From NCBI RefSeq assembly GCF_014467075.1, contig NZ_AP023027.1:2545501-2609500 (forward strand): 64,000 nt of DNA. The letters are read 5' to 3'. The DNA comes from Anaerostipes caccae L1-92. Lineage in GTDB: Bacteria > Bacillota > Clostridia > Lachnospirales > Lachnospiraceae. The number at the start of each line of letters is the position of its first letter. The first letter of the stretch is position 1. The notes beneath the pieces were generated by a model. The model was not told the DNA's origin, searched no databases, and saw only the letters and a list, made by a program, of their open reading frames with translations. This document shows positions 1 to 64,000 of this stretch, in pieces. The translations under genes were made by a program, and so were the position numbers.

Positions 1-1006
1 GCTTCAGGTCATCTCTGATGCAGTACTCAAGCATGGCATAATCAACGGAGCTGTGACTCTTAGCCACACCGACCAGCTCCATAAACCTGCGGATGGATTC
101 CGGAGTATATCCACGGCGTCTCAGTGCAGACAGCGTCACAAGCCTCGGATCATCCCAGCCGTCCACGATTCCGTCATCCACCAGCTTCTTGATATAGCGT
201 TTTCCCGTGACTACATTGGTAAGATAAAGTTTTGCAAACTCAATCTGCTTCGGCGGATGTACAAACTCGCACTCTTTTACAACCCAGTCATATAGCGGCC
301 TGTGATCCTCAAACTCCAGTGTACAGATGGAATGAGTCACGCCTTCAAAGGCATCCTCCAGCGGATGCGCAAAATCATACATCGGATAAATGCACCAATC
401 GTCACCTGTATTGTGATGTTCCATTCTGGCAATACGGTAAAGGATCGGGTCCCTCATGTTCATATTACCGGAAGTCATATCAATCTTAGCCCTGAGCACC
501 TTGCTTCCGTCTTCAAACTCTCCATTTTTCATTGCGCGGAATAATGCAAGGTTTTCTTCCGGTGTACGGTCTCTGTACGGACTGTTTTTTCCCGGTTCCG
601 TCAGCGTTCCCCTGTATTCCCGGATCTCCTCCGGCGTCAGGTCGCACACGTAGGCCTTTCCTTTCTTGATCAGGAACTCTGCACATTCATACATACGGTC
701 AAAATAATTGGATGCAAAATAAATCGTCTGGTCATAATCTGCTCCAAGCCACTCCACATCCTCTTTGATCGAATCTACATACTCGGTCTTTTCCTTCGTC
801 GGATTCGTATCGTCAAACCGGAAATGAAAATCTCCGCCGTACTCTTTCGCCAGTCCATAGTTTAAAAGGATTGATTTGGCATGTCCGATATGCAGGTAGC
901 CGTTTGGCTCCGGCGGGAACCTGGTCACAATTTTTTCGTATTTCCCTTCTTTCAGATCTTCTTCAATGATCTGTTCTATAAAATTTTTTGAGATCGCCTC
1001 TTCCAT
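1..1006 (-). CDS. glnS: Glutaminyl-tRNA synthetase, N-terminal part (runs off window)
   Basis: Class I aminoacyl-tRNA synthetase that charges tRNA(Gln) with glutamine in the cytoplasm. About 335 codons are visible; the 3' end lies outside the window. The start [12 protein letters not shown] is an ATG at 1004-1006. Residues 31-42 read [12 protein letters not shown], the class I HIGH signature in the form typical of GlnRS/GluRS, followed by [39 protein letters not shown] is the GlnRS rather than bacterial GluRS pattern. The KMSKS loop and anticodon-binding domain are not visible. It lies downstream of radA on the same strand with a gap of about 54 nt and no clear terminator between them. Many Firmicutes lack GlnRS and use the GatCAB route, so its presence has some taxonomic value. 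Confidence 0.95.
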
Positions 1007-1060
1007 CGTGTCTCCATTCCTCCATACTTTTCATTATTCTCTAATAATATAAGACATATT

Positions 1061-2416
1061 TTAAATACAATCAAGGGCTTCTCTTACATTTGCGACGCCC
1101 AAAAGCCGCATGTTTGTCCTGATCTTTAAGCTGTCCACATTTGCCTTGGGAAGGATGCAGGTTTTAAATCCAAGCTTTTCCGCCTCTTTGATCCTCTGGT
1201 CTCCCTGGGATACTCTCCGTACCTCGCCTACCAGCCCGACTTCCCCGAAGATGATCGTATCTTCCGGGAGAGGTATGTTTTTATAGCTGGATGCAATGGC
1301 CAGAATAATCCCCAGGTCAATCGCCGGCTCTCCCAGCCTCATGCCTCCGGCCAGGTTCACATAGGCGTCACAGCCGCCCAGCTGGAGACCGACCCTTTTT
1401 TCCAAAACTGCCATAAGAAGATTGACCCTATTATAGTCAATTCCCACCGCTGTTCTCCTCGGCATCTGAAAACTCGTGGGAGAGATCAGTGCCTGAATCT
1501 CGATAAGAATCGGCCTGGTTCCCTCCAGGGAACATACTACCACAGAACCGGAGGCGTCCACAGGGCGCCCGTTCAGCATCATCTTGGACGGATTCTCCAC
1601 CTCTGTAAGACCATCTGCGCACATCTCAAACACACCGATCTCATTTGTGGAGCCGAAGCGGTTCTTCACTCCCCGCAGAATCCGGTATGCCGCCTCCCTC
1701 TCCCCTTCAAAATATAGGACCGTATCCACCATATGCTCCAGTGTCCTGGGCCCTGCCACGACACCTTCCTTTGTCACATGTCCGACAATGAAGACTGCGA
1801 TATTTTCTTCTTTTGCGATCCTCATCATCTGAGCCGTCACTTCCCGGACCTGGGATACACTTCCCGCTGCCGCGGTCAGTTCTTCACTAAACATCGTCTG
1901 GATGGAGTCTATCACGACAAACTCCGGGCGGACTTTGCGGATTCCCTCGAGGATCTCCTCCAGAATCGTCTCACAGAACAGCAGAAGTTCATCCTCAAAT
2001 GCCCCGATCCTCTCTGCACGCATCTTAATCTGATGTGCGGACTCCTCCCCGGAAACATATAAAACTTTCCGCTTTGCATTTACTAAATTCCTGCAGACTT
2101 GGAGCAGCAGAGTAGACTTTCCGATCCCCGGGTCTCCGCCCACTAAAGACAGAGAGCCGGTCACAATTCCTCCTCCGAGAACTCTGTCCAGCTCACCTAT
2201 GCCTGTCGGAATACGTTCCTCACTCTTTATAGAAACCTCTGACATATTCATAGGAGAGGCAGAAGCCCGCCTGGGCTTTGCCCCTCCCTTTTTTGTCACT
2301 GATTGTTTTTCTTCTACAAAGGTATTCCACGATTTGCAGGCCGGACACTGTCCCAGCCACTTGGATGATTCATGTCCGCACTCACTGCAGAAAAAGACGG
2401 TTTTTGCCTTTGCCAT
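1061..2416 (-). CDS. radA: DNA repair protein RadA/Sms
   Basis: RecA-like ATPase that helps process recombination intermediates and branch migration. It has 451 residues, the usual length. An N-terminal zinc finger has Cys10, Cys13, Cys24 and Cys27. Walker A is GGDPGIGKST at residues 93-102. The RadA-specific KNRFG motif follows the ATPase core, and the C-terminal third looks like the Lon-protease-like domain (GGCDAYVNLAGG, GEVGLVGEVR). It starts 15 nt downstream of the 137-residue gene and is probably co-transcribed with clpC. A clpC-radA association is common in Firmicutes. Confidence 0.97.
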   Translation of the reverse strand: MAKAKTVFFCSECGHESSKWLGQCPACKSWNTFVEEKQSVTKKGGAKPRRASASPMNMSEVSIKSEERIPTGIGELDRVLGGGIVTGSLSLVGGDPGIGKSTLLLQVCRNLVNAKRKVLYVSGEESAHQIKMRAERIGAFEDELLLFCETILEEILEGIRKVRPEFVVIDSIQTMFSEELTAAAGSVSQVREVTAQMMRIAKEENIAVFIVGHVTKEGVVAGPRTLEHMVDTVLYFEGEREAAYRILRGVKNRFGSTNEIGVFEMCADGLTEVENPSKMMLNGRPVDASGSVVVCSLEGTRPILIEIQALISPTSFQMPRRTAVGIDYNRVNLLMAVLEKRVGLQLGGCDAYVNLAGGMRLGEPAIDLGIILAIASSYKNIPLPEDTIIFGEVGLVGEVRRVSQGDQRIKEAEKLGFKTCILPKANVDSLKIRTNMRLLGVANVREALDCI

Positions 2417-2431
2417 ATCAGTTCCTGCTCC

Positions 2432-2845
2432 TTACTGTTTCTTCACACGGACCATAGCCGTCATGCCCGGATTCAGTTCCACACTCAGAGTGAGTTTTCC
2501 TCCTAGATTGGCCTTCATGTTTCCAACATTTATATTGTCTATATATACGCGGTATTCCTGTTCAGGCTCCACTTCAAGCGTTACCTGGACATCTTCTGAT
2601 GCCTCGATCTCAAATGCCACTCCGTCTGTTGTTGCAGCAAAATTGTGGACGGCGGAACCCGGTACAGATTCAAAGATCAGCTGTCCGTTTTTGTCCAGCT
2701 TTGTCATTGTCTTGAAGGTTTTCACTTTGTACATATCCCCTTCAAATTCGATCTTGTCCTTTTTGGCTTTCGTATCTAATGTGTAATCTCCGAAGCTTAA
2801 TGTCCCATTTTCTTCGCTGCGAAACAACTCTGTTACCACTGACAT
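2432..2845 (-). CDS. Conserved hypothetical protein between clpC and radA
   Basis: A protein of 137 residues that I do not recognise with certainty. It has no signal peptide or membrane segment and no cysteines. The sequence is acidic and strand-rich (SFGDYTLDTKAKKDKIEFEGDMYKVKT in the N-terminal half, then a C-terminal half ending in LGGKLTLSVELNPGMTAMVRVKKQ), suggesting an all-beta cytoplasmic protein. A ribosome binding site (GAGGAT) precedes the ATG. It lies 56 nt after clpC and 15 nt before radA on the same strand, so it is probably in the same transcript. Its position suggests a link to protein quality control or stress, but that is inference from context only. Confidence 0.8.
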   Translation of the reverse strand: MSVVTELFRSEENGTLSFGDYTLDTKAKKDKIEFEGDMYKVKTFKTMTKLDKNGQLIFESVPGSAVHNFAATTDGVAFEIEASEDVQVTLEVEPEQEYRVYIDNINVGNMKANLGGKLTLSVELNPGMTAMVRVKKQ

Positions 2846-2901
2846 GTTCTTATCCTCCTATTAAATCTGCATTTGTTATTTTATTATATAATATTTGCTG
2901 C

Positions 2902-5364
2902 TTATTTACTAGCATCCTTTATCGAAAAAGTAAGGTTTTTGTCTTTTGCTCCGATCGTAAGCGCTGCTTCGTCCCGAAGCTCACCGCTTAAGATCTTATC
3001 TGCCAGCACATCCTCGATCTCACTCTGGATCACACGGCGCAGCGGTCTTGCACCGTACGTCTCACTGTACCCTTTGTCTGCCAGCAATGAAACGGCATTG
3101 GACGTGATCTTTACCGAGATCCGATGGTTTTTCATCAGCTGTTCCTTTAAATTGTTCAAAAAGAGTTTTGCAATTTCCCGGAGCTCATCTTTCGTCAGCA
3201 TGGTAAATACAATCGTTCCGTCTATTCTGTTCAGGAATTCGGGCTTGAAAATCTGCCGCACCTCCTCCATCACACCCTGAGTCATCTTCTCATGATTCTT
3301 TTCCTTATCGGAAGTTCTGACAAACCCAAGCTGTTTCGGAGAAATGATCCTGGACGCGCCCGCGTTGGAAGTCATAATAAGCACTGTGTTTTTGAAATCG
3401 ACTTTTCTTCCGTTGGAGTCCGTAATATGTCCGTCATCCAGCACCTGAAGCAGGATATTAAATACATCCGGATGCGCTTTTTCAATCTCATCCAGCAGGA
3501 TCACAGAGTATGGATGCCTTCTGACCTGCTCACTCAGCTGTCCTCCTTCTCCGAAACCGACATATCCGGGAGGTGATCCGATGATCTTTGATACGCTGTG
3601 CTTTTCCATGTATTCAGACATGTCTACGCGGATCAGGTCTTCTTCCCTTCCGAACATGGCTTTCGCAAGACTCTTGGAAAGCTCTGTTTTACCCACACCG
3701 GTAGGCCCTAGAAATAAGAAGGAACCGATGGGGCGTTTTGGATCTTTCAGGCCGACCCTGCTGCGCTTTATAGCTCTGGCCACAGCTTCCACGGCCTTAT
3801 CCTGTCCTATCACCTGTTTGTGAAGAATTTTTTCCAGATTCCGAAGTCTCTCCATCTCTCCCTGTTTCAGCTGGTTCACCGGGATCTTGGTCCAAAGAGA
3901 AATGATCTCCTCCACATCTTCCATCTCAATGGAAGGTATCTTCTTCTGCTGGTTTTCCATCCTGCGGTACTTCTTCTCAAGACTTTTGCCGAGTTCCTCT
4001 TTTTTGCTCTTCAGTTCTCTGGCTTTTTCAATCTGCCCGCTGCTGATGTAAGCTTCCATTTCTTTTACAATCTGCTTTTGCTGCTCCTGTTCCTCTTTCA
4101 TATCCGACGGCACTTTCAAAGACTTCATCCGCTTTTTGGCACAGGCCTCGTCCAGAACGTCGATTGCTTTGTCAGGCAGAAACCGGTCGTTGACATACCG
4201 GCAGGAAAGATCCACCGCATAGGAAGTCACCTCTTCAGGAATCAGCACTCTGTGATGAGATTCAAACTTATATTTGAGCCCTTCAAGGATCTTGACTGCT
4301 TCTTTCACCGAAGGCTCCTCCACCAAAATAGACTGAAACCTCCGCACAAGTGCTGCATCCTTCTCAAAGTATTTGGTATATTCCTCGCTGGTTGTAGCCC
4401 CGATCAGCTGAAAGTCTCCCCGTGCGAGAGAGGGCTTCAGGATGTTGGATGCGTCCATGGCTCCCTCAGAACCTCCTGCCCCGATCATCGTGTGAATTTC
4501 GTCAATAAAGAGAATCACTGAAGGATCTTCCGTCACCTCGGAAATAATCTGTTTCATCCGCTCCTCAAACTCCCCCCGGTACTTCGTCCCTGCGATCACT
4601 CTTGTCAGATCCAGAGAGAGCAGTCTCTTATCCTTTAGATTAAGGGGCACGTTACCCTGCACGATCCTCGCAGCCAGCCCTTCAACGATAGCGGTCTTTC
4701 CCACACCCGGGTCTCCGATCAGACAAGGGTTATTTTTGGACCTCCTGCACAATACCTGCATCAGCCGCTCCATCTCGTCTTCTCTTCCGATCATTGGATC
4801 CAGTTCGTCGTCCTTTGCCTTCTGAGTCAGATCTGTGCTGAACTTCTCCAAAATATTTTCTCCGGCTCCGTCTTCCGTGAAATAATCATCAGGTGAACTG
4901 TTGGAAAATTCGTTCTTGGCAGATTTATAATCGATTCCCATTGTCACCAATGTATCAATGAATATGGCATCCACCGGAATCTTTTGCTGTGCCAGCAGCT
5001 GAACCGCTTCATTTTCGCCGTCCTTCAAAACCGCCAGCAGAACATGCTCTGTGCCGAGCACATCACTTCCGTACTTAACTGCCATCTGGGCGGCAAGGCT
5101 TAAAATCTCCTCTGTCCTGGGAGTAAAGGTTTTTACCTTTGTACGCCTCTTTTTTTCTGCAGTACGCGCCTTGAAAGCTTCTGAAAAAATCTCCTCAGAC
5201 ACCCCGTGCATCTTCAGTATCTCACAGGCCAGAGACCCCTTCATTTTAAGCAGTCCAAGCAAAAGAGACAAAGTTTCTATATGTTCTGCTCCAAGCCTCG
5301 CGGATATCTTTCCCGCCTCCTCCAATGCATGGCTTAAATATCTGGTAAGTGGTAATTTTCTCAT
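2902..5364 (-). CDS. clpC: ClpC-type AAA+ unfoldase, ATPase subunit of Clp protease
   Basis: Hexameric unfoldase that feeds proteins to ClpP. It has 820 residues. An N-terminal Clp_N repeat domain occupies about 1-150. The first AAA+ module has Walker A GDPGVGKT at 217-224 and Walker B VILFIDEI near 283-290. A UVR-like coiled middle domain (IEKARELKSKKEELG, about 445-460) marks ClpC rather than ClpA or ClpE. The second AAA+ module has Walker A GPTGVGKT at 553-560. Start ATG with AGGAGG upstream, 9 nt after the GntR gene stop. The usual Firmicutes neighbours ctsR, mcsA and mcsB are absent; a GntR-family regulator takes the upstream slot. Confidence 0.96.
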   Translation of the reverse strand: MRKLPLTRYLSHALEEAGKISARLGAEHIETLSLLLGLLKMKGSLACEILKMHGVSEEIFSEAFKARTAEKKRRTKVKTFTPRTEEILSLAAQMAVKYGSDVLGTEHVLLAVLKDGENEAVQLLAQQKIPVDAIFIDTLVTMGIDYKSAKNEFSNSSPDDYFTEDGAGENILEKFSTDLTQKAKDDELDPMIGREDEMERLMQVLCRRSKNNPCLIGDPGVGKTAIVEGLAARIVQGNVPLNLKDKRLLSLDLTRVIAGTKYRGEFEERMKQIISEVTEDPSVILFIDEIHTMIGAGGSEGAMDASNILKPSLARGDFQLIGATTSEEYTKYFEKDAALVRRFQSILVEEPSVKEAVKILEGLKYKFESHHRVLIPEEVTSYAVDLSCRYVNDRFLPDKAIDVLDEACAKKRMKSLKVPSDMKEEQEQQKQIVKEMEAYISSGQIEKARELKSKKEELGKSLEKKYRRMENQQKKIPSIEMEDVEEIISLWTKIPVNQLKQGEMERLRNLEKILHKQVIGQDKAVEAVARAIKRSRVGLKDPKRPIGSFLFLGPTGVGKTELSKSLAKAMFGREEDLIRVDMSEYMEKHSVSKIIGSPPGYVGFGEGGQLSEQVRRHPYSVILLDEIEKAHPDVFNILLQVLDDGHITDSNGRKVDFKNTVLIMTSNAGASRIISPKQLGFVRTSDKEKNHEKMTQGVMEEVRQIFKPEFLNRIDGTIVFTMLTKDELREIAKLFLNNLKEQLMKNHRISVKITSNAVSLLADKGYSETYGARPLRRVIQSEIEDVLADKILSGELRDEAALTIGAKDKNLTFSIKDASK

Positions 5365-5373
5365 TCTGTCCTC

Positions 5374-5757
5374 CTAATTTCTGTCAAGCTGTCCATATAC
5401 GTGGCCGATCAGCTGATATAATTCTTCTCTCGTCACACCCTTGCAGATGGCCTGCGCCACCAAAATCTGAAGGCTCTCTTCCAATTCCTCCAGCTGCTTT
5501 GCCTTTTCATTGGCATCCACGCTTACGACTGCGCCTTTCCTCCGGTCCAGCTTCAAATAGCCTTCTTCTCTTAATATAGCATATGCTTTATTTACCGTAT
5601 GCATGTTTACTCCTAAGATTTGTGCCAGCTGGCGCACCGACGGCAGGGACTCGCCATCCTGGATGTCGGAACACGCAATACCAACGATGATCTGGTTTCT
5701 CAGTTGAATATAAATGGCCTGATCGCTGTTAAAATCTACTTCAAGCAGCATATTCAT
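5374..5757 (-). CDS. GntR-family transcriptional regulator, YtrA-like, upstream of clpC
   Basis: DNA-binding repressor-like protein of 127 residues. A GntR winged helix-turn-helix occupies about residues 10-75 (IYIQLRNQIIVGIACSDIQDGE, LPSVRQLAQILGVNMHTVNKAYAILREEGYL). The C-terminal tail of about 50 residues is too short for the large ligand domains of FadR, HutC or MocR types, so it resembles the YtrA subfamily, which usually sits in operons with transporters. Here the following gene is clpC, 9 nt away, which makes the pair an unusual operon. It could be autoregulatory and control clpC in place of CtsR; this is inference. Confidence 0.9.
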   Translation of the reverse strand: MNMLLEVDFNSDQAIYIQLRNQIIVGIACSDIQDGESLPSVRQLAQILGVNMHTVNKAYAILREEGYLKLDRRKGAVVSVDANEKAKQLEELEESLQILVAQAICKGVTREELYQLIGHVYGQLDRN

Positions 5758-5791
5758 CCCTTCCTTCTTTCATATCTTTTGTTATACTTAG

Positions 5792-5818
5792 ACTATAATA
5801 AATAGCACGGAATGTCAA
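5792..5818 (-). promoter_or_regulatory. Possible promoter for gntR-clpC
   Basis: On the minus strand TTGACA (5818-5813) is followed after 15 nt by TATAGT (5797-5792). The spacer is shorter than ideal. It lies between the purD terminator and the GntR gene, where a promoter is needed. The AT-rich inverted repeat CTAT-TTATT-ATAG overlaps the -10 region and could be an operator. Confidence 0.4.
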
Positions 5819-5823
5819 TGTAA

Positions 5824-5870
5824 AAAAATAGAGAAGCAGGGCAGAGAATTTCTTCTCCATCCTGCTTCCC
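5824..5870 (-). terminator. Rho-independent terminator after purD
   Basis: Inverted repeat GAAGCAGG ... CCTGCTTC (5833-5840 and 5861-5868) with inner pairing GAGAA/TTCTC, followed on the minus strand by an uninterrupted T run. It closes the long nucleotide-synthesis gene run. Confidence 0.85.
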
Positions 5871-5882
5871 GAATACAAGTTT

Positions 5883-7154
5883 TTACGCCTCGTCGATAGC
5901 TTTTCCTATGTCATTTCTTTTATATTTGTTTGCAAAATCGATCCATTCTGCGGCCTCGTATGCATTTTTACGGGCAGCTTTCAGGTCACCGCCCTTTGCC
6001 ACGACGCCGAGTACCCGTCCGCCGTTGGTCACGATCTTGTCTCCGTCAAACTTTGTCCCTGCATGGAACACATAGTAGTCATCCTGGTCTTTAAACTTAT
6101 CGAGTCCCTTGATCTCAAAACCCTTCTCATACTTTTCCGGATATCCGTCAGATGCGAGCACCACACAGACTGCCGCATTTTCCTCAAATTCCAGAGTAAC
6201 ATCGGAAAGTTTCCCGTCAATACAGGCTTCCATCACTTCGATCATATCATTTTTCATCCGGGGCAGGACTACCTGCGCCTCCGGATCTCCGAATCTGGCG
6301 TTATATTCCAGTACCTTCGGTCCGTCTTCTGTAAGCATCAGCCCTGTGAACAAAATGCCTGTGAACGGACGCCCTTCGGAAGCCATGGCATCCATCGTCG
6401 GCTGGTATACATATTTTTCACAGAATTCTTCCACTTCTTTCGTGTAGAATGGACTCGGAGAAAAGGTTCCCATACCTCCAGTGTTGAGTCCTTTGTCTCC
6501 GTCTTTGGCACGCTTGTGATCCTGTGCGGAAGTCATGCACCGGATGGTCTTTCCGTCGCAGAAAGCCAATACAGAAACTTCTCTGCCGGTCATAAACTCT
6601 TCGATAACGATCTCATTGCCGGCATCCCCAAACTGTTTGTCCAGCATTAAAGTCTTAACGCCCGCCTTTGCTTCCTCCAGAGTCTCACAGATCAAAACTC
6701 CCTTGCCCAGTGCCAGTCCGTCAGCCTTGAGTACGATCGGCATCTTAACGGTCTCGAGGTAAGCGAGTGCCTGCTCTGGATCGGTGAAATTCTCATAGGA
6801 TGCTGTTGGAATATTGTATTTTTTCATCAGATCTTTGGAAAACGCCTTGGAACCCTCGATGATCGCCGCATTTTTGCGGGGACCGAACACTCTGAGTCCT
6901 TCGGCTTCAAAAGCGTCTACGACACCTCCAACAAGCGGATCATCCATTCCGATGATCGTCAGACCGATTTGTTTTTCCTTTGCGAACGCCACCAGTTTGT
7001 CAAACTCCATGGCTTTGATGTCCACGCACTCTGCAAACTCCGCAATACCCGCGTTCCCAGGAGCACAGTAAATTTTGTCTGCTTTCGGGCTCTTTGCCGC
7101 TGCCCAGGCAATGGCATGTTCACGTCCTCCGCTGCCAACAATCAGTATATCCAT
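5883..7154 (-). CDS. purD: Phosphoribosylamine-glycine ligase (GAR synthetase)
   Basis: Joins phosphoribosylamine and glycine with ATP to give GAR, step 2 of purine synthesis. It has 423 residues, normal length. The N-terminal GSGGREHAIAW is the PurD signature; the ATP-grasp core follows (LKADGLALGKGV, HKRAKDGDKGLNTGGMGTFSP, EYNARFGDPEAQ). It is the last gene of the purM-purN-purD group, 16 nt after purN, and is followed by a strong terminator. Confidence 0.98.
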   Translation of the reverse strand: MDILIVGSGGREHAIAWAAAKSPKADKIYCAPGNAGIAEFAECVDIKAMEFDKLVAFAKEKQIGLTIIGMDDPLVGGVVDAFEAEGLRVFGPRKNAAIIEGSKAFSKDLMKKYNIPTASYENFTDPEQALAYLETVKMPIVLKADGLALGKGVLICETLEEAKAGVKTLMLDKQFGDAGNEIVIEEFMTGREVSVLAFCDGKTIRCMTSAQDHKRAKDGDKGLNTGGMGTFSPSPFYTKEVEEFCEKYVYQPTMDAMASEGRPFTGILFTGLMLTEDGPKVLEYNARFGDPEAQVVLPRMKNDMIEVMEACIDGKLSDVTLEFEENAAVCVVLASDGYPEKYEKGFEIKGLDKFKDQDDYYVFHAGTKFDGDKIVTNGGRVLGVVAKGGDLKAARKNAYEAAEWIDFANKYKRNDIGKAIDEA

Positions 7155-7170
7155 CCTTTTATCCTTTCTT

Positions 7171-7797
7171 TTATTTCTTAATCTTTACATGTCCTTCTGA
7201 AACTGAAACGCTTCCTTCTGCGATCAGATTGATCACCTCAGGAAGGATCACCCACTCCGCCTGTTCCATGATCCGTCTCTGCAGAACTTCCGGTGTGTCA
7301 TCGTCTCTTACCTCTACAGCCTTCTGCATAATGATCGGACCCGTATCCGTACCTTCATCTACAAAATGAACGGTAGCGCCTGAAATTTTGACACCTCTTT
7401 GAAGCGCCTGTTCATGAACTTTCAGTCCATAGCACCCTTTCCCGCAGAAAGACGGAATCAGAGACGGATGAATGTTGATGATCCTGTTTTCAAACTCACG
7501 GATGATTTTATCAGGTATCACTACGAGACATCCGGCCAGCACTACAAGATCAATCTCTCTGCCAGCCAGCTCCTGATAAAGTGCTTCGTTAAACAAATCT
7601 CTGTTCTCAAAATCTTTCGGTGACAGTCCCACTGCCTGGATTCCATGCTTCCTGGCGCGCTCCAGTGCATAGGCCTTTTTATTATTGCTGATCACCACGT
7701 CGATCCGGGCATTGGAAATCCGCCCTTCCTCAATGGCGTCAATTACAGCCTGCAGGTTGGTTCCGCCTCCAGACACTAATACTGCGACTCTTAACAT
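7171..7797 (-). CDS. purN: Phosphoribosylglycinamide formyltransferase (10-formyl-THF dependent)
   Basis: Transfers the formyl group of 10-formyltetrahydrofolate to GAR, step 3 of purine synthesis. It has 208 residues. The N-terminal [10 protein letters not shown] is the phosphate loop. The catalytic residues of the family are present: Asn108 and His110 in [11 protein letters not shown], and Asp151 in the DEGTDTGPI segment. The start overlaps the end of purM by 7 nt, which suggests translational coupling. Confidence 0.98.
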
Positions 7798-8816
7798 ACC
7801 GTCACACCTTTTTCACCGGCTTTGATCTCACCTACTACAAATGCCGTTTCCCCGGCACGTTCCAGGGCTTCCAGCGTATCGTTGACGCTCTTTTCGTCCA
7901 CAGCCACCATCATGCCGATTCCCATGTTGTATGTATTATACATCATCTTTTCGTCAATATCCCCGGTTTCTGCAAGCAGCTTAAAGATCGCAGGCACTTC
8001 ATATGCGTCCTTGTGGACCACCGCATGGGCCCCGTCCGGAAGCATTCTTGGAATGTTCTCATAAAAACCGCCTCCGGTAATGTGGCTGCAGCCTTTGATT
8101 TCCACACCCGCTTCTTTGATCGCCTTCAGTGCTTTGACATAGATCTTCGTAGGTGCCAGGAGCGCTTCCCCGAGAGTTGTTCCTAATTCTTCATGGTAAG
8201 TCTCCAGTGATTCTTTTGACATATCGAACACTTTGCGCACCAGAGAATATCCGTTGCTGTGGATTCCGGAAGATGCGATGCCGATCAGCACGTCTCCCTC
8301 TTTGATCTCTTTTCCGGTAATCAGATCCTTTTCGTCTACGATACCCACGGCAAAACCTGCCAGATCATACTCATCCTCCGGATAAAATCCCGGCATCTCA
8401 GCGGTCTCCCCGCCGATCAGAGCCGCATCAGACTGCTTACATCCTTCTGCCACTCCGCTTACGATGGTAGCAATCTTCTCCGGAAAGTTTTTTCCGCATG
8501 CGATATAGTCAAGAAAGTATAATGGCTCCCCGCCTGCACACGCGATATCATTGACGCACATCGCCACACAGTCGATTCCGATCGTATCATGCTTATCCAT
8601 AACGAAAGCAAGCTTCAGCTTTGTCCCAACTCCGTCAGTACCGGATACAAGAGTTGGATTTTCCATATCCTTAAACTTCTTTAAAGAAAAAGCCCCGGAA
8701 AATCCTCCGATGTTTGTCAAAACTTCCTCTCTCATTGTGGCCTGTACGTGCTTTTTCATGAGTTCTACGGACTGGTAACCTGCTTCGATATCCACTCCTG
8801 CCTTTTTGTAATCCAT
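7791..8816 (-). CDS. purM: Phosphoribosylformylglycinamidine cyclo-ligase (AIR synthetase)
   Basis: ATP-dependent ring closure of FGAM to AIR, step 5 of purine synthesis. It has 341 residues. Diagnostic segments include [12 protein letters not shown] at the start, [27 protein letters not shown] and [16 protein letters not shown] with an AGGAGG ribosome site. The gap to the amidase gene upstream is 62 nt and holds an imperfect GC-rich hairpin (about 8853-8877) with a poor T tract, so read-through from upstream is likely. Confidence 0.98.
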
Positions 8817-8878
8817 TTTTATCCTCCTAAAATGTATATCTTTTTAAACTCAGACCCGATCCCCGGGACAGGTCCTGT

Positions 8879-9604
8879 CTATTTTCCAAAATAACTGTCA
8901 ACGCCGTCTGCAATTCCTTTCGCCATCTTTTTCTGAAAAGAACTCTTCTGCATCTTTTTGTCTTCTTTTTTATTCGTCATAAATCCCATTTCGATTAGTG
9001 TCACCGGGACTTTGCTCCAGTTAGTGCCCGTCAGATCATTCCGCCCTGAAAGTCCACGGTTTCTGATCCCGGTAGCTTTGCAGTATTTTTTCAGCACATC
9101 CCCGGACAGCTTCCTGCTGCGTTTGCTCAGCTTTTTTACATAGGGATTCTTCTTGGTCGGGTATAATGCTGAGGCACCGCGTACTCTTTTTCCCGCCGCA
9201 TCTGCATGAAGACGGATACAGATATCGGCGCCGCTTTTATTCACCAGCAGCGCTCTTTTCTTATTACTGATGTTGACATTCTGCTTTCTTCTTACCATGT
9301 AGACTTTATAGCCCCTTTTTTTAAGCTCCTGCTCGAGTCTCTTGGCCACACTGAGGGTCAGCTTTGATTCCGGTACTTTCGTCGCTGCTCCCTGTGTACC
9401 CGATGCCGCTTTTGCTTTCTTCCTCCGGGAACCCGGTCCGATTGGCTCTTTCCTGGTGTCACCCTTTTTCTGATGTCCGGCATCAATCGCCACCGTGATC
9501 TGGCATGTCCCCGCCAGAGTATCCCGATTTTGTAATGCAGTCCCTGCAAGTCCGGCACAAACAGCCGTACATAAAAGTACGGCTGCAAGTCTTTTCTTAT
9601 TCAT
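8879..9604 (-). CDS. Secreted N-acetylmuramoyl-L-alanine amidase (Amidase_3)
   Basis: Zinc-dependent peptidoglycan amidase. With the ATG at 9602-9604 it has 241 residues and begins with a classical signal peptide (MNKKRLAAVLLCTAVCAGLAG). Amidase_3 zinc and catalytic positions are visible: His in AIDAGHQKKG, Glu in PESKLTLSV, His in IRLHADAA and Glu in VTLIEMGFMTNKKED. A linker rich in Lys, Ala and Gly follows the first motif. An upstream TTG at 9628 is possible, but the signal peptide fits the ATG. The start overlaps the end of purE by 8 nt, so a cell-wall hydrolase is embedded in a purine operon. Nothing in the protein suggests a nucleotide role. Confidence 0.92.
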   Translation of the reverse strand: MNKKRLAAVLLCTAVCAGLAGTALQNRDTLAGTCQITVAIDAGHQKKGDTRKEPIGPGSRRKKAKAASGTQGAATKVPESKLTLSVAKRLEQELKKRGYKVYMVRRKQNVNISNKKRALLVNKSGADICIRLHADAAGKRVRGASALYPTKKNPYVKKLSKRSRKLSGDVLKKYCKATGIRNRGLSGRNDLTGTNWSKVPVTLIEMGFMTNKKEDKKMQKSSFQKKMAKGIADGVDSYFGK

Positions 9605-10100
9605 AGTTCTTATAGCCAACCTGGTCAAGCTTATCGGCCTTCTTTACTACAGATTCTTTCATTGTTGTCCTGTAATCTTTCAGTTTCTGAAGAAGACCGG
9701 CATCAGACGAAGCCAAAATCTGTGCTGCAAGGATTCCTGCATTCTGCCCTCCGTTGATAGCAACGGATGCAACCGGAACTCCGGACGGCATCTGAACAAT
9801 GGAGTAAAGAGAATCCACTCCCCCAAGATCAGAAGTTTTCATCGGAATTCCGATGACCGGCATCGGGAACAGTGCTGCACACATTCCCGGAAGATGTGCT
9901 GCTTTCCCTGCACCTGCGATGATAACCTTGACTCCGCGCTCCTCGGCTCCTTTTGCCCACTCAAAGAAAATATCCGGTTCTCTGTGAGCAGAAATAATGG
10001 TCATCTCAAAGTCAATCCCCATCTCCTCTAAAAAATCTGCCGCCTTGCTCATCACAGGCATATCGGAATCGCTCCCCATAACAATCGCTACTTTTGCCAT
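9597..10100 (-). CDS. purE: N5-carboxyaminoimidazole ribonucleotide mutase, class I PurE
   Basis: Interconverts N5-CAIR and CAIR in purine synthesis. The ATG at 10098-10100 has AAGGAG upstream and gives 167 residues beginning MAKVAIVMGSDSD; a more distal in-frame start lacks this spacing. Signature segments are GSDSDMPVM, ISAHREPD (catalytic His) and AGKAAHLPGM. purK is not next to it. It lies 60 nt downstream of the M29 aminopeptidase gene and overlaps the amidase gene. Confidence 0.97.
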   Translation of the reverse strand: MAKVAIVMGSDSDMPVMSKAADFLEEMGIDFEMTIISAHREPDIFFEWAKGAEERGVKVIIAGAGKAAHLPGMCAALFPMPVIGIPMKTSDLGGVDSLYSIVQMPSGVPVASVAINGGQNAGILAAQILASSDAGLLQKLKDYRTTMKESVVKKADKLDQVGYKNYE

Positions 10101-10160
10101 AATTCTGTCTCCTTTGTCATAATTCGATTTGTTTTCTTTTATTCTACCCACTGTATCCGG

Positions 10161-12164
10161 TTACGTCAATGGTTCGTTCAGGATTTCTGTGCCCGGGAGG
10201 ACAAATTTTCCTTCCTTTATCAAAGCCGTTTTCCTGCCGCCGAGGCCGATCACGCAGATGGAATCCAGCTCCTCATAAGGAATGGTGATATCCGTATGAC
10301 AGTTAAAATATTCTCCTTTTTCTGAAAAACAGTTGCTCTTTGCCACAATCTCTTTTCCGTCAGGATTGTGAAGCTCGGTTGCTTCGCTGTGGCTGTAACA
10401 GGTGTCTCCCACTGCAAAATGAGGTCCCATTTTTTCGACGATCAGGATTGGAAGCTGATATAAAATCCCAAACTTCTGTGCCATGGCATAGGCCGTAGTA
10501 TTGGTTCCGATGGCAAACTCTCCCATGGGAAGAGTCTCCCTGTTATAGAGAAGGTTCTGCTTTATATATGCCTTATTATCTTCTTCCGACTCGAAATTCC
10601 GGCAGGAATACTCTGTAATCATACCGTCTTTGAAAACCAGTCTCAGATCGATAAACTTCAGATCTCTTAAATAGACCTCACTCACATGAAGCACTCCGCT
10701 GGTTCCGTTTAATTTCGGTGAAGTAAACACCTCACCAACCGGAATGTTTACATCTGCCAGACAATTTTCAAAGTTAGTCTCCTTCTCAGCATCTTCCAGC
10801 TCGTGCATGGCCACATAGAGGTCTGTTTCGTTCTCTCCCGCTCCCTTTATATGGACTTCCACACCCTGGTCCAGGGCATCGATCAGATGCTGCTGGATTT
10901 TCTTATATTTTTCTTTGTCCAGCGTATTGACCTTAGCCACCTCCTCGAAGATTGCTTCGAAGTTTTCCCCTATTTCCGGGATCGGATATGCGATGATCGT
11001 AAAACTCCGCTCCTCCGGTTTCATATACTCGTTGGCAATCCTGCCGGACTCATTCTGGTACTCCACAGAAAGCTTTTGCTGCTTCTCGGAAAGACGCAGA
11101 GCAGTCTCTTTATTCTCCGGCGTAAACGGCAGTTCCCCGAACGTCTCCATGCATGCAGGTCCTGCAAATGCTGCAGCCTCCTCCTTCAATTTTTCATAGG
11201 CATTCCGATAGCTTTCCAGCTTGTGGCTCATAAACGCTTTGTTAAAAAACAGCGCTTGGTCAAATCTGTGGTCATACTCAAACTGGGGGTTTGGACTTGT
11301 GGAAATGTACCCGACTTTTGACATCCCTCTTGTAATCACACCCGTAGTGCCCCGGTACAGAATCGGAGTCAGCCCGATCTCTTGAAACTGCAGTGCAGCC
11401 TCCCTGATGATTGGTTCGAACCCGAGATGATACCGGATATTTACGGTTGTTTTTTTTGACATATCAATGTTGTTGATAATAAAGCCATCGTGATATCCGT
11501 CCACAAAAGTTTTGGCAATCTCTTTCATCCGTTCCTTAGGAAGACTGTTTAAAAAAGAAAGCATCTTTGTCTCATTTTCTGAGACATACTCACCATACAG
11601 ATATAGAACATCCGTATTGTCCAGATCCTCCTTCATCACAATATCTGACGCAGAAGACACACACGGATCCAGCTGCTCCCTGACACGGTTATAGCAGAGT
11701 TCCTGGCTGTAATCTCTCATATGGTCAAAGATGACCTGTTTTGCCGTCTTTCTCTGTACATCCCCTTCCAGAAACAGCTGATAGATTTCTAAAAACAGTT
11801 CATTCATAATTGTCAGCTCAAACAGCTGTCCTTCCACCGCATAAACAAAGCAGCCCTGGATTTCTGCATACAAAAAGCACAAAATATCCCCGAACTCTTC
11901 CCCAAAAACATTCCGGGCGTAGTCCGGATTTCCATAGCATACATCATACTCAGACGGCAGAATTTGCTCATACCACTCTTTGTTCCACTCTTTCAGCTGA
12001 AACAGCTGTTTGTCTTTTGTTCCATATACTTCGTCGGCAAATAAAAGCCTCTCCGCCATTTTTCTGAAATAATCCAAAAAAGGCTCTTTTACAGAGTCTT
12101 CCTGTAAAATAGCCTTGAGCCTTTCCTGGTTCAGAAAATGGCGTTCCATTAATAATTCATCCAC
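10161..12164 (-). CDS. M29-family aminopeptidase with a long N-terminal extension
   Basis: Probable cytoplasmic metallo-aminopeptidase. It has 667 residues; M29 enzymes (AmpS, PepS) are about 410. The C-terminal part carries M29 features: the GEVFTSPKLNGTSG segment, FAIGTNTTAYAM, and the metal-binding run from PHFAVGDTCYSH. The N-terminal part of roughly 250 residues has no motif I know. The start is a GTG at 12164 with AAAGGAG at good spacing, immediately after the HD-gene stop. Related long forms occur in Lachnospiraceae. Substrate is not predictable from sequence. Confidence 0.85.
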   Translation of the reverse strand: MDELLMERHFLNQERLKAILQEDSVKEPFLDYFRKMAERLLFADEVYGTKDKQLFQLKEWNKEWYEQILPSEYDVCYGNPDYARNVFGEEFGDILCFLYAEIQGCFVYAVEGQLFELTIMNELFLEIYQLFLEGDVQRKTAKQVIFDHMRDYSQELCYNRVREQLDPCVSSASDIVMKEDLDNTDVLYLYGEYVSENETKMLSFLNSLPKERMKEIAKTFVDGYHDGFIINNIDMSKKTTVNIRYHLGFEPIIREAALQFQEIGLTPILYRGTTGVITRGMSKVGYISTSPNPQFEYDHRFDQALFFNKAFMSHKLESYRNAYEKLKEEAAAFAGPACMETFGELPFTPENKETALRLSEKQQKLSVEYQNESGRIANEYMKPEERSFTIIAYPIPEIGENFEAIFEEVAKVNTLDKEKYKKIQQHLIDALDQGVEVHIKGAGENETDLYVAMHELEDAEKETNFENCLADVNIPVGEVFTSPKLNGTSGVLHVSEVYLRDLKFIDLRLVFKDGMITEYSCRNFESEEDNKAYIKQNLLYNRETLPMGEFAIGTNTTAYAMAQKFGILYQLPILIVEKMGPHFAVGDTCYSHSEATELHNPDGKEIVAKSNCFSEKGEYFNCHTDITIPYEELDSICVIGLGGRKTALIKEGKFVLPGTEILNEPLT

Positions 12165-12165
12165 G

Positions 12166-12756
12166 TTATAAGCTCCTTTTAATATTTCCGTTTTCTATAT
12201 TTTTCTCAAAAACTTCCTGAATATACGCCCAGAGTACATCAGATCCCTGACTGGTATACTCATTTTTGCTCATAATCTGGTCAATGCAGACGTCATGTTC
12301 TCTCCAGGCCCTTCCCTCTGTGGCATCATTCAAAAGAACCGGCTGAATCCGGTCCAGTGTATTCGCAAACTTGGATTCCGGTGTTTTACGGTCCTCAAAT
12401 TCCTGCCACAGTTGAAACAGCTCTTCTGCCTGATCTCCGGGAAGAATGTTGAAGATCCGTTCCGCCGCTTTCTGTTCTCTTGCCGCTTTCGTACCATTTC
12501 CGGCTTCGTCGTACAAATAAGTGTCTCCTGCATCGATTTCCACCAGATCATGGATCAGAACCATCTTGATCACCTGAAGGACATCCACCGGTTCCTTTGC
12601 ATATTCAGATAGAAAAACAGCCATCAGTGCCAGATGCCATGAATGCTCCGCATCATTTTCTTTTCTTTCCCCATTTGTCAGATTCGTCTGACGAATAATG
12701 TCTTTGAGCTTATCCACCTCTATGATAAACTCCATCTGTTTCTTAAGTCGTTCCAT
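12166..12756 (-). CDS. HD-domain phosphohydrolase (YfbR/HDDC2-like)
   Basis: 196 residues. The HD metal site is clear: His in AEHSWHLALMAV, then LIHDLVEIDAGDTY (HD pair), with a distal conserved Asp in FANTLDRIQPVLLND. This arrangement matches the YfbR/HDDC2 group, whose characterised members are 5'-deoxynucleotidases. A nucleotidase fits the surrounding nucleotide-synthesis genes, but the substrate is inferred. Start ATG with AGGAGG. It lies 9 nt after the small membrane-protein gene and next to the aminopeptidase start. Confidence 0.9.
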   Translation of the reverse strand: MERLKKQMEFIIEVDKLKDIIRQTNLTNGERKENDAEHSWHLALMAVFLSEYAKEPVDVLQVIKMVLIHDLVEIDAGDTYLYDEAGNGTKAAREQKAAERIFNILPGDQAEELFQLWQEFEDRKTPESKFANTLDRIQPVLLNDATEGRAWREHDVCIDQIMSKNEYTSQGSDVLWAYIQEVFEKNIENGNIKRSL

Positions 12757-12765
12757 AACTCCCTC

Positions 12766-13095
12766 CTAAATCAATCCGATCACAAACAAAGCAGCTGAAA
12801 ACAAAAGCACCGCTCCGTTTGTAATACTTCCGACCACTTTCCAGACCCTGATGGATGCCGTATCATGATAGCTGCGCACTGCCAGCATCATTCCAAAGAC
12901 AGAGATGCCAAACAGCACCCACGCAGCTGCGCCGAGCAGTATTCCCCCGTTTCCGGCCGCCTGAAAGGAAGCTCCGACTAAAATAAGATAGCCGAAAATT
13001 CCTATGGCTCCGAGAATACTGGAAACTGCTGACTCCCTGGATACAACGTGATCCGACGGACGATAGGCCTGACGTTTCTTTTTATTAACCCGCAT
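12766..13095 (-). CDS. Small integral membrane protein (DUF6142-like)
   Basis: 109 residues. A basic, hydrophilic N-terminus (MRVNKKKRQAYRPSDHV) is followed by three predicted membrane helices at about 25-45, 50-72 and 85-107. No catalytic motif is visible. It resembles small Clostridia proteins labelled DUF6142, an assignment from memory of the family pattern. GGAGG precedes the ATG. The gene starts 1 nt after the VanZ-like gene stop and is followed by the HD gene, all on one strand. Confidence 0.75.
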   Translation of the reverse strand: MRVNKKKRQAYRPSDHVVSRESAVSSILGAIGIFGYLILVGASFQAAGNGGILLGAAAWVLFGISVFGMMLAVRSYHDTASIRVWKVVGSITNGAVLLFSAALFVIGLI

Positions 13096-13096
13096 A

Positions 13097-13552
13097 TTAT
13101 TTCCTCCGGTAAATCGTGACGGAAATTTTGTAGATGATATAACCGATCAGTCCGCCGATCGTGTTTAACAGTAAGTCGTCCACGTCAAAGACCCCAACCT
13201 TAAAAATATACTGGCAGCTTTCAATGATCAGACTGAATAAAAATGATCCGAGGACAACTTTTATCAGTCCCCGTTTTTTCTCTGTCATGACAGGCAGCAG
13301 AAATCCAAACGGACTGAATGCAAAAACATTTCCGACCAAATTTGTTATAAATGCCTCCGGGGTAAGCAGGGATCGATACATCCAGAACCGTTTGATCTCT
13401 TTAAACAATTCCAGATTTACATGGGATGTATCATACCCAGTCTCTCTGCCGTAACGCTCACTGAACAGCACAAAATAAAACATCACAATGAGATACAAAT
13501 AAAATAAAATCCGGCAGCCAAACCTGGCTGCCCTTTTCTTTTTTCTTGTCAC
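13097..13552 (-). CDS. VanZ-like membrane protein
   Basis: 151 residues with about four hydrophobic segments. The VanZ pattern is visible: NLVGNVFAFSPFGFLLP, then SLIIESCQYIF and the closing DVDDLLLNTIGGLIGY. VanZ from Tn1546 gives low-level teicoplanin resistance; most chromosomal VanZ-like proteins have unknown roles. The start is a GTG at 13550-13552 with GAAGGG upstream, 14 nt after pyrE, so it is probably co-transcribed with the pyr genes. Confidence 0.9.
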   Translation of the reverse strand: MTRKKKRAARFGCRILFYLYLIVMFYFVLFSERYGRETGYDTSHVNLELFKEIKRFWMYRSLLTPEAFITNLVGNVFAFSPFGFLLPVMTEKKRGLIKVVLGSFLFSLIIESCQYIFKVGVFDVDDLLLNTIGGLIGYIIYKISVTIYRRK

Positions 13553-13566
13553 AAATAAACCCTTCT

Positions 13567-14244
13567 TTATTGAACGCCATACTTCTCATAGTATGCGTCA
13601 ATAGCTGCCTTTAATGTATCGTCGATAATAACTTTTCCATTATAAGGTTTATTATACAAGTGTTCCACCACTTCCTGCATCGTTACGATGGCCGTAGTTT
13701 CCAGCCCGTAATTTTCACGGATCTCTTCCAGGGCGCTCTTTGTTCCCTGTCCCCGTTCCATCCGGTCCACAGAAACCACGAGCCCCAATACATCCACATC
13801 ACCCTGGGCTTTCACGATCGGAAGTGTTTCCTGGATGGAGGTTCCGGCTGTGGTCACGTCTTCAATGATCACGACCTTATCTCCGTCTTCGATCGGACTT
13901 CCAAGCAGGATTCCTGTGTCCCCGTGATCTTTTACTTCCTTGCGGTTTGCACAGTATTTGATATCCTTCCCATAGGTTTCAGAGATTGCAATGGCGGCGG
14001 CTACACTCAGCGGGATTCCCTTGTATGCGGGTCCGAACAAGACATCAAAGTCAAATCCGAATTTCGCCTCAATGGCCTTTGCATAATAAGTTCCAAGCTT
14101 CTTTAACTGGGCACCGGTCCGGTAAAATCCCGTATTTACAAAGAACGGCGTGTTTCTTCCGCTTTTGGTCACAAAATCTCCGAATTTCAAAACGTTGCAG
14201 TCGATCATAAATTCAATAAACTCTTTTTTATACTGTTCCATCAT
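13567..14244 (-). CDS. pyrE: Orotate phosphoribosyltransferase
   Basis: Converts orotate and PRPP to OMP. It has 225 residues. The PRPP-binding motif is VVIIEDVTTAGTS; the N-terminal FGDFVTKSGRNTPFFVNTG and FGPAYKGIPLS are typical of OPRTases. ATG with AAGGAGG. The first 17 nt overlap the end of the CBS-protein gene, which indicates tight coupling within the pyr operon. Confidence 0.98.
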   Translation of the reverse strand: MMEQYKKEFIEFMIDCNVLKFGDFVTKSGRNTPFFVNTGFYRTGAQLKKLGTYYAKAIEAKFGFDFDVLFGPAYKGIPLSVAAAIAISETYGKDIKYCANRKEVKDHGDTGILLGSPIEDGDKVVIIEDVTTAGTSIQETLPIVKAQGDVDVLGLVVSVDRMERGQGTKSALEEIRENYGLETTAIVTMQEVVEHLYNKPYNGKVIIDDTLKAAIDAYYEKYGVQ

Positions 14245-14665
14245 GTTCCTCCTTATATTCAGCCTTCTGATATTCTCTGTAATAAAACCCGATCACATCT
14301 TTTCTTGTGACGATCCCGATAAACCTCTGTTCATCGTCGATGACCGGAACAAAATTCTGGTCTTTGATCACATCCACCAGGTCATCCATATCTGTATTGA
14401 TTGTCACGGGCCTGTTGTCCCTTCTGCGCTTCATATCTTTTAAAAAGATCAGTTCTGCCTTCTCAAGGTCAAATCCGGCATCATCCGTCATTGCCCATAG
14501 AAGGTCCCCCTCCGTCACGGTTCCCACATACTTTCCGTCGCCGGTCAATATAGGAACTGCCGAGTACCCATGGTATTTCATTTTCTCCAGCGCCTGTCTC
14601 AAAGTATAATCTTCCGGCAGATATGATACATCTTCCTTCGGCGTCAAGAAAAATAATATATTCAT
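14228..14665 (-). CDS. CBS-domain pair protein inside the pyr operon
   Basis: 145 residues made almost entirely of two CBS motifs (about 15-65 and 80-135). It carries no membrane, kinase or dehydrogenase domain. The first has the segment YSAVPILTGDGKYVGTVTEGDLL; the second has FVPVIDDEQRFIGIVTRKDVI. Stand-alone CBS pairs usually bind adenine nucleotides or S-adenosyl ligands. It lies 30 nt after pyrD and overlaps pyrE by 17 nt. A role in sensing AMP/ATP and tuning pyrimidine flux is plausible but not shown by the sequence. Confidence 0.9.
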   Translation of the reverse strand: MNILFFLTPKEDVSYLPEDYTLRQALEKMKYHGYSAVPILTGDGKYVGTVTEGDLLWAMTDDAGFDLEKAELIFLKDMKRRRDNRPVTINTDMDDLVDVIKDQNFVPVIDDEQRFIGIVTRKDVIGFYYREYQKAEYKEEHDGTV

Positions 14666-14695
14666 GCTGACCTCACTTCCGTCATCTTTTGCAGT

Positions 14696-15598
14696 TTACT
14701 TTACACATCCGATCAATTCCCGGATATCTTCTATGTTATGGCGTTCCATGTAAGACTTTATCCCCTCAATCACTTTGACAGTCGCGCACGGATCCGTAAA
14801 ATTCGCTGTTCCTACAGCTACCGCAGCGGCTCCGGCCATGATAAACTCCAGGGCATCCTCTGCAGTAAGGATTCCTCCCATTCCGATCACCGGAATCTTC
14901 ACCGTACTGCACACCTCATATACCATTCGCACTGCCACCGGCTTGATGGCCGGCCCTGAGAGTCCCCCTGTTTTATTTGCCAGAAGAAAATCCCTCTTCT
15001 CAATATCAATTTTCATTCCGGTCAGAGTATTAATCAGAGACAGCGCATCACTTCCCGCAGCCTCTGCGGCCTTTGCCATTTCTTTAATATCTGTCACATT
15101 GGGACTCAGTTTCATGATAATCGGCTGCTTTGCCTTTGCCTTTACTGCTTTTGTAATCTCGTACAATGCTTTTGGATCCTGACCGAAAGCAATGCCTCCC
15201 TCTTTCACATTCGGGCAGGAAACATTGATCTCCAGAAGATCTGCGGGCTGGTCAGACAGCCGTTCCACTACCTCAAGATAATCCTCGGTAGTTTTTCCGC
15301 AGACATTGACGATCACAGTGGCTCCTGCCTCCTTTAAAAACGGCAGATCTCTCTTAATCATCACGTCAACACCCGGATTCTGAAGTCCTACCGCATTGAG
15401 CATACCTCCGTAGGTCTCAGCAACTCTCGGCGTCGGATTGCCCGGCCAGGGCACATTGGCAACACCTTTTGTCGTCACCGCTCCAAGGCTGGACAGATCG
15501 ACAAATTCACTGTATTCCTCCCCGGAACCGAAAGTCCCGGAGCCTGTGGTCACCGGATTCTTTAAAGAAACTCCTGCGATCTCTACTCCCAAATTCAT
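14696..15598 (-). CDS. pyrD: Dihydroorotate dehydrogenase B, catalytic subunit
   Basis: FMN-binding class 1B enzyme oxidising dihydroorotate to orotate. It has 300 residues. Characteristic parts are VTTGSGTFGSGEEY, the active-site loop NVSCPNVKEGG (Cys as base, as in class 1B), SPNVTDI and IPVIGMGGI. It partners with PyrK encoded immediately upstream; the pyrK stop and pyrD start overlap by one base (TGATG). Confidence 0.98.
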   Translation of the reverse strand: MNLGVEIAGVSLKNPVTTGSGTFGSGEEYSEFVDLSSLGAVTTKGVANVPWPGNPTPRVAETYGGMLNAVGLQNPGVDVMIKRDLPFLKEAGATVIVNVCGKTTEDYLEVVERLSDQPADLLEINVSCPNVKEGGIAFGQDPKALYEITKAVKAKAKQPIIMKLSPNVTDIKEMAKAAEAAGSDALSLINTLTGMKIDIEKRDFLLANKTGGLSGPAIKPVAVRMVYEVCSTVKIPVIGMGGILTAEDALEFIMAGAAAVAVGTANFTDPCATVKVIEGIKSYMERHNIEDIRELIGCVK

Positions 15599-16365
15599 CA
15601 GAGTTCTACCTCCTTTGCGTCAAATACAGGCCCATCCTTGCAGACCCGCTTATTATGGACATGGGTATGCCCATCCACTTCTTTTGATTTGCAGACACAC
15701 GCAAGACACGCACCGATGCCGCATGCCATTCGCTCTTCCAGAGAAATCTGGGCTTCCAGCCCCATTTCCGCCGCATAAGCTTTGACACCTTTTAACATAG
15801 GTGTCGGTCCGCAGGCATAAATGACAGCACCCTGTACCGCCTGTTCTCTGACGGCATCAATCACATTTCCTTTTGTCCCCACAGAACCGTCTTCTGTTGA
15901 GACATAGACATCGCCGTATGGCTCAAATTCTTCCTTTAAAAAAGTATCCTGATCCCGATAGCCAAGCACGATGTTTTTCTCACAGCCCAGCTGTTTTGCA
16001 AGTTCCAGCATCGGAGGAATTCCAATGCCTCCGCCGATCAAGATCGCTTTTTCTTTTTTCATTGTAAATCCATTGCCCAGGGGACCCAGCACGTTTATCC
16101 GGGTTCCTGCTTCATAGGTACTTAAAAGTTCCGTTCCCCTGCCCGCAATCCGGTATACAAGCCTGATTGTGCCCTGTTCTCTGTCAATACCACAGATACT
16201 GACCGGTCTCGGCAAAAGTTTGCTTCCGTCGTTGACGTAGACAGATACGAACTGCCCTGGCACAGCCTCCCTGGCCATATCTCCAACATTCAGCGTCATG
16301 TCAAAAATATCTGCGGAAAGCTTCTTCTGGCTGAGAATCTCAGCCTTTATGTTCTGTTTTCCCAT
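15598..16365 (-). CDS. pyrK: Dihydroorotate dehydrogenase B, FAD/[2Fe-2S] electron-transfer subunit
   Basis: Passes electrons from PyrD to NAD+. It has 255 residues. A ferredoxin-reductase-like FAD domain (RPVSICGIDREQGTIRLVYR) is followed by an NAD-binding domain (AILIGGGIGIPPMLELA) and a C-terminal [2Fe-2S] cluster site with cysteines in ACGIGACLACVCK and the distal RVCKDGP. It lies 10 nt after pyrF and overlaps pyrD by one base. Confidence 0.97.
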   Translation of the reverse strand: MGKQNIKAEILSQKKLSADIFDMTLNVGDMAREAVPGQFVSVYVNDGSKLLPRPVSICGIDREQGTIRLVYRIAGRGTELLSTYEAGTRINVLGPLGNGFTMKKEKAILIGGGIGIPPMLELAKQLGCEKNIVLGYRDQDTFLKEEFEPYGDVYVSTEDGSVGTKGNVIDAVREQAVQGAVIYACGPTPMLKGVKAYAAEMGLEAQISLEERMACGIGACLACVCKSKEVDGHTHVHNKRVCKDGPVFDAKEVEL

Positions 16366-16375
16366 CGGTCTCTCC

Positions 16376-17299
16376 TTATTTTACAAATGCTTTTTTCAGA
16401 TCTTCTTTCATGTCCAGCACCGCCTGTCTGGATGCATCTGCATAATTCTCAGCCCCAAAGCTGCTGTACTGTTCCTGTTTGTACGCACAGATGATGCCTC
16501 TGGAAGAATTGATGATGGCTCCCAGCCCGTCCTCATTAAAGAACGGTTTTAAGTCCTCTGCTTTCCCTCCCTGCGCACCGTATCCCGGAACCAGAATGTA
16601 ATTTTTCGGCATGATTTTTCTTAAGACTTCTCCTATTTTCGGATAAGTTGCCCCTACGACGGCTCCGATATAGCTGTAATCGTCTCCCATATGGCTTTCG
16701 CCCCACACAGCCACTTTCTCTGCCACCAGTTCGTATAACGGTTTTCCATCTACAAGCTGATCCTGAAATTCTCCGCTGGAAGGATTGGACGTCTTGACCA
16801 GAATGAACAGACCCTTCTTCTCCTCTTTGCATACATCAATAAAAGGCAGAATACCGTCACTGCCAAGGTATGGATTTACCGTCAGAAAATCCTCATCGAA
16901 TCCGCGGTATTTTTTGCTGCCCACCTGTACTGCTCCGGCATGTCCCACCGCATAGGCCGCTGATGTGGAGCCGATATCGCCCCTCTTAATATCGCCGATC
17001 ACCACAAGTCCCTTTTCCTTTGCATATTCACAAGTCTTTTGAAAGGCGATCAGGCCTTCCACTCCGAACTGCTCGTACATGGCGATCTGAGGCTTAACCG
17101 CCGGAATCAGATCGTATGTAGTGTCAATAATTCCTTTATTATACTGCCAGACTGCTTCCCCGGCACCCTTCAAAGTTTCACCGAATTCGTCAAATGCTTT
17201 CTTCTTTATCTGGTCAGGCACATAATCAAGCATCGGGTCCAGTCCCACCACGATCGGTGCATCCAGCTGTTTTATTTTTTTTACTAATTCATTGATCAT
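16376..17299 (-). CDS. pyrF: Orotidine 5'-phosphate decarboxylase (long type)
   Basis: Decarboxylates OMP to UMP. It has 307 residues, the long form (PyrF type 2), longer than the Bacillus enzyme of about 240. The catalytic lysine motif is VVIGDIKRGDIGSTS; VNPYLGSDGI and LVPGYGAQGG form the phosphate site. ATG with AAAGGAG. First gene of the pyrF-K-D-CBS-E run, preceded by a leader region with complex palindromes. Confidence 0.97.
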   Translation of the reverse strand: MINELVKKIKQLDAPIVVGLDPMLDYVPDQIKKKAFDEFGETLKGAGEAVWQYNKGIIDTTYDLIPAVKPQIAMYEQFGVEGLIAFQKTCEYAKEKGLVVIGDIKRGDIGSTSAAYAVGHAGAVQVGSKKYRGFDEDFLTVNPYLGSDGILPFIDVCKEEKKGLFILVKTSNPSSGEFQDQLVDGKPLYELVAEKVAVWGESHMGDDYSYIGAVVGATYPKIGEVLRKIMPKNYILVPGYGAQGGKAEDLKPFFNEDGLGAIINSSRGIICAYKQEQYSSFGAENYADASRQAVLDMKEDLKKAFVK

Positions 17300-17534
17300 G
17301 TCAATTCTCCTTTATATTAATGAAAATGGACGAGATGGACATAGTTTCTTCTGGAAAAAGCCGACGAATAAAGAAATTTTACTTTGAATAGTCCATTTTA
17401 TTCGAAGAATACCTTTCCAGCAGACATTATGTCCATTTTCTACATGATTGGAGTGAGGCATTCTAAGAGCCGAACGGAAATCATGTGGAAAATGTCATAC
17501 TTAACTGAAATCATAACATAAAAAGAAGGAGAAA
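17300..17534 (-). promoter_or_regulatory. pyrF leader region with large imperfect hairpin
   Basis: No gene is apparent in this 235-bp stretch. On the plus strand ATGGACATA (about 17325-17343) and CTGGAAA (17350-17356) pair with TTTCCAG (17414-17420) and TATGTCCAT (17428-17436); an inner pair CGAATAAA/TTTATTCG lies between them. Together these form a long interrupted hairpin. Its right arm is shared with the 71-bp repeat at 17427-17497, so the two folds compete. I found no convincing -35/-10 pair and no PyrR-type anti-antiterminator consensus. Whether this is a leader switch or an inserted element is open. Confidence 0.55.
17427..17497. repeat. 71-bp nested palindromic repeat, copy 1
   Basis: The arms CATTTTCTACATGATT and AATCATGTGGAAAATG pair over 16 bp with one T.G wobble. 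They enclose a 29-nt loop that contains a short GGC/GCC inner stem. It matches copy 2 at 31159-31229 except for two substitutions and an end base. Same orientation as copy 2. No transposase is nearby. Confidence 0.9.
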
Positions 17535-17572
17535 AAAAGAGACGATCCAAAAAGGACCGCCTCTTTTAGGCT
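17535..17572 (-). terminator. Terminator after phoR
   Basis: AAAAGAGGCGGTCC and GGATCGTCTCTTTT pair around a TTTTT loop with two mismatches, followed on the minus strand by a T run. It separates phoR from the pyr operon. Confidence 0.85.
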
Positions 17573-19226
17573 AAAAAATAACTGCAATTTTTGTTCCCCT
17601 GCCCACTTCACTTTCCACTTCGATCTTTGCGCCGTGGTATTTAGCTCCGTGTTTTACGATAGAAAGCCCCAGGCCTGTGCCTTCCCGCTCACTGGAATGG
17701 CTTTTGTCTCCCCGGTAAAACCGCTCAAAAATACGGTCCGCATCTTCCGGCGGAATGCCGATACCGTCATCTTCTACAATCACGGCAGCCCGCCCTTCCA
17801 TGACAGCGGCGGTTACAAACACATGACCTCCCCTGTCATTGTACTTAACTGCATTTTCCATGAGATTATACAGCATTTCGTATAAGATCTGGCGTACCCC
17901 TGAGACTTTACACGGTGAGCCGAGAACCTGAATGTCAATTCCTTCCTCTGCCGCTTTCATAGAAAGAGAGTTTTTGATCTCCAAAGCCAGCTGATACAGA
18001 TCAACCTCTTCTTTTTCCTGTATAATCTGATTTTCATCCAGTCTGGACAGTTTGATGATACCCTCTATCATGGAAATGAGCCTTCTGGCCTCTGTGTAAA
18101 TCTTTTCCGAGAACCGGCCTACATCCTCCTGCTTTACGAGTCCGTCTTTCATAAGCTCCGCATATCCCGAAATCGTCGTCAGCGGAGTCTTCAGCTCATG
18201 AGATACATTGGCAGAAAATTCTTTTCTCAGTTCTTCTCTTTCTTCTTTTTCTGTCACATCAATCATCATCAGCACCGCTCCTTTCACTGCGCCTGATACC
18301 GTCACCGGATTGGCCATCAGCAGGTACTTGCGCTCGCGAAATTCCATCACTTCCTCAAAAGCCTCACCATTCAAAGCTGCCTCCACCGCCCTGCGGAATT
18401 CATGGCTGCGGTTAATGGACAATACATTCTGGTTGCTGCACTGATCTTCCCTGATGTCAAGAATCCGAAGAGCACTCGTATTGTAAGAAAGCACCACAGA
18501 TTTATCATTGAGGATCAGAAAGCCTTCGCTCATATTTTCTGTAATCGTCGTAAACTCGATCTGCTTTTCCTTGATCTCTCTGATCTTTTCTTTGATCGCT
18601 TCATTCTGCCGGTGAATCCTCACCAGCAGAGGTGACAGCTCGTCATAGGTATTTTCATCTTCCGGATGCTCCAGGTTGATCCGGTTGATCGGCTCAATAA
18701 TCCTTCCGGTGAGGAGTCTTGAAAGGGCCAGCGCCAAAACAAAAACCACTGCCATCATTAAAATCAGAACAGGCAGTACGCCCTCCACCTGATTAAAAAT
18801 AGTCTGAGTCTCCCGGCTGAGCCGTAAGACACTGCCGTCCGAAAGCTTTACAGCATAGTAATACGTTTGTTTTTTGAGGGTCTTAGAAATCCTTGTACTC
18901 TCGCCGGCCCCATTTTTTGCCGCTTCTTTGAACTCTTTTCTATTTCTGTGATTGCTCATGGACTTTTCTTTTCCCGTACTGTCATACAGGACTTTCCCGT
19001 CCGCAGCGATCAGCGTGATCCTGCTGATCGTGATATCTTTGTATGCATCCAGACTCTGGTTCTCATGCTGGTTCAGGGACTCCGCCATATATCCGGCCTC
19101 GTTCTGAATTCCCTCTTTTACCTGGGACATATATCTTCCGTAAGCGACCGCAGATAAAAATACCGTAGTGCACACCACCGTGATCAGGGCAATGTAGCTC
19201 ATATTCAGAAATATCTTACGCTTCAT
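17571..19226 (-). CDS. phoR: Phosphate-regulon sensor histidine kinase PhoR
   Basis: Membrane histidine kinase of 551 residues. Transmembrane helices at about 10-28 and 152-172 enclose an extracytoplasmic sensor; HAMP-like and PAS segments follow (ITENMSEGFLILND, about 225-330). The phosphoacceptor is His343 in VSHELKTPLTTISGYAEL. The ATPase domain has N (LYNLMENAVKYND), G1 (VEDDGIGIPP) and G2 (GTGLGLSIVK) boxes. The start overlaps the phoP stop (ATGA). The pst-phoU context supports PhoR rather than another kinase. Confidence 0.93.
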   Translation of the reverse strand: MKRKIFLNMSYIALITVVCTTVFLSAVAYGRYMSQVKEGIQNEAGYMAESLNQHENQSLDAYKDITISRITLIAADGKVLYDSTGKEKSMSNHRNRKEFKEAAKNGAGESTRISKTLKKQTYYYAVKLSDGSVLRLSRETQTIFNQVEGVLPVLILMMAVVFVLALALSRLLTGRIIEPINRINLEHPEDENTYDELSPLLVRIHRQNEAIKEKIREIKEKQIEFTTITENMSEGFLILNDKSVVLSYNTSALRILDIREDQCSNQNVLSINRSHEFRRAVEAALNGEAFEEVMEFRERKYLLMANPVTVSGAVKGAVLMMIDVTEKEEREELRKEFSANVSHELKTPLTTISGYAELMKDGLVKQEDVGRFSEKIYTEARRLISMIEGIIKLSRLDENQIIQEKEEVDLYQLALEIKNSLSMKAAEEGIDIQVLGSPCKVSGVRQILYEMLYNLMENAVKYNDRGGHVFVTAAVMEGRAAVIVEDDGIGIPPEDADRIFERFYRGDKSHSSEREGTGLGLSIVKHGAKYHGAKIEVESEVGRGTKIAVIF

Positions 19227-19900
19227 TCATTTCCTCCAATGCGGTAACCGATCCCTCTCACAGTCTCGATCATAGATCCGCATTCTCCCAGCTTCTGGCG
19301 CAGGGTACGGATATGGACATCCACCGTCCGGGTCTCGCCATCAAAATCATAACCCCAAATATTTGTGAGAAGCTGGTCTCTGGTGAGCACATTGCCTTTG
19401 CTCTCCATCAGCATACAGAGCAGGCGGAACTCTTTGTAGGTCAGCTCCACCTTTTCACCGTCTGCCAGCACCTTATGCTTTCCCACATGGATATAGAGAT
19501 TTCCTGCCGAAAGTTCTTCCGTCGGCTCCTCTTTTTTTACCCGCCTTAAAACCGCTTTGATCCGGGATACCAGTTCCATCATGCCGAAAGGTTTTGTAAT
19601 ATAATCGTCCGCTCCGCTGTCTAAGCCCAGCACCTTGTCATACTCGGCGCCCTTCGCCGTCATCATGATCACCGGGATATGCTTTGTCTCAGGATTGCTC
19701 CTGATCTTCCTTAAAATACTAATGCCGTCTTCCCCAGGAAGCATAATGTCCAGAAGCACCAGTTCAGGAATCTTTCCAGCCGAAAGATCTTTAAAAAAGC
19801 TGATGCCGCTTTCATATCCCCCCGCATCAAATCCTGTACTCTGAAGAGTATAAATGACAAGTTCCCGTATGTTCGCATCGTCCTCGACAATATAAATCAC
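19223..19900 (-). CDS. phoP: Phosphate-regulon response regulator PhoP/PhoB (OmpR family)
   Basis: 225 residues. Receiver domain with the acidic pocket EDD at 6-8, phosphoacceptor Asp51 in LVLLDIMLPGEDG and a conserved Lys in DDYITKPF. The C-terminal OmpR-type winged helix begins near residue 128 (YKEFRLLCMLMESKGNVLTRDQLLTNIWG ... RTVDVHIRTLRQKLG). The start is a GTG at 19898-19900 with AGGAGG; it overlaps the phoU stop by 4 nt. Expected to bind the Pho-box-like repeats before pstS. Confidence 0.95.
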   Translation of the reverse strand: MIYIVEDDANIRELVIYTLQSTGFDAGGYESGISFFKDLSAGKIPELVLLDIMLPGEDGISILRKIRSNPETKHIPVIMMTAKGAEYDKVLGLDSGADDYITKPFGMMELVSRIKAVLRRVKKEEPTEELSAGNLYIHVGKHKVLADGEKVELTYKEFRLLCMLMESKGNVLTRDQLLTNIWGYDFDGETRTVDVHIRTLRQKLGECGSMIETVRGIGYRIGGNE

Positions 19901-20550
19901 AGACTTCCTCCTTTATATTCCCCGGTCATAGAGAATTCTACCCATTCGGCGATATTGCTGGCGTGATCGCCGATCCGCTCAAAATACTTGGCAATCATGA
20001 CAATCGCTACACAGGCCTCTCCTTTTTCCGGGTCCTCATGAATCAAAGAGATCACTTCTTTTTTCACCTTTGAGAACAGAGCGTCCACCTCGTCGTCTGC
20101 TTTGATCACCTCATTGGCCGCATCCAGATCTTTTTTTACAAAAGAATCCACAGCTTTTGTGACCATGGCGAGCGTTCTTGCAGCCATCATCAGAACATGG
20201 GTGTGATGATTCATCACAGTCACCACATCACTCTTTTTTACAATGCCCGCGATATCCACAGCCTGATCCCCGATCCGTTCCATATCAGAAACCATTTTAA
20301 GCGCTGCTGAAATCACCCTCAAATCCCCGGCCACCGGCTGCTGCTGGAGCAGAAGCTTCATACATCGTCTCTCTATGTCCCGCTCTTTCTGATTGATCTC
20401 TTCTTCTAGATCATTGATCCTTGAAATCATCTCTTTGCTCTTTGTATCTACCAGTTTCCCTGCCAGATGAATCATATCCTCACAGAGGGCACCCATCTCG
20501 ATCATTTCAATATTCAGCTGTTCAAGCTGTCTGTCAAACCGATTTCTCAT
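19897..20550 (-). CDS. phoU: Phosphate-transport accessory regulator PhoU
   Basis: 217 residues from the ATG at 20548-20550 (MRNRFDRQLEQLNIEM). Two repeats of a three-helix bundle carry the PhoU metal-site motifs: ISAALKMVSDMERIGDQAVDIA and IAKYFERIGDHASNIAEW. An in-frame earlier start inside pstB lacks family support. PhoU couples PstSCAB to PhoR to hold the regulon off when phosphate is ample. It starts right after the pstB stop and overlaps phoP. Confidence 0.97.
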   Translation of the reverse strand: MRNRFDRQLEQLNIEMIEMGALCEDMIHLAGKLVDTKSKEMISRINDLEEEINQKERDIERRCMKLLLQQQPVAGDLRVISAALKMVSDMERIGDQAVDIAGIVKKSDVVTVMNHHTHVLMMAARTLAMVTKAVDSFVKKDLDAANEVIKADDEVDALFSKVKKEVISLIHEDPEKGEACVAIVMIAKYFERIGDHASNIAEWVEFSMTGEYKGGSL

Positions 20551-20551
20551 A

Positions 20552-21304
20552 TCAACCAAACCTTCCTGTAATATAGTCTTCTGTTCTTTGATCTTTCGGC
20601 ATGGAAAACAGTTGATCGGACTTTCCATACTCTACGACTTCCCCTAAGAGGAAAAATGCGGTCTTATCGGAAATACGGACGGCCTGCTGCATATTATGGG
20701 TTACCATAATGATAGTATACTTGGATTTCAGTTCTGCCGCAAGGTCCTCGATCTTTGAGGTAGAAATCGGGTCCAGGGCAGACGTCGGCTCATCCATCAG
20801 GAGCACCTCCGGCTCCACTGCCAGAGCCCTGGCGATACAGAGTCTCTGCTGCTGGCCTCCCGAAAGGCCCATGGCACTTTTTTTCAGTCGGTCCTTCAGT
20901 TCATCCCAGATTGCCGCGTTTCTCAGAGATTTCTCCACGATCTCATCCAGCTGCGCTTTGTTCCTGACTCCATGTGTCCTCGGTCCGTAGGCTACATTAT
21001 CATAGACACTCATAGGAAACGGATTCGGTTTCTGAAATACCATACCCACCCGTTTCCTGAGCAGATTAATGTCCATATCTCCGTAAATATCTTCTCCGTC
21101 CAGAGTGACTTTTCCCGTAATCTTACATCCTTCCACCAAATCATTCATACGGTTTAATGACTTTAAAAGTGTAGATTTTCCACAGCCGGACGGACCGATA
21201 AATGCCGTGATCTCATTCGGGGAAATATCAAGATTGATCGCTTTGAGCGCTTTAAAATCCCCGTAATATAAATCCAGATTCTGTACTTTGATTTTAGATT
21301 CCAT
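20552..21304 (-). CDS. pstB: Phosphate ABC transporter ATP-binding protein
   Basis: 250 residues. Walker [10 protein letters not shown], signature LSGGQQQR, Walker [14 protein letters not shown] and the H-loop VTHNMQQA are all present. [22 protein letters not shown] is diagnostic of PstB. It is 3 nt after pstA. Confidence 0.98.
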
Positions 21305-21307
21305 GTT

Positions 21308-22207
21308 CTATCCTTTCGTTATCCGCTTGGCAATAAATGTCGACACCGCGTTAATGACGATCACTACGATCAGCAGAACCACCGCTGTGGCGTAAGACTG
21401 ATTGATGTGCAAACCCTCGCTGGAGAGTGCATACATATGGACTGATAATGTTCTCCCGGAACCCATCACATTGGATGGTATCTCTGCCACTGTTCCGGCT
21501 GTATACATCAGCGCCGCCGTCTCTCCTACGATTCTTCCCACTGCCAATATGACTCCGGACAAAATGCCGGGCACCGCAGACGGAAGCACGATCTGAAAGA
21601 CCGTCCTAAGTTTTCCCGCTCCAAGCCCGAAGCTTCCTTCCCTGAAAGAATCCGGGACAGATTTTAATGCCTCCTCGCTGGTTCTCATCACAGCCGGCAG
21701 AATCATAATCGCCAGTGTTGCGGCTCCCGATAAAATGGACAGTCCCCATTTTAATGTGGTCACAAAGAACAGCATACCAAACAGTCCATATACAATCGAC
21801 GGAATTCCTGAAAGAGTTTCGGCAGTAATCCTGACGATCCCCACAAGCCGGTTTCCCTTCTTGGCATATTCCACAAGATAAATCGCAGAAAAGATTCCCA
21901 GCGGCACTGCAAATAAGAGCGCCAGTGCTGTCATGCTGACCGTGTTGACCATGGCCGGAAAAAGTGATACATTCGTCGATGTGTATTTTAAAGAAAACAG
22001 ATCTTTTGTAAGATACGGAACCCCATGCACCAAAATATATCCGATCAGATAGATCAAAATTCCCGCCGTAAAGACCGTGGATATCAGCACCAGCAGATAC
22101 AGAAGCAGAGAGAGCGGAGTTCTTTTGTAAGAAGAAAATCTCTGTTTCCTTGTGACCTTATTCACCTGTTTTATACCGTTTAATGGCTTTGCTGTCATCG
22201 CCTCCAT
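21308..22207 (-). CDS. pstA: Phosphate ABC transporter permease
   Basis: 299 residues with about six membrane helices. The binding-protein-dependent permease loop is visible as VPDSFREGSFGLGAGKLRTVFQIVLPSAVPGILSG. The start overlaps the pstC stop by one base (TGATG). Confidence 0.97.
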   Translation of the reverse strand: MEAMTAKPLNGIKQVNKVTRKQRFSSYKRTPLSLLLYLLVLISTVFTAGILIYLIGYILVHGVPYLTKDLFSLKYTSTNVSLFPAMVNTVSMTALALLFAVPLGIFSAIYLVEYAKKGNRLVGIVRITAETLSGIPSIVYGLFGMLFFVTTLKWGLSILSGAATLAIMILPAVMRTSEEALKSVPDSFREGSFGLGAGKLRTVFQIVLPSAVPGILSGVILAVGRIVGETAALMYTAGTVAEIPSNVMGSGRTLSVHMYALSSEGLHINQSYATAVVLLIVVIVINAVSTFIAKRITKG

Positions 22208-23058
22208 CAGAATTCCTCCTTATGTTTTAATGCAGAAAAAGAAAGGTTAATCAGCAGGATAAAGACAAACAGCACCACAGCCGTGGCGATCAGCGCTTCT
22301 CTGTGCAGATCCGTGGCATATCCCATTTCCAATACGATATTCGCCGTCAGTGTCCTGACTCCCTTAGCAAGTTCCATCGGCATCCTGGCCTGGTTTCCCG
22401 CGACCATGACAACCGCCATAGTCTCTCCTATGGCTCTTCCGATCCCTAACACCACACCTGCCAAAATACCGGATTTCGCCGCAGGCAGTACTGTAAAAAA
22501 CACACTTCTCTCGTGGCTCGCCCCCAGGGCCAGTGAACCTTCGTAATAGCTGTCCGGCACTGCACGGATGGCACTCTCAGAAACACCGATAATCGTCGGC
22601 AGAATCATGATCCCTAAAAGCAGTGACGCCGTAAGAATACTGTTTCCGTTGCCGCCAAAAATATTTCTGACCATCGGCACCAAAACGACCATGCCGAAGA
22701 AGCCATAAACCACAGATGGAATTCCTGCCAAAAGATCCACTGCCGGCTTCAGTATTTTATAAAGCTTCCCGCTGCAGAACTTTGCCATGAAGACCGCCGT
22801 AAAGATTCCGACAGGGACACCCACGATGATGGCTCCTGCTGTGATATAAAGGCTTCCCATGATCATTGGGAAGATGCCAAAGAATCCATTCTTTGGCATC
22901 CATCGCTCTCCGGCCAGAAATTTTACCGGTCCGATCTCCCCAATAGCGGGTAAGCCGTTCATGAACAGGAATGCACATATCAGTATGACTGCCAGTATGG
23001 AAGTACAGGCTGCGGTCAGGAATACGCCTTTCATGATCTTTTCTTTGTACTGTTTCAT
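22207..23058 (-). CDS. pstC: Phosphate ABC transporter permease
   Basis: 283 residues with about six membrane helices; conserved parts are AGIPSVVYGFFGM and the EAA-type loop AVPDSYYEGSLALGASHERSVFFTVLPAAKSGILAGV. It lies 40 nt after pstS and overlaps pstA by one base. Confidence 0.97.
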   Translation of the reverse strand: MKQYKEKIMKGVFLTAACTSILAVILICAFLFMNGLPAIGEIGPVKFLAGERWMPKNGFFGIFPMIMGSLYITAGAIIVGVPVGIFTAVFMAKFCSGKLYKILKPAVDLLAGIPSVVYGFFGMVVLVPMVRNIFGGNGNSILTASLLLGIMILPTIIGVSESAIRAVPDSYYEGSLALGASHERSVFFTVLPAAKSGILAGVVLGIGRAIGETMAVVMVAGNQARMPMELAKGVRTLTANIVLEMGYATDLHREALIATAVVLFVFILLINLSFSALKHKEEF

Positions 23059-23098
23059 CTTTATTTCCCCACTATCTCTCTATTTGCACTATATAGCT

Positions 23099-23989
23099 TT
23101 ATTTCACGTCGCCCCAGGAAATCACTTCACCTGTAAAAATACCTTTTATCTGGTCACTTTTAAGTTCAGATACCTCGTTTTTCTTGTTTACGATCACTGC
23201 GATTCCATCCTGTGCGATGACTGTAGGCTTCACGCCTTTTTTCACCTCGCTGTCTGCAAGTTCTCTGGATGCCATCCCGATGTCGCAGACTCCGTCCACT
23301 GTGGAAGTCACTCCTGTTGTAGAATCACTCTGCTGAACTTCGATCTTTACATCTTTGTTCAGTGCCGTATAGGCCTCTTTTAACTTTTCCATGACAGGGG
23401 TAACAGATGATGATCCTGCCACAACAATCTTGCCTTTTGCCCCGGCTGCTTTGTATGCGGAAGCCTTGTCATCGACCGTAATATATCCATTGTCTGCGAC
23501 CACTTCCTGGCCTTCTTTGCTCATTATGAATTTCATAAAATCTTTAGCCTGGTTACTCAGCTTCTTCTCATTTGTCACAATGTTGAACGGACGCACGATC
23601 TTATAAGTCTTGTTTTTTACATTTTCGGTACTCGGCTCTGCTCCGTCAATCTTCAGGGCTTTTACTGTATCATTTAAGGACCCTAAAGATATGTATCCGA
23701 TTGCTGCCTCATTCTCGGCGATTGTCGTCATCATAACGGAAGTAGAGTTGGTGATCATTGCCTCCGTTGTCGTGTTATCTATCTTATTTCCGTCACTGTC
23801 TTTTTCTTCGATCCCAAATAACTCAATAAACGCTCCTCTTGTGCCGGATCCGTCTTCTCTGGATACAACGGTGATATCTTCACCTGCTGCTTTTTTACCT
23901 TCGTCTTTGCCTCCGCAGCCTGCCAGTAAAGTTGTCGCTGCCACTGCTGTCAGAAGAACACTTAAAATTCTTTTCCTCATCTTTCTCAT
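23099..23989 (-). CDS. pstS: Phosphate-binding lipoprotein PstS
   Basis: Extracellular phosphate-binding lipoprotein. The ATG at 23987-23989 with AAAGGAG upstream gives 296 residues. The signal peptide ends in a lipobox, TTLLAGC, so the mature protein is lipid-anchored. Phosphate-site segments: SREDGSGTRGAFIELFG, ATIAENEAAIGYISLG (as TTIAENEAAIGYISLG) and AGSSSVTPVMEKLKEAY. The order of domains around the two PBP-like lobes is unusual in that the SREDGSGTR motif precedes the SSSVTPVM motif, as in some clostridial PstS. Confidence 0.93.
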   Translation of the reverse strand: MRKMRKRILSVLLTAVAATTLLAGCGGKDEGKKAAGEDITVVSREDGSGTRGAFIELFGIEEKDSDGNKIDNTTTEAMITNSTSVMMTTIAENEAAIGYISLGSLNDTVKALKIDGAEPSTENVKNKTYKIVRPFNIVTNEKKLSNQAKDFMKFIMSKEGQEVVADNGYITVDDKASAYKAAGAKGKIVVAGSSSVTPVMEKLKEAYTALNKDVKIEVQQSDSTTGVTSTVDGVCDIGMASRELADSEVKKGVKPTVIAQDGIAVIVNKKNEVSELKSDQIKGIFTGEVISWGDVK

Positions 23990-24041
23990 AATAATCTCCT
24001 TTTGGCTTTTCATCGCTACAAGTCATATCTTACTTGTCCAA

Positions 24042-24081
24042 TGTAAAATTCAAAAGACAGGTTATGTTAAATCTGAGTAAA
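24042..24081 (-). promoter_or_regulatory. Pho-box-like repeats before pstS
   Basis: Read on the minus strand: TTTACT (24081-24076), TTAACA (24070-24065) and TTTACA (24047-24042). The first two are 11 bp apart and the third about two turns further on, similar to the TT(A/T/C)ACA hexamers bound by PhoP in Bacillus. They sit 50-90 nt before the pstS start. Confidence 0.45.
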
Positions 24082-24127
24082 ACTTCACAGAAAACATATC
24101 GGTATTTTACTTTTATGAAAAAAAACA

Positions 24128-24168
24128 AAAAAGAACCTATGGATCAGCTCATAGATTCTTTTTTTTCC
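24128..24168. terminator. Bidirectional-looking terminator
   Basis: AAAGAACCTATG (24130-24141) pairs with CATAGATTCTTT (24150-24161), with an A run on the left and a T run on the right. It ends the minus-strand gene at 24183 and insulates the pst operon. Confidence 0.8.
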
Positions 24169-24182
24169 TTCTTATTCTCAGA

Positions 24183-25346
24183 TCAATACTGATACAGCCA
24201 ATAAGACCCATTTGTCTGTCTTCCTGATTTTGCGACCTTTATATAATAAGTGCCTTTGCTGCCCTTAAAACTGAACCGCTTGACCTTTTCTCCTGACAAA
24301 GTCAGAGATTTTACAGGCTTTTTTCTGCCCTTTTTATAGACAGTAAACCTGATCTTTCCAGAGTTCATATAAGTTTCTGCTTCCATTGATATCTTTTTCC
24401 GTTTCTTCGGAACTGAAATTCGGTACCATCTGGACGCTCTTTCTGTTACTGTATACAAATCATACTGTTCCCGAAATCTTTTTAACGTCTTTGCTTTTGT
24501 TTTCTTCGTCTTATACTTTGCCGGGATAAATGTCTTGATCACACAGAGTGAATATCCCTGTTTTATGTCTGCCTTTGCTGCAATCCGGTAGGTTCCCCTC
24601 TTCAGTCCATAGACAACTGTTCCTGTATCACTGGTAAAATAAGACTTCTGCTGCCGTCCTATATTCTTCCAGCGTCCGTCTTCTCTTCTCTGGACGTAAA
24701 ATACAACCGGAGTTTTCTGTTTCACGATCGGAGATGCTGTGATATCCGCTGTCCCCCGTTTTGCCATGGTAAAGGAGTGATACGTGTATTTTCCCTGTCC
24801 GCTCTGAATGTAGGAAACCTCATTGGATAGCTTACGCGGGTTATCTTTGATGACAAACGGTGCGATAAAAACCGTGGTAAAGTCTTTCGGCAGCCTCACA
24901 TAATAGGTTCCCGGTTCTGCTTTAAGTTTCACGGCCCCATCCGGTATCCGCTGTCCCACAGGCTGCTTCTGACCATCCAGGAGAGACGGCATCTGTGCGT
25001 TGTCTTCTTCCTGAAAAGATACAAGGATCAGACTTCCCGCTTCCTTCACCCTGAGTTCGACCAGTCTGTCACTGTGGTCTCTTAAATAGGACTGGGTAAA
25101 AGTATACATGCCGTCTCCGTACATCATATACATGGAAGCCTCATCCATACTGGCGAACCGGCCCGCTTCCATATTTTCTTCATTCATTCCGGACGCTTTA
25201 GCACTTCTTTTTATTTTTACGTCCGCTGAGATATTTCCCGCACTCTCAGGCTCATTGGCAGAAACAGATACCGGAAATCCGATGAGTTCTGCACACAGAA
25301 CAACAGCTACAATGATACTTGTAAAACAGATACCGTATCTTTTCAT
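24183..25346 (-). CDS. Exported protein of unknown function
   Basis: 387 residues that I cannot assign. It has an N-terminal signal peptide (MKRYGICFTSIIVAVVLCAEL, probable cleavage near VSANE). The rest looks like beta-rich modules: around 200-280 and 300-387 there are strand-forming stretches ending in RFTVYKKGRKKPVKSLTLSG and GTYYIKVAKSGRQTNGSYWLYQY, reminiscent of bacterial pre-peptidase C-terminal or Ig-like surface modules. No protease, lipobox or sortase motif is visible. It is very basic in the C-terminal half. ATG with GGAGGG; an extended -10 (TGATATAAT) lies about 75 nt upstream. A cell-surface adhesive or wall-binding role is a guess. Confidence 0.8.
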   Translation of the reverse strand: MKRYGICFTSIIVAVVLCAELIGFPVSVSANEPESAGNISADVKIKRSAKASGMNEENMEAGRFASMDEASMYMMYGDGMYTFTQSYLRDHSDRLVELRVKEAGSLILVSFQEEDNAQMPSLLDGQKQPVGQRIPDGAVKLKAEPGTYYVRLPKDFTTVFIAPFVIKDNPRKLSNEVSYIQSGQGKYTYHSFTMAKRGTADITASPIVKQKTPVVFYVQRREDGRWKNIGRQQKSYFTSDTGTVVYGLKRGTYRIAAKADIKQGYSLCVIKTFIPAKYKTKKTKAKTLKRFREQYDLYTVTERASRWYRISVPKKRKKISMEAETYMNSGKIRFTVYKKGRKKPVKSLTLSGEKVKRFSFKGSKGTYYIKVAKSGRQTNGSYWLYQY

Positions 25347-25466
25347 AAGACACCCCTCCTTCGTATCTGCCCTGTCAAAGCGGCTTTATATGATCAGTCA
25401 GAAATTTGTTTATAGTATCATTATATCATGCAGATATCTCAGAACTATGACATTAACATGAAGTTT

Positions 25467-26735
25467 TTAATCTTGTGACAGATCGTAAACATTCCCTTTA
25501 CAGATTGTGTAATAAATCTTGCCGAAAAGTTTCCAGCCTTTGAACGGTGAGTTTGAGGCCTTGGAATAAAACTTCTCTACAATATACTCCTCGTCCTCTT
25601 TAAACAGAACCAAATCTGCCGGTTTTCCCTCCTGTATTCTTCCCTGTTCCAGGTGATAAAGTTTTGCGGGATTGACCGTCATTTTTTCCAGGAGTTCCAT
25701 CAAAGTTAAATGTCCTTCCCTTACCAGTTTTGTAATACCAAGTCCCAGAGAAGTTTCCAGTCCGGTAATACCGCTCGGTGCCTTTTCAAGGCCTGCTGCC
25801 TTTTCTTCTTCAGAGTGAGGCGCATGGTCTGTGGCGATGATCTCTATGGTGCCTTCCTTCAGTCCCTCGATAATCCTCTCTCTGTCTTTTTTTGTCCTGA
25901 GCGGCGGATTCATCTTGGCCAGGGAGCCGTAAGTGAGAACATCCTCTTCTGTCAGCGTAAAATGATGGGGTGCAGCTTCCGCTGTCACATGAGCACCTTT
26001 CGCTTTGGCATCCTTTACAAGATCAACGGCTTTGGCAGAACTGATATGCTGGATATCCACAGATGCCCCGGTTTCCAGCGCCAGCCGGCAGTCTCTCTCT
26101 ACCATCACCGCCTCCGCTTCGTCAGAAGCCCCGCCGTACTCAAGCTGTTCGGCAACCTTTCCGGCATTGACTCCCGGGCGCTTAATATATTTCGGATCTT
26201 CCTCGTGAAGACTGACCGGAACATCAAGTTTTGCCGCAGTCTCCATAGCCCTGCGGACGATCTCTTCGTCCATGAGCGGAAGACCGTCATCTGTAAATCC
26301 CAATGCCCCATGGGCTTTCAGCACCTCCATGTTAACGAGTTCTTTCCCTTTAAATCCTTTGGATACCGCCGCAGTCTGGACAAGCCGGACCGGCAGTTTC
26401 TGTGCCCGTTTCAGAATATCATCCAGAATCTCCGTGCTGTCCACCACAGGCTTTGTATTTGCCATACAAACCACCGTGGTGACACCTCCGTGAAGGGCCG
26501 CCCGGCTCCCGGTCTGCATATCTTCTTTGTGTGTAAATCCAGGGTCTCTGAAATGCACATGGACATCGATCAGACCAGGAGCCACAACCATACCTTCTGC
26601 ATCTATGATCTGCTCAAAATCTGCTGTTTCTGTATCTCCTATACTTTTAATCTTTCCACCGGAAAGAACAAGATCAGTCACTTTATCAAATCCGGTTTCC
26701 GGGTCCATGACTCTTCCGTTTTTAATTAAAATCAT
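25467..26735 (-). CDS. pyrC: Dihydroorotase
   Basis: Cyclises carbamoyl aspartate to dihydroorotate. It has 422 residues, type I amidohydrolase. Metal-binding DVHVHFRDPG (HxH), a middle Asp/Lys region FTDDGLPL, His in VSLHEEDP, SSAKAVDL and the last ligand in IATDHAPHSEEEK are visible. ATG with AGGAGG. It stands apart from the other pyr genes. A weak candidate promoter is TTGCCC (26793-26788), 18 nt, TATGAT (26769-26764). Confidence 0.97.
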   Translation of the reverse strand: MILIKNGRVMDPETGFDKVTDLVLSGGKIKSIGDTETADFEQIIDAEGMVVAPGLIDVHVHFRDPGFTHKEDMQTGSRAALHGGVTTVVCMANTKPVVDSTEILDDILKRAQKLPVRLVQTAAVSKGFKGKELVNMEVLKAHGALGFTDDGLPLMDEEIVRRAMETAAKLDVPVSLHEEDPKYIKRPGVNAGKVAEQLEYGGASDEAEAVMVERDCRLALETGASVDIQHISSAKAVDLVKDAKAKGAHVTAEAAPHHFTLTEEDVLTYGSLAKMNPPLRTKKDRERIIEGLKEGTIEIIATDHAPHSEEEKAAGLEKAPSGITGLETSLGLGITKLVREGHLTLMELLEKMTVNPAKLYHLEQGRIQEGKPADLVLFKEDEEYIVEKFYSKASNSPFKGWKLFGKIYYTICKGNVYDLSQD

Positions 26736-26798
26736 ATAAATCTCCTCCTGCTGATTTTATTTTATCATAACATATGAGCCTGAATACGGGCAATAAAA

Positions 26799-26856
26799 CA
26801 AAGCACAGAGAAAAACTTCCTGCCGCCCGGCTAAAAAGGAATTCCTCTGTGCTTCG
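26799..26856 (-). terminator. Terminator-like hairpin after the 26878-27321 gene
   Basis: AAGCACAGAG (26801-26810) pairs with CTCTGTGCTT (26845-26854); CTTCC/GGAA pairing extends it inward. The T-rich stretch TTTTATTG follows on the minus strand. Confidence 0.6.
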
Positions 26857-26877
26857 TATAAATCTTTGATGTTGTAT

Positions 26878-27321
26878 TTAGTTTAACTGGTCCTTTACCG
26901 CCTCCAGTGCGTTCTCCACATCTTCCTCAGTAATCTTCTGAGCCGATTTGACCTTTACGACATAGTTCTTATTTTTCACTGTGATTCCGCCGATGGCCTC
27001 ATATGCAGTCTCATCGTTGATCTGCTTGATCACCGGGATAAACTCACTGTCTTTGGCAGACAAGGCCTCGCCGATCTCGTAGGTATGTCCCTTTTCCTCC
27101 AGCGCCATAATCTCCTCTGAGATATGTTCGTCGATATCTTCTTCCAGAATTTCTTTGGAAGTTCCCTCGCACTGTTTGTACTGAACGCTCATATTCTGAA
27201 CAAAAATGCTGTCATCCGCAGCTTTTGTATTCATCCTTCCCTTTACAAAAAAGCATCCGCCCACTGCCAGAACAATCCCCACTGCGGCCAAAAACTTTTT
27301 ATTGAATACCAATTTTCTCAT
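26878..27321 (-). CDS. Small exported or membrane-anchored protein of unknown function
   Basis: 147 residues that I do not recognise. The N-terminus has one hydrophobic helix (FLAAVGIVLAVGGCFFVKG) after basic residues; Cys in VGGCFF is not a good lipobox, so a membrane anchor or uncleaved signal is likely. The remainder is acidic and charged (KEILEEDIDEHISEEIMALEEKG), with a C-terminal EEDVENALEAVKDQL helix. ATG with GGAAGGGAG. It stands alone between pyrC and the sigma-54 regulator, with its own terminator. Confidence 0.75.
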   Translation of the reverse strand: MRKLVFNKKFLAAVGIVLAVGGCFFVKGRMNTKAADDSIFVQNMSVQYKQCEGTSKEILEEDIDEHISEEIMALEEKGHTYEIGEALSAKDSEFIPVIKQINDETAYEAIGGITVKNKNYVVKVKSAQKITEEDVENALEAVKDQLN

Positions 27322-27482
27322 AGTTTCTCCCTTCCTGTTGCCTGATATGATTTAGTATACCAGAAAAGTATGATAAAACTATGCAGAAAATATTACAAAT
27401 TTCTTAGGATAATAAAAAGATCTTCCCCCAGCGGACAACCGACCGTTGATTCTCTTCTACCCGTATATCGATTAGACCCCAT

Positions 27483-28931
27483 TCAATCAGCTTTTCTATT
27501 GGGAACCTGGTATTTGTTTTCTTCGGCATATTGTTTCCGTTTCCTCACAAAGGTCGGCGCTGTCATCCCCAGGCTTAATGCTGCATCCCTCACATTTCCA
27601 AATGTTTTATAAGCCTGTTCCATATACTGAAGTTCAATTCTGTGAAGTTCAGATTTCAGGTCGATGGATGTACTCTTTTCTTTTTTCCGTTTTTTTGCTT
27701 TAAGTGTTCTTTCCCCTGTCTCTACAGGGATACTCTCCGGTCCGATCAGGTCCTCATTGCTGATGATCACAGCCCTCTCAACCAGATTTTTCAATTCCCT
27801 GATATTCCCCGGCCATCGGTATTCCTTCAGCAGTTCCAAAGCCTCAAACGTAAATTCCTTCCGAAATCCGTATTTCTTATTGAGCTGTCCCAAAAAGAGC
27901 CTGGCAAGCGGCTCTATGTCTTTTCTTCTCTCTCTCAAAGGCGGGATGTGGATCGGAAATACCATCAGACGGTAAAACAGGTCTTCCCTGAATGCTTTTT
28001 GTTTCACCATTTCTTCCAGATTCCGGTTTGTGGCCGCAACAATTCTCACATCGATCTTTACCGGCCTGCTCCCTCCGATGCGTTCCACCTCCTGCTCCTG
28101 CAGAACCCGCAGGAACTTGACCTGCATATCAAACGGCAGTTCCCCGATCTCATCGAGAAAAATGGTTCCTTTATCTGCCAGTTCAAACAGACCGAGCTTT
28201 CCGTTTTTACTGGCGCCCGTGAATGCTCCCTTTTCATATCCGAACAATTCACTTTCCAACAGATTGGGAGGAATTGCACCGCAGTTAACTTTGATAAAAC
28301 TTCCGTCTTTCCGCCTGCTGTTCTGATAAATATATCTCGCGAACTCTTCCTTTCCGACTCCGGTCTCCCCAAGCAGCATGACCGTTGCATCCAGCCCGGA
28401 TACTTTGTCTGCCCAGAACAAGGCATCCAGGGTATTTTTATCCTGGGCCACCATACGGCTGCCGAAAAGTTCCCCCTGGACGTGCAGGAGCTTCTGCCGG
28501 AGTTTTTCTTCCTCCTGTTTTTTCCTTCCCATTTCTTCTCTCAGATGATAAATCTCAGTCAGGTCCCTTACATTTGTGACGACCATGATGATCTGCCCTT
28601 CCTTGTCGCAGATCGGGCTGCTTGTTATGACCGCCTTTTTTCCTGTCTTAAACTCCTGCTCCAGGGTCACCACTCTTTTTTCCCTGATAGCCATAAGAGA
28701 ACCGGACACGGAAATTACATTCCCGCGCTCCAGTTCCTCCATGTTTTTCCCGAGCATATCTGCTCTGTCAAGTCCGGTGATCGTCTCATATGCCCGGTTG
28801 ACTTTGATTGTGTTTGCCCTGCCGTCCGTGATATAAATGCCATCGAAGGAATTCTCAATGATAGCATCCAGCCGCTCACTGGCTTCCTGTACATTTGAAA
28901 AAATCTGAGGTTTTTCCTGCTTCCCGTCCAT
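27483..28931 (-). CDS. Sigma-54-dependent transcriptional activator (PAS, AAA+, HTH)
   Basis: 482 residues from the ATG at 28929-28931, which has AAGGAG at good spacing. An N-terminal PAS domain (about 20-130, [28 protein letters not shown]) may sense a small molecule or redox state. The AAA+ core has Walker A GETGVGKE at 188-195 and the sigma-54 contact loop GAFTGA at 235-240, followed by [19 protein letters not shown] and the arginine-finger region. The C-terminal helix-turn-helix is about 440-475 ([23 protein letters not shown]), less Fis-like than usual. No receiver domain. A perfect -24/-12 promoter about 630 bp away, before the dehydratase gene, makes that gene the obvious target. Confidence 0.94.
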
Positions 28932-29047
28932 TCTCTCTCCTTCTCTCAAAAGAATCATTCGTTGGTTTTATTTTAACACACCGGGCAGTTTCGTCCAAGT
29001 TTACGCGGCTCATTTGTTTCATATATGGAACAGACAGTGTTTTATCC

Positions 29048-29347
29048 CTATCCGCATGGCACCCCCTGCTTTCCCGAATGGCTCATCAGTTTTTTTGCCA
29101 TTTCGATAAGGTCATCACTTACCTCATTCACCAGCACTACATCCTTTACCTCAGGTATTTTCTTTTTCACCGCTTCTGCAATCAATTCTTCGGTTGTCAG
29201 TGCTGCGGATGGACATCCGCAGCACTGTCCTGTCAGGCGGACTTTCAAAATACCTTCTTTATATTCTGATATCCGGACATTTCCTTCATGTTCGAGCAAA
29301 TATGGACGCACATCTTCTTCCAGCACCTTCTCTATTTCCCTTAACAT
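29048..29347 (-). CDS. NifU C-terminal-domain iron-sulfur carrier
   Basis: 99 residues from the ATG at 29345-29347, which has AGGAGGTGA upstream. It is a stand-alone NifU_C/Nfu domain: VLEEDVRPYLLEHEGNVRI at the start and the Fe-S ligand motif CCGCPSA in the middle (the usual CxxC). Nfu proteins carry and transfer [4Fe-4S] clusters. It lies between the sigma-54 activator and the divergent [4Fe-4S] dehydratase gene, so a role in maturing that enzyme is an attractive inference. Confidence 0.92.
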   Translation of the reverse strand: MLREIEKVLEEDVRPYLLEHEGNVRISEYKEGILKVRLTGQCCGCPSAALTTEELIAEAVKKKIPEVKDVVLVNEVSDDLIEMAKKLMSHSGKQGVPCG

Positions 29348-29650
29348 CACAATCACCTCCTGATATTTATATATAGCAAATACCATGCCAACCGGCATCT
29401 CCTGCTTTTATGCACAATCTCCCAACGATTGTTCCAAAAATAAAATAATCACTGTTTTTCGTTCCATTTCTTGAACATAAAAATATGTTAGCTTACAGAA
29501 AAACAGACATAATCTCCGTCAGATATATACCCAGCGATAGCTTTTCAGTTTTCCCAAAAACTTGGCACACGTTTTGCTTAATACTCTTATGTCAAACTTA
29601 TTTTCGGGAGCAGAAAGCTTCCGCCGTTTATGAAAGGAAGGTAAGATCGT
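29348..29650. promoter_or_regulatory. Divergent control region of the Nfu and dehydratase genes
   Basis: 303 bp without a gene. Besides the sigma-54 promoter at 29562-29579 it holds inverted repeats that could bind the activator: ACAATC-N7-GATTGT (29415-29433), GTTC-N8-GAAC (29461-29476) and the direct repeat GTTCCA (29432-29437 and 29461-29466). These lie 90-150 bp upstream of the promoter, the usual range for enhancer sites. Confidence 0.5.
29562..29579 (+). promoter_or_regulatory. Sigma-54 (-24/-12) promoter of the dehydratase gene
   Basis: TTGGCAC-ACGTT-TTGCTT matches the TGGCAC-N5-TTGC consensus exactly; GG at 29564-29565 and GC at 29576-29577 are 12 nt apart as required. It lies about 70 nt before the ATG at 29651. 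Confidence 0.88.
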
Positions 29651-31105
29651 ATGGCTTTAATGACAGGAAACGAATACGTGGAAAGCATGAGTAAACTGAA
29701 TCTTCAGGTTTATATGTTTGGGGAAAAAATTGAACATCCGGTGGATAATCCGATTTTAAGGCCGTCCCTGAATTCTGTAAAAGCGACTTATGACCTGGCA
29801 CAGATGCCGGAATATGAGGATCTGATGACTGCAGTATCTTCTGAAACAGGAGAAAAGATCAACCGCTTTACCCATATCCATCAAAGTGCCGGGGATTTGA
29901 TTAAAAAAGTGAAGATGCAGAGGCTGTGCGGCCAAAAAACCGCTGCCTGTTTCCAGCGCTGTGTAGGTATGGATGCGTTTAATGCAGTTTACAGTACTAC
30001 ATATGAGGTGGATGAAAAATACGGCACCAGCTACCACGAAAACTTTAAAAACTTCTTAAAATATGCACAGGAAAAGGATCTGACCACTGACGGCGCCATG
30101 ACAGATCCAAAAGGTGACCGCTCCCTTGCTCCTCATGCTCAGGCTGATCCTGACCTTTTTCTGCATGTCGTGGAACGCCGGCCTGACGGGATCGTCGTCC
30201 GTGGAGCCAAAGCTCATCAAACCGGCATTATCAACTCACATGAAGTGTTGGTCATGCCTACCATTGCCATGGGCGAAGATGACAAAGACTATGCAGTTTC
30301 TTTTACAGTGCCGACAGACTCTGATGGCATTTTTATGATTGTCGGACGACAGTCCTGTGATACAAGAAAATTAGAAGGCTCTCAAATGGATGTAGGAAAT
30401 TCCGAATACGGAGGAATGGAAGCTCTGGTTGTGTTTGATAATGTCTTTGTGCCAAACGACCGTATTTTCTTAAATGGGGAATATGATTTTGCCGGGGTTC
30501 TGGTGGAGCGTTTTGCCGGATACCACAGACAGTCCTACGGCGGATGTAAAGTTGGTGTTGGTGATGTCCTGATCGGTGCGTCTGCAGCTGCAGCAGAATA
30601 CAATGGAGCGGGACGTGCCTCCCATGTAAAAGACAAGCTGATCGAAATGACCCATTTAAACGAAACCCTGTACTGCTGCGGCATCGCATGTTCTGCCGAA
30701 GGTGCGGCCACCAGATCCGGAAACTATCTGATCGATCTGCTTCTGGCCAATGTATGTAAACAGAATGTTACCCGCTTTCCATATGAAATCGCACGTCTTG
30801 CAGAAGATATCGCAGGAGGTCTGATGGTTACCGCTCCTTCCGAAAAAGATCTGAAAGATCCGAAGCTGGGCGCTTATGTTGAAAAGTATCTCCACGGAGT
30901 GTCAGGCGTCTCCACAGAAAACAGACTTCGCATCATGAGGCTGATTGAAAATCTGACTCTTGGAAGCGCAGCCGTCGGATACCGTACAGAATCCATGCAC
31001 GGTGCCGGGTCACCGCAGGCACAGCGGATCATGATCGCACGCCAGAGTAATCTCACTATGAAGAAAAAAATGGCTAAAGAGATCGCCAAAATAAAAGAAG
31101 AATAG
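29651..31105 (+). CDS. abfD: 4-hydroxybutyryl-CoA dehydratase / vinylacetyl-CoA isomerase
   Basis: FAD- and [4Fe-4S]-dependent enzyme that dehydrates 4-hydroxybutyryl-CoA to crotonyl-CoA, feeding GABA, succinate or 4-hydroxybutyrate into butyrate formation. It has 484 residues and matches the clostridial AbfD pattern throughout: KMQRLCGQKTAACFQRCVGMDAFNA, GAMTDPKGDR, RGAKAHQTGIINSHE, FAGYHRQSYGGCKVGVGD. The cluster ligands fit Cys100, Cys104, His292 and Cys299. It belongs to the 4-hydroxyphenylacetate 3-hydroxylase fold family, but the iron-sulfur ligands separate it from flavin hydroxylases. ATG after GGAAGG. The other pathway genes (CoA transferase, 4-hydroxybutyrate dehydrogenase) are not in the window. 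Confidence 0.96.
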   Translation: MALMTGNEYVESMSKLNLQVYMFGEKIEHPVDNPILRPSLNSVKATYDLAQMPEYEDLMTAVSSETGEKINRFTHIHQSAGDLIKKVKMQRLCGQKTAACFQRCVGMDAFNAVYSTTYEVDEKYGTSYHENFKNFLKYAQEKDLTTDGAMTDPKGDRSLAPHAQADPDLFLHVVERRPDGIVVRGAKAHQTGIINSHEVLVMPTIAMGEDDKDYAVSFTVPTDSDGIFMIVGRQSCDTRKLEGSQMDVGNSEYGGMEALVVFDNVFVPNDRIFLNGEYDFAGVLVERFAGYHRQSYGGCKVGVGDVLIGASAAAAEYNGAGRASHVKDKLIEMTHLNETLYCCGIACSAEGAATRSGNYLIDLLLANVCKQNVTRFPYEIARLAEDIAGGLMVTAPSEKDLKDPKLGAYVEKYLHGVSGVSTENRLRIMRLIENLTLGSAAVGYRTESMHGAGSPQAQRIMIARQSNLTMKKKMAKEIAKIKEE

Positions 31106-31158
31106 AAAACAATCGTTGGATAGCCCCCTTTGTTCGATGGATGCTTCTCCTATAAAAT

Positions 31159-31229
31159 TTATGTCCATTTTCCACATGATTAGAGTGAGGCATTCTAAGA
31201 GCCGAACGGAAATCATGTGGAAAATGTCA
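31159..31229. repeat. 71-bp nested palindromic repeat, copy 2
   Basis: Perfect 16-bp arms CATTTTCCACATGATT (31166-31181) and AATCATGTGGAAAATG (31211-31226), with a 29-nt loop matching copy 1 at all but its first base. Its right end supplies the TGA stop codon (31229-31227, minus) of the neighbouring TIGR04076 gene. Confidence 0.9.
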
Positions 31230-31547
31230 CTCTTCCTCTTGTGTCGTCTCCAGCTTAAAGATTACCGGGCGCAGCCCGTCATTGCAGCTGCATATGGCAG
31301 TGCCCGGCTTTCTGATCCAGTCTCCGTAATAGAACACTTCATTTCCCGCTCCATGGGCCAGTGCAAATACATACTGGTAAATAGCCTTCCATGCCTCATC
31401 GCAGAGTCCTTCCGGTTTTGCATAGTCGGCGTAAAACACTTGACCCTCCCTGTGAAAAGGACATGCTGCAAGCCCTTCTGTACCGTACTCGGCAGCCAGG
31501 TCCTCATTAAACATGGTTCTCAGGACTGTAATTTTTACTTTTTTCAT
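31227..31547 (-). CDS. TIGR04076 family protein
   Basis: 106 residues. The family pattern is visible: KITVLRTMFNEDLAAEYG, four cysteines in ACPFHREGQVF, EGLCDEAW and AICSCNDGLRPVIFKL. The cysteines suggest a metal or redox role, but no function is established. ATG with AGGAAGGAG. The end of the gene lies in the 71-bp repeat, which provides the stop codon and probably the acidic C-terminal end context. Divergent from the Crp/Fnr gene. Confidence 0.88.
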   Translation of the reverse strand: MKKVKITVLRTMFNEDLAAEYGTEGLAACPFHREGQVFYADYAKPEGLCDEAWKAIYQYVFALAHGAGNEVFYYGDWIRKPGTAICSCNDGLRPVIFKLETTQEEE

Positions 31548-31572
31548 TTTTTAATCTCCTTCCTTTTGACTC

Positions 31573-31612
31573 ATCAATCATTTTTGATACATTAGCAAAA
31601 AAGTGTTAAAAT
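31573..31612 (+). promoter_or_regulatory. Promoter of the Crp/Fnr-family gene with a palindromic operator
   Basis: TTGATA (31584-31589), 17 nt, TAAAAT (31607-31612). The inverted repeat ATCAA-N6-TTGAT (31573-31588) overlaps the -35 and could be the binding site of the encoded regulator. Confidence 0.6.
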
Positions 31613-31646
31613 AAAAAAACCACTTTGAGCAAAAGGAGGTCTTCGT

Positions 31647-32318
31647 ATGCTTACCCCTCGGTACTTTTTTGCCAATGATTTCAAACAGTTTTACAGTTAC
31701 TTTCTCACTCAGCCTCATAAAAAACGTTTCTTTCGAAAGGGTGAATTTCTGTGGGAGAGCGGCGAACCCTTCCAAAGAATTCATTACATAATCTCAGGCG
31801 CTGCCCAAAACTATATGGAACACGAAAACGGCCACAGGAAAATTATATCCTTCCACGGGGAGGGTACCGTGTTCCCTGGTTATCACCAGCATGACTATAA
31901 AATTGAACAATCTCTCATAACTACAGCCGTTTCGGATATGAACGTTCTGGAATTTACAAAAGAGCAATTCCGGCAGATGTTTGAGACAAATCCTCAGCTG
32001 AGCGCCAATATTGTAGATTGGTATTCCACGTATGTAAATCGTCTGCTCTATGAAACAGCACATCAGGAATACAACAGTTCCTTAACCCGCCTGTGCAATC
32101 TGCTTTACCTGCTCACAGGAAACGAGACGGATCATCCGGATCTGTACATCGACATGACGCAGGATGATCTTTCCGATCTTCTTGGAATCAGTCGTATCCA
32201 TGTAACCCGCGGTCTTTCACAGCTCCGGGAGCAGGAAATTATTCTCACCCGCCGGAAACAGATAGAGATCAGGGATCTGCCTGCACTAACGGAATACTGT
32301 TCGCTGGAAACTCTTTGA
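31647..32318 (+). CDS. Crp/Fnr family transcriptional regulator
   Basis: 223 residues. An N-terminal cyclic-nucleotide-binding-like beta barrel (about 20-120: FRKGEFLWESGEPFQRIHYIISGAAQ) and a C-terminal winged helix (MTQDDLSDLLGISRIHVTRGLSQLREQEII, about 170-200). The N-terminal cysteines of Fnr are absent, so it is not an Fe-S oxygen sensor. The cNMP phosphate-binding Arg-Ser pair is not evident, so the effector is unknown. ATG with AAAGGAGG. Divergent from the TIGR04076 gene and followed by a GNAT gene. Confidence 0.92.
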   Translation: MLTPRYFFANDFKQFYSYFLTQPHKKRFFRKGEFLWESGEPFQRIHYIISGAAQNYMEHENGHRKIISFHGEGTVFPGYHQHDYKIEQSLITTAVSDMNVLEFTKEQFRQMFETNPQLSANIVDWYSTYVNRLLYETAHQEYNSSLTRLCNLLYLLTGNETDHPDLYIDMTQDDLSDLLGISRIHVTRGLSQLREQEIILTRRKQIEIRDLPALTEYCSLETL

Positions 32319-32421
32319 ACCGGCCGGACTGTATCTAGAATTATAAATTCATCCCCATGATTTGTCTGCATCAAAAGATACACAAAACCAAATTTATTAC
32401 TTTTTAAAGGGAAAGGAATCT

Positions 32422-32910
32422 ATGATGAAAATCCAGAAATCCAGAATCGAACAGCTGAATGAAATCATGGCTCTCTATTCTGGTGCCAGGCTATTTATGA
32501 AACAGCACGGAAACCCGGATCAATGTGGAGAACATTATCCGGAAGAGTCCATGATCCGCATGGATATAGAAGCTGGAAATAGTTATGTATGCATAGAAAA
32601 CGAACAAATACAAGCTGTCTTTTTTTATAAAATGGGGCAAGATTTTTCTTATAAAAAAATTTATGACGGTAAATGGAGAAATGAAAGCCCTTACGGTGTT
32701 GTACACAGACTTGCTTCCAAAACAACACAGAAAGGATGCGCTTCTTTTTGTCTTTCCTGGGCTCTGGAACAGTGCGGAAATTTAAAGATCGATACCCACC
32801 GTGACAACAAGGTCATGCAGAATCTGCTCAAAAAAAATGGTTTCTCATACTGTGGGATCATCTGTCTGAACGACGGCAGTGAACGTCTGGCGTATCAAAA
32901 ATCCATGTAA
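32422..32910 (+). CDS. GNAT-family N-acetyltransferase
   Basis: 162 residues from the ATG at 32422 (MMKIQKSRIEQLNEIMALYSGAR), preceded by GGGAAAGG. GNAT features: the early YSGARLFMKQHGNPDQCGEHYP, a central strand SYVCIENEQIQAVFFYK, and a late IDTHRDNKVMQNLLKKNGFSYCGIICL, matching the acyl-CoA region and the last GNAT motif. Substrate unknown. A slightly longer product from an upstream ATG at 32362 has no ribosome site. Confidence 0.87.
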   Translation: MMKIQKSRIEQLNEIMALYSGARLFMKQHGNPDQCGEHYPEESMIRMDIEAGNSYVCIENEQIQAVFFYKMGQDFSYKKIYDGKWRNESPYGVVHRLASKTTQKGCASFCLSWALEQCGNLKIDTHRDNKVMQNLLKKNGFSYCGIICLNDGSERLAYQKSM

Positions 32911-32952
32911 GTTGATTCCTGCATGATCGTGCAGAATCCATATTGACAGAAT

Positions 32953-32987
32953 AGAAAAACCGGCTGGATAACAAATCCCGCCGGTCC
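32953..32987. terminator. Hairpin between the GNAT gene and glyS
   Basis: ACCGGC and GCCGGT pair around a 15-nt loop (32959-32985). An A run on the left gives a T run for the minus-strand glyS transcript; the plus-strand tail CCAATTATTT is weaker. Confidence 0.65.
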
Positions 32988-33003
32988 AATTATTTGATAG
33001 TTT

Positions 33004-34395
33004 TTAATAGTCAAATTTCTTCTCAAAGTATTCTTTCAGATCTTCGATCTTCACCCGTTCCTGTTCCATTGTATCACGGTCTCTGACGGTTACTGCTCCG
33101 TCTTCTTCAGAATCGAAATCGTATGTCACACAGAACGGTGTTCCGATCTCGTCCTGTCTTCTGTATCTCTTTCCGATATTTCCGCGCTCATCGTACTCAC
33201 AGTTGTAGTATTTCGCAAGCGTCTCATAAACTTTCCCTGCCCCCTCAGCTAATTTCTTGGACAGAGGAAGCACCCCGATCTTCACCGGTGCGATAGCCGG
33301 ATGGAAACGAAGAACGGTACGTTTGTCTCCGCCTTCCAGTTCTTCTTCATCATAAGCGGCACATAAGAACGCAAGGGTCACACGGTCGGCTCCAAGAGAC
33401 GGCTCGATTACATATGGAATGTAGCGCTCTTTCTTTTCATCGTCAAAGTAAGTCAGATCTTCCCCTGAAGTATTCTGATGCTGTGTCAGGTCATAGTCTG
33501 TACGGTCAGCAATTCCCCACAGCTCTCCCCATCCGAATGGGAATAAAAACTCGATATCTGAAGTTGCCTTGGAGTAGAAAGACAGTTCTTCTTTTCCATG
33601 GTCACGGACTCTCATCTGGTCATCGGTGATGCCCAGTGTCTTTAACCAGTTGATACAGAAATCTTTCCAGTAAGCAAACCACTCAAGGTCTGTATCCGGC
33701 TCACAGAAAAATTCCAGCTCCATCTGCTCAAACTCTCTTGTACGGAACGTAAAGTTTCCAGGAGTGATCTCGTTTCTGAAAGATTTTCCGACCTGTCCGA
33801 TACCGAACGGGATCTTCTTCCTGGATGTCCTCTGCACATTTTTAAAGTTGACGAAAATACCCTGAGCTGTTTCCGGCCGCAGGTAAACTGTATTTTTCGC
33901 ATCTTCTGTCACACCCTGGAATGTCTTGAACATCAGGTTGAACTCACGGATATCCGTAAAATTTTTCTTTCCGCAGGACGGGCATACGATGTCATGATCA
34001 TTGATAAAATCCACCATCTCTTCTTTGGTCCATCCGTCCACAGAGCCGCCCTCAATCTCCATGCCGTGTTCATCCATATAATCTTCGATGATCTTATCTG
34101 CGCGGAAACGTTCGTGGCACTCTTTACAGTCCATCAAAGGGTCGGAAAACCCGCCCAGATGTCCGGAAGCAACCCAGGTCTGCGGATTCATAAGTATCGC
34201 ACAGTCCACACCTACATTATACGGGCTTTCCTGAATAAATTTCTTCCACCATGCTTTTTTTACATTGTTTTTAAGCTCCACGCCAAGATTTCCATAATCC
34301 CATGTATTTGCCAATCCGCCGTAAATCTCAGATCCGCTGTACACAAAACCTCTGGCTTTTGCTAAATTTACGATTTTCTCCATTGTTAATTCCAT
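33004..34395 (-). CDS. glyS: Glycyl-tRNA synthetase, single-chain (alpha2) type
   Basis: Class II enzyme that charges tRNA(Gly). It has 463 residues, the eukaryote/Bacilli-like dimeric type rather than the alpha2beta2 form. Motifs: [21 protein letters not shown], motif 2 [21 protein letters not shown], motif 3 [10 protein letters not shown], and a C-terminal anticodon domain ([18 protein letters not shown]). ATG with GAGGT. Own promoter at 34440-34468. Confidence 0.98.
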
Positions 34396-34439
34396 ATTGT
34401 TTCTACCTCACCGTTTCTTCATTTCCTATAATCTGTTCT

Positions 34440-34468
34440 ATTGTAGCGTGTAACCCCTCTTTTTTCAA
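34440..34468 (-). promoter_or_regulatory. Promoter of glyS
   Basis: On the minus strand TTGAAA (34468-34463), 17 nt, TACAAT (34445-34440), about 45 nt before the start. I saw no T-box leader. Confidence 0.75.
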
Positions 34469-34485
34469 GAGATAAGCTAAAAAAG

Positions 34486-35226
34486 TCAAAGCAGTTCCAA
34501 AAAATCCAGAGACTTGAAATGATGGCTGACATACTGTTTTAAAAATGACTCGCTGACAGAATCAAGTTCCTTCAAAACTTCCTTAGAAACCCTGAACGTA
34601 TACAGCTTCTCCGGGGGACTGCTTAAAATAAACTGAAGCGTATATACCGCAGATCCGGATATATGTACCGCTCTTCCTCCGGATTTTCTGCAGTTTGAGC
34701 AGAGAATCCCTCCCGCACTGCTGTCAAAACAGCTGAGGTCCTCTGTGCTGCCGCACTGTGTACAGCAAAAGACTTCCATTCCCTGTCCGTAGAGAGCCAT
34801 GAGTTTAATTTCAAACACTCTGCGTATGAGCTTCGGATCTATGGTCTTTTTTTCAAGTGCTCTAAGACTCAGGTAAAGAAGCTTCAGAATCTCTTTTTCA
34901 TCATTGTTTTCTCTTGTAAGATAAGATGCAAATTCACAAAAATAACTGCCATAGGAAACCAAAAGAAGATCTTCCTTGACGCCCTCAAAATAATGGCCTA
35001 CATCTGCCCACATGAGATTAAAGGAGCTTCTTCCTTCATACAGTGAAAACTCTCCGAATGTCAGAGGCTGACAGGCCGCGGCATATGGACTGGTGGCTTT
35101 TTTCGCCCCTCTCGCAAACGCCGTGATCCTTCCTCGTTCCTTTGTGAGAAGCGTGACTCTCTTATCAAATTCTCCGATATTTCCGGCGTTCAGTACCAGA
35201 CCGGTTACTTTGATCTCCTGACCCAT
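34486..35226 (-). CDS. recO: DNA repair protein RecO
   Basis: Recombination mediator that loads RecA on SSB-coated DNA. It has 246 residues. An N-terminal OB fold (EIKVTGLVLNAGNIGEFDKRVTLLTKERGRI), then a helical domain and a zinc site with cysteines in FCCTQCGSTEDLSCFD and GILCSNCRKSGG. It starts 3 nt after the era stop; era-recO is a standard pair in Firmicutes. Confidence 0.95.
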   Translation of the reverse strand: MGQEIKVTGLVLNAGNIGEFDKRVTLLTKERGRITAFARGAKKATSPYAAACQPLTFGEFSLYEGRSSFNLMWADVGHYFEGVKEDLLLVSYGSYFCEFASYLTRENNDEKEILKLLYLSLRALEKKTIDPKLIRRVFEIKLMALYGQGMEVFCCTQCGSTEDLSCFDSSAGGILCSNCRKSGGRAVHISGSAVYTLQFILSSPPEKLYTFRVSKEVLKELDSVSESFLKQYVSHHFKSLDFLELL

Positions 35227-35229
35227 TTT

Positions 35230-36135
35230 TTATACTTCTTTCTTGTTGTACCCGTAATTTTTGAGAAGCATGTCACTGTCACGCCAGTCCTTTTTCACTT
35301 TCACCCACAGCTGAAGATTCACTTTGATATCCAGAAGGTTTTCCATCTCCATCCGGGCCTGGCTTCCGATCTTCTTTAACATACTGCCCTGTTTTCCGAT
35401 GATGATTCCTTTATGAGAGTCTCTCTCGCACACGATCATCGCATCAATATCGATGATATGGCCGTGTCTTCTCTCTTTCATGGAGTCGATGACTACCGCA
35501 ATCCCATGCGGAATTTCCTGATCCAGAAGACGCAGCGCCTTCTCTCTGATCAGCTCCGCGCAGATCTGCCGCTCCGGCTGGTCCGTGACTGTATCTTCAT
35601 CAAAAAACATCGGCCCCTCCGGAAGGTATTTGAAAATGCTGTCTGTGACATCATCCGTGTTCTGTCCCTTCAGCGCGGAAACCGGTATGATCTCTGCAAA
35701 TTCACATACATCTTTGTAGGTGGTGATCGCTTTTAAGATCTCTTCGTCCTTCACCGTGTCCGTCTTGTTGATCACCAGGATAACCGGGGTCTTCACCTTG
35801 CCCAGCTGTTCGATGATATAGCGCTCTCCGCCTCCGATAAAGGTAGTCGGCTCCACCAGCCATAAAATAAGATCCACCTCGTTAAGAGTCCTCTCGGCGA
35901 CTTTCAGCATATAGTCGCCGAGCTTGTTCTTTGCCCTGTTGATCCCCGGAGTGTCCAAAAATACAATCTGTCCCCTGTCGTCGGTGAATACGGTCTGGAT
36001 TCTGTTCCTGGTTGTCTGGGGTTTTTTCGAGGTGATCGCGATCTTTTGTCCAATCAGCTGGTTCATCAGCGTAGATTTCCCCACATTTGGCCTGCCGATC
36101 AATGTCACAAATCCCGATTTCATTCCTGTGTTCAT
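35230..36135 (-). CDS. era: GTPase Era
   Basis: Ribosome-assembly GTPase for the 30S subunit. It has 301 residues. G1 GRPNVGKST at 14-22, G3 DTPG in FLDTPGINRA, G4 NKTD, and a C-terminal KH domain (IDAMIVCERDSHKGIIIGKQGSMLKKIG). It lies 11 nt after the M16C protease gene and 3 nt before recO. Confidence 0.98.
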   Translation of the reverse strand: MNTGMKSGFVTLIGRPNVGKSTLMNQLIGQKIAITSKKPQTTRNRIQTVFTDDRGQIVFLDTPGINRAKNKLGDYMLKVAERTLNEVDLILWLVEPTTFIGGGERYIIEQLGKVKTPVILVINKTDTVKDEEILKAITTYKDVCEFAEIIPVSALKGQNTDDVTDSIFKYLPEGPMFFDEDTVTDQPERQICAELIREKALRLLDQEIPHGIAVVIDSMKERRHGHIIDIDAMIVCERDSHKGIIIGKQGSMLKKIGSQARMEMENLLDIKVNLQLWVKVKKDWRDSDMLLKNYGYNKKEV

Positions 36136-36146
36136 AAAATTCCTTC

Positions 36147-39047
36147 CTAAAATACGTGTTTGATTTCTTTAAATTTATCCTCAGCTTCTCTCAGTTTATC
36201 TTCATTTCCGATAGTACAATTATTCCCCGCATCCACCACACAGCGCACATACGGTGCCAGCGAACGGATCGTCTCCTGACTGCAGGACAGCACCTGGTCT
36301 CTGTACTTCTGAAGTTCTTCTTCTGTCCTTCCAAGAAGATAAGCCTGGAAGCTTCTCTCTCCCAGATCATCCGGCTCCAGCGGGGTATCCATATTGCTGA
36401 TCGTTCCGATGATATATTTTACCATGTCACGGTCATCGATATCGAAATGCTCCACAAAATCAGCCGCATTTTCGTAGACTTGGTAAGTCTCTAAGAGATT
36501 CGGGTCCCGATAGGATACAAACATACTGTCTCCCTGAGGCATAAAGCTGCACATGCATCCGTAGGCTCCGCCTTTTACACGGATATTAAGCCAGAGATAC
36601 TCGTAAGAAAAGATTACCTGGAGAACATTTAAGGCTCCCGTATATTCATAACCCTGCTCAGCAAAATTTCCTGCACAGGCCACATACTGGACACCGCCCG
36701 CCGTAGCGAAGCCTTCCTCCTTTTTCTCCGGAAGAATTTTTGTCTCCTCTTTGGCTAATTCGCCGGTAAACATGCGTGCTGAGAACTTGTGCAACGCATC
36801 TTCCATAAAGGACGGTTCTTTTTCTTTTCCTGTGTAACTCACCATCATATGTTCCTTCCGGAAAATATATCTGCACGCCTCTTTCATGCTGTCAATGATC
36901 TTTCCGCTCTCCTGCTCAAAGGATTCATACCAGTCCTTTACAAACTCAAACATGGAAACGCCCTGGATCTGTTCTTTATACCTTGCATAAGGAGAAAAAT
37001 AGGACATGGCGCGGTTGGATGCCGTTTTGTGTCCGGCTTGTGTAAGATCTGTCTTCATATTAGTGTAAATCTGCCCGATGATCTCTTTCAGACGTTTCTT
37101 GTCCTCCAGTTTGCTCTCAAACAGGATCTCTTCCATGAGTTCAAATGCCTTTTTTGCATTTTCATAAAAACACTTTGTCCTGATGACAAAATAACTTTTT
37201 ACACCTTCAGCACCGGCCGGCAGAACGTCCATCGTCGTCACCATGCCTCCGGTCTCAATACCGATTTCATTTCCAAGCTCAAAGTAGCTGTGCTTCTTAG
37301 TATCTACGCTTCGGAATACTTCTGACATGAGAGACACATAAGGCACGAGCCTTGCCGGAACCTCTGACATGTCGAATACGATCTTCAGATAGCAGATACC
37401 ATTTGTAAAATATGGATGCCAGATCACCTTAACTCCGTCCACTGATACTTCTTCATTGCAAAGAGGCCGGATCTCCTTCTTGATATCCTTAATATCCAGA
37501 AGCGGGATCTTTTCAATGTCCTCTTTCGGAGTTGCCGCCTCCTGATATTCTTTCAGCTCTTTTGTAGCCTGAACGAGCTTACCGATCTCTTCTTTTGAAA
37601 GACTTTCTTTATATTCTCTCAGCTTCTGCGCAGTTTCTTGATCCTTCCGGCTCTGAAGGCCCCTCTCCGGCTTCAGCACCACAATGGATTTATGTGTATT
37701 GGACAGAAGATAAGTTTCAATCAAATCCGTAAAATAACTTCCGTCCAGCTGTTTTCTCAAAAACTCAAACACATCGTTGGTCTTGATATGCATGAACGGC
37801 TCATGATCGTCATAGAGCCAGCTGTCATACATCTGAAGTCCATACATCAGTCCCTTTGGAAATCTGCCGAAATTAGCCTCTTTATACTGGAACTCATAAT
37901 AATTCAGTGCAGATTCCAGGCTTCGTCTCTGAATCCCCTCTTTAGAAATCTTACGCAGGGTGTCCTCGATGATGCGCACAAAGTCTGCCTCTTTTTCCTC
38001 ATCTGCCTCTTGGGCCACCACGGAAAACACAGGCTGTTCGATCCCATTGTCATAGGAACTGCTGATGTCCTTGCCGATCCCGGCTTCCATCAGAGCCTTT
38101 TTCACCGGCGCGCCCTGCATAGAGAACAGTGCCCTGTCAAGAATCTGAAATGCGATATACAGTTCTTTATCAAGACTTGTCCCTATCACTGCATTATAGG
38201 AGAGAAACGTTTTGTTCTGTATCTCATCCTGCTCGCTGACCGGATATACTGCCTCCACTCTCTTTACTTCTTTAAAGGCTTCCTGGGGCTTCCAGGATGT
38301 GTCCACCTGCTTCTTTTCAAAATCAGACAGATAATGTTCGTCTATGAATGTCAGGTACTTTTCCGCATCCATATCTCCGTATAAATAAATATAGCTGTTG
38401 GACGGATGATAGTAAGTCCTGTGGAAATCCAAAAACTGCTCATAGCTGAGTTCCGGGATCGCTTCCGGGTCGCCTCCGGATTCAAATCCATACGGAGTGT
38501 CTGAGAGCAGGGACTTCTGGATCAGACGCGCCAGCTGCTGGTCCGGGGATGAGAACACACCCTTCATTTCGTTGTAAACGACGCCGTTGTAGATTACGGG
38601 CGCATCTTCTGATTCAAGAGAGTGATGCCATCCCTCCTGTTTTAAGATTTCGGGTTTCGTATAGATATTCGGGTAAAATACCGCATCTAAATACACATGC
38701 ATCAGATTAAAAAAGTCTTTGTCATTGCAGCTTGCCACCGGATATACCGTCTTATCCGGATAGGTCATTGCATTCAAAAATGTGTTCAGGGACCCTTTGA
38801 CCAGTTCCACAAACGGGTCTTTTAATGGAAACTCCCTGGAACCGCAGAGTACAGAGTGTTCCATGATATGAGGAACTCCGGTGTCATCCTTCGGCGGTGT
38901 CTTAAATCCAATCTGGAATACCTTGTTGTCATCTTCGTTGGATACTACCACAACCCTGGCCCCTGTCTTTTTGTGGCGGTACACATACCCGGTTCCATTC
39001 AGTTCTTTAATCTGTTCTTCTTTTACCAATTCATAATTCTTCATCAT
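36147..39047 (-). CDS. M16C metalloprotease (presequence-protease/falcilysin type)
   Basis: 966 residues, the length of the two-half single-chain M16C enzymes. The inverted zinc motif HIMEH (His60, Glu63, His64) is near the N-terminus, with the family pattern VPHIMEHSVLCGSREFPLKDPF and LNAMTYPDKTVYPVAS. A conserved late region reads RVKGGAYGCM. No signal peptide, so it is cytoplasmic and probably degrades peptides. Two adjacent ATGs are possible starts. It heads the M16C-era-recO group. Confidence 0.95.
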   Translation of the reverse strand: MMKNYELVKEEQIKELNGTGYVYRHKKTGARVVVVSNEDDNKVFQIGFKTPPKDDTGVPHIMEHSVLCGSREFPLKDPFVELVKGSLNTFLNAMTYPDKTVYPVASCNDKDFFNLMHVYLDAVFYPNIYTKPEILKQEGWHHSLESEDAPVIYNGVVYNEMKGVFSSPDQQLARLIQKSLLSDTPYGFESGGDPEAIPELSYEQFLDFHRTYYHPSNSYIYLYGDMDAEKYLTFIDEHYLSDFEKKQVDTSWKPQEAFKEVKRVEAVYPVSEQDEIQNKTFLSYNAVIGTSLDKELYIAFQILDRALFSMQGAPVKKALMEAGIGKDISSSYDNGIEQPVFSVVAQEADEEKEADFVRIIEDTLRKISKEGIQRRSLESALNYYEFQYKEANFGRFPKGLMYGLQMYDSWLYDDHEPFMHIKTNDVFEFLRKQLDGSYFTDLIETYLLSNTHKSIVVLKPERGLQSRKDQETAQKLREYKESLSKEEIGKLVQATKELKEYQEAATPKEDIEKIPLLDIKDIKKEIRPLCNEEVSVDGVKVIWHPYFTNGICYLKIVFDMSEVPARLVPYVSLMSEVFRSVDTKKHSYFELGNEIGIETGGMVTTMDVLPAGAEGVKSYFVIRTKCFYENAKKAFELMEEILFESKLEDKKRLKEIIGQIYTNMKTDLTQAGHKTASNRAMSYFSPYARYKEQIQGVSMFEFVKDWYESFEQESGKIIDSMKEACRYIFRKEHMMVSYTGKEKEPSFMEDALHKFSARMFTGELAKEETKILPEKKEEGFATAGGVQYVACAGNFAEQGYEYTGALNVLQVIFSYEYLWLNIRVKGGAYGCMCSFMPQGDSMFVSYRDPNLLETYQVYENAADFVEHFDIDDRDMVKYIIGTISNMDTPLEPDDLGERSFQAYLLGRTEEELQKYRDQVLSCSQETIRSLAPYVRCVVDAGNNCTIGNEDKLREAEDKFKEIKHVF

Positions 39048-39081
39048 AGCCTCCGAAATTCGTTCTTTATTTTATACTTGA

Positions 39082-39102
39082 TCCGCCGTGTACACAGGCG
39101 GA
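39082..39102. other. Palindrome before the M16C protease gene
   Basis: TCCGCC and GGCGGA flank a 9-nt centre containing the palindrome GTGTACAC. It has no T run on either side, so it looks more like an operator or RNA hairpin than a terminator. Function unknown. Confidence 0.35.
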
Positions 39103-39126
39103 AAATATTTCACTGTTCATGATAAA

Positions 39127-40056
39127 TTATACCACATTTGCTGTTTTCTTATTAATGCGTTTTTTATCATTATTTTCGGTGTGCCCGGACTTTCTGCCCA
39201 AATCCGTCTCCGAGATCAAAATCGCCGCCATCACCAGGGCAAAACCGATCAGGATCTTCACCGTCGCCTTCTCACCATAAAAAATCACGCTGAAAAGCAC
39301 ACCGAACACGGACTCCAGACTCAGGATCAGAGATGCGGAAGATGAACTCACCCGGCTCTGCCCTATACTCTGAAAGGTAACAGCCACAGCCGTACACATG
39401 ATCACCAGATAGGCCAGGCTTCCTGCCTGTCCGACCGTCCAGTGGATAGCACTGATGTCTTCGGTAAATACAGAAATCCCTGCACCCCAGAGTCCAGCAA
39501 ATAAAAATTGCACGATCGTCAGCAGCACCGGATCTTTCTGACCGCTTTTCATGCCAAGATAGGCAATATGAAGGGAAAATAAAAGGCCTCCCACCAGAGT
39601 CAATCCATCACCGATTCCTATACTAAGGTTCCCATCCAGTGAAATCAGTCCAATACCCGTAATGCAGATCAATGCGGCCAGGAAGTTTTGCTTTGTAGGC
39701 TTCTTCTTTTGCCATATCCATGTGACAAAAGGGACTGCCACACAGTAGATCGCCGTTAAAAATGCATTCTTTCCGGGCGTCGTGTGATACAGTCCTTCGG
39801 TCTGGAACCAGTAAGCCCAGAACCAAAATCCTCCCAGCACAAATCCTGTCTTAAAGTAACTTTTATCTATTTTCCCCAGTCTCTTATGAAAAAAGATACA
39901 CAAGAGCAATGCCCCTGCTAAAAATCTTGTCCCAAGCAGAAAATTTTCCGGGACATTGGCAATGGTATTTTTCATAATAAAAAAGGAACTGCCCCATATC
40001 AGTGCAGAACCGAACAACGCTGCCTTGCCGAGCTTCGTTTTATTTTTTTGATTCAT
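39127..40056 (-). CDS. EamA/DMT-family transporter
   Basis: 309 residues from the ATG at 40054-40056 (MNQKNKTKLGKAALFG). Ten membrane helices in two EamA repeats; conserved segments are ALIWGSSFFIMKN, the LLGTRFLAGALLL helix, and in repeat 2 SLILSLESVFGVLFSVIFYGE. A likely exporter of metabolites or amino acids, substrate unknown. Divergent from the radical-SAM gene. Confidence 0.93.
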   Translation of the reverse strand: MNQKNKTKLGKAALFGSALIWGSSFFIMKNTIANVPENFLLGTRFLAGALLLCIFFHKRLGKIDKSYFKTGFVLGGFWFWAYWFQTEGLYHTTPGKNAFLTAIYCVAVPFVTWIWQKKKPTKQNFLAALICITGIGLISLDGNLSIGIGDGLTLVGGLLFSLHIAYLGMKSGQKDPVLLTIVQFLFAGLWGAGISVFTEDISAIHWTVGQAGSLAYLVIMCTAVAVTFQSIGQSRVSSSSASLILSLESVFGVLFSVIFYGEKATVKILIGFALVMAAILISETDLGRKSGHTENNDKKRINKKTANVV

Positions 40057-40139
40057 ACAAACCCTCATCCTTCTGAATTGTTTTTCCGTTAAGTATAATA
40101 ATACCATTTACCAATACATTGCCGCAACTTCTTTTCACC

Positions 40140-40153
40140 CGAACTTTTGTTCT
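40140..40153. promoter_or_regulatory. LexA/DinR-type SOS box
   Basis: CGAACTTTTGTTCT contains GAAC-N4-GTTC, the core of the Gram-positive LexA box. It lies 9 nt before the -35 of the radical-SAM repair gene. A degenerate second copy, GAAC-AAAC-ATTC, lies at 40195-40206 just after the -10. Confidence 0.65.
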
Positions 40154-40161
40154 TTTCCTCC

Positions 40162-40190
40162 TTGCTTTTTATATGGCACTATGCTAGAAT
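40162..40190 (+). promoter_or_regulatory. Promoter of the radical-SAM DNA-repair gene
   Basis: TTGCTT (40162-40167), 17 nt, TAGAAT (40185-40190), about 35 nt before the ATG at 40225, flanked by a strong and a weak LexA-type box. Confidence 0.7.
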
Positions 40191-40224
40191 AAGAGAACAA
40201 ACATTCGATATTGTGAGGTGGATT

Positions 40225-41697
40225 ATGGAAACTATCAGTCCTTCCCTGTCATTGCAGGAGAAGCTAACAATTCTAGCAGACGCAGCCAAGTACGACGTAG
40301 CCTGCACGTCCAGTGGAGCCGACCGCAGAGGTGAAAAGGGAAAACTGGGCAACGGAGTGGCTGCAGGCATCTGCCACAGCTTTGCATCCGACGGCCGCTG
40401 TGTCTCCCTTTTAAAGATACTTCAAAGTAATGAATGTATCTACGACTGCAGGTACTGCTTAAACCGCTCGTCCAATGACCGGGTGCGCACTACGTTCACC
40501 CCGGAAGAAGTCTGCCGCTTAGTCATCGAGTTCTACCGCCGAAACTATATCGAAGGGCTGTTTCTAAGTTCCGGTGTGGTAAAGAGTCCTTCCTATACGA
40601 TGGAACTCATGTGCCGGACACTGTCTATGTTAAGAAATCAGTATCATTTCAACGGCTATATCCATGTGAAAGCCATTCCCGGAGCGCCGGAAGAACTTCT
40701 GGAATCCATCGGATATCTCGCGGACCGCGTCAGCATTAATCTGGAACTGCCCACACCGGAAGGACTGAAGGATCTGGCCCCTCACAAGACACAGAAAACG
40801 ATCTTAAAACCCATGGAACAGATCCGTTCCGGCATCGCAGATCACCGGCTGTCCATCGGCAAGGACCCTATGATGGAACGCTTCGGCGGCAACCGCAGTC
40901 TAAAGCACACGATCTTCGATGATGTCCGATCCGGCCGCATCGGGGAGCACAGACAGCTGGCATCAAACTCTTTCCTCCCGCCCGCTAAGGACAAGAATGC
41001 ACCCTTTGTCCCCGCCGGGCAGAGCACTCAGATGATCGTTGGAGCTACCGCAGAGAATGATCTTCAGCTTCTTTCTGTCACTCAGCAGCTGTACCAGAAG
41101 TTTGATCTGAAACGTGTCTTCTTCTCAGCCTATGTCCCGCTCAATGAAGATTCCCGCCTTCCCTCCCTGGATACCGCCCCTCCTCTGTTAAGGGAACATC
41201 GTCTCTATCAGGCCGACTGGCTGCTGAGGTTTTACGGCTTTCATGCAGAGGAACTGCTGAGTACTGACAGGCCCAACTTCAATATCATGCTGGACCCCAA
41301 GTGCGACTGGGCACTGCGGCACCTGGAGCTTTTCCCTGTGGAGATCAACCGCGCCAGCTACGCAGATCTTCTGAGAGTTCCCGGCATCGGCACCAAATCC
41401 GCCTACCGTATTGTCAAGAGCCGCCGACAGCGCTCCCTGACATTTGAAAACCTGAAAAAGATGGGGATCGTCCTGAAACGGGCCAAGTATTTTATAACCT
41501 GTAACGGAAAGATGATGTTTCATATCCCGATCGAGGAGAACTTCATCACCCGTCAGCTGATCGGAGAGGATTACAAAAAGTCCTGGGAGATTGATCATCC
41601 CCAGACCTATGAACAGCTGTCCCTGTTTGACGATAAGAATTTTGTATCGGCCCCCTCAGCCGAAGATACCTGCAAGTCTCTGAGCGGACAAATATAA
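40225..41697 (+). CDS. Putative DNA modification/repair radical SAM protein (TIGR03916)
   Basis: 490 residues from the ATG at 40225, with GAGGTG upstream. The radical-SAM cluster motif is Cys71-x3-Cys75-x2-Cys78 in NECIYDCRYCLNR. The C-terminal part carries a helix-hairpin-helix DNA-binding element (ASYADLLRVPGIGTKSAYRIV). Extra conserved pieces include GLFLSSGV and ISINLELPTPEGL-like strand (VSINLELPTPEGL). This matches the family named putative DNA modification/repair radical SAM protein, whose partner is the DUF4130 protein encoded next. The chemistry is not established. A LexA-type box precedes the promoter. Confidence 0.92.
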   Translation: METISPSLSLQEKLTILADAAKYDVACTSSGADRRGEKGKLGNGVAAGICHSFASDGRCVSLLKILQSNECIYDCRYCLNRSSNDRVRTTFTPEEVCRLVIEFYRRNYIEGLFLSSGVVKSPSYTMELMCRTLSMLRNQYHFNGYIHVKAIPGAPEELLESIGYLADRVSINLELPTPEGLKDLAPHKTQKTILKPMEQIRSGIADHRLSIGKDPMMERFGGNRSLKHTIFDDVRSGRIGEHRQLASNSFLPPAKDKNAPFVPAGQSTQMIVGATAENDLQLLSVTQQLYQKFDLKRVFFSAYVPLNEDSRLPSLDTAPPLLREHRLYQADWLLRFYGFHAEELLSTDRPNFNIMLDPKCDWALRHLELFPVEINRASYADLLRVPGIGTKSAYRIVKSRRQRSLTFENLKKMGIVLKRAKYFITCNGKMMFHIPIEENFITRQLIGEDYKKSWEIDHPQTYEQLSLFDDKNFVSAPSAEDTCKSLSGQI

Positions 41698-41760
41698 AAA
41701 ACAGTAACAGTTTTAATATTTGCCTGAAAAACGGCCGACTGAAAATAATGGAGAAAACGC

Positions 41761-42510
41761 ATGACCATTTTCACCTGCAAAGATACGTTTGAGGATATGA
41801 TGTCCTGTATATACACTGCCTGGGCATCCCGCTTAGGCCACAAAAACATCCAATTAAAAACTGAACCCATAGGGAATCTGGAACTGTTCTGTGATTACCG
41901 CCATGTAGATCACGATCCCGATCAGACCGCCAGTGTCATCCGTTCCATCCAAAAAAAGATCTCTTTTCGTGCCTATCAGATGGTATACCGCGCTGCTATG
42001 TCTTTTCAGGAAGAAAAACTGGATATCATCTACCGGTTCCTGATCTATGGGTTTCACTATGGGCCTTCCGTTGTCAATATGCTGCAGGAGCCTGCTGTGA
42101 TGAATCTGTTTGAACTGGACCGTAAAGTTATGAATGAAGCTCACTTATTCCGGGAGTTTCTGCGTTTTTTCGAAATAGATCATGTTCTTATCTCCCATAT
42201 TGAACCCAAGTGTGATGTCCTGACCATCCTGGCTCCCCAGTTTACGGACCGCATGCCCTCAGAGAACTGGATGATCATCGACGATAACCGGAAAACTGCC
42301 GTCGTTCATCCCTGTGATCATGATTACTATATGACCACCCTCTCAGAGGATGAATTAAACCGTCTGAAGACCTCTGAGATTTCTGATCTTTACACAGATC
42401 TCTGGAAAGTATTTTTTGAGACGATCGGTGTAGAAGCCAGAAAAAATCCCCGCTGTCAGAGAACCATGATGCCGCTCTGGTACCGCAAACACATGACAGA
42501 ATTCCTTTAA
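41761..42510 (+). CDS. TIGR03915/DUF4130 DNA-metabolism partner protein
   Basis: 249 residues. The family pattern is visible: FTCKDTFEDMMSCIYTAWASRLG at the start, then DPDQTASVIRSIQKKIS, HEAHLFREFLRF-type segment (NEAHLFREFLRFFEIDHVLISHIEP) and the C-terminal RTMMPLWYRKHMTEF. In other bacteria this domain is often fused to a uracil-DNA glycosylase domain; here it ends without one. It follows the radical-SAM gene by 63 nt and is expected to act with it in DNA repair. Confidence 0.9.
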   Translation: MTIFTCKDTFEDMMSCIYTAWASRLGHKNIQLKTEPIGNLELFCDYRHVDHDPDQTASVIRSIQKKISFRAYQMVYRAAMSFQEEKLDIIYRFLIYGFHYGPSVVNMLQEPAVMNLFELDRKVMNEAHLFREFLRFFEIDHVLISHIEPKCDVLTILAPQFTDRMPSENWMIIDDNRKTAVVHPCDHDYYMTTLSEDELNRLKTSEISDLYTDLWKVFFETIGVEARKNPRCQRTMMPLWYRKHMTEFL

Positions 42511-42523
42511 TCTATTTTATCTC

Positions 42524-42554
42524 TTGACTCTCACGCAGCGTGATAGGCTATTCT
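42524..42554 (+). promoter_or_regulatory. MerR-type promoter/operator with 19-bp spacer
   Basis: TTGACT (42524-42529), a 19-nt spacer, TATTCT (42549-42554). The spacer holds the palindrome CTCTCACGC-A-GCGTGATAG. The long spacer with a centred dyad is the hallmark of MerR-activated promoters; it lies just before the MerR gene, so autoregulation is likely. Confidence 0.75.
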
Positions 42555-42580
42555 GTACTTACCAGGAGGAGGAGACCAAG

Positions 42581-43312
42581 ATGAAAACAGTAAGAGAAGT
42601 AAGCAGATTAACCGGTATCAGTGTGCGCACTCTCCACTATTATGACGAGATCGGACTTTTATGTCCCGACCGTGTCACGGAGGCTGGCTACCGGCTGTAC
42701 GGCACCAAAGCTTTGGAACGCCTTCAACATATTTTACTGTTCCGGGAACTTGAATTCTCTTTAAAGGACATCAGAGAGATCCTGGACCGTCCGGATTTTG
42801 ACCGCCAAAAAGCATTAGATCAGCAGATACAGCTTTTGAGGCTTAAAAAGGACCGGCTGGAACATCTGATCGACTTCGCTCTTGGAATTCAAAAGTTAGG
42901 AGTGGAATCATTGAATTATCAGACATTGAACAAAGAAACGCTGGAAAGCTATAAATCCGAGGCCAGAAAAAGCTGGGGCGGTACCGATGCTTTCCGTGAA
43001 TATGAGCAGAAAGCAAAAACTTATACAGAGGAGGACTGGAAGGTCATGAATACCAAGTTTATGGCAAACTTTGCGGAATTTGGCCGTCTCATAAACGAAG
43101 ACCCGGCCTCCGAACCGGTGATGCACCAGGTTGAGCTCCTCAAACAGTCTATTACGGATCAATATTATACCTGTACAGACGATATTCTGGCCTCTCTGGG
43201 CGAAATGTACGTCTGTGATGACAGGATGAAAGAGTCTATAGACCGTGCCGGCGGAGAGGGAACCGCCCGCTTCGTCTCAAAGGCCATTCATATTTACTGC
43301 CAGACCCTATAA
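42581..43312 (+). CDS. MerR-family regulator with TipAS antibiotic-recognition domain
   Basis: 243 residues from the ATG at 42581, directly after a strong AGGAGGAGG. N-terminal MerR helix-turn-helix (VREVSRLTGISVRTLHYYDEIGLL, about 1-70), then a dimerisation coiled coil, then a TipAS domain (about 130-240: YEQKAKTYTEEDWKVMNTKFMANFAEFGRLI). TipA-type proteins bind drugs and activate resistance genes and themselves. No separate target gene is next to it. Confidence 0.93.
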   Translation: MKTVREVSRLTGISVRTLHYYDEIGLLCPDRVTEAGYRLYGTKALERLQHILLFRELEFSLKDIREILDRPDFDRQKALDQQIQLLRLKKDRLEHLIDFALGIQKLGVESLNYQTLNKETLESYKSEARKSWGGTDAFREYEQKAKTYTEEDWKVMNTKFMANFAEFGRLINEDPASEPVMHQVELLKQSITDQYYTCTDDILASLGEMYVCDDRMKESIDRAGGEGTARFVSKAIHIYCQTL

Positions 43313-43316
43313 TACA

Positions 43317-43357
43317 GAAGGAGAGAAACCTGCTTGATTTCTCTCCTTCTTATATCT
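43317..43357. terminator. Hairpin between the MerR and AICARFT genes
   Basis: GAAGGAGAGAAA (43317-43328) and TTTCTCTCCTTC (43338-43349) form a perfect 12-bp stem. The plus-strand tail TTATATCTTCT is a moderate T tract. It serves the two convergent genes. Confidence 0.7.
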
Positions 43358-43358
43358 T

Positions 43359-44537
43359 CTAATGATGGAATAAACGGATTCCCGTAAAACACATCACCAT
43401 GTTATATTTATTGCATGTGGCAATGACATGGTCATCTCTGATGGAGCCTCCCGGCTCAGCCACATAAGAAACGCCGCTTTTGTGTGCCCTTTCGATATTA
43501 TCGCCAAACGGGAAAAACGCATCTGATCCCAATGCCACACCCGTCATCTGATCCAGCCATTCACGCTTTTCTTCTCTCGTAAACACTTCCGGTTTTACTT
43601 TAAAGATATTTTCCCAAGCCCCGTCGGCTAAAACATCCATATAGTCGTCTCCGATATACAAGTCAATGGCATTGTCACGGTCCGCACGTCGGATACCGTC
43701 CACGAACTCAAGTCCCATGACTTTCGGAGCCTGGCGCAGATACCAGTTGTCCGCTTTCTGTCCTGCCAGACGGGTACAGTGGATTCTGGACTGCTGTCCC
43801 GCACCGATGCCGATGGCCTGTCCGCCCTTTGCGTAGCATACGGAATTAGACTGGGTATACTTTAATGTGATCATTGCAATCGCCAGGTCAATTTTAGCAG
43901 AGTCAGGCAGTTCCTTATTCTCTGTCACGATATCGTTAAAGAAATCCTTGTCAATGTTCAGTTCATTTCTGCCCTGCTCAAAAGTAACACCGAACACTTC
44001 CTTGCGCTCTACCGGAGCCGGCACATAATCCGGATCAATCTCGATCACGTTATAGTTTCCTTTTTTCTTTTCTTTTAAAATTTCAAGAGCGTCTGCGTCA
44101 TATCCCGGTGCGATAACCCCGTCAGACACCTCTCTTTTTATAATTTTGGCTGTTGCCGCATCACACACATCGGAAAGTGAAATGAAATCTCCGAAGGAAG
44201 ACATACGGTCAGCCCCCCTCGCCCTGGCATATGCATTGGCAAGAGGAGTAAATTCCATATCCATGTCATCTACCCAGTAAATCTTCTTTTCCACATCAGT
44301 CATCGGAAGCCCTACCGCAGCGCCTGCAGGAGAGACGTGCTTAAAGGAAGCTGCCGCCGGAAGCCCGGTCGCTTTTTTTAGTTCCTTCACCAGCTGCCAT
44401 CCGTTTAATGCATCTAGAAAATTAATATATCCCGGTTTGCCGCTTAACACTTTGATCGGCAGTTCACCGTCTTCCATGTAAATTCTTGACGGCTTCTGAT
44501 TCGGATTGCATCCGTATTTTAATTCTAATTCCTTCAT
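43359..44537 (-). CDS. Stand-alone AICAR formyltransferase (PurH C-terminal type)
   Basis: Formylates AICAR (ZMP) to FAICAR with 10-formyl-THF. It has 392 residues and lacks the MGS-like IMP cyclohydrolase half of bifunctional PurH (usually about 510-530). Signature segments are KYGCNPNQKPS, AAASFKHVSPAGAAVG (catalytic Lys-His), YTQSNSVCYAKGGQ, GIGAGQQSRIHCTRLA and SDAFFPFGDNI. It starts 9 nt after the PurO-type gene on the same transcript, under a ZTP riboswitch. Confidence 0.95.
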   Translation of the reverse strand: MKELELKYGCNPNQKPSRIYMEDGELPIKVLSGKPGYINFLDALNGWQLVKELKKATGLPAAASFKHVSPAGAAVGLPMTDVEKKIYWVDDMDMEFTPLANAYARARGADRMSSFGDFISLSDVCDAATAKIIKREVSDGVIAPGYDADALEILKEKKKGNYNVIEIDPDYVPAPVERKEVFGVTFEQGRNELNIDKDFFNDIVTENKELPDSAKIDLAIAMITLKYTQSNSVCYAKGGQAIGIGAGQQSRIHCTRLAGQKADNWYLRQAPKVMGLEFVDGIRRADRDNAIDLYIGDDYMDVLADGAWENIFKVKPEVFTREEKREWLDQMTGVALGSDAFFPFGDNIERAHKSGVSYVAEPGGSIRDDHVIATCNKYNMVMCFTGIRLFHH

Positions 44538-44546
44538 GGTCTCCTC

Positions 44547-45260
44547 CTATTGATTCTTGTTCACGATCCTTGTTTCATATTCTCCTGTTTTGATATCAAT
44601 GTAGCGCACAAACAGAGATACTTTGTTGTCTTCATTCAGGCTTTCCCACACACGGCTTGTAAACGCATCAATATCATCGTCTAAGCCGATTAATTTAGGC
44701 TCTCCCTCAAAACTCGGAAGCGGATCTCCGTCCTGCATATAGGTATGAATGAAATGTCCCTCCCCGCTTACCGGATTCTCATAGGCAAATGTATACCGGT
44801 TACATGCATCCGGATTACCGTTATTGCTCTTTAAAATAGACATTGCATAGTTGTAGGTTCCGTTTTCCACATGCATAATGCCTGAAATACGCGGAGTATA
44901 ATTCGGTGCATCCGGCTCAAACTCTCTCGTCCTCAATGCCTGTTCAAATGTCTGCTGTTTATCCATGAGCTCGTAGATCGTATCCGTCTGGTCTCCGTTG
45001 GTCACGATTGTTTTATTTCCTAATACCTTGACCGGAGCATAGATGATAAGGCTCGGATCACTCAGCTTTGACGGATCAAAAGCCTGTGTCCGGATACCTT
45101 TTCCGTCCTCAATAAACACACGGTTTCTGCTGTTTTCGCTTCTTCCCATGATAAAATATGCAGTCACTGCATAGGCCCCGTTTGGTGACTTCCCGATCAC
45201 AATTCCTCTTCCAGGGTATGAATTCCCTTTTAACTCGTTTTCTAATGACAACATCTTCAT
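44547..45260 (-). CDS. PurO-type IMP cyclohydrolase
   Basis: Closes FAICAR to IMP, the last step of IMP synthesis. It has 237 residues and belongs to the IMP_cyclohyd family first known from archaea (PurO), not to the MGS-like PurH fold. Family pattern: NSYPGRGIVIGKSPNGAYAVTAYFIMGRS at the start, RTQAFDPSKLSDPSLIIY, and DAPNYTPRISG-type (EPDAPNYTPRISGIMHVENG). ATG with AAAGGAGG. First gene after the riboswitch. Confidence 0.9.
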   Translation of the reverse strand: MKMLSLENELKGNSYPGRGIVIGKSPNGAYAVTAYFIMGRSENSRNRVFIEDGKGIRTQAFDPSKLSDPSLIIYAPVKVLGNKTIVTNGDQTDTIYELMDKQQTFEQALRTREFEPDAPNYTPRISGIMHVENGTYNYAMSILKSNNGNPDACNRYTFAYENPVSGEGHFIHTYMQDGDPLPSFEGEPKLIGLDDDIDAFTSRVWESLNEDNKVSLFVRYIDIKTGEYETRIVNKNQ

Positions 45261-45345
45261 TGTCCTGTATCCTCCTTTTGTATCTGTGTGCAGCTTCGCA
45301 GAGAGATTTTTATTCCATACGAAAGGTTCGCAGACCTTTTTTATG

Positions 45346-45450
45346 TAAAAATAAGCCGCCTGGGCACACTAAATAAAAGTTGCCCAGGCGGCCGGCATTT
45401 CTGCTGCCGTGCTCCCCGTGGTTTCTCCACTATCCGCCAGTCGCACAGCT
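45346..45450 (-). ncRNA. ZTP (pfl) riboswitch with intrinsic terminator
   Basis: Read on the minus strand, the aptamer begins with GUGCGACUGGCGG (45446-45434), continues with a GUGG/CCAC stem and the GGGGAGCAC segment, and ends with the invariant CCGCCUGGGCA (45391-45381), all hallmarks of the ZTP class. The last element also pairs with UGCCCAGGCGGC (45366-45355), which is followed by a U-rich tract, forming a terminator. ZTP/ZMP binding should prevent the terminator and let PurO and AICARFT be made when their substrate builds up. Confidence 0.92.
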
Positions 45451-45459
45451 TTCAAAATA

Positions 45460-45488
45460 AATATACACTATGATCTGTCATTTTTCAA
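45460..45488 (-). promoter_or_regulatory. Promoter of the riboswitch-PurO-AICARFT transcript
   Basis: TTGAAA (45488-45483), 17 nt, TATATT (45465-45460) on the minus strand. Transcription would start a few bases before the aptamer. Confidence 0.7.
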
Positions 45489-45512
45489 GTCAAAATACTC
45501 AGTCCTGACAGT

Positions 45513-45872
45513 TTAAAACATTTGAATCATCAGTTCTGCCGCCGCAGTGTTGGTGACTGCCGGTACCTTGTGCACATCACAGACACGAAGCAGTGCAGAC
45601 ACGTCCGGCTCATGGGGCTGTGCAGTCAGTGGGTCCCGGAAAAAAACAACCAGTCCGATCTTTCCCTCTGCAATTCTGCCTCCCAGCTGCTGGTCTCCTC
45701 CATACGGTCCTGACAAATATTTCTTCACCGGAAGTCCTGTGGCTTCCTCTACCCGTTTTCCGGTTGTACCGGTTGCGACCAAGTCATATTTTGCTAATGT
45801 TTCTTTATGCTTCTTTGCAAATTCCACCATCTCGTCTTTTTTCTTGTCATGTGCGATCAATGCAATAATCAT
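45513..45872 (-). CDS. mgsA: Methylglyoxal synthase
   Basis: Converts dihydroxyacetone phosphate to methylglyoxal and phosphate. It has 119 residues. Pattern: [63 protein letters not shown], with the catalytic Asp in GGDQQ. Single gene with its own promoter. Confidence 0.97.
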
Positions 45873-45908
45873 ATCTTTATCCTCCTGATGTTTAATGACT
45901 GTAAGGCT

Positions 45909-45937
45909 AATCTACACTAAAGAAGCCACTTTTACAA
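45909..45937 (-). promoter_or_regulatory. Promoter of mgsA
   Basis: TTGTAA (45937-45932), 17 nt, TAGATT (45914-45909) on the minus strand, about 37 nt before the ATG. Confidence 0.65.
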
Positions 45938-45953
45938 GAGGAATATCTTTAGA

Positions 45954-47324
45954 TCACCGCTTAAGAGATTTTACTTTAGAAAATTTACTGTAAATTTTCT
46001 TTTTCTTTACAGTCTGATACGATCTGACTTTAAAATAGTACCTTTTTTTCTTTTTTAACTTGCCTTTTGTGTAAGATGCTTTTTTTGCAGATACAGTTGC
46101 TATCCTTTTAAAACCGGAAGACTTTTTCCTGGACATGTAAATCTGATATTTAGACACGCCGGAAATTTTTGACCAGCTTATTTTAATCCCCTTTGATCCG
46201 CTCTTCTTCAGCTTCTTTATTTTATTCGTCTTTGGGATCACCGTAATTTTGCAGGAAGCCTTTTTTCCGTTTCCTGTTCTTCCGGTGATAACCGCTGTCC
46301 CTACCTTTTTCGCCGTCACTTTGCCTGACGAACTGACCGATGCCACAGACGAACTGGAGCTGGACCACTGAACTGAAGGATATGAGTTCCTAGGTTCTAT
46401 GTAACTTCTCAGTGTATAGGAGGAACCTTTCTTCAGCGACAGGGATTTTTTATTCAGTTTGATGTTTTTTGCCGGAATGCTGCTGATCAGAAAGTTTATA
46501 TCCACATTTCCTCTGATGCCGCTGACTATGCCTCTGTCGGTGCACTGCCACATCTGATAGCTGCCTGTATAAGTGCATTTGCTTGCCCACTGGGCAACCC
46601 ACTTGGAATATTTATTAAATGCAGAACTTGTCAATTTTTCTTTCCACCAGCTTGTATTAGCGTAAATACCTATGTTAGAATATCCGGCTGTCTTTAAAAC
46701 AGCCTTAAATGCCTCTGCATTTTTACTATATTGATTCTTTGACAGATTACTGATCGAATTAGCTTCCAGATCCATGTATATAGGATAATTCGGTTTATGT
46801 CCGGTTAATAATTTTAAAGTAAATCTTGCTTCTGCCTGAGCTTGAGCCGTGTTTTTTGCCTGAGAAAAGATATATACTCCATATGGAATACCCAATCGTT
46901 CACACTCTTTTACATTATATTGCCACTGAGTATCTTCGTCATATGTGCTGTTTGCGCACCGGATAACAGCAAAATCAATCCCTGATGCTTTCACCATCTC
47001 CCAGTCAATCTTTCCCTGATGCTGACTGACATCTATCCCCTTTTTCACTGCGCCCGGAATCGGATTCCCCAGATCATTGACAAACATGCCGTTGACTTTA
47101 TTCCAGGCATTTGAATATGGTTTTGAAGCTCTGCTGAAAGACTGTCCGGGATAGATCGGTGTACCGTTTTTGTAACGCCAGCTGTTCTCTGCTCCCTGTC
47201 CTTCCTTCTGTTTAGGTTCTGATTGGTTACCGTTTACGAGTACCGGCAGTGCAGCCGACATCAAACTGACAGTCAAAAGTACCGCGAAAACTTTCTTTGC
47301 CGCTCTTAAAAAACTTTTCTTCAT
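45954..47324 (-). CDS. Secreted GH25 lysozyme with Ig-like (Big_2) and C-terminal module, paralogue 1
   Basis: 456 residues. Signal peptide (MKKSFLRAAKKVFAVLLTVSLMSAALPVL). A GH25 muramidase domain covers about 90-285: GIDVSQHQGKIDWEMVKASGIDFAVIR and the catalytic YPIYMDLEANS (DxE). A bacterial Ig-like Big_2 domain follows (about 290-365: YTLRSYIEPRNSYPSVQWSSSSSSVASVSSSGKVTAKKVG). The last 85 residues are a very basic fibronectin III-like module (SWSKISGVSKYQIYMSRKKSSG). Closely similar to the gene at 47964. Likely a wall-remodelling or lytic enzyme held at the surface by its modules. Confidence 0.93.
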   Translation of the reverse strand: MKKSFLRAAKKVFAVLLTVSLMSAALPVLVNGNQSEPKQKEGQGAENSWRYKNGTPIYPGQSFSRASKPYSNAWNKVNGMFVNDLGNPIPGAVKKGIDVSQHQGKIDWEMVKASGIDFAVIRCANSTYDEDTQWQYNVKECERLGIPYGVYIFSQAKNTAQAQAEARFTLKLLTGHKPNYPIYMDLEANSISNLSKNQYSKNAEAFKAVLKTAGYSNIGIYANTSWWKEKLTSSAFNKYSKWVAQWASKCTYTGSYQMWQCTDRGIVSGIRGNVDINFLISSIPAKNIKLNKKSLSLKKGSSYTLRSYIEPRNSYPSVQWSSSSSSVASVSSSGKVTAKKVGTAVITGRTGNGKKASCKITVIPKTNKIKKLKKSGSKGIKISWSKISGVSKYQIYMSRKKSSGFKRIATVSAKKASYTKGKLKKKKRYYFKVRSYQTVKKKKIYSKFSKVKSLKR

Positions 47325-47343
47325 CCCTGTCCCCTTTCGATAA

Positions 47344-47359
47344 TCCTACATTTGTAGGA
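47344..47359. promoter_or_regulatory. Inverted repeat beside the GH25-1 promoter
   Basis: TCCTACA-TT-TGTAGGA, a 7-bp inverted repeat with a TACA-N2-TGTA core similar to BlaI/CopY operators. It lies just downstream of the minus-strand -10 (TATAAT, 47367-47362). No BlaI-type gene is in the window. Confidence 0.4.
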
Positions 47360-47361
47360 CT

Positions 47362-47418
47362 ATTATATCACAAGTTGTCCGCCTGTGGGTATAAATTTTC
47401 ATTCTCCTGTGATATAAT
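47362..47418. promoter_or_regulatory. Mirror-image divergent extended -10 promoters
   Basis: ATTATATCACA (47362-47372) and TGTGATATAAT (47408-47418) form an 11-bp inverted repeat. Each arm contains an extended -10 (TGATATAAT) pointing away: left to the GH25 gene, right to the prepilin gene. Neither has an obvious -35. Confidence 0.6.
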
Positions 47419-47451
47419 TAAAAAAAACAAACGACAAAGGATGGGGTTTAT

Positions 47452-47889
47452 ATGAATCGTTTAAGAGGGAACAAAAAAGGATTTACTTTAGTTGAATTAA
47501 TCGTCGTGCTGGTTATTCTGGCGATCCTGATCGCTTTGCTGGTGCCGACTCTGACCGGGTACATAGACAGAGCCAACAAACGCTCGGCCCATGCGGATTT
47601 AAAGCTGATCGCAAACGCTGCTACTTCTGCCTATGCGGAGGTTTATGCTGACAACAACAGTAAAAATGGTGAAGTAATCTATTCTTCGGGAGCCGGCTGG
47701 AGCCATGAGCAGGGTACCACCATAGATACCGATTTTAAGGATTCCTTCATGCATTATTTGGGAAGTGACATTGACTTTAGTAAAGTCCAGTATTTATACA
47801 TCAGCCCGGACCGCCTGACGATTATCTACAAATATAAATCTAAAAACTATACTTATCAGAGATACGATAACACCGTCACCATTAAATAA
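47452..47889 (+). CDS. Lone type IV prepilin-like protein
   Basis: 145 residues. A short basic leader ends in KKG, with prepilin peptidase cleavage expected between Gly10 and Phe11 (GFTLVELIVVLVILAILIALLVPTL), including the conserved Glu at mature position 5. The remaining 100 residues form a small, strand-rich head with no cysteines. ATG with GGATGGGG. No pilin-assembly ATPase, platform protein or prepilin peptidase lies in the window, so assembly would depend on genes elsewhere. It stands between two GH25 lysozyme genes. Confidence 0.92.
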   Translation: MNRLRGNKKGFTLVELIVVLVILAILIALLVPTLTGYIDRANKRSAHADLKLIANAATSAYAEVYADNNSKNGEVIYSSGAGWSHEQGTTIDTDFKDSFMHYLGSDIDFSKVQYLYISPDRLTIIYKYKSKNYTYQRYDNTVTIK

Positions 47890-47912
47890 ATCATTCTTTA
47901 GTTTCGATATTC

Positions 47913-47958
47913 AAAAGCAATAAAAAAGATCCTGTTCAGGATCTTTTTTATTGCTTTT
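47913..47958. terminator. Perfectly palindromic bidirectional terminator
   Basis: Two 22-nt arms pair without mismatch around a TT centre. Each arm holds an A or T run next to GATCCTG, so it works for both the prepilin gene and the convergent GH25 paralogue 2. Confidence 0.9.
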
Positions 47959-47963
47959 TATTC

Positions 47964-49379
47964 CTATCTTTTTATTGATTTGATTGGACTGTAGCTGCTG
48001 TAATACTTGGTTTTTCCAACTGTTTTATAAGAACGTATTTTAAAATAGTAACGTTTGCCTCTCTTCAGTCCTTTTTTGGTAAAACTGAATGTTTTAGCTG
48101 ATGCAGTTTTTACCCTTTTATATCCGGAAGATTTCTTTTTTGACATATAAATCTGATATTTTGTAGTACCGCTAACTTTTGACCAGGTAACCTTAATGCT
48201 TTTCCTTCCCGATTTTTTAAGCTTTTTAATTTTGTTCGTCCTGGGCCGTACCGTAACCTTGCAGACTGCCTTTTTCCCGTTGGATGTCTTCGCTGTGATC
48301 GTTGCTTTCCCCACGCCCTTTGCAGTGATCTTTCCCCTGGAAGAAACAGCTGCCACTTTTTTATTGGAACTGGTCCATGTCACCGTTTTGTTGGAAGCAT
48401 TGGATGGCGCGATTGATTTTTTCAATGTATAGGAAGAACCGTTCTTAAGCTTCAGGCTTGTCTTATTCAGCTTTATTGACGAAACAGATATCGTCTGCAG
48501 TGCATTGACGTTCCATGAGCCTATTTTAAAATTCAGATCTACATTCGTACCGATTCCGCTGACCTTTCCAGAATCTGTACACTGCCACATATGATAAGTT
48601 CCGCTATAATTACAGTGGTAATTGTACTGTGCAACCCATCTTGGATACTCATTAAAGACAGTACTTGTAAGCTTCTCAGTAAACCAATACTTATTAGCAT
48701 ATACCCCTACATCCTTATATCCAGCATCCGATAATGTATTTATAAAAGTAACCGCGATCTGCCCGAGAATTTTGTTGGACAATCCTTCCTGAACATTATC
48801 TTCCATATCGTAATATATCGGATAACATAGCTTTTTCCCCTTTATGCATCGTATTACATATTCTGCTTCTTTTTTGGCATCTGTTATACTCGTTGCGTAA
48901 GAGTAAATATAAGCCCCGTAAGGCATTCCAATCCGTTCACATTCAGATGAATTATATGCCCAAGTAGGATCATCCCGATCCGTTGAATTCTTTCTGGATC
49001 CTATTTTTAAAATTGCATAATCCACTCCATCTGCCTTAACTTTTTCCCAATCAACTTTTTCATTCCATTTGCTTACATCAATGCCCCTTGCAGTTGCATT
49101 TGGAATAGGGTCACCCAGAGAATTTAGGAATACTCCATTTACTTTTGTCCAAGCATTAGCTACCGCTCTGGCTCCTCTGGCCGTCATAGATGGACCTATC
49201 GGCTCCTGCTGTTTTACCGGTTTTCCATCTTTAAACCGCCAACTGTTGGCCGGATCATGTTCTTCCGCACTTTTTTCTTCCGCAAAAACAGAAGCATGGT
49301 TGATGTAAGAAATTCCAGCAGCCAATACGATTGCTGAAATAAATACTGCAAGTTTATTCTTTACCCCTTTTACTCTCAC
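47964..49379 (-). CDS. Secreted GH25 lysozyme with Ig-like and C-terminal module, paralogue 2
   Basis: 471 residues with the same plan as the gene at 45954: signal peptide (VFISAIVLAAGISYINHASVFAE), GH25 domain (GIDVSKWNEKVDWEKVKADGVDYAILK and catalytic YPIYYDMEDN), a Big_2 domain (IAPSNASNKTVTWTSSNKKVAAVSSRGKITAKGVG) and a basic C-terminal module ending GKTKYYSSYSPIKSIKR. The C-terminal modules of the two are the most alike. In the catalytic strand DLEAN of paralogue 1 becomes DMEDN here, both keeping DxE. Candidate promoter TTGAAA (49433-49428), 16 nt, TATACT (49411-49406). Confidence 0.93.
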   Translation of the reverse strand: MRVKGVKNKLAVFISAIVLAAGISYINHASVFAEEKSAEEHDPANSWRFKDGKPVKQQEPIGPSMTARGARAVANAWTKVNGVFLNSLGDPIPNATARGIDVSKWNEKVDWEKVKADGVDYAILKIGSRKNSTDRDDPTWAYNSSECERIGMPYGAYIYSYATSITDAKKEAEYVIRCIKGKKLCYPIYYDMEDNVQEGLSNKILGQIAVTFINTLSDAGYKDVGVYANKYWFTEKLTSTVFNEYPRWVAQYNYHCNYSGTYHMWQCTDSGKVSGIGTNVDLNFKIGSWNVNALQTISVSSIKLNKTSLKLKNGSSYTLKKSIAPSNASNKTVTWTSSNKKVAAVSSRGKITAKGVGKATITAKTSNGKKAVCKVTVRPRTNKIKKLKKSGRKSIKVTWSKVSGTTKYQIYMSKKKSSGYKRVKTASAKTFSFTKKGLKRGKRYYFKIRSYKTVGKTKYYSSYSPIKSIKR

Positions 49380-49522
49380 TTGTCTCCTCCTTTTTCTATG
49401 TCAGTAGTATAACATCATTCCGCTCATTTTCAAAACCCAATCACACAGAAAATTTTTCCATGAGTCTTCATGTAAAACAAAGTTTTCCTTACGCATCTGT
49501 GGACAGCCCTCGGAGATTTTGT

Positions 49523-49559
49523 ATTTCATAGAGAAGGTCGTAGAACTTTTCTATGAAAT
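49523..49559. repeat. Palindromic element between GH25-2 and sigE
   Basis: ATTTCATAGAGAAG and CTTTTCTATGAAAT are 14-nt arms with one mismatch and a 9-nt loop. It is separate from the adjacent sigE terminator and has no T run of its own. Possibly a copy of a genome repeat; no second copy seen in the window. Confidence 0.55.
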
Positions 49560-49560
49560 G

Positions 49561-49597
49561 AAAAAGCCGCATCAGGACTTCTCCCATGCGGCATTCT
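49561..49597 (-). terminator. Terminator after sigE
   Basis: GCCGCAT (49566-49572) and ATGCGGC (49586-49592) pair; the T run TTTTTCATTT follows on the minus strand. Confidence 0.85.
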
Positions 49598-49609
49598 CTT
49601 TTTCACTGA

Positions 49610-50326
49610 TCAGACACACCCCATCCGGGACATCTCTCTCTTTAATCTTTTAATAATCTTCTTTTCCAATCTGGATATGTACGACTGGGAGATTCCCATT
49701 AAATCGGCAACCTCTTTCTGTGTTTTCTCCTCCCCATCCTTCTGGTTGATGCCGAATCTCAGCTCAATGATCTTTCTCTCCCGGTCAGAGAGGATCTTCA
49801 TGGCATTCAGCAAAAGCTTCCTGTCCACCTCATGCTCCAGGTCCCTGTAAATAATGTCTTCGTCTGTTCCGAGTATATCCGAGAGCAGAAGTTCATTTCC
49901 GTCCCAATCCACATTCAGCGGTTCATCGATGGACACTTCCATCTTCGTCTTGTTATTTCTTCTCAAATACATCAGAATTTCATTCTCAATGCATCTGGAA
50001 GCGTAGGTAGCAAGTTTGATCTTTTTGGCCGGATTAAATGTATTGATGGCTTTGATCAGTCCAATCGTCCCAATGGATATTAAATCTTCAACACCGATCC
50101 CTGTATTGTCAAATTTCTTTGCTATGTAGACTACAAGCCGCAGATTCCGCTCAATTAATTTTGCCCTGGCTTCCGGCTCCTCCGCTGTCCCGAGCTTATG
50201 TATCATCTTCTCCTCTTCCTTTGCTTCCAGAGGAGCCGGCAGAATTTCTGCACCCCCTATGTAGTGGATTTCTTTTCCTTTCGCTAAAAAAGTCCTCTTT
50301 TGGCATGTCACATTAAGTTTCAGCAC
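49610..50326 (-). CDS. sigE: Sporulation sigma factor SigE (pro-sigma-E)
   Basis: Mother-cell sigma factor, made as an inactive precursor and cut by SpoIIGA. The best start is the GTG at 50324-50326, preceded by GGGAGG at 7 nt; it gives 238 residues ([13 protein letters not shown]). The pro-region precedes [15 protein letters not shown], which matches the Bacillus cleavage area. Region 2 ([34 protein letters not shown]) and region 4 ([26 protein letters not shown]) are intact. It follows spoIIGA closely. No sigG follows; a terminator closes the unit. Confidence 0.95.
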
Positions 50327-50345
50327 TGTACAACCTCCCATTACT

Positions 50346-51140
50346 TTATCTGACCAGATCCGGATGGAGCAGTAACTGATAGTGGCCGTCCCGGGAAAGC
50401 GGGTGCTCTGACAGTCCTATCAATCCTCTTTCTGCCATCCATGTCTGGCTGCTATTCTTGATTCTGATATTAGCTACAAGAATCCCCATCATCAGGCCGT
50501 TTTCCCTGCCAACCGTCCTGTATGGAATCATTCTTATATCTTTTAGCTTATGTTTTTCTATTAAAATGGTTAATGATTCATCTAAATATGGATTCAGTGC
50601 CTGTTCCTCCATGACGGAAACCGGGATCTTTTCTATAGGTTCGTATAAAAAATTCCCCGTATCCAAATAGGCAGTGACTCTGACCGTCCTGCCAAGGAGT
50701 TCAAATGATACCTGGTATAAGGAATCTTTCTGGCTCCTGATATTTTCCCAGACTGCACAATACAAAAAAGCCAAGAGGAGAAACGCCGCAAAACAGCCGA
50801 AAATCCAGATATGGATAGATAAACGGTATTTCACGAAGCTCCACAGTCCGCCCAGCAAGGCTGAGAGTGCAAATAAATATCCGGAACATATCAGACTTTT
50901 TCTCAGAGAGAGCGGAAATGCAAGCCAGGAGGTCGCTCCGATGCTTGCCGCGAGAAATCCAAGCTGGACTGCCTGATTTCCTTCCGCCGCCCATGCCGTC
51001 AGACACCCGAGTCCGCTTCCGGCCGCTGATGCCAGCAGGATACGCCAGACAGAACTCTGTGATTTCAGCGAACTTCTTAAAATAAGCAGCAGCCCCAGGA
51101 GGACCAGCCACTGTTCCAAAAACATCATCAAAAAAAACAT
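50346..51140 (-). CDS. spoIIGA: Sporulation sigma-E processing peptidase SpoIIGA
   Basis: Membrane aspartic protease that processes pro-sigma-E. About five membrane helices in the N-terminal half, then a cytoplasmic protease domain with the active-site DTGNFLYEP and a [12 protein letters not shown] strand typical of the family. Start is unclear: reading from the ATG at 51138-51140 gives 264 residues, ATGs at 51128 and 51125 are also in frame, and none has a ribosome binding site. A TTG at 51179 is possible but coincides with a -35 hexamer. The nearby promoter suggests transcription starts close to the first ATG. Confidence 0.9.
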
Positions 51141-51146
51141 AAGCTT

Positions 51147-51179
51147 ATTATAAAAAAAGAGGTGCACGTACTTTGTCAA
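51147..51179 (-). promoter_or_regulatory. Candidate spoIIG promoter with 21-bp spacer
   Basis: TTGACA (51179-51174), 21 nt, TATAAT (51152-51147) on the minus strand. Both hexamers are perfect but too far apart for normal sigma-A use. The Bacillus spoIIG promoter has the same trait and needs Spo0A. TTTGTCAAA overlapping the -35 differs by one base from the 0A-box core TTTGTCGAA. Confidence 0.6.
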
Positions 51180-51207
51180 AAAAGAGAAGTGGCAGATACG
51201 TTAATTC

Positions 51208-51247
51208 TACAAAAAAACCCGTATCCTGCCTTACGGCAAGATACGGG
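51208..51247 (-). terminator. Terminator after ftsZ
   Basis: CCCGTATC and GATACGGG with inner TGCC/GGCA pairing (51218-51247), followed on the minus strand by a T run. It isolates spoIIGA-sigE from the division genes. Confidence 0.9.
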
Positions 51248-51264
51248 CTTGTCCCACGTTTATT

Positions 51265-52416
51265 TTATTTTCTTCTGCTCTTTAATAAAAACTCCGGAAT
51301 CACGATCTTTGAATCATGATCCTCTACACTGGCAGTCTCCTGTTCTTTGCTCCCATATGTAGATTCTGCTGTTTCAGCAGGCTCACTTTTCGGCTGACTG
51401 CTGTAGATAGGCTGTCCGGAAAAAACGGGAGGAGGAGTAATGCTTTTCTTCTTAAATCCTGCTCCTCTGGCTCCTGCCTCAGACTGGATCCCCGTGGCAA
51501 CGATAGTTGCGCTGATCTGGTCACCCATATCAGAGTTGACAGTGCCGAAGATAACGTTGACTTCTTGTCCAGCCGTATCCTTCAAGTACTCTACTGCCTG
51601 CTGTGCCTCCAGCATACCCACATCACCTGAGAAATTGACGATGATATCGGTCGCTCCGGAAACTGTAGTTTCCAGAAGCGGGCTTTCCATGGCTGCCTTG
51701 ATTGCTTCCAATTCCTCATCCGCAACACCCATACCGATGTGTGCAATACCCTTATCGCGCATAACCGTCTGGATGTCTGCAAAGTCAACATTGATAAGAC
51801 CAGGATTGTAGATCATATCGGTAATTCCCTGAACACCCTGCTGAAGCACTTCATCAGCTTTTTTGAGTGCGTCCGGAATGGTTGTTTTCTTCTCGCAGAT
51901 CTGAAGCAGCTTGTCATTCGGAATCACGATCATCGTGTCCACCTGATCCTGAAGACGCGCCACTCCCGCGACAGCATTGTTCATTCTTGGCTTTCCTTCA
52001 AAAGTAAAAGGCTTTGTGACAACACCGACGGTCAAAATACCAAGAGACTTTGAAATCTCGGCAATCACCGGTGCTGCTCCGGTACCTGTTCCGCCTCCCA
52101 TACCGCAGGTGACAAAGACCATATCGGCACCCTGTACCAGCTGTGTGATCTCATCCCGGTTTTCTTCCACCGCTGCCTCTCCGATCTCAGGTTTCGCACC
52201 GGCACCGAGACCTTTGGTCAGCTTTTCTCCTATCTGGATCTTCGTAGAGCACTTGCATAAAGACAGGGCCTGCCTGTCCGTGTTAATTCCTACAAGTTCC
52301 ACTCCCTGTATATTTTCGTCAACCATGCGGTTCACTGCATTGTTGCCGGCTCCCCCGACTCCAATGACTAAAATTCTGGCTTGTGTGCTTTCTACATTCG
52401 GCATAATCTCGACCAC
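51265..52416 (-). CDS. ftsZ: Cell division protein FtsZ
   Basis: Tubulin-like GTPase that forms the division ring. It has 383 residues. The GTP signature GGGTGTG is at 107-113; the T7 loop and [11 protein letters not shown] are present. A variable linker of about 60 residues leads to the C-terminal binding peptide [12 protein letters not shown]. The GTG at 52414-52416 has GGAGGAG upstream. ftsA, usually just before ftsZ, is missing. Confidence 0.98.
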
Positions 52417-52519
52417 GATGCTCCTCCTTCAATCTCTATCTCAAATTTTCTTATACTCATCCACATTATCATTTCATGTTATCTTCTTACATGATACAGT
52501 TTTTCAGTTAAACTTTCAA

Positions 52520-53287
52520 CTACTTTTTCTTCTTGAAAATCGCTACCGGATTGTCCTTTGTAAAATATTTCATCGAGATGGTACCCTTCTTGCCTTTCAT
52601 CTTAGGAAGGATACCTGTAAGCTCTGTAAGCTTCAAGTCCAGCTCCCGGCTGTTCCACAGATTAATCGTTAAATCTCCGCTGATCAGAAGGGCTTTCCCT
52701 TCTGCATTAAAATGGATCTGGCTTACCGGAAGATCATACTTGTCGATGGCCATGGTAATTTTTAGTATCTGCTCAAATACGGCAGTCTTCTTCTCCGGTA
52801 TTTTTTCACCGAGAGCAATTTTTTTATAATTCAGCCCTGTGACCAGCGGCACATCATCATAGTGTTTCTCATAAATTTCCAGCGCATAGCCTTCCTTATC
52901 GAAATAAACATATTTCCCGTTATAGTTCAGACACCCTGCCCGTTTTTTCTCATTGACCTGCACCGTCACCTGATCCGTCCCCTTAAGAGTTATCGTTACA
53001 GAGTCTACGAACGGAAGCGTCTTTACAGGCGCAATCTTATTTCTCAGAAACAGGATCAGCCCGTTGCCCGTGTATGTATTGTCCTTCAGTGCGGCCGCTA
53101 TCTCACCCTCTGTGTAATGGCTGTTCCCTTTTATGACAATCTTTTTCGTCTGGAATACTGCAAATAAAATAATACAGAGAAGAAACAGCAGGCCGGCAAT
53201 GCAGCCGATAATTTTTTTCTTATTCCCAGGGCCCTTCTGCTGTTTTTTTGCCTGATTGATTGTAATTATTTTTTCATTTTTATCCAT
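52520..53287 (-). CDS. ftsQ: Cell division protein FtsQ/DivIB
   Basis: 255 residues. A short cytoplasmic N-terminus, one membrane helix (IIGCIAGLLFLLCIILFAV, about 26-44), then a POTRA domain (IVIKGNSHYTEGEIAAALKDNTYTG) and the FtsQ domain. Part of the FtsQLB complex that licenses septal wall synthesis. It starts 11 nt after ftsW; murG is not between them. Confidence 0.93.
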   Translation of the reverse strand: MDKNEKIITINQAKKQQKGPGNKKKIIGCIAGLLFLLCIILFAVFQTKKIVIKGNSHYTEGEIAAALKDNTYTGNGLILFLRNKIAPVKTLPFVDSVTITLKGTDQVTVQVNEKKRAGCLNYNGKYVYFDKEGYALEIYEKHYDDVPLVTGLNYKKIALGEKIPEKKTAVFEQILKITMAIDKYDLPVSQIHFNAEGKALLISGDLTINLWNSRELDLKLTELTGILPKMKGKKGTISMKYFTKDNPVAIFKKKK

Positions 53288-53298
53288 AATCAGTTCCT

Positions 53299-54417
53299 CT
53301 ACATGCGTATTTTCCTGGATACCGATAAAACCAGCCCCATCTCCGCCATAACGACCAGGATTGAAGTTCCGCCGTAACTTATAAACGGCAGAGGGATACC
53401 GGTCGGAGGGATCGTATTTGTTACAACCGCTATGTTTATAAATACCTGCACTCCGATATGAATCATAAATCCGATCACGATCAGGGACCCGAACAGATCA
53501 TCCGAATTCATAGCGATCAAAAGCATTCTCCATATTAAAAGCATAAACAGAAGGATCAGACAGACAGCTCCGAATAAGCCCAGCTCCTCACAAATGATCG
53601 AGAAGATCATATCATTGTGGGATTCCGGTATGAACCCCATCTTCTGCATGCTCTGGCCAAGGCCCTTCCCAAACAGGCCTCCGGAACCGATGGCATACAG
53701 TGCCTGCATGGTCTGAAGTCCTTTCGGGTGAGTCTCCGGATTTTTCCATATCGCCACACGTTCGTTCCGGTAACTGTTGGAAAACGTCAGATAAAGCACT
53801 AATCCTGCGACACCTGAAAGGGCAATTCCCAGAAGCTCTTTGGTTTTCGGACTTACCACAAAAATCATGACCCCGACCATTGCCGTCAAAACGATCGCCG
53901 TACTTAAGTTCTGATAGGCAACCAGTCCGATGATCGGCAGACATCGGATGATAACTTTTACAGCAGCAGCCATCGTACGCATCCGATGGGCATTCTGTGA
54001 TAATATGTATGCCAGATAGATCACAAGGAAAATTTTTGCGACTTCGGAAGGCTGGAACTGGAATCCTCCGATGGAGATCCAGCGCACAGCTCCTTTTTTA
54101 GCGGCACCGATAAATAATACGATGATCAGCAGTGCCACGCTGAGGCCATAGCAGCCATAGGCAATGATCTTTGCATTGAGAATCCTGTAGTCAAACCATG
54201 TGAGTGCTGCCATAAAGACCGCTCCCACTCCAACTGCAAAACACTGCCTGATGAGCCAGTGATACGGATTCCCAAAGTTCAGTGTACTCTTATATGAACT
54301 TGTACTAAAGATCATAACCAGGCCGAATCCCACGAGAAACATCACGATAAAAAGCATCGGATAATCGAGATAACGCCGCTTTGGCATGTATTTTTCACTG
54401 ACTCTGCTTTTTTTCAA
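53299..54417 (-). CDS. ftsW: Septal peptidoglycan glycosyltransferase FtsW
   Basis: SEDS-family polymerase of lipid II, partner of the class B PBP. It has 372 residues with about ten membrane helices; signature segments FQPSEVAKIFLVIYLAYIL and TNTIPPTGIPLPFISYGGTS. The best start is the TTG at 54415-54417, which has AAAGGAG 9 nt upstream; the first ATG (54387) lacks a site. Overlap with the murD end region shows coupling. SpoVE is the alternative name in sporulation; sequence alone does not decide. Confidence 0.95.
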   Translation of the reverse strand: MKKSRVSEKYMPKRRYLDYPMLFIVMFLVGFGLVMIFSTSSYKSTLNFGNPYHWLIRQCFAVGVGAVFMAALTWFDYRILNAKIIAYGCYGLSVALLIIVLFIGAAKKGAVRWISIGGFQFQPSEVAKIFLVIYLAYILSQNAHRMRTMAAAVKVIIRCLPIIGLVAYQNLSTAIVLTAMVGVMIFVVSPKTKELLGIALSGVAGLVLYLTFSNSYRNERVAIWKNPETHPKGLQTMQALYAIGSGGLFGKGLGQSMQKMGFIPESHNDMIFSIICEELGLFGAVCLILLFMLLIWRMLLIAMNSDDLFGSLIVIGFMIHIGVQVFINIAVVTNTIPPTGIPLPFISYGGTSILVVMAEMGLVLSVSRKIRM

Positions 54418-54420
54418 ATC

Positions 54421-55785
54421 TTAGCGCTCCTTTAATTTGTTTACATACTCCTTGAAGCGGTCGCCCCGTACCTCATAGTTCGGGAACATCCCCCAGCTTG
54501 CGCAGGCCGGAGATAAAAGAACTGCATCGCCGGAAACTGCATGCTTTGATGCATACTCCACTGCTTCTTCCAGAGTATCTACATATACAATTCGGGAAAA
54601 ACCGTGGGCTTCGGCTGTTTTACCGATCTTCTCCGCCGTCGCGCCCAAAAGGATCAGTTCCTTCACTTTGCCGTCAAAGGCCTCGATCCAGTCATCATAT
54701 TCTGCCTTCTTATCGTACCCTCCCCCGATCAGGAACGTGGGACGGTTCATGGCCTTGATCCCTTTGATGGCCGCGTCGGTGTTGGTTCCCTTAGAATCAT
54801 TGTAGTATGCAACATCTTTAATGGTATCTACATATTCTATGCGGTGTTCCACTCCTTTAAAACCAGAAACTCCCTTTCTGATCTGCTCTGCCGGAACCCC
54901 CATATAGTGGGATACCGCGATCGCCGCCAAAATATTTTCATAATTATGCCCGCCCAGAAGGTTGATATCGGCTTCTGTACATATGGTCTGTACTGTTTTG
55001 TTTTCTGCAAGCATGAAAGATCCGTCTTTAAAATAGACTCCTTCTTCCAGTTCATGATCCAGGCTGAAAAATACGACCCTGGCGTTTGCCCTCTCAGCCA
55101 TATTTCTGGTCACTGGGTCTTCATAGTTCAGAACCATAACCTGATCTCCGGTCTGGTTTTTTCCAATGGATTCCTTTGTCCTTGCATAGACTTCTACTGT
55201 CCCATGCCGGTCCAGATGGTCCGGTGTAATATTTAAAACCGCTGAAACCTGAGGACGGAAGTCCTGTATCGTTTCCAGCTGAAAACTGCTGATCTCGGCC
55301 ACAATTACGCTTTCGTCTTTTGTATCCAAAGCAACGCTCGTATACGGTGTTCCGATATTTCCAACCACATACACGTCGCTGTAAAAACACTTCATGATCT
55401 CTCCCACCAGCGCTGTGGTCGTTGTCTTTCCATTCGTGCCTGTGATAGCCGCAATCTGTCCCCTGGATACCTGATACGCGAGTTCAATCTCACTCCAGAC
55501 AGGCCTGCCGGAATCCATAAACTGCTTTGATACCGGAGCATTGACAGAAATTCCCGGGCTAAGTACTAAGAGATCAAACTCCTCCTCTGCTCCCGGTGTG
55601 AGTTCTCCAAGAATCAGCGGAATCTCTTTTTTTCCCTCCAGTTTGTCATAAATATCCTGTGCCTTCAAGTGTTCATTTCCGTCATACAGACTGACAGATG
55701 CCCCGGAACGGATCAGGAGACTGGCAGATCCTATTCCGCTTTTCCCCGCTCCCGCAACTAAAACCTTCTTATCTTTTAATGTCAT
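54421..55785 (-). CDS. murD: UDP-N-acetylmuramoyl-L-alanine-D-glutamate ligase
   Basis: Adds D-Glu to UDP-MurNAc-L-Ala. The ATG at 55783-55785 with AAGGAG upstream gives 454 residues (MTLKDKKVLVAGAGKSG). The Mur ligase ATP loop is ITGTNGKTTTTAL; NYDDPVTRN-type loop, EHRIEYVDTIKDVAYYNDSKGTN and the C-terminal LLSPACASWGMFPNYEVRGDRF are all conserved. It follows mraY by 14 nt. Confidence 0.97.
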   Translation of the reverse strand: MTLKDKKVLVAGAGKSGIGSASLLIRSGASVSLYDGNEHLKAQDIYDKLEGKKEIPLILGELTPGAEEEFDLLVLSPGISVNAPVSKQFMDSGRPVWSEIELAYQVSRGQIAAITGTNGKTTTTALVGEIMKCFYSDVYVVGNIGTPYTSVALDTKDESVIVAEISSFQLETIQDFRPQVSAVLNITPDHLDRHGTVEVYARTKESIGKNQTGDQVMVLNYEDPVTRNMAERANARVVFFSLDHELEEGVYFKDGSFMLAENKTVQTICTEADINLLGGHNYENILAAIAVSHYMGVPAEQIRKGVSGFKGVEHRIEYVDTIKDVAYYNDSKGTNTDAAIKGIKAMNRPTFLIGGGYDKKAEYDDWIEAFDGKVKELILLGATAEKIGKTAEAHGFSRIVYVDTLEEAVEYASKHAVSGDAVLLSPACASWGMFPNYEVRGDRFKEYVNKLKER

Positions 55786-55799
55786 TTCCTGCTCCTTAT

Positions 55800-56768
55800 C
55801 TAAATGGCGATCAGGCCGATCAGGCATAAGATTGCTGTGACGATGGCAAATATGGCAACAACTTTTGTCTCCGGCCAGCCGGACAGCTCAAAATGATGAT
55901 GGATCGGCGCCATCTTAAAAACTCTTTTCCCTGTTTTCTTAAAATAAACGACCTGTATCATAACCGACAATACCTCGATCATGTAGATAAAAGCCACAAG
56001 CGGTACAAACAGAGGGAGCCTCAGCATAACCGCTGTGGCAGCCACGAACCCGCCCAGTGCAAGGGACCCTGTGTCCCCCATGAATACTCTCGCAGGGTAA
56101 ACATTAAACACGAGAAATCCGAGCAAAGCCCCCACCGTGGCACAAGTGATGGGCCATAATCCCGGATCATTTCCGGAGATACCCGCTCCGATGGCTACAA
56201 CCGTAAAAAAGGTAGCGATCAAAACAGTGACACTGGATGCAAGACCGTCGAGTCCGTCCGTAAAGTTGGCCCCATTGACAGTTCCCAGCAGGATAATAAA
56301 GATAGCGGGAACAAACAGTGCTCCCAGCTCCAGATATTTTCCGTGTGAAAAAGGGATCAGCATGGAGGTTCCAATATCCGTATGATTGATCAGATAGTAT
56401 GCAAACACTCCGGTCACAATGATCTGTCCAAGCATCTTCTGCCAGGCCCTGAGTCCAAGATTTCTCTTCATCACGACTTTGATATAATCATCGATAAAAC
56501 CGATGAAGCCGAATCCGAGGGTAACAAAGAGAACCGGTATAATGTTCGGATAATCTTTCACATAAAACAGAGAAGCCACAATGATGCCAAGCAGGATGAT
56601 CAGTCCTCCCATCGTCGGGGTCCCTGACTTCTTCAGGTGGGACTCGGGTCCCTCGCCCCGGATGAACTGGCCGAATTTCAGCTTCTGTAAATATTTAATC
56701 ATCATCGGGCTCAGCACCACGCTGACGAAAAATGCAATTAAAATAGGTTTTACGATACTATAATTCAT
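55800..56768 (-). CDS. mraY: Phospho-MurNAc-pentapeptide transferase MraY
   Basis: Makes lipid I in the membrane. It has 322 residues and about ten helices. Conserved: TPTMGGLIIL, DDYIKV (catalytic Asp pair), NFTDGLDGLA and the C-terminal MAPIHHHFELSGWPETKVV. Between the PBP genes and murD. Confidence 0.98.
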   Translation of the reverse strand: MNYSIVKPILIAFFVSVVLSPMMIKYLQKLKFGQFIRGEGPESHLKKSGTPTMGGLIILLGIIVASLFYVKDYPNIIPVLFVTLGFGFIGFIDDYIKVVMKRNLGLRAWQKMLGQIIVTGVFAYYLINHTDIGTSMLIPFSHGKYLELGALFVPAIFIILLGTVNGANFTDGLDGLASSVTVLIATFFTVVAIGAGISGNDPGLWPITCATVGALLGFLVFNVYPARVFMGDTGSLALGGFVAATAVMLRLPLFVPLVAFIYMIEVLSVMIQVVYFKKTGKRVFKMAPIHHHFELSGWPETKVVAIFAIVTAILCLIGLIAI

Positions 56769-56809
56769 GTTTTCACCTCATTTGTTTTTCTTATCTTTCC
56801 AGTATATCT

Positions 56810-58546
56810 TTATTTCTTTGTTTTATCAACCGTATAATCCTTGGAAATTCCAAGATAAGGAAGTGCAACTTTAAATACCTCCCGTACCACCGGCGCTGCG
56901 ATGGTTCCTCCATAATAAGTGCCCTTCGGCTCGTCGATCATGACCAAAGCCATCACGGTTGGATGTTCTGCCTTTGAAAAACCTAAAAATGAGGAAATAT
57001 ATTTCCCTGTTCCGCGGGGCAGTTTTTCACTGGTCGCAGTCTTCCCTCCAATGGAATATCCTTCGATCTTACAGTTCCTTCCGGAACCTTCTGACACCAC
57101 TGCCTCCAAAAGCTCCCTCATTGTCTCAGATGTTTCTTTTTTAATCACGTTTTTCTTTTTCGCAAATTCAAAAGTCTTCACTGTCTTTCCCGATGAATCC
57201 ACTGCCTTCATGCCAAAATGAGGTGTCACCAGAGTTCCTCCGTTAACTGCGGCACTGGCAGCTCTCATCAGCTGCAGAGGAGTAATCTGGAAGGACTGCC
57301 CGAAAGACATCGTGGCAAGCTCCACTGCTCCCACATTCTTTTTGTTATGCATAATGGAATTTGCCTCACCCGGAATATCGATGCCGGTCTTTTCAAACAG
57401 GCCCATCTGGCGAAATATCGTATACATCCCGTCTACTCCTACCCTGGCTCCAACTTCCATAAAAACCGGGTTGCACGAATTCATAACACCCTCCTTAAAG
57501 GTCTCGGCGCCGTGCCCCGTGGTTTTATGGCAGCGGATCTTCCGGTCTTCCACGATCCGGAATCCCGGACAGCTGAAGTGATCCGTCACTTTCACTTTGC
57601 CAAGTTCCAGACCGGCGGTTGCAGTCACAATCTTAAAGACAGATCCCGGCTCATATGTATCATTGATACATGTGTTTCTCCACATTTGGTTCAGCAGTTC
57701 CTGTCTTTTCTTTCCTGTGGTGTTCTCTTTTTTCCCTTTCAGTTTAAACGGTTCATTTAAATTGTATTCAGGAGTGTTGACCATGGCATAAATCTCTCCG
57801 TTTTGAGGATTCATGATAATCATGGAAACCCGTTTTGCTCCCTTTTCTTTCCTTACCTTTTCACATGCCTGCCACACATAGTTCTGCAGGTTCACATCCA
57901 GTGTAGTATACAGGTCATTGCCGGCTACCGGTTCATCTCTCTCCTCGTAGGCACCGTCAATTTCTCTTCCGCCGCCGTCCGTCAGTGTCAGGATTCTTCC
58001 GGGTTTGCCCTGCAGATAAGAGTCATACGTCACCTCAAGCCCAACGATCCCCTGATTGTCTCCTCCTGTAAATCCCAGGACTTTTGAAGCCAGATCATTA
58101 TAAGGATAAGTCCGTTTATAATCCTCATCCACTTTAACGCCGGCAAGTTCATATTTTCTGATACGGTCTGCTGCGTCTTTATCTACATTACTCTTAATCT
58201 TTTCCCTAACTGAATTTTTATAAACCTTTTTTTTGATTTCTGACTCATCTATCTGAAGTTCCTTTGAAAGGACCGATACGACTTTCTCTTTCTGCTTTGT
58301 CTGGGAATGAATCACAGAGATAGAGTAAACCGCTTTGTTGGATGCGATCTTCACCCCGTTTCTGTCATAAATATTTCCCCTGGGAGCCTTGATTTCCCGC
58401 TCTCTCTGGTGCAGGTCTTTGGCCAGCGCCAGATACTTATCTGCCTGCCCGATCATCAGATAGCCAAGCCTTCCCGCCATAAAGATCAGACAGAATGCAA
58501 AGATGCCGCCCATGAGAAGCATCCTTCGTTTATAACTTGTTTTCAT
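56810..58546 (-). CDS. Class B penicillin-binding protein (FtsI/SpoVD type), first copy
   Basis: Septal or spore-cortex transpeptidase. The ATG at 58544-58546 with GGAG upstream gives 578 residues; one membrane anchor at about 8-30, a dimerisation domain, then the transpeptidase. Active-site Ser is in YEPGSVFKIVT (SxxK), SCN is in MNSCNPVF. The third motif reads KTAT (Lys502) instead of the usual K-T/S-G. No PASTA repeat at the end. It lies beside a second PBP gene, as with pbpB and spoVD in Bacillus; which is FtsI and which SpoVD cannot be told from sequence. Confidence 0.93.
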   Translation of the reverse strand: MKTSYKRRMLLMGGIFAFCLIFMAGRLGYLMIGQADKYLALAKDLHQREREIKAPRGNIYDRNGVKIASNKAVYSISVIHSQTKQKEKVVSVLSKELQIDESEIKKKVYKNSVREKIKSNVDKDAADRIRKYELAGVKVDEDYKRTYPYNDLASKVLGFTGGDNQGIVGLEVTYDSYLQGKPGRILTLTDGGGREIDGAYEERDEPVAGNDLYTTLDVNLQNYVWQACEKVRKEKGAKRVSMIIMNPQNGEIYAMVNTPEYNLNEPFKLKGKKENTTGKKRQELLNQMWRNTCINDTYEPGSVFKIVTATAGLELGKVKVTDHFSCPGFRIVEDRKIRCHKTTGHGAETFKEGVMNSCNPVFMEVGARVGVDGMYTIFRQMGLFEKTGIDIPGEANSIMHNKKNVGAVELATMSFGQSFQITPLQLMRAASAAVNGGTLVTPHFGMKAVDSSGKTVKTFEFAKKKNVIKKETSETMRELLEAVVSEGSGRNCKIEGYSIGGKTATSEKLPRGTGKYISSFLGFSKAEHPTVMALVMIDEPKGTYYGGTIAAPVVREVFKVALPYLGISKDYTVDKTKK

Positions 58547-58609
58547 AAAAAACTCCGGAATCCATACTGATAAAAATATATGAATCCAAGGAAACAAGTA
58601 TGACATGTT

Positions 58610-60424
58610 TTACTTTTTCGTTTTCTGCACATTCATGTCCTTCAGTGATTCTTTTAATACATCTCTCGCCATTTCAACAGCCAGTCCGGTGTTGAGCTGT
58701 GAGTCTTTCTGGATTTCATCTATGACCACATATACAACAACTTTAGGATTTTCTACGGGAGCAAATCCGCAGAAGGAGACGATGTAAGTCCCTGCACTTC
58801 TCGGAATTTTCTGTGCGGTCCCTGTCTTTCCTCCGACGCTGTAGCCTTTGATCTGTGCTTTTTTCCCGGTTCCTTTTTCGACTGTCTCTTCCATATAAGT
58901 GCGCAGCTTCTTGGATGTATCAGCCGAGATCGTCTGTTTGACCAGTTCGGATTCCTTGTTGCTCACTACATTTCCTTTGTCATCCCTGGTCTGCTTCACC
59001 ACATGAGGCTTATAGTAGCTGCCTCCGTTGACCAATGAACTGAAAGAAGATGCCATTTGTATCATAGAACAGTTAAAGGACTGTCCGAAGGAACTGGTAG
59101 CCAGATCAACATTCGTCATCTGGTCTGCGCCGTGCAGAAGGCCTGCGGTTTCTGCTTCGCCCGGAAGATCGATCCCCGTCTTTACTCCAAAGTTAAAATC
59201 TTTTTGATATTTTGCAAATACATCCTTACCTTCTTTAAAGGCAATATCCATCAGCGCCACATTGCATGAATATGCGATGCTGTCAGACAGACTCAGATTT
59301 CCATGTCCTTCTCTGTGAGAACAGTGAATCTTGTATTTCCCCACCTGTTTGTAACCGCTGCAGTAATAATGTTCATTTCCCTTGAGAATCCCGTCCTCCA
59401 GTCCTCCTGCCACCGTAAACGGTTTATAGGTAGATCCCGGCTCGAAACTGTTTGATACGATCGGATTCTTCCACAGTTCATTAAAGGCTTTTACCTTCTG
59501 TTTTTCTGTCATGGAATTGATCTGGCTCTGAGAATATTTCGAGAGCAGACCTTTTTCATCTCTGGGGTGTTCCAGGTCATATTTGTTGGAGTTGGCCATT
59601 CCCAGGACTTCCCCATTGTTCGGGTCCATGACCAGAATAGAGCTTCCCTTACTGCCGTATTTTTTTTCAAACTTTTCCAGGCGGTCTTCGGCTATTTTCT
59701 GGATATTGATGTCGATCGTAGACACAAGTGTTTTGCCGTTTTCCGGATCGACAATAGAGTCATCCTGTTCCAGTTCCTCATTCAGATACGTGTATTTTCT
59801 TCCGTCCACACCGGACAGTGTACTGTTATAATACTGCTCTATCCCCGTTGTTCCAATGCTTCCGTCAGATACGAACCCGAGAAGGTGGCTTGCCAGACTC
59901 TTATTGGGATATCTTCTCACATACTTTTCAGAAAAAGTGATCCCCACAACCTTTTTTCCGTTTTTCGATTTCAGAAAATCTTTCAGATCTGCTACTTCAC
60001 TGTACTTCATGTCTTTTTTGTACACTGAGTAATAAGAGTCTTTGTTGTCTTTTATATAGGACAGCAGATCATCCCGGTCAAGGTCCATATATTTGGTCAG
60101 TGCATTCAAAGCATTTTTCTGAGTCTGCTCTGTACGCAGGATATTTTTCGGTTCCAGGACCAGACTGTATAACTTCTGGCTGGTAGCCAGCGTGTTTCCG
60201 TTTCTGTCGAGGATATCTCCCCTTTTGTACGGAAGGGTCTGGCTCTGATAATTCTGCTGGGCCAGAACTTTTTTTTCATATGTCTTATTTTTTGCCACAC
60301 TGAAATAAACCAGCCGGCCCATAAGGCAAATAAAAAGAATTGCTATGAGAGCCGATACAGACAGAGTCCTGACTCTCATAGCATTGTTTATTCTTTTGAT
60401 CTTCTTATATTTCTTTTTTTTCAA
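58610..60424 (-). CDS. Class B penicillin-binding protein (FtsI/SpoVD type), second copy
   Basis: 604 residues. One membrane anchor (LSVSALIAILFICLMGRLVYF, about 20-42), dimerisation domain (RGDILDRNGNTLATS), transpeptidase with SxxK in FEPGSTYKPFT, SCN in AYSCNVAL and a normal KTGT in VGGKTGTAQKIP. No PASTA repeat. The start is a TTG at 60424 with AAGGAG at 8 nt. It directly follows ftsL, the position that in Bacillus holds pbpB, so this copy is the more likely septal PBP. Confidence 0.93.
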   Translation of the reverse strand: MKKKKYKKIKRINNAMRVRTLSVSALIAILFICLMGRLVYFSVAKNKTYEKKVLAQQNYQSQTLPYKRGDILDRNGNTLATSQKLYSLVLEPKNILRTEQTQKNALNALTKYMDLDRDDLLSYIKDNKDSYYSVYKKDMKYSEVADLKDFLKSKNGKKVVGITFSEKYVRRYPNKSLASHLLGFVSDGSIGTTGIEQYYNSTLSGVDGRKYTYLNEELEQDDSIVDPENGKTLVSTIDINIQKIAEDRLEKFEKKYGSKGSSILVMDPNNGEVLGMANSNKYDLEHPRDEKGLLSKYSQSQINSMTEKQKVKAFNELWKNPIVSNSFEPGSTYKPFTVAGGLEDGILKGNEHYYCSGYKQVGKYKIHCSHREGHGNLSLSDSIAYSCNVALMDIAFKEGKDVFAKYQKDFNFGVKTGIDLPGEAETAGLLHGADQMTNVDLATSSFGQSFNCSMIQMASSFSSLVNGGSYYKPHVVKQTRDDKGNVVSNKESELVKQTISADTSKKLRTYMEETVEKGTGKKAQIKGYSVGGKTGTAQKIPRSAGTYIVSFCGFAPVENPKVVVYVVIDEIQKDSQLNTGLAVEMARDVLKESLKDMNVQKTKK

Positions 60425-60436
60425 TAAAACCGCTCC

Positions 60437-60937
60437 TTACTTTGAATCGGGTATTTTATTGTACTGTCTCACATAGTCAACATTCTTACTGTCATATGCA
60501 ATTACCTTACTCTGCGCAGGTTTCTTCATTCCGTATTTCTTCATGGCCGTTTCCTGGATCGCAGGAAGATTAATGCTCTGTTCGATCTCCAGATTCAGAT
60601 CCTCATTTTCGACCAGCAGTGTGCTGAGCTCCGATTTCTTGGCAGAGACTGCGGACCGCTGCTGCTCCAGTTTTGACTGCTCCGACAAATAGAAGAAGCT
60701 TACCAGTGCGATCACAGCCATACCTGCTGCCAGCGCTTTGATAAACGCAAAATCAAATTCCAGAGCTTTTGTTTGGTTTGCTTTTGTCTGAGGTGTTGTC
60801 TTTCTTTTGGTGCGTACTGCCGGTTTCCTTTTCGGCTGCCTGGATGGTTCATACTCGGGTTTTGCCGGTGCCGCTTCCATTTTCCGCGCAGTATTTCCGT
60901 AAATAAATTCATATCGCTCTTGTCTCGTCTTATTCAC
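60437..60937 (-). CDS. ftsL: Septum formation protein FtsL-like
   Basis: Small bitopic division protein. The best start is the GTG at 60935-60937, which has GGGGGAG 9 nt upstream; this gives 166 residues (VNKTRQERYEFIYG). A long basic cytoplasmic part (PKRKPAVRTKRKTTPQTK) precedes one membrane helix (FIKALAAGMAVIALVSFFYL) and an extracytoplasmic coiled coil (QQRSAVSAKKSELSTLLVENEDLNLEIEQ). The position between rsmH and the PBP genes supports FtsL. A start further up, overlapping rsmH, is possible. Confidence 0.88.
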   Translation of the reverse strand: MNKTRQERYEFIYGNTARKMEAAPAKPEYEPSRQPKRKPAVRTKRKTTPQTKANQTKALEFDFAFIKALAAGMAVIALVSFFYLSEQSKLEQQRSAVSAKKSELSTLLVENEDLNLEIEQSINLPAIQETAMKKYGMKKPAQSKVIAYDSKNVDYVRQYNKIPDSK

Positions 60938-60956
60938 TTCGCTGTTCTCCCCCTCA

Positions 60957-61892
60957 CTATTTTCTCTCAAACACTCTTAATTTTGAACTTTTTGCTCTTT
61001 TGTTCCTCATAAGTTCTTCTTCGGTCGGTATAATCGGCTTTCTTGTGATAACCTTACCCTTCGATTCATTTCCGCAGGTACAGATCGGGAAATTCGGCGG
61101 ACAGGTACACGGATTTTCATTTTTTCTGAATGCCCGTTTCACAATTCTGTCTTCCAGAGAATGAAAGGTAATGATGCACAGTCTTCCTTCGGGGTTTAAC
61201 AGCTCGATCATCTGGTCAAGACTTGTCTTTAACACTTCCAGCTCCCGGTTGCATTCAATCCGGATGGCCTGAAATGTCCTTTTTGCAGGATGTCCTCCCA
61301 CAGCCCTCACCTTCATCGGTATTGCATGTTTGATCACCTCAATAAGCTGTCCTGTTGTCTCAATCGGTGCTTTCTCTCTCTCTGCTGCAATATGTTTGGC
61401 AATATTTTTAGCAAACTTGTCCTCTCCATAATCGCGGATAATATGAAACAACTCCTGTTCACTGTATCCATTGACTATGTCTCTTGCAGAAAAAGTCTGC
61501 CTTTGATCCATCCTCATATCCAGCGGTACGTCTTCGCGGTATGTGAATCCCCTGTCCTTCTCATCCAGCTGAAAAGAGGAAACGCCAAGATCCAGAAGAA
61601 TTCCGTCCACACGGGATATCCCCAGATCCTTCAGCACTTTCGGCATATTCACATAGTTATCTCTTACAATCGTAACTTTATCCTGAAACGGAGCAAGCCG
61701 TTTTGTGCTTGCCCTGATCGCATCCTCGTCCTGGTCAATGCCAATATATCGTCCCTTTTCAGAGAGTCTGTTCAGGACATGAAAGGCATGTCCGCCTCCT
61801 CCAAGAGTCCCATCCACGTAGATACCGTCCGGTTTTATCTTTAGTTCCCTTATTGTTTCATCCAACAACACAGATGCATGTTCAAAATCCAT
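60957..61892 (-). CDS. rsmH: 16S rRNA m4C1402 methyltransferase RsmH (MraW)
   Basis: S-adenosylmethionine-dependent methylase of C1402 in 16S rRNA. It has 311 residues. [14 protein letters not shown] is the SAM site; [30 protein letters not shown] and [16 protein letters not shown] are family signatures. Seventeen nt after mraZ. Confidence 0.98.
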
Positions 61893-61908
61893 TTGTCTTT
61901 CCTTCCAT

Positions 61909-62340
61909 TCAGATATTCAAACCTAGTTCCTGCATACTCTGGGCAATATCGTCCATATCGTCATAAGCATTATTTTCAAGCCATTGTTCTTTGCTCCATA
62001 CCTCAATACGGTCCAGCATGCCCGTAAGAACTACTTCTTTATCCATCTGTGCAAATTCACGCAGTGTGCCCGGCACCAGGATTCTGCCCTGCTTGTCCAA
62101 TTCACAAGTGGATGCTCCGGCCAAAAAGAATCTGGAAAACTTCCGTGCATTCTTATCGATCAGCGGCAGGCTTCTTAATTTTTCTTCAAAAGCCTCCCAT
62201 TCTTTCATAGGAAACACGAATAGGCATCCATCCAATCCCTTTGTAAGAACGAACTCACTGCCCAGTGCTTCTCTGAACTTTGAGGGGATTATCAGTCTGC
62301 CTTTCGCATCGATTGTGTGATTGTATTCGCCCATGAACAT
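61909..62340 (-). CDS. mraZ: Transcriptional regulator MraZ
   Basis: 143 residues from the ATG at 62338-62340, with AGGTGA at 7 nt. Two SpoVT/AbrB-like halves each hold a DxxGR motif: [15 protein letters not shown] and [15 protein letters not shown]. In other bacteria MraZ binds direct repeats before its own gene and represses the dcw operon. Three such repeats lie upstream here. Confidence 0.97.
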
Positions 62341-62411
62341 GGTAATCACCTGCCGTTTCCCAAACCGGGTGCGCTCCACCTGATGATCAGTCGTGACACT
62401 TTGTGGTCTTT

Positions 62412-62441
62412 TCTACCCACTATCCACCACTTCTCACCACT
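62412..62441 (-). promoter_or_regulatory. MraZ operator: three 10-bp direct repeats
   Basis: On the minus strand AGTGGTGAGA (62441-62432), AGTGGTGGAT (62431-62422) and AGTGGGTAGA (62421-62412). The 10-bp period and TGG core fit known MraZ sites. They lie just downstream of the mraZ promoter. Confidence 0.85.
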
Positions 62442-62450
62442 ACTGTCTCC

Positions 62451-62479
62451 ATTCTAATGGATTGTCCACAAAAAATCAA
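62451..62479 (-). promoter_or_regulatory. Promoter of the mraZ-dcw operon
   Basis: TTGATT (62479-62474), 17 nt, TAGAAT (62456-62451) on the minus strand, directly before the three MraZ repeats. Confidence 0.75.
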
Positions 62480-62484
62480 GAAAT

Positions 62485-62527
62485 AAAAAAACTGTCCACA
62501 GAATTTTTTCTGTGAACAGTTTTTTTC
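62485..62527. terminator. Terminator after lgt
   Basis: AAAAAACTGTCCACAGA and TCTGTGAACAGTTTTTT pair with one mismatch; runs of A and T at both ends make it work in both directions. Confidence 0.85.
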
Positions 62528-62534
62528 TACACTT

Positions 62535-63416
62535 TTAATGTTTCCGTTTTTTCCACTGATAGAGAAGGACAAGCAGTGCCCCGGCAGCAAAAAGTGCCGC
62601 AACTACCTGAGATACGGCGATTTGTGTTCCCGGGATCAGCAGCTGGTCTGTCCGAAGGCCCTCGATCCAGAATCGTCCGACTCCATATCCGATGGCATAA
62701 ATTGCCAGCATCTGGCCGTCAAATTTTTTGTGTCTGAACATGATAACAATGAGAATCAGCAGTGCAAGGTTCCACAGCCCTTCATATAAAAACGTAGGGT
62801 GTACCTGAATATAAGTATTCATATGGCTTCCGCTTCCCACAAACACAGCCTGGTCATACAGCCCGGCATCCACAATCTCTGAAAGTCTTCCGTGCTTTAC
62901 GAAATAGTCTGTGGGGATCTGCATAGCCAAAGGCCCGTTGGTAAAGCCTCCGAATGCTTCCCTGTTGAAAAAGTTCCCCCATCGGCCCAGGATCTGGCCG
63001 ATCAGCAGCCCCGGCACCGCAATATCCGCCAGTTTGAAAAATTCTATTTTCTTCACTCTGCAGAAGATGACCATCACAATGACCGAAGCAATAATCCCTC
63101 CATAAATGGCAAGGCCTCCGCTCCTGGTATTCAGTATCTCCGTCAGATGATCTTTGTAGTAATCCCAGGAAAAAATAACATAGTAAAGTCTCGCCCCAAT
63201 GATAGCAGGAATCATCACCGCGATGATGAAATCAAAGACCAGATCCGGATTGACTCCGTTTTTCTTAGCCATTCTGGCCGCCGCAAGCATCCCCAGAAGA
63301 AATCCCAGTGCAATGACTATACCGTAATATTTGATCTCAAATCCTCCGATGCTGATGCCCTCTCCCACATGTTTGAACACAATGCCCAAAAATGGAAACC
63401 GGATTTCATTTTCCAT
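62535..63416 (-). CDS. lgt: Prolipoprotein diacylglyceryl transferase
   Basis: Adds diacylglycerol to lipobox cysteines, the first step of lipoprotein maturation; needed for PstS here. It has 293 residues with about seven helices. The signature GRWGNFFNREAFGG is intact, and IKYYGIVIALGFLLG and the YGVGRFWIEGLR segment are conserved. Own promoter and terminator. Confidence 0.97.
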   Translation of the reverse strand: MENEIRFPFLGIVFKHVGEGISIGGFEIKYYGIVIALGFLLGMLAAARMAKKNGVNPDLVFDFIIAVMIPAIIGARLYYVIFSWDYYKDHLTEILNTRSGGLAIYGGIIASVIVMVIFCRVKKIEFFKLADIAVPGLLIGQILGRWGNFFNREAFGGFTNGPLAMQIPTDYFVKHGRLSEIVDAGLYDQAVFVGSGSHMNTYIQVHPTFLYEGLWNLALLILIVIMFRHKKFDGQMLAIYAIGYGVGRFWIEGLRTDQLLIPGTQIAVSQVVAALFAAGALLVLLYQWKKRKH

Positions 63417-63443
63417 AATCGCATTACTCCTTTCCGTCGTTTC

Positions 63444-63472
63444 ATCTTATCCCATTTTTCTTTTCTTTTCAA
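63444..63472 (-). promoter_or_regulatory. Promoter of lgt
   Basis: TTGAAA (63472-63467), 17 nt, TAAGAT (63449-63444) on the minus strand, about 28 nt before the ATG. Confidence 0.7.
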
Positions 63473-63559
63473 GGTTCTTATGGTAGACTTGTTGTATCAA
63501 TGTCCTTGGATCACAGGACTATATTTATGCAAAGACATGAAGAAAGGAATCAATACACA

Positions 63560-64000
63560 ATGAAATTAGGAATCGTAGGACTGCCAAATGTAGGTAAGAG
63601 TACTTTGTTTAATTCTCTCACAAAAGCGGGTGCCGAGTCTGCCAACTATCCGTTCTGCACCATCGATCCGAACGTAGGGATCGTTACCGTGCCGGATAAA
63701 AGGCTGGATGTGCTGTCTGAGATGTATCACTCAAAAAAAGTCATTCCCGCAGTTATCGAGTTTGTAGACATCGCAGGTCTCGTCAAGGGAGCATCCAAAG
63801 GGGAGGGGCTTGGCAACCAATTTCTGGCCAATATCCGTGAGGTCGATGCCATTGTCCATGTAGTCCGCTGCTTTGAAGATGAAAATATCGTCCATGTAGA
63901 CGGTTCAGTCAGCCCGCTTCGCGATATCGAAACCATCAATTTTGAGCTGATTTTTTCCGACATCGAAGTTCTTGACAGAAGGATCGCCAAGTCAAAAAAA
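63560..64000 (+). CDS. ychF: Redox-regulated ATPase/GTPase YchF (Obg family), N-terminal part
   Basis: 147 codons are visible; the gene runs off the window. G1 is GLPNVGKST at residues 7-15, followed by [14 protein letters not shown], the G3 [29 protein letters not shown] and [17 protein letters not shown], all diagnostic of YchF. ATG with AAAGGA upstream. Transcribed away from lgt. Confidence 0.97.

Follow-up and report, generated by a model that had tools for sequence, protein, structure and literature searches.

To our knowledge, the spore photoproduct lyases are essentially the only enzyme class from which DNA repair by radical-SAM chemistry is known. The locus analyzed here pairs a radical-SAM gene (TIGR03916) with a DUF4130 gene (TIGR03915). 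In C. acetobutylicum, footprinting and expression data led in 2013 to the proposal that LexA controls CAC3343-CAC3344, which joins a radical-SAM gene of the same name to one with no assigned function (PMC3828012, available portion). A further pair, COG1573-COG4277, includes a uracil-DNA glycosylase (UDG) and is SOS-controlled in Bacteroidetes, with Verrucomicrobia and Alphaproteobacteria cited as well; the same source, in the part available, describes splB as SOS-regulated in several species (PMC8565304). DUF4130 was called a predicted mutagenesis-related enzyme in 2013, and its associated proteins were termed SplB-like (PMC3765255, in excerpt). Radical-SAM proteins also occur in other LexA regulons, the family being unnamed in the accessible sections of the reports (PMC9380542, PMC7739468), and a radical-SAM protein of this name appears in a table that, as excerpted, gives no function (PMC8307549). 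Our literature search found no paper under the TIGR names, and no reaction was assigned to the radical-SAM family in the papers found. Among the matches listed for LexA combined with Lachnospiraceae or Anaerostipes, the pair was unnamed in titles and abstract beginnings.

The present locus is of the same kind as CAC3343-CAC3344, a predicted LexA operon, but comes from another clostridial lineage; here, the boxes are often paired, and their association with LexA was tested by genome comparison. Like COG1573-COG4277, it is a two-gene unit with predicted SOS control. That pair contains a UDG, however, whereas DUF4130 stands alone here, and the LexA motif differs. We take COG4277 to be the same radical-SAM family as TIGR03916. 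In view of the 2013 prediction for CAC3343-CAC3344, SOS control of the pair extends a known idea and is not new. The present analysis adds broader comparative support, drawn from genome sequences, and a link to LexA loss.

Predicted operator and promoter of the pair

The window, that is, the whole 64-kb stretch of DNA that was analyzed, corresponds to positions 2545501-2609500 of a single-contig 3.59-Mb genome. The features of the locus, in window coordinates, are:

40141..40152, + strand: predicted LexA box 1, GAACTTTTGTTC, upstream of the putative -35; exact consensus, matrix score 14.6
40162..40167, + strand: putative -35, TTGCTT, read by eye; 17-nt spacer to the -10
40185..40190, + strand: putative -10, TAGAAT, read by eye
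40195..40206, + strand: predicted LexA box 2, GAACAAACATTC, over the likely transcription start; matrix score 13.9
40216..40221, + strand: putative ribosome-binding site, AGGTGG, read by eye, followed by the ATG at 40225
40225..41697, + strand: radical-SAM gene, TIGR03916 (680 bits, cut-off 343.5); PF04055 over cut-off
40303..40401, + strand: extra invariant cysteines C27, C50 and C59 (47/47 in alignment A2, 75/75 further sequences)
40435..40458, + strand: CX3CX2C cluster motif C71/C75/C78 (47/47 in A2, 75/75 further sequences)
41338..41457, + strand: helix-hairpin-helix DNA-binding region, residues 372-411 (PF12836 over cut-off)
41761..42510, + strand: DUF4130 gene, 249 aa, second in the unit, TIGR03915 (275 bits, cut-off 112.25; PF13566 170 bits), no UDG domain

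A first-pass annotation of this DNA had placed a GAAC-N4-GTTC motif just before the -35 and a degenerate copy just after the -10. The former lies exactly there, at 40141-40152, and is the sole exact copy in the window; the latter, at 40195-40206, carries one mismatch among the eight fixed bases. With a score of 13.9 against 14.6 for box 1, the "degenerate" copy is only slightly the weaker of the two. The boxes are 54 nt apart, and the order from 5' to 3', as read by eye, is box 1, -35, 17-nt spacer, -10, box 2, ribosome-binding site and ATG. An automatic consensus promoter scan did not list the TTGCTT-17-TAGAAT promoter. To the left of the radical-SAM gene lies a divergent gene on the minus strand (39127-40107) for an EamA-type transporter, named by eye.

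With up to one mismatch allowed, bare GAAC-N4-GTTC matched 22 times in the window versus 24.7 in shuffled sequences; the bare motif itself occurred at 24 places genome-wide versus 34 for the reversed control. Neither count is an enrichment, and 20 of the 23 genomic places other than that in the window sit within an open frame of at least 80 codons. A wider pattern gave 25 strand-hits in the organism's own genome and 26 for its reversed control. Only its promoter hits (recA, lexA and a Y-family polymerase-like gene) were used, so that the list of the SOS regulon is incomplete. Since the bare consensus counts were unsupportive, we derived a matrix from other SOS promoters. It is symmetric, spans 16 columns with the consensus ACGAACATATGTTCGT, and was trained on 48 distinct sites from 18 lexA upstream regions (one only 10 nt long) and the organism's own recA upstream region, with no radical-SAM promoter in training; four genomes (G000, G013, G015 and G019) supply both a lexA upstream region for training and a radical-SAM upstream region for testing.

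With this matrix, boxes 1 and 2 were the only sites scoring at least 12 in the window. Among 5000 Markov-resampled upstream sequences, six contained a site of 14.6 and none contained two sites of 13.9. The organism encodes a LexA (TIGR00498, 229 bits, over cut-off) at genome position 2069677; its own lexA promoter holds four matrix sites and its recA promoter two, one of which, CGAACAAATATTCG, resembles box 2. The other promoter sites in the genome were those of recA, lexA and the Y-family polymerase-like gene, for which all model scores fell below cut-off. As judged by the matrix trained on lexA and recA, the predicted operator of the pair matches the organism's own LexA motif.

Recurrence of the boxes across genomes and phyla

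Missing boxes before the orthologues of close relatives, which the first-pass annotation had named as evidence against LexA control, were not what the comparison revealed: at least one box scoring at least 10 precedes the radical-SAM gene in 53 of 57 orthologous loci. The 57 comprise 27 named loci, 29 from the sampled-genome set and the window; a named and an unnamed locus may stem from one species, and the near-identical pairs L089/L090, L107/L112 and L054/L056 were counted separately. L094 duplicates the window and stands outside the 57, though it is one of the 58 loci from which the control windows were drawn. Gene starts follow a rule coded in a script, and those of individual loci may be off. 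The closest named orthologue, that of Anaerostipes hominis, is 97% identical (L034). Within 250 nt, 34 loci had two or more boxes of at least 10, 19 had one and four had none, versus a score of at least 10 in 28 of 1301 control windows, mostly coding, from the same loci. In 20 of the 34 two-box loci, including the window, the stretch that separates the last two boxes contains, by a loose pattern, a TTG-type -35 followed by a -10; one of these 20 spans a 195-nt gap. No box was found within 100 nt upstream of the DUF4130 gene in any of 54 loci, and the pair thus appears to be switched as one unit from the radical-SAM promoter. Among more distant Bacillota, 15 of 19 radical-SAM upstream regions reached 10, compared to 2 of 78 control windows. 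The remaining four scored 9.8, 9.8, 8.3 and -2.7 (box score alone), and one of the original 20 loci, L258, was lost, with no radical-SAM gene found.

The occurrence of the boxes tracks that of LexA. Among the 74 genomes with an unbroken radical-SAM gene (G126 and G112, with the gene broken over contigs, were left out although their radical-SAM matches exceed the cut-off), a box of at least 10 was found in 58 of 61 with LexA versus 3 of the 13 in which no LexA match exceeds the cut-off (Fisher test, 1e-7, with the genomes taken as independent and not corrected for kinship). All four box-less loci among the 57 (L100, L102, L104 and L109) fall into family f19, in which LexA over cut-off was found in none of eight searched genomes. 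The ten box-free LexA-negative genomes are spread over six families (f19, f25, f18, f9, f23 and f12) and are 74-100% complete, several of them being incomplete. G052, G161 and G073 have LexA and no box. The converse holds for G183, G159 and G145, all drafts; congeners of all three have LexA, G145 holds a LexA fragment, and the lack of LexA in these three genomes is probably due to draft gaps.

A different box was found in Alphaproteobacteria. Nine plasmid loci from nine genera were picked among 55 listed of 158 plasmid records; the motif GAAC-N7-GAAC was first spotted by eye in L275 (Thioclava) and then tested in the other eight. It lies within 200 nt upstream of the radical-SAM gene in all nine loci (the gene start of L284 was assumed, the record carrying no annotation), and elsewhere in these loci the two direct-repeat patterns together match just once. 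We take GAAC-N7-GAAC to be the alphaproteobacterial LexA site. Six of the nine (L275, L279, L280, L281, L282 and L286) carry an annotated gene for a UdgX-family protein directly downstream; for L283 and L284, the gene table, which is incomplete, lists no partner in that place, and L285 reaches the end of the record. The Thioclava partner, the sole alphaproteobacterial one scanned, is DUF4130 fused to UdgX. The Thioclava locus resembles ours in the radical-SAM family, the adjoining DUF4130 and an SOS-type box upstream; it differs in the UdgX fused at the C-terminus, the GAAC-N7-GAAC box and the absence of C426. In Bacteroides (L276), DUF4130 stands alone. In one Acinetobacter phage record, the gene after the radical-SAM relative is annotated as "probable DNA metabolism protein".

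The two proteins and the uracil-glycosylase question

The matches to TIGR03916 and TIGR03915 reported by the first-pass annotation were confirmed with the scores given above (680 bits versus 343.5 and 275 bits versus 112.25). The radical-SAM protein belongs to TIGR03916 by a score over the curated cut-off and the presence of CX3CX2C, and of 196 genomes sampled from the order, 76 have this family over cut-off. Three further cysteines were invariant in alignment A2 and in the 75 further sequences, which are at least 43% identical; this pattern inclines us slightly towards a second iron-sulphur cluster. A full site of four conserved cysteines was rejected: C426 is absent in 14 of the 75, and only three extra cysteines are therefore claimed. 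Residues 20-60, which include the extra cysteines, were modelled at low confidence, and a single-sequence search found no close relative of the protein among solved structures. For biochemical work, the cysteine pattern calls for oxygen-free purification and a search for two clusters.

A second radical-SAM paralogue, 32-35% identical, lacks C27 and C59 and has no DUF4130 match in its stretch. LexA-type sites of at least 16 occur in four of its seven loci (L218, L221, L222 and L224, from L218-L224), and the lowest site scores, in L219 and L223, both come from the LexA-less family f19.

The DUF4130 gene lies near the radical-SAM gene on the same strand in 70 of 74 genomes; the four exceptions are G073, G030, G024 and G118, of which G118 is truncated where its contig ends. 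At L258/L228, a DUF4130 gene occurs with no radical-SAM gene found within 2.4 kb upstream. The first-pass annotation had pointed out that the partner lacks the UDG fusion of its relatives. The fusion is indeed absent from the 249-aa protein, in which only DUF4130/TIGR03915 matches were found. Its absence is, however, no peculiarity of this locus but the rule in the phylum: among 398 Bacillota genomes, 78 exceeded the cut-off for the DUF4130 family, and the listed open frames, with at most 388 residues, are too short for a 478-residue UDG fusion in every case (0/78). The search for a separate UDG gene, likewise proposed, yielded three other UDG-superfamily proteins in the organism's genome, namely, a uracil-DNA glycosylase, a deoxyinosine glycosylase and a third PF03167 protein. 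An SOS-controlled separate UDG was considered and rejected, as the best matrix scores in their 3.3-3.5-kb loci were only 8.2, 5.5 and 6.1. The third PF03167 protein (L009:1348-1971) has no NCBIfam match, and a regulator-like frame, read by eye, lies beside it.

The predicted fold of DUF4130 resembles DHH phosphoesterases. These enzymes carry DHH metal-binding motifs; the 249-aa protein contains no DHH string, and the only conserved D/H columns of the alignment are D174 (48/49) and H128 (44/49). When profiles were compared with those of 11 NrnA-like and 9 RecJ-like sequences (names assigned by eye), the resemblance gained no support. Against Pfam, 49 members matched nothing beyond DUF4130 apart from weak singletons, and the best E-value in a profile search of the PDB was 0.28. 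The DHH-like fold, suggested by the structural model, is treated here as a lead only.

Probable SOS control, proposed function and alternative readings

The first-pass annotation had proposed SOS control by LexA, and the proposal is strongly supported in silico. The boxes resemble those of the organism's own lexA and recA, flank the putative promoter and are conserved before orthologues; they are absent in 10 of 13 genomes without LexA over cut-off, and a different, direct-repeat box precedes the gene in nine alphaproteobacterial loci. We regard predicted SOS control of the radical-SAM/DUF4130 pair as highly probable, with the tie firm in Bacillota and probable in Alphaproteobacteria. Our main reading, with a probability of roughly 0.85, is that the pair is an SOS unit acting on DNA damage in a broad sense, structural guesses excluded. 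LexA would keep the unit off by occupying both operators of a single promoter, with box 1 ahead of the -35 and box 2 covering the likely start site. RecA on single-stranded DNA would then induce self-cleavage of LexA, and both genes would be transcribed in time with recA, lexA and the Y-family polymerase. These repression and induction steps are modelled on LexA biology.

That the boxes are chance matches, or that they serve the divergent EamA-type transporter gene, is scarcely credible. The consensus is short and enriched in neither window nor genome, and the divergent neighbor at 39127-40107 places the boxes in a shared region. Yet two sites of 13.9 in one upstream region occurred in none of the 5000 resampled sequences, the boxes recur in 53 of 57 loci, and they are present despite a co-directional upstream gene in Lachnospira eligens, L275, L279, L282 and L283. 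Only marginally better placed is another repressor with a similar site, e.g., an XRE-S24 protein, acting instead of LexA. G024, which lacks LexA over cut-off, carries an S24-domain regulator gene directly before the radical-SAM gene (L212:2424-2885; 52 bits to the LexA model, below cut-off), and the organism's own genome has a second, sub-threshold match to the LexA model (87 bits). Against such a repressor, the boxes of the pair match those of lexA and recA themselves, and 10 of 13 genomes without LexA over cut-off lack them.

Regarding function, the pair might be SOS-induced but serve DNA modification or mobile-element conflict and not lesion repair, which we consider unlikely. The family name leaves modification open, and relatives of the radical-SAM protein occur on ten phage records, nine of them below 60% identity, and on 158 plasmid records. 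Against this, 76 of the 196 genomes sampled from the order contain the radical-SAM family, in most cases behind a conserved DNA-damage switch, and the alphaproteobacterial partners are named as UdgX family; UdgX removes uracil and forms a bond with the abasic site, as described in the available part of PMC10359453. Somewhat less likely still is a photodimer-reversing enzyme of the spore photoproduct lyase type. Proteins associated with DUF4130 have been called SplB-like (PMC3765255, in excerpt), and radical-SAM DNA repair would be common to both; the protein differs from SplB in its extra cysteines and helix-hairpin-helix region, and no spore photoproduct lyase model was among its matches to E 0.1 in a model library without TIGR00620.

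Returning to an SOS unit that acts on DNA damage, the products of the pair probably work on such damage themselves. The radical-SAM protein would dock via its helix-hairpin-helix region and attack a lesion or its sugar by radical chemistry; the three invariant N-terminal cysteines would probably hold a second iron-sulphur cluster. DUF4130 would be a dedicated partner, perhaps the part that binds the lesion or strand; its assignment as a DNA-binding partner is tentative. A more specific and rather speculative version envisages SOS-induced direct repair with new chemistry, in which a helix-hairpin-helix, two-cluster radical-SAM enzyme would act on a damaged nucleotide or abasic site, DUF4130 would hold the strand as a dead DHH-fold protein (Cdc45-like), and the alphaproteobacterial UdgX would flag uracil or abasic sites so that this machinery can act on them. 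As the SOS tie tells when the proteins are made, it indicates which lesions to try.

Elsewhere in the window, two genes on the minus strand (45954-47324 and 47964-49379) encode GH25 lysozyme-like proteins with Ig-like repeats, as judged by eye from the list of open reading frames. A pilin-like frame, also named by eye, lies between them at 47452-47889.
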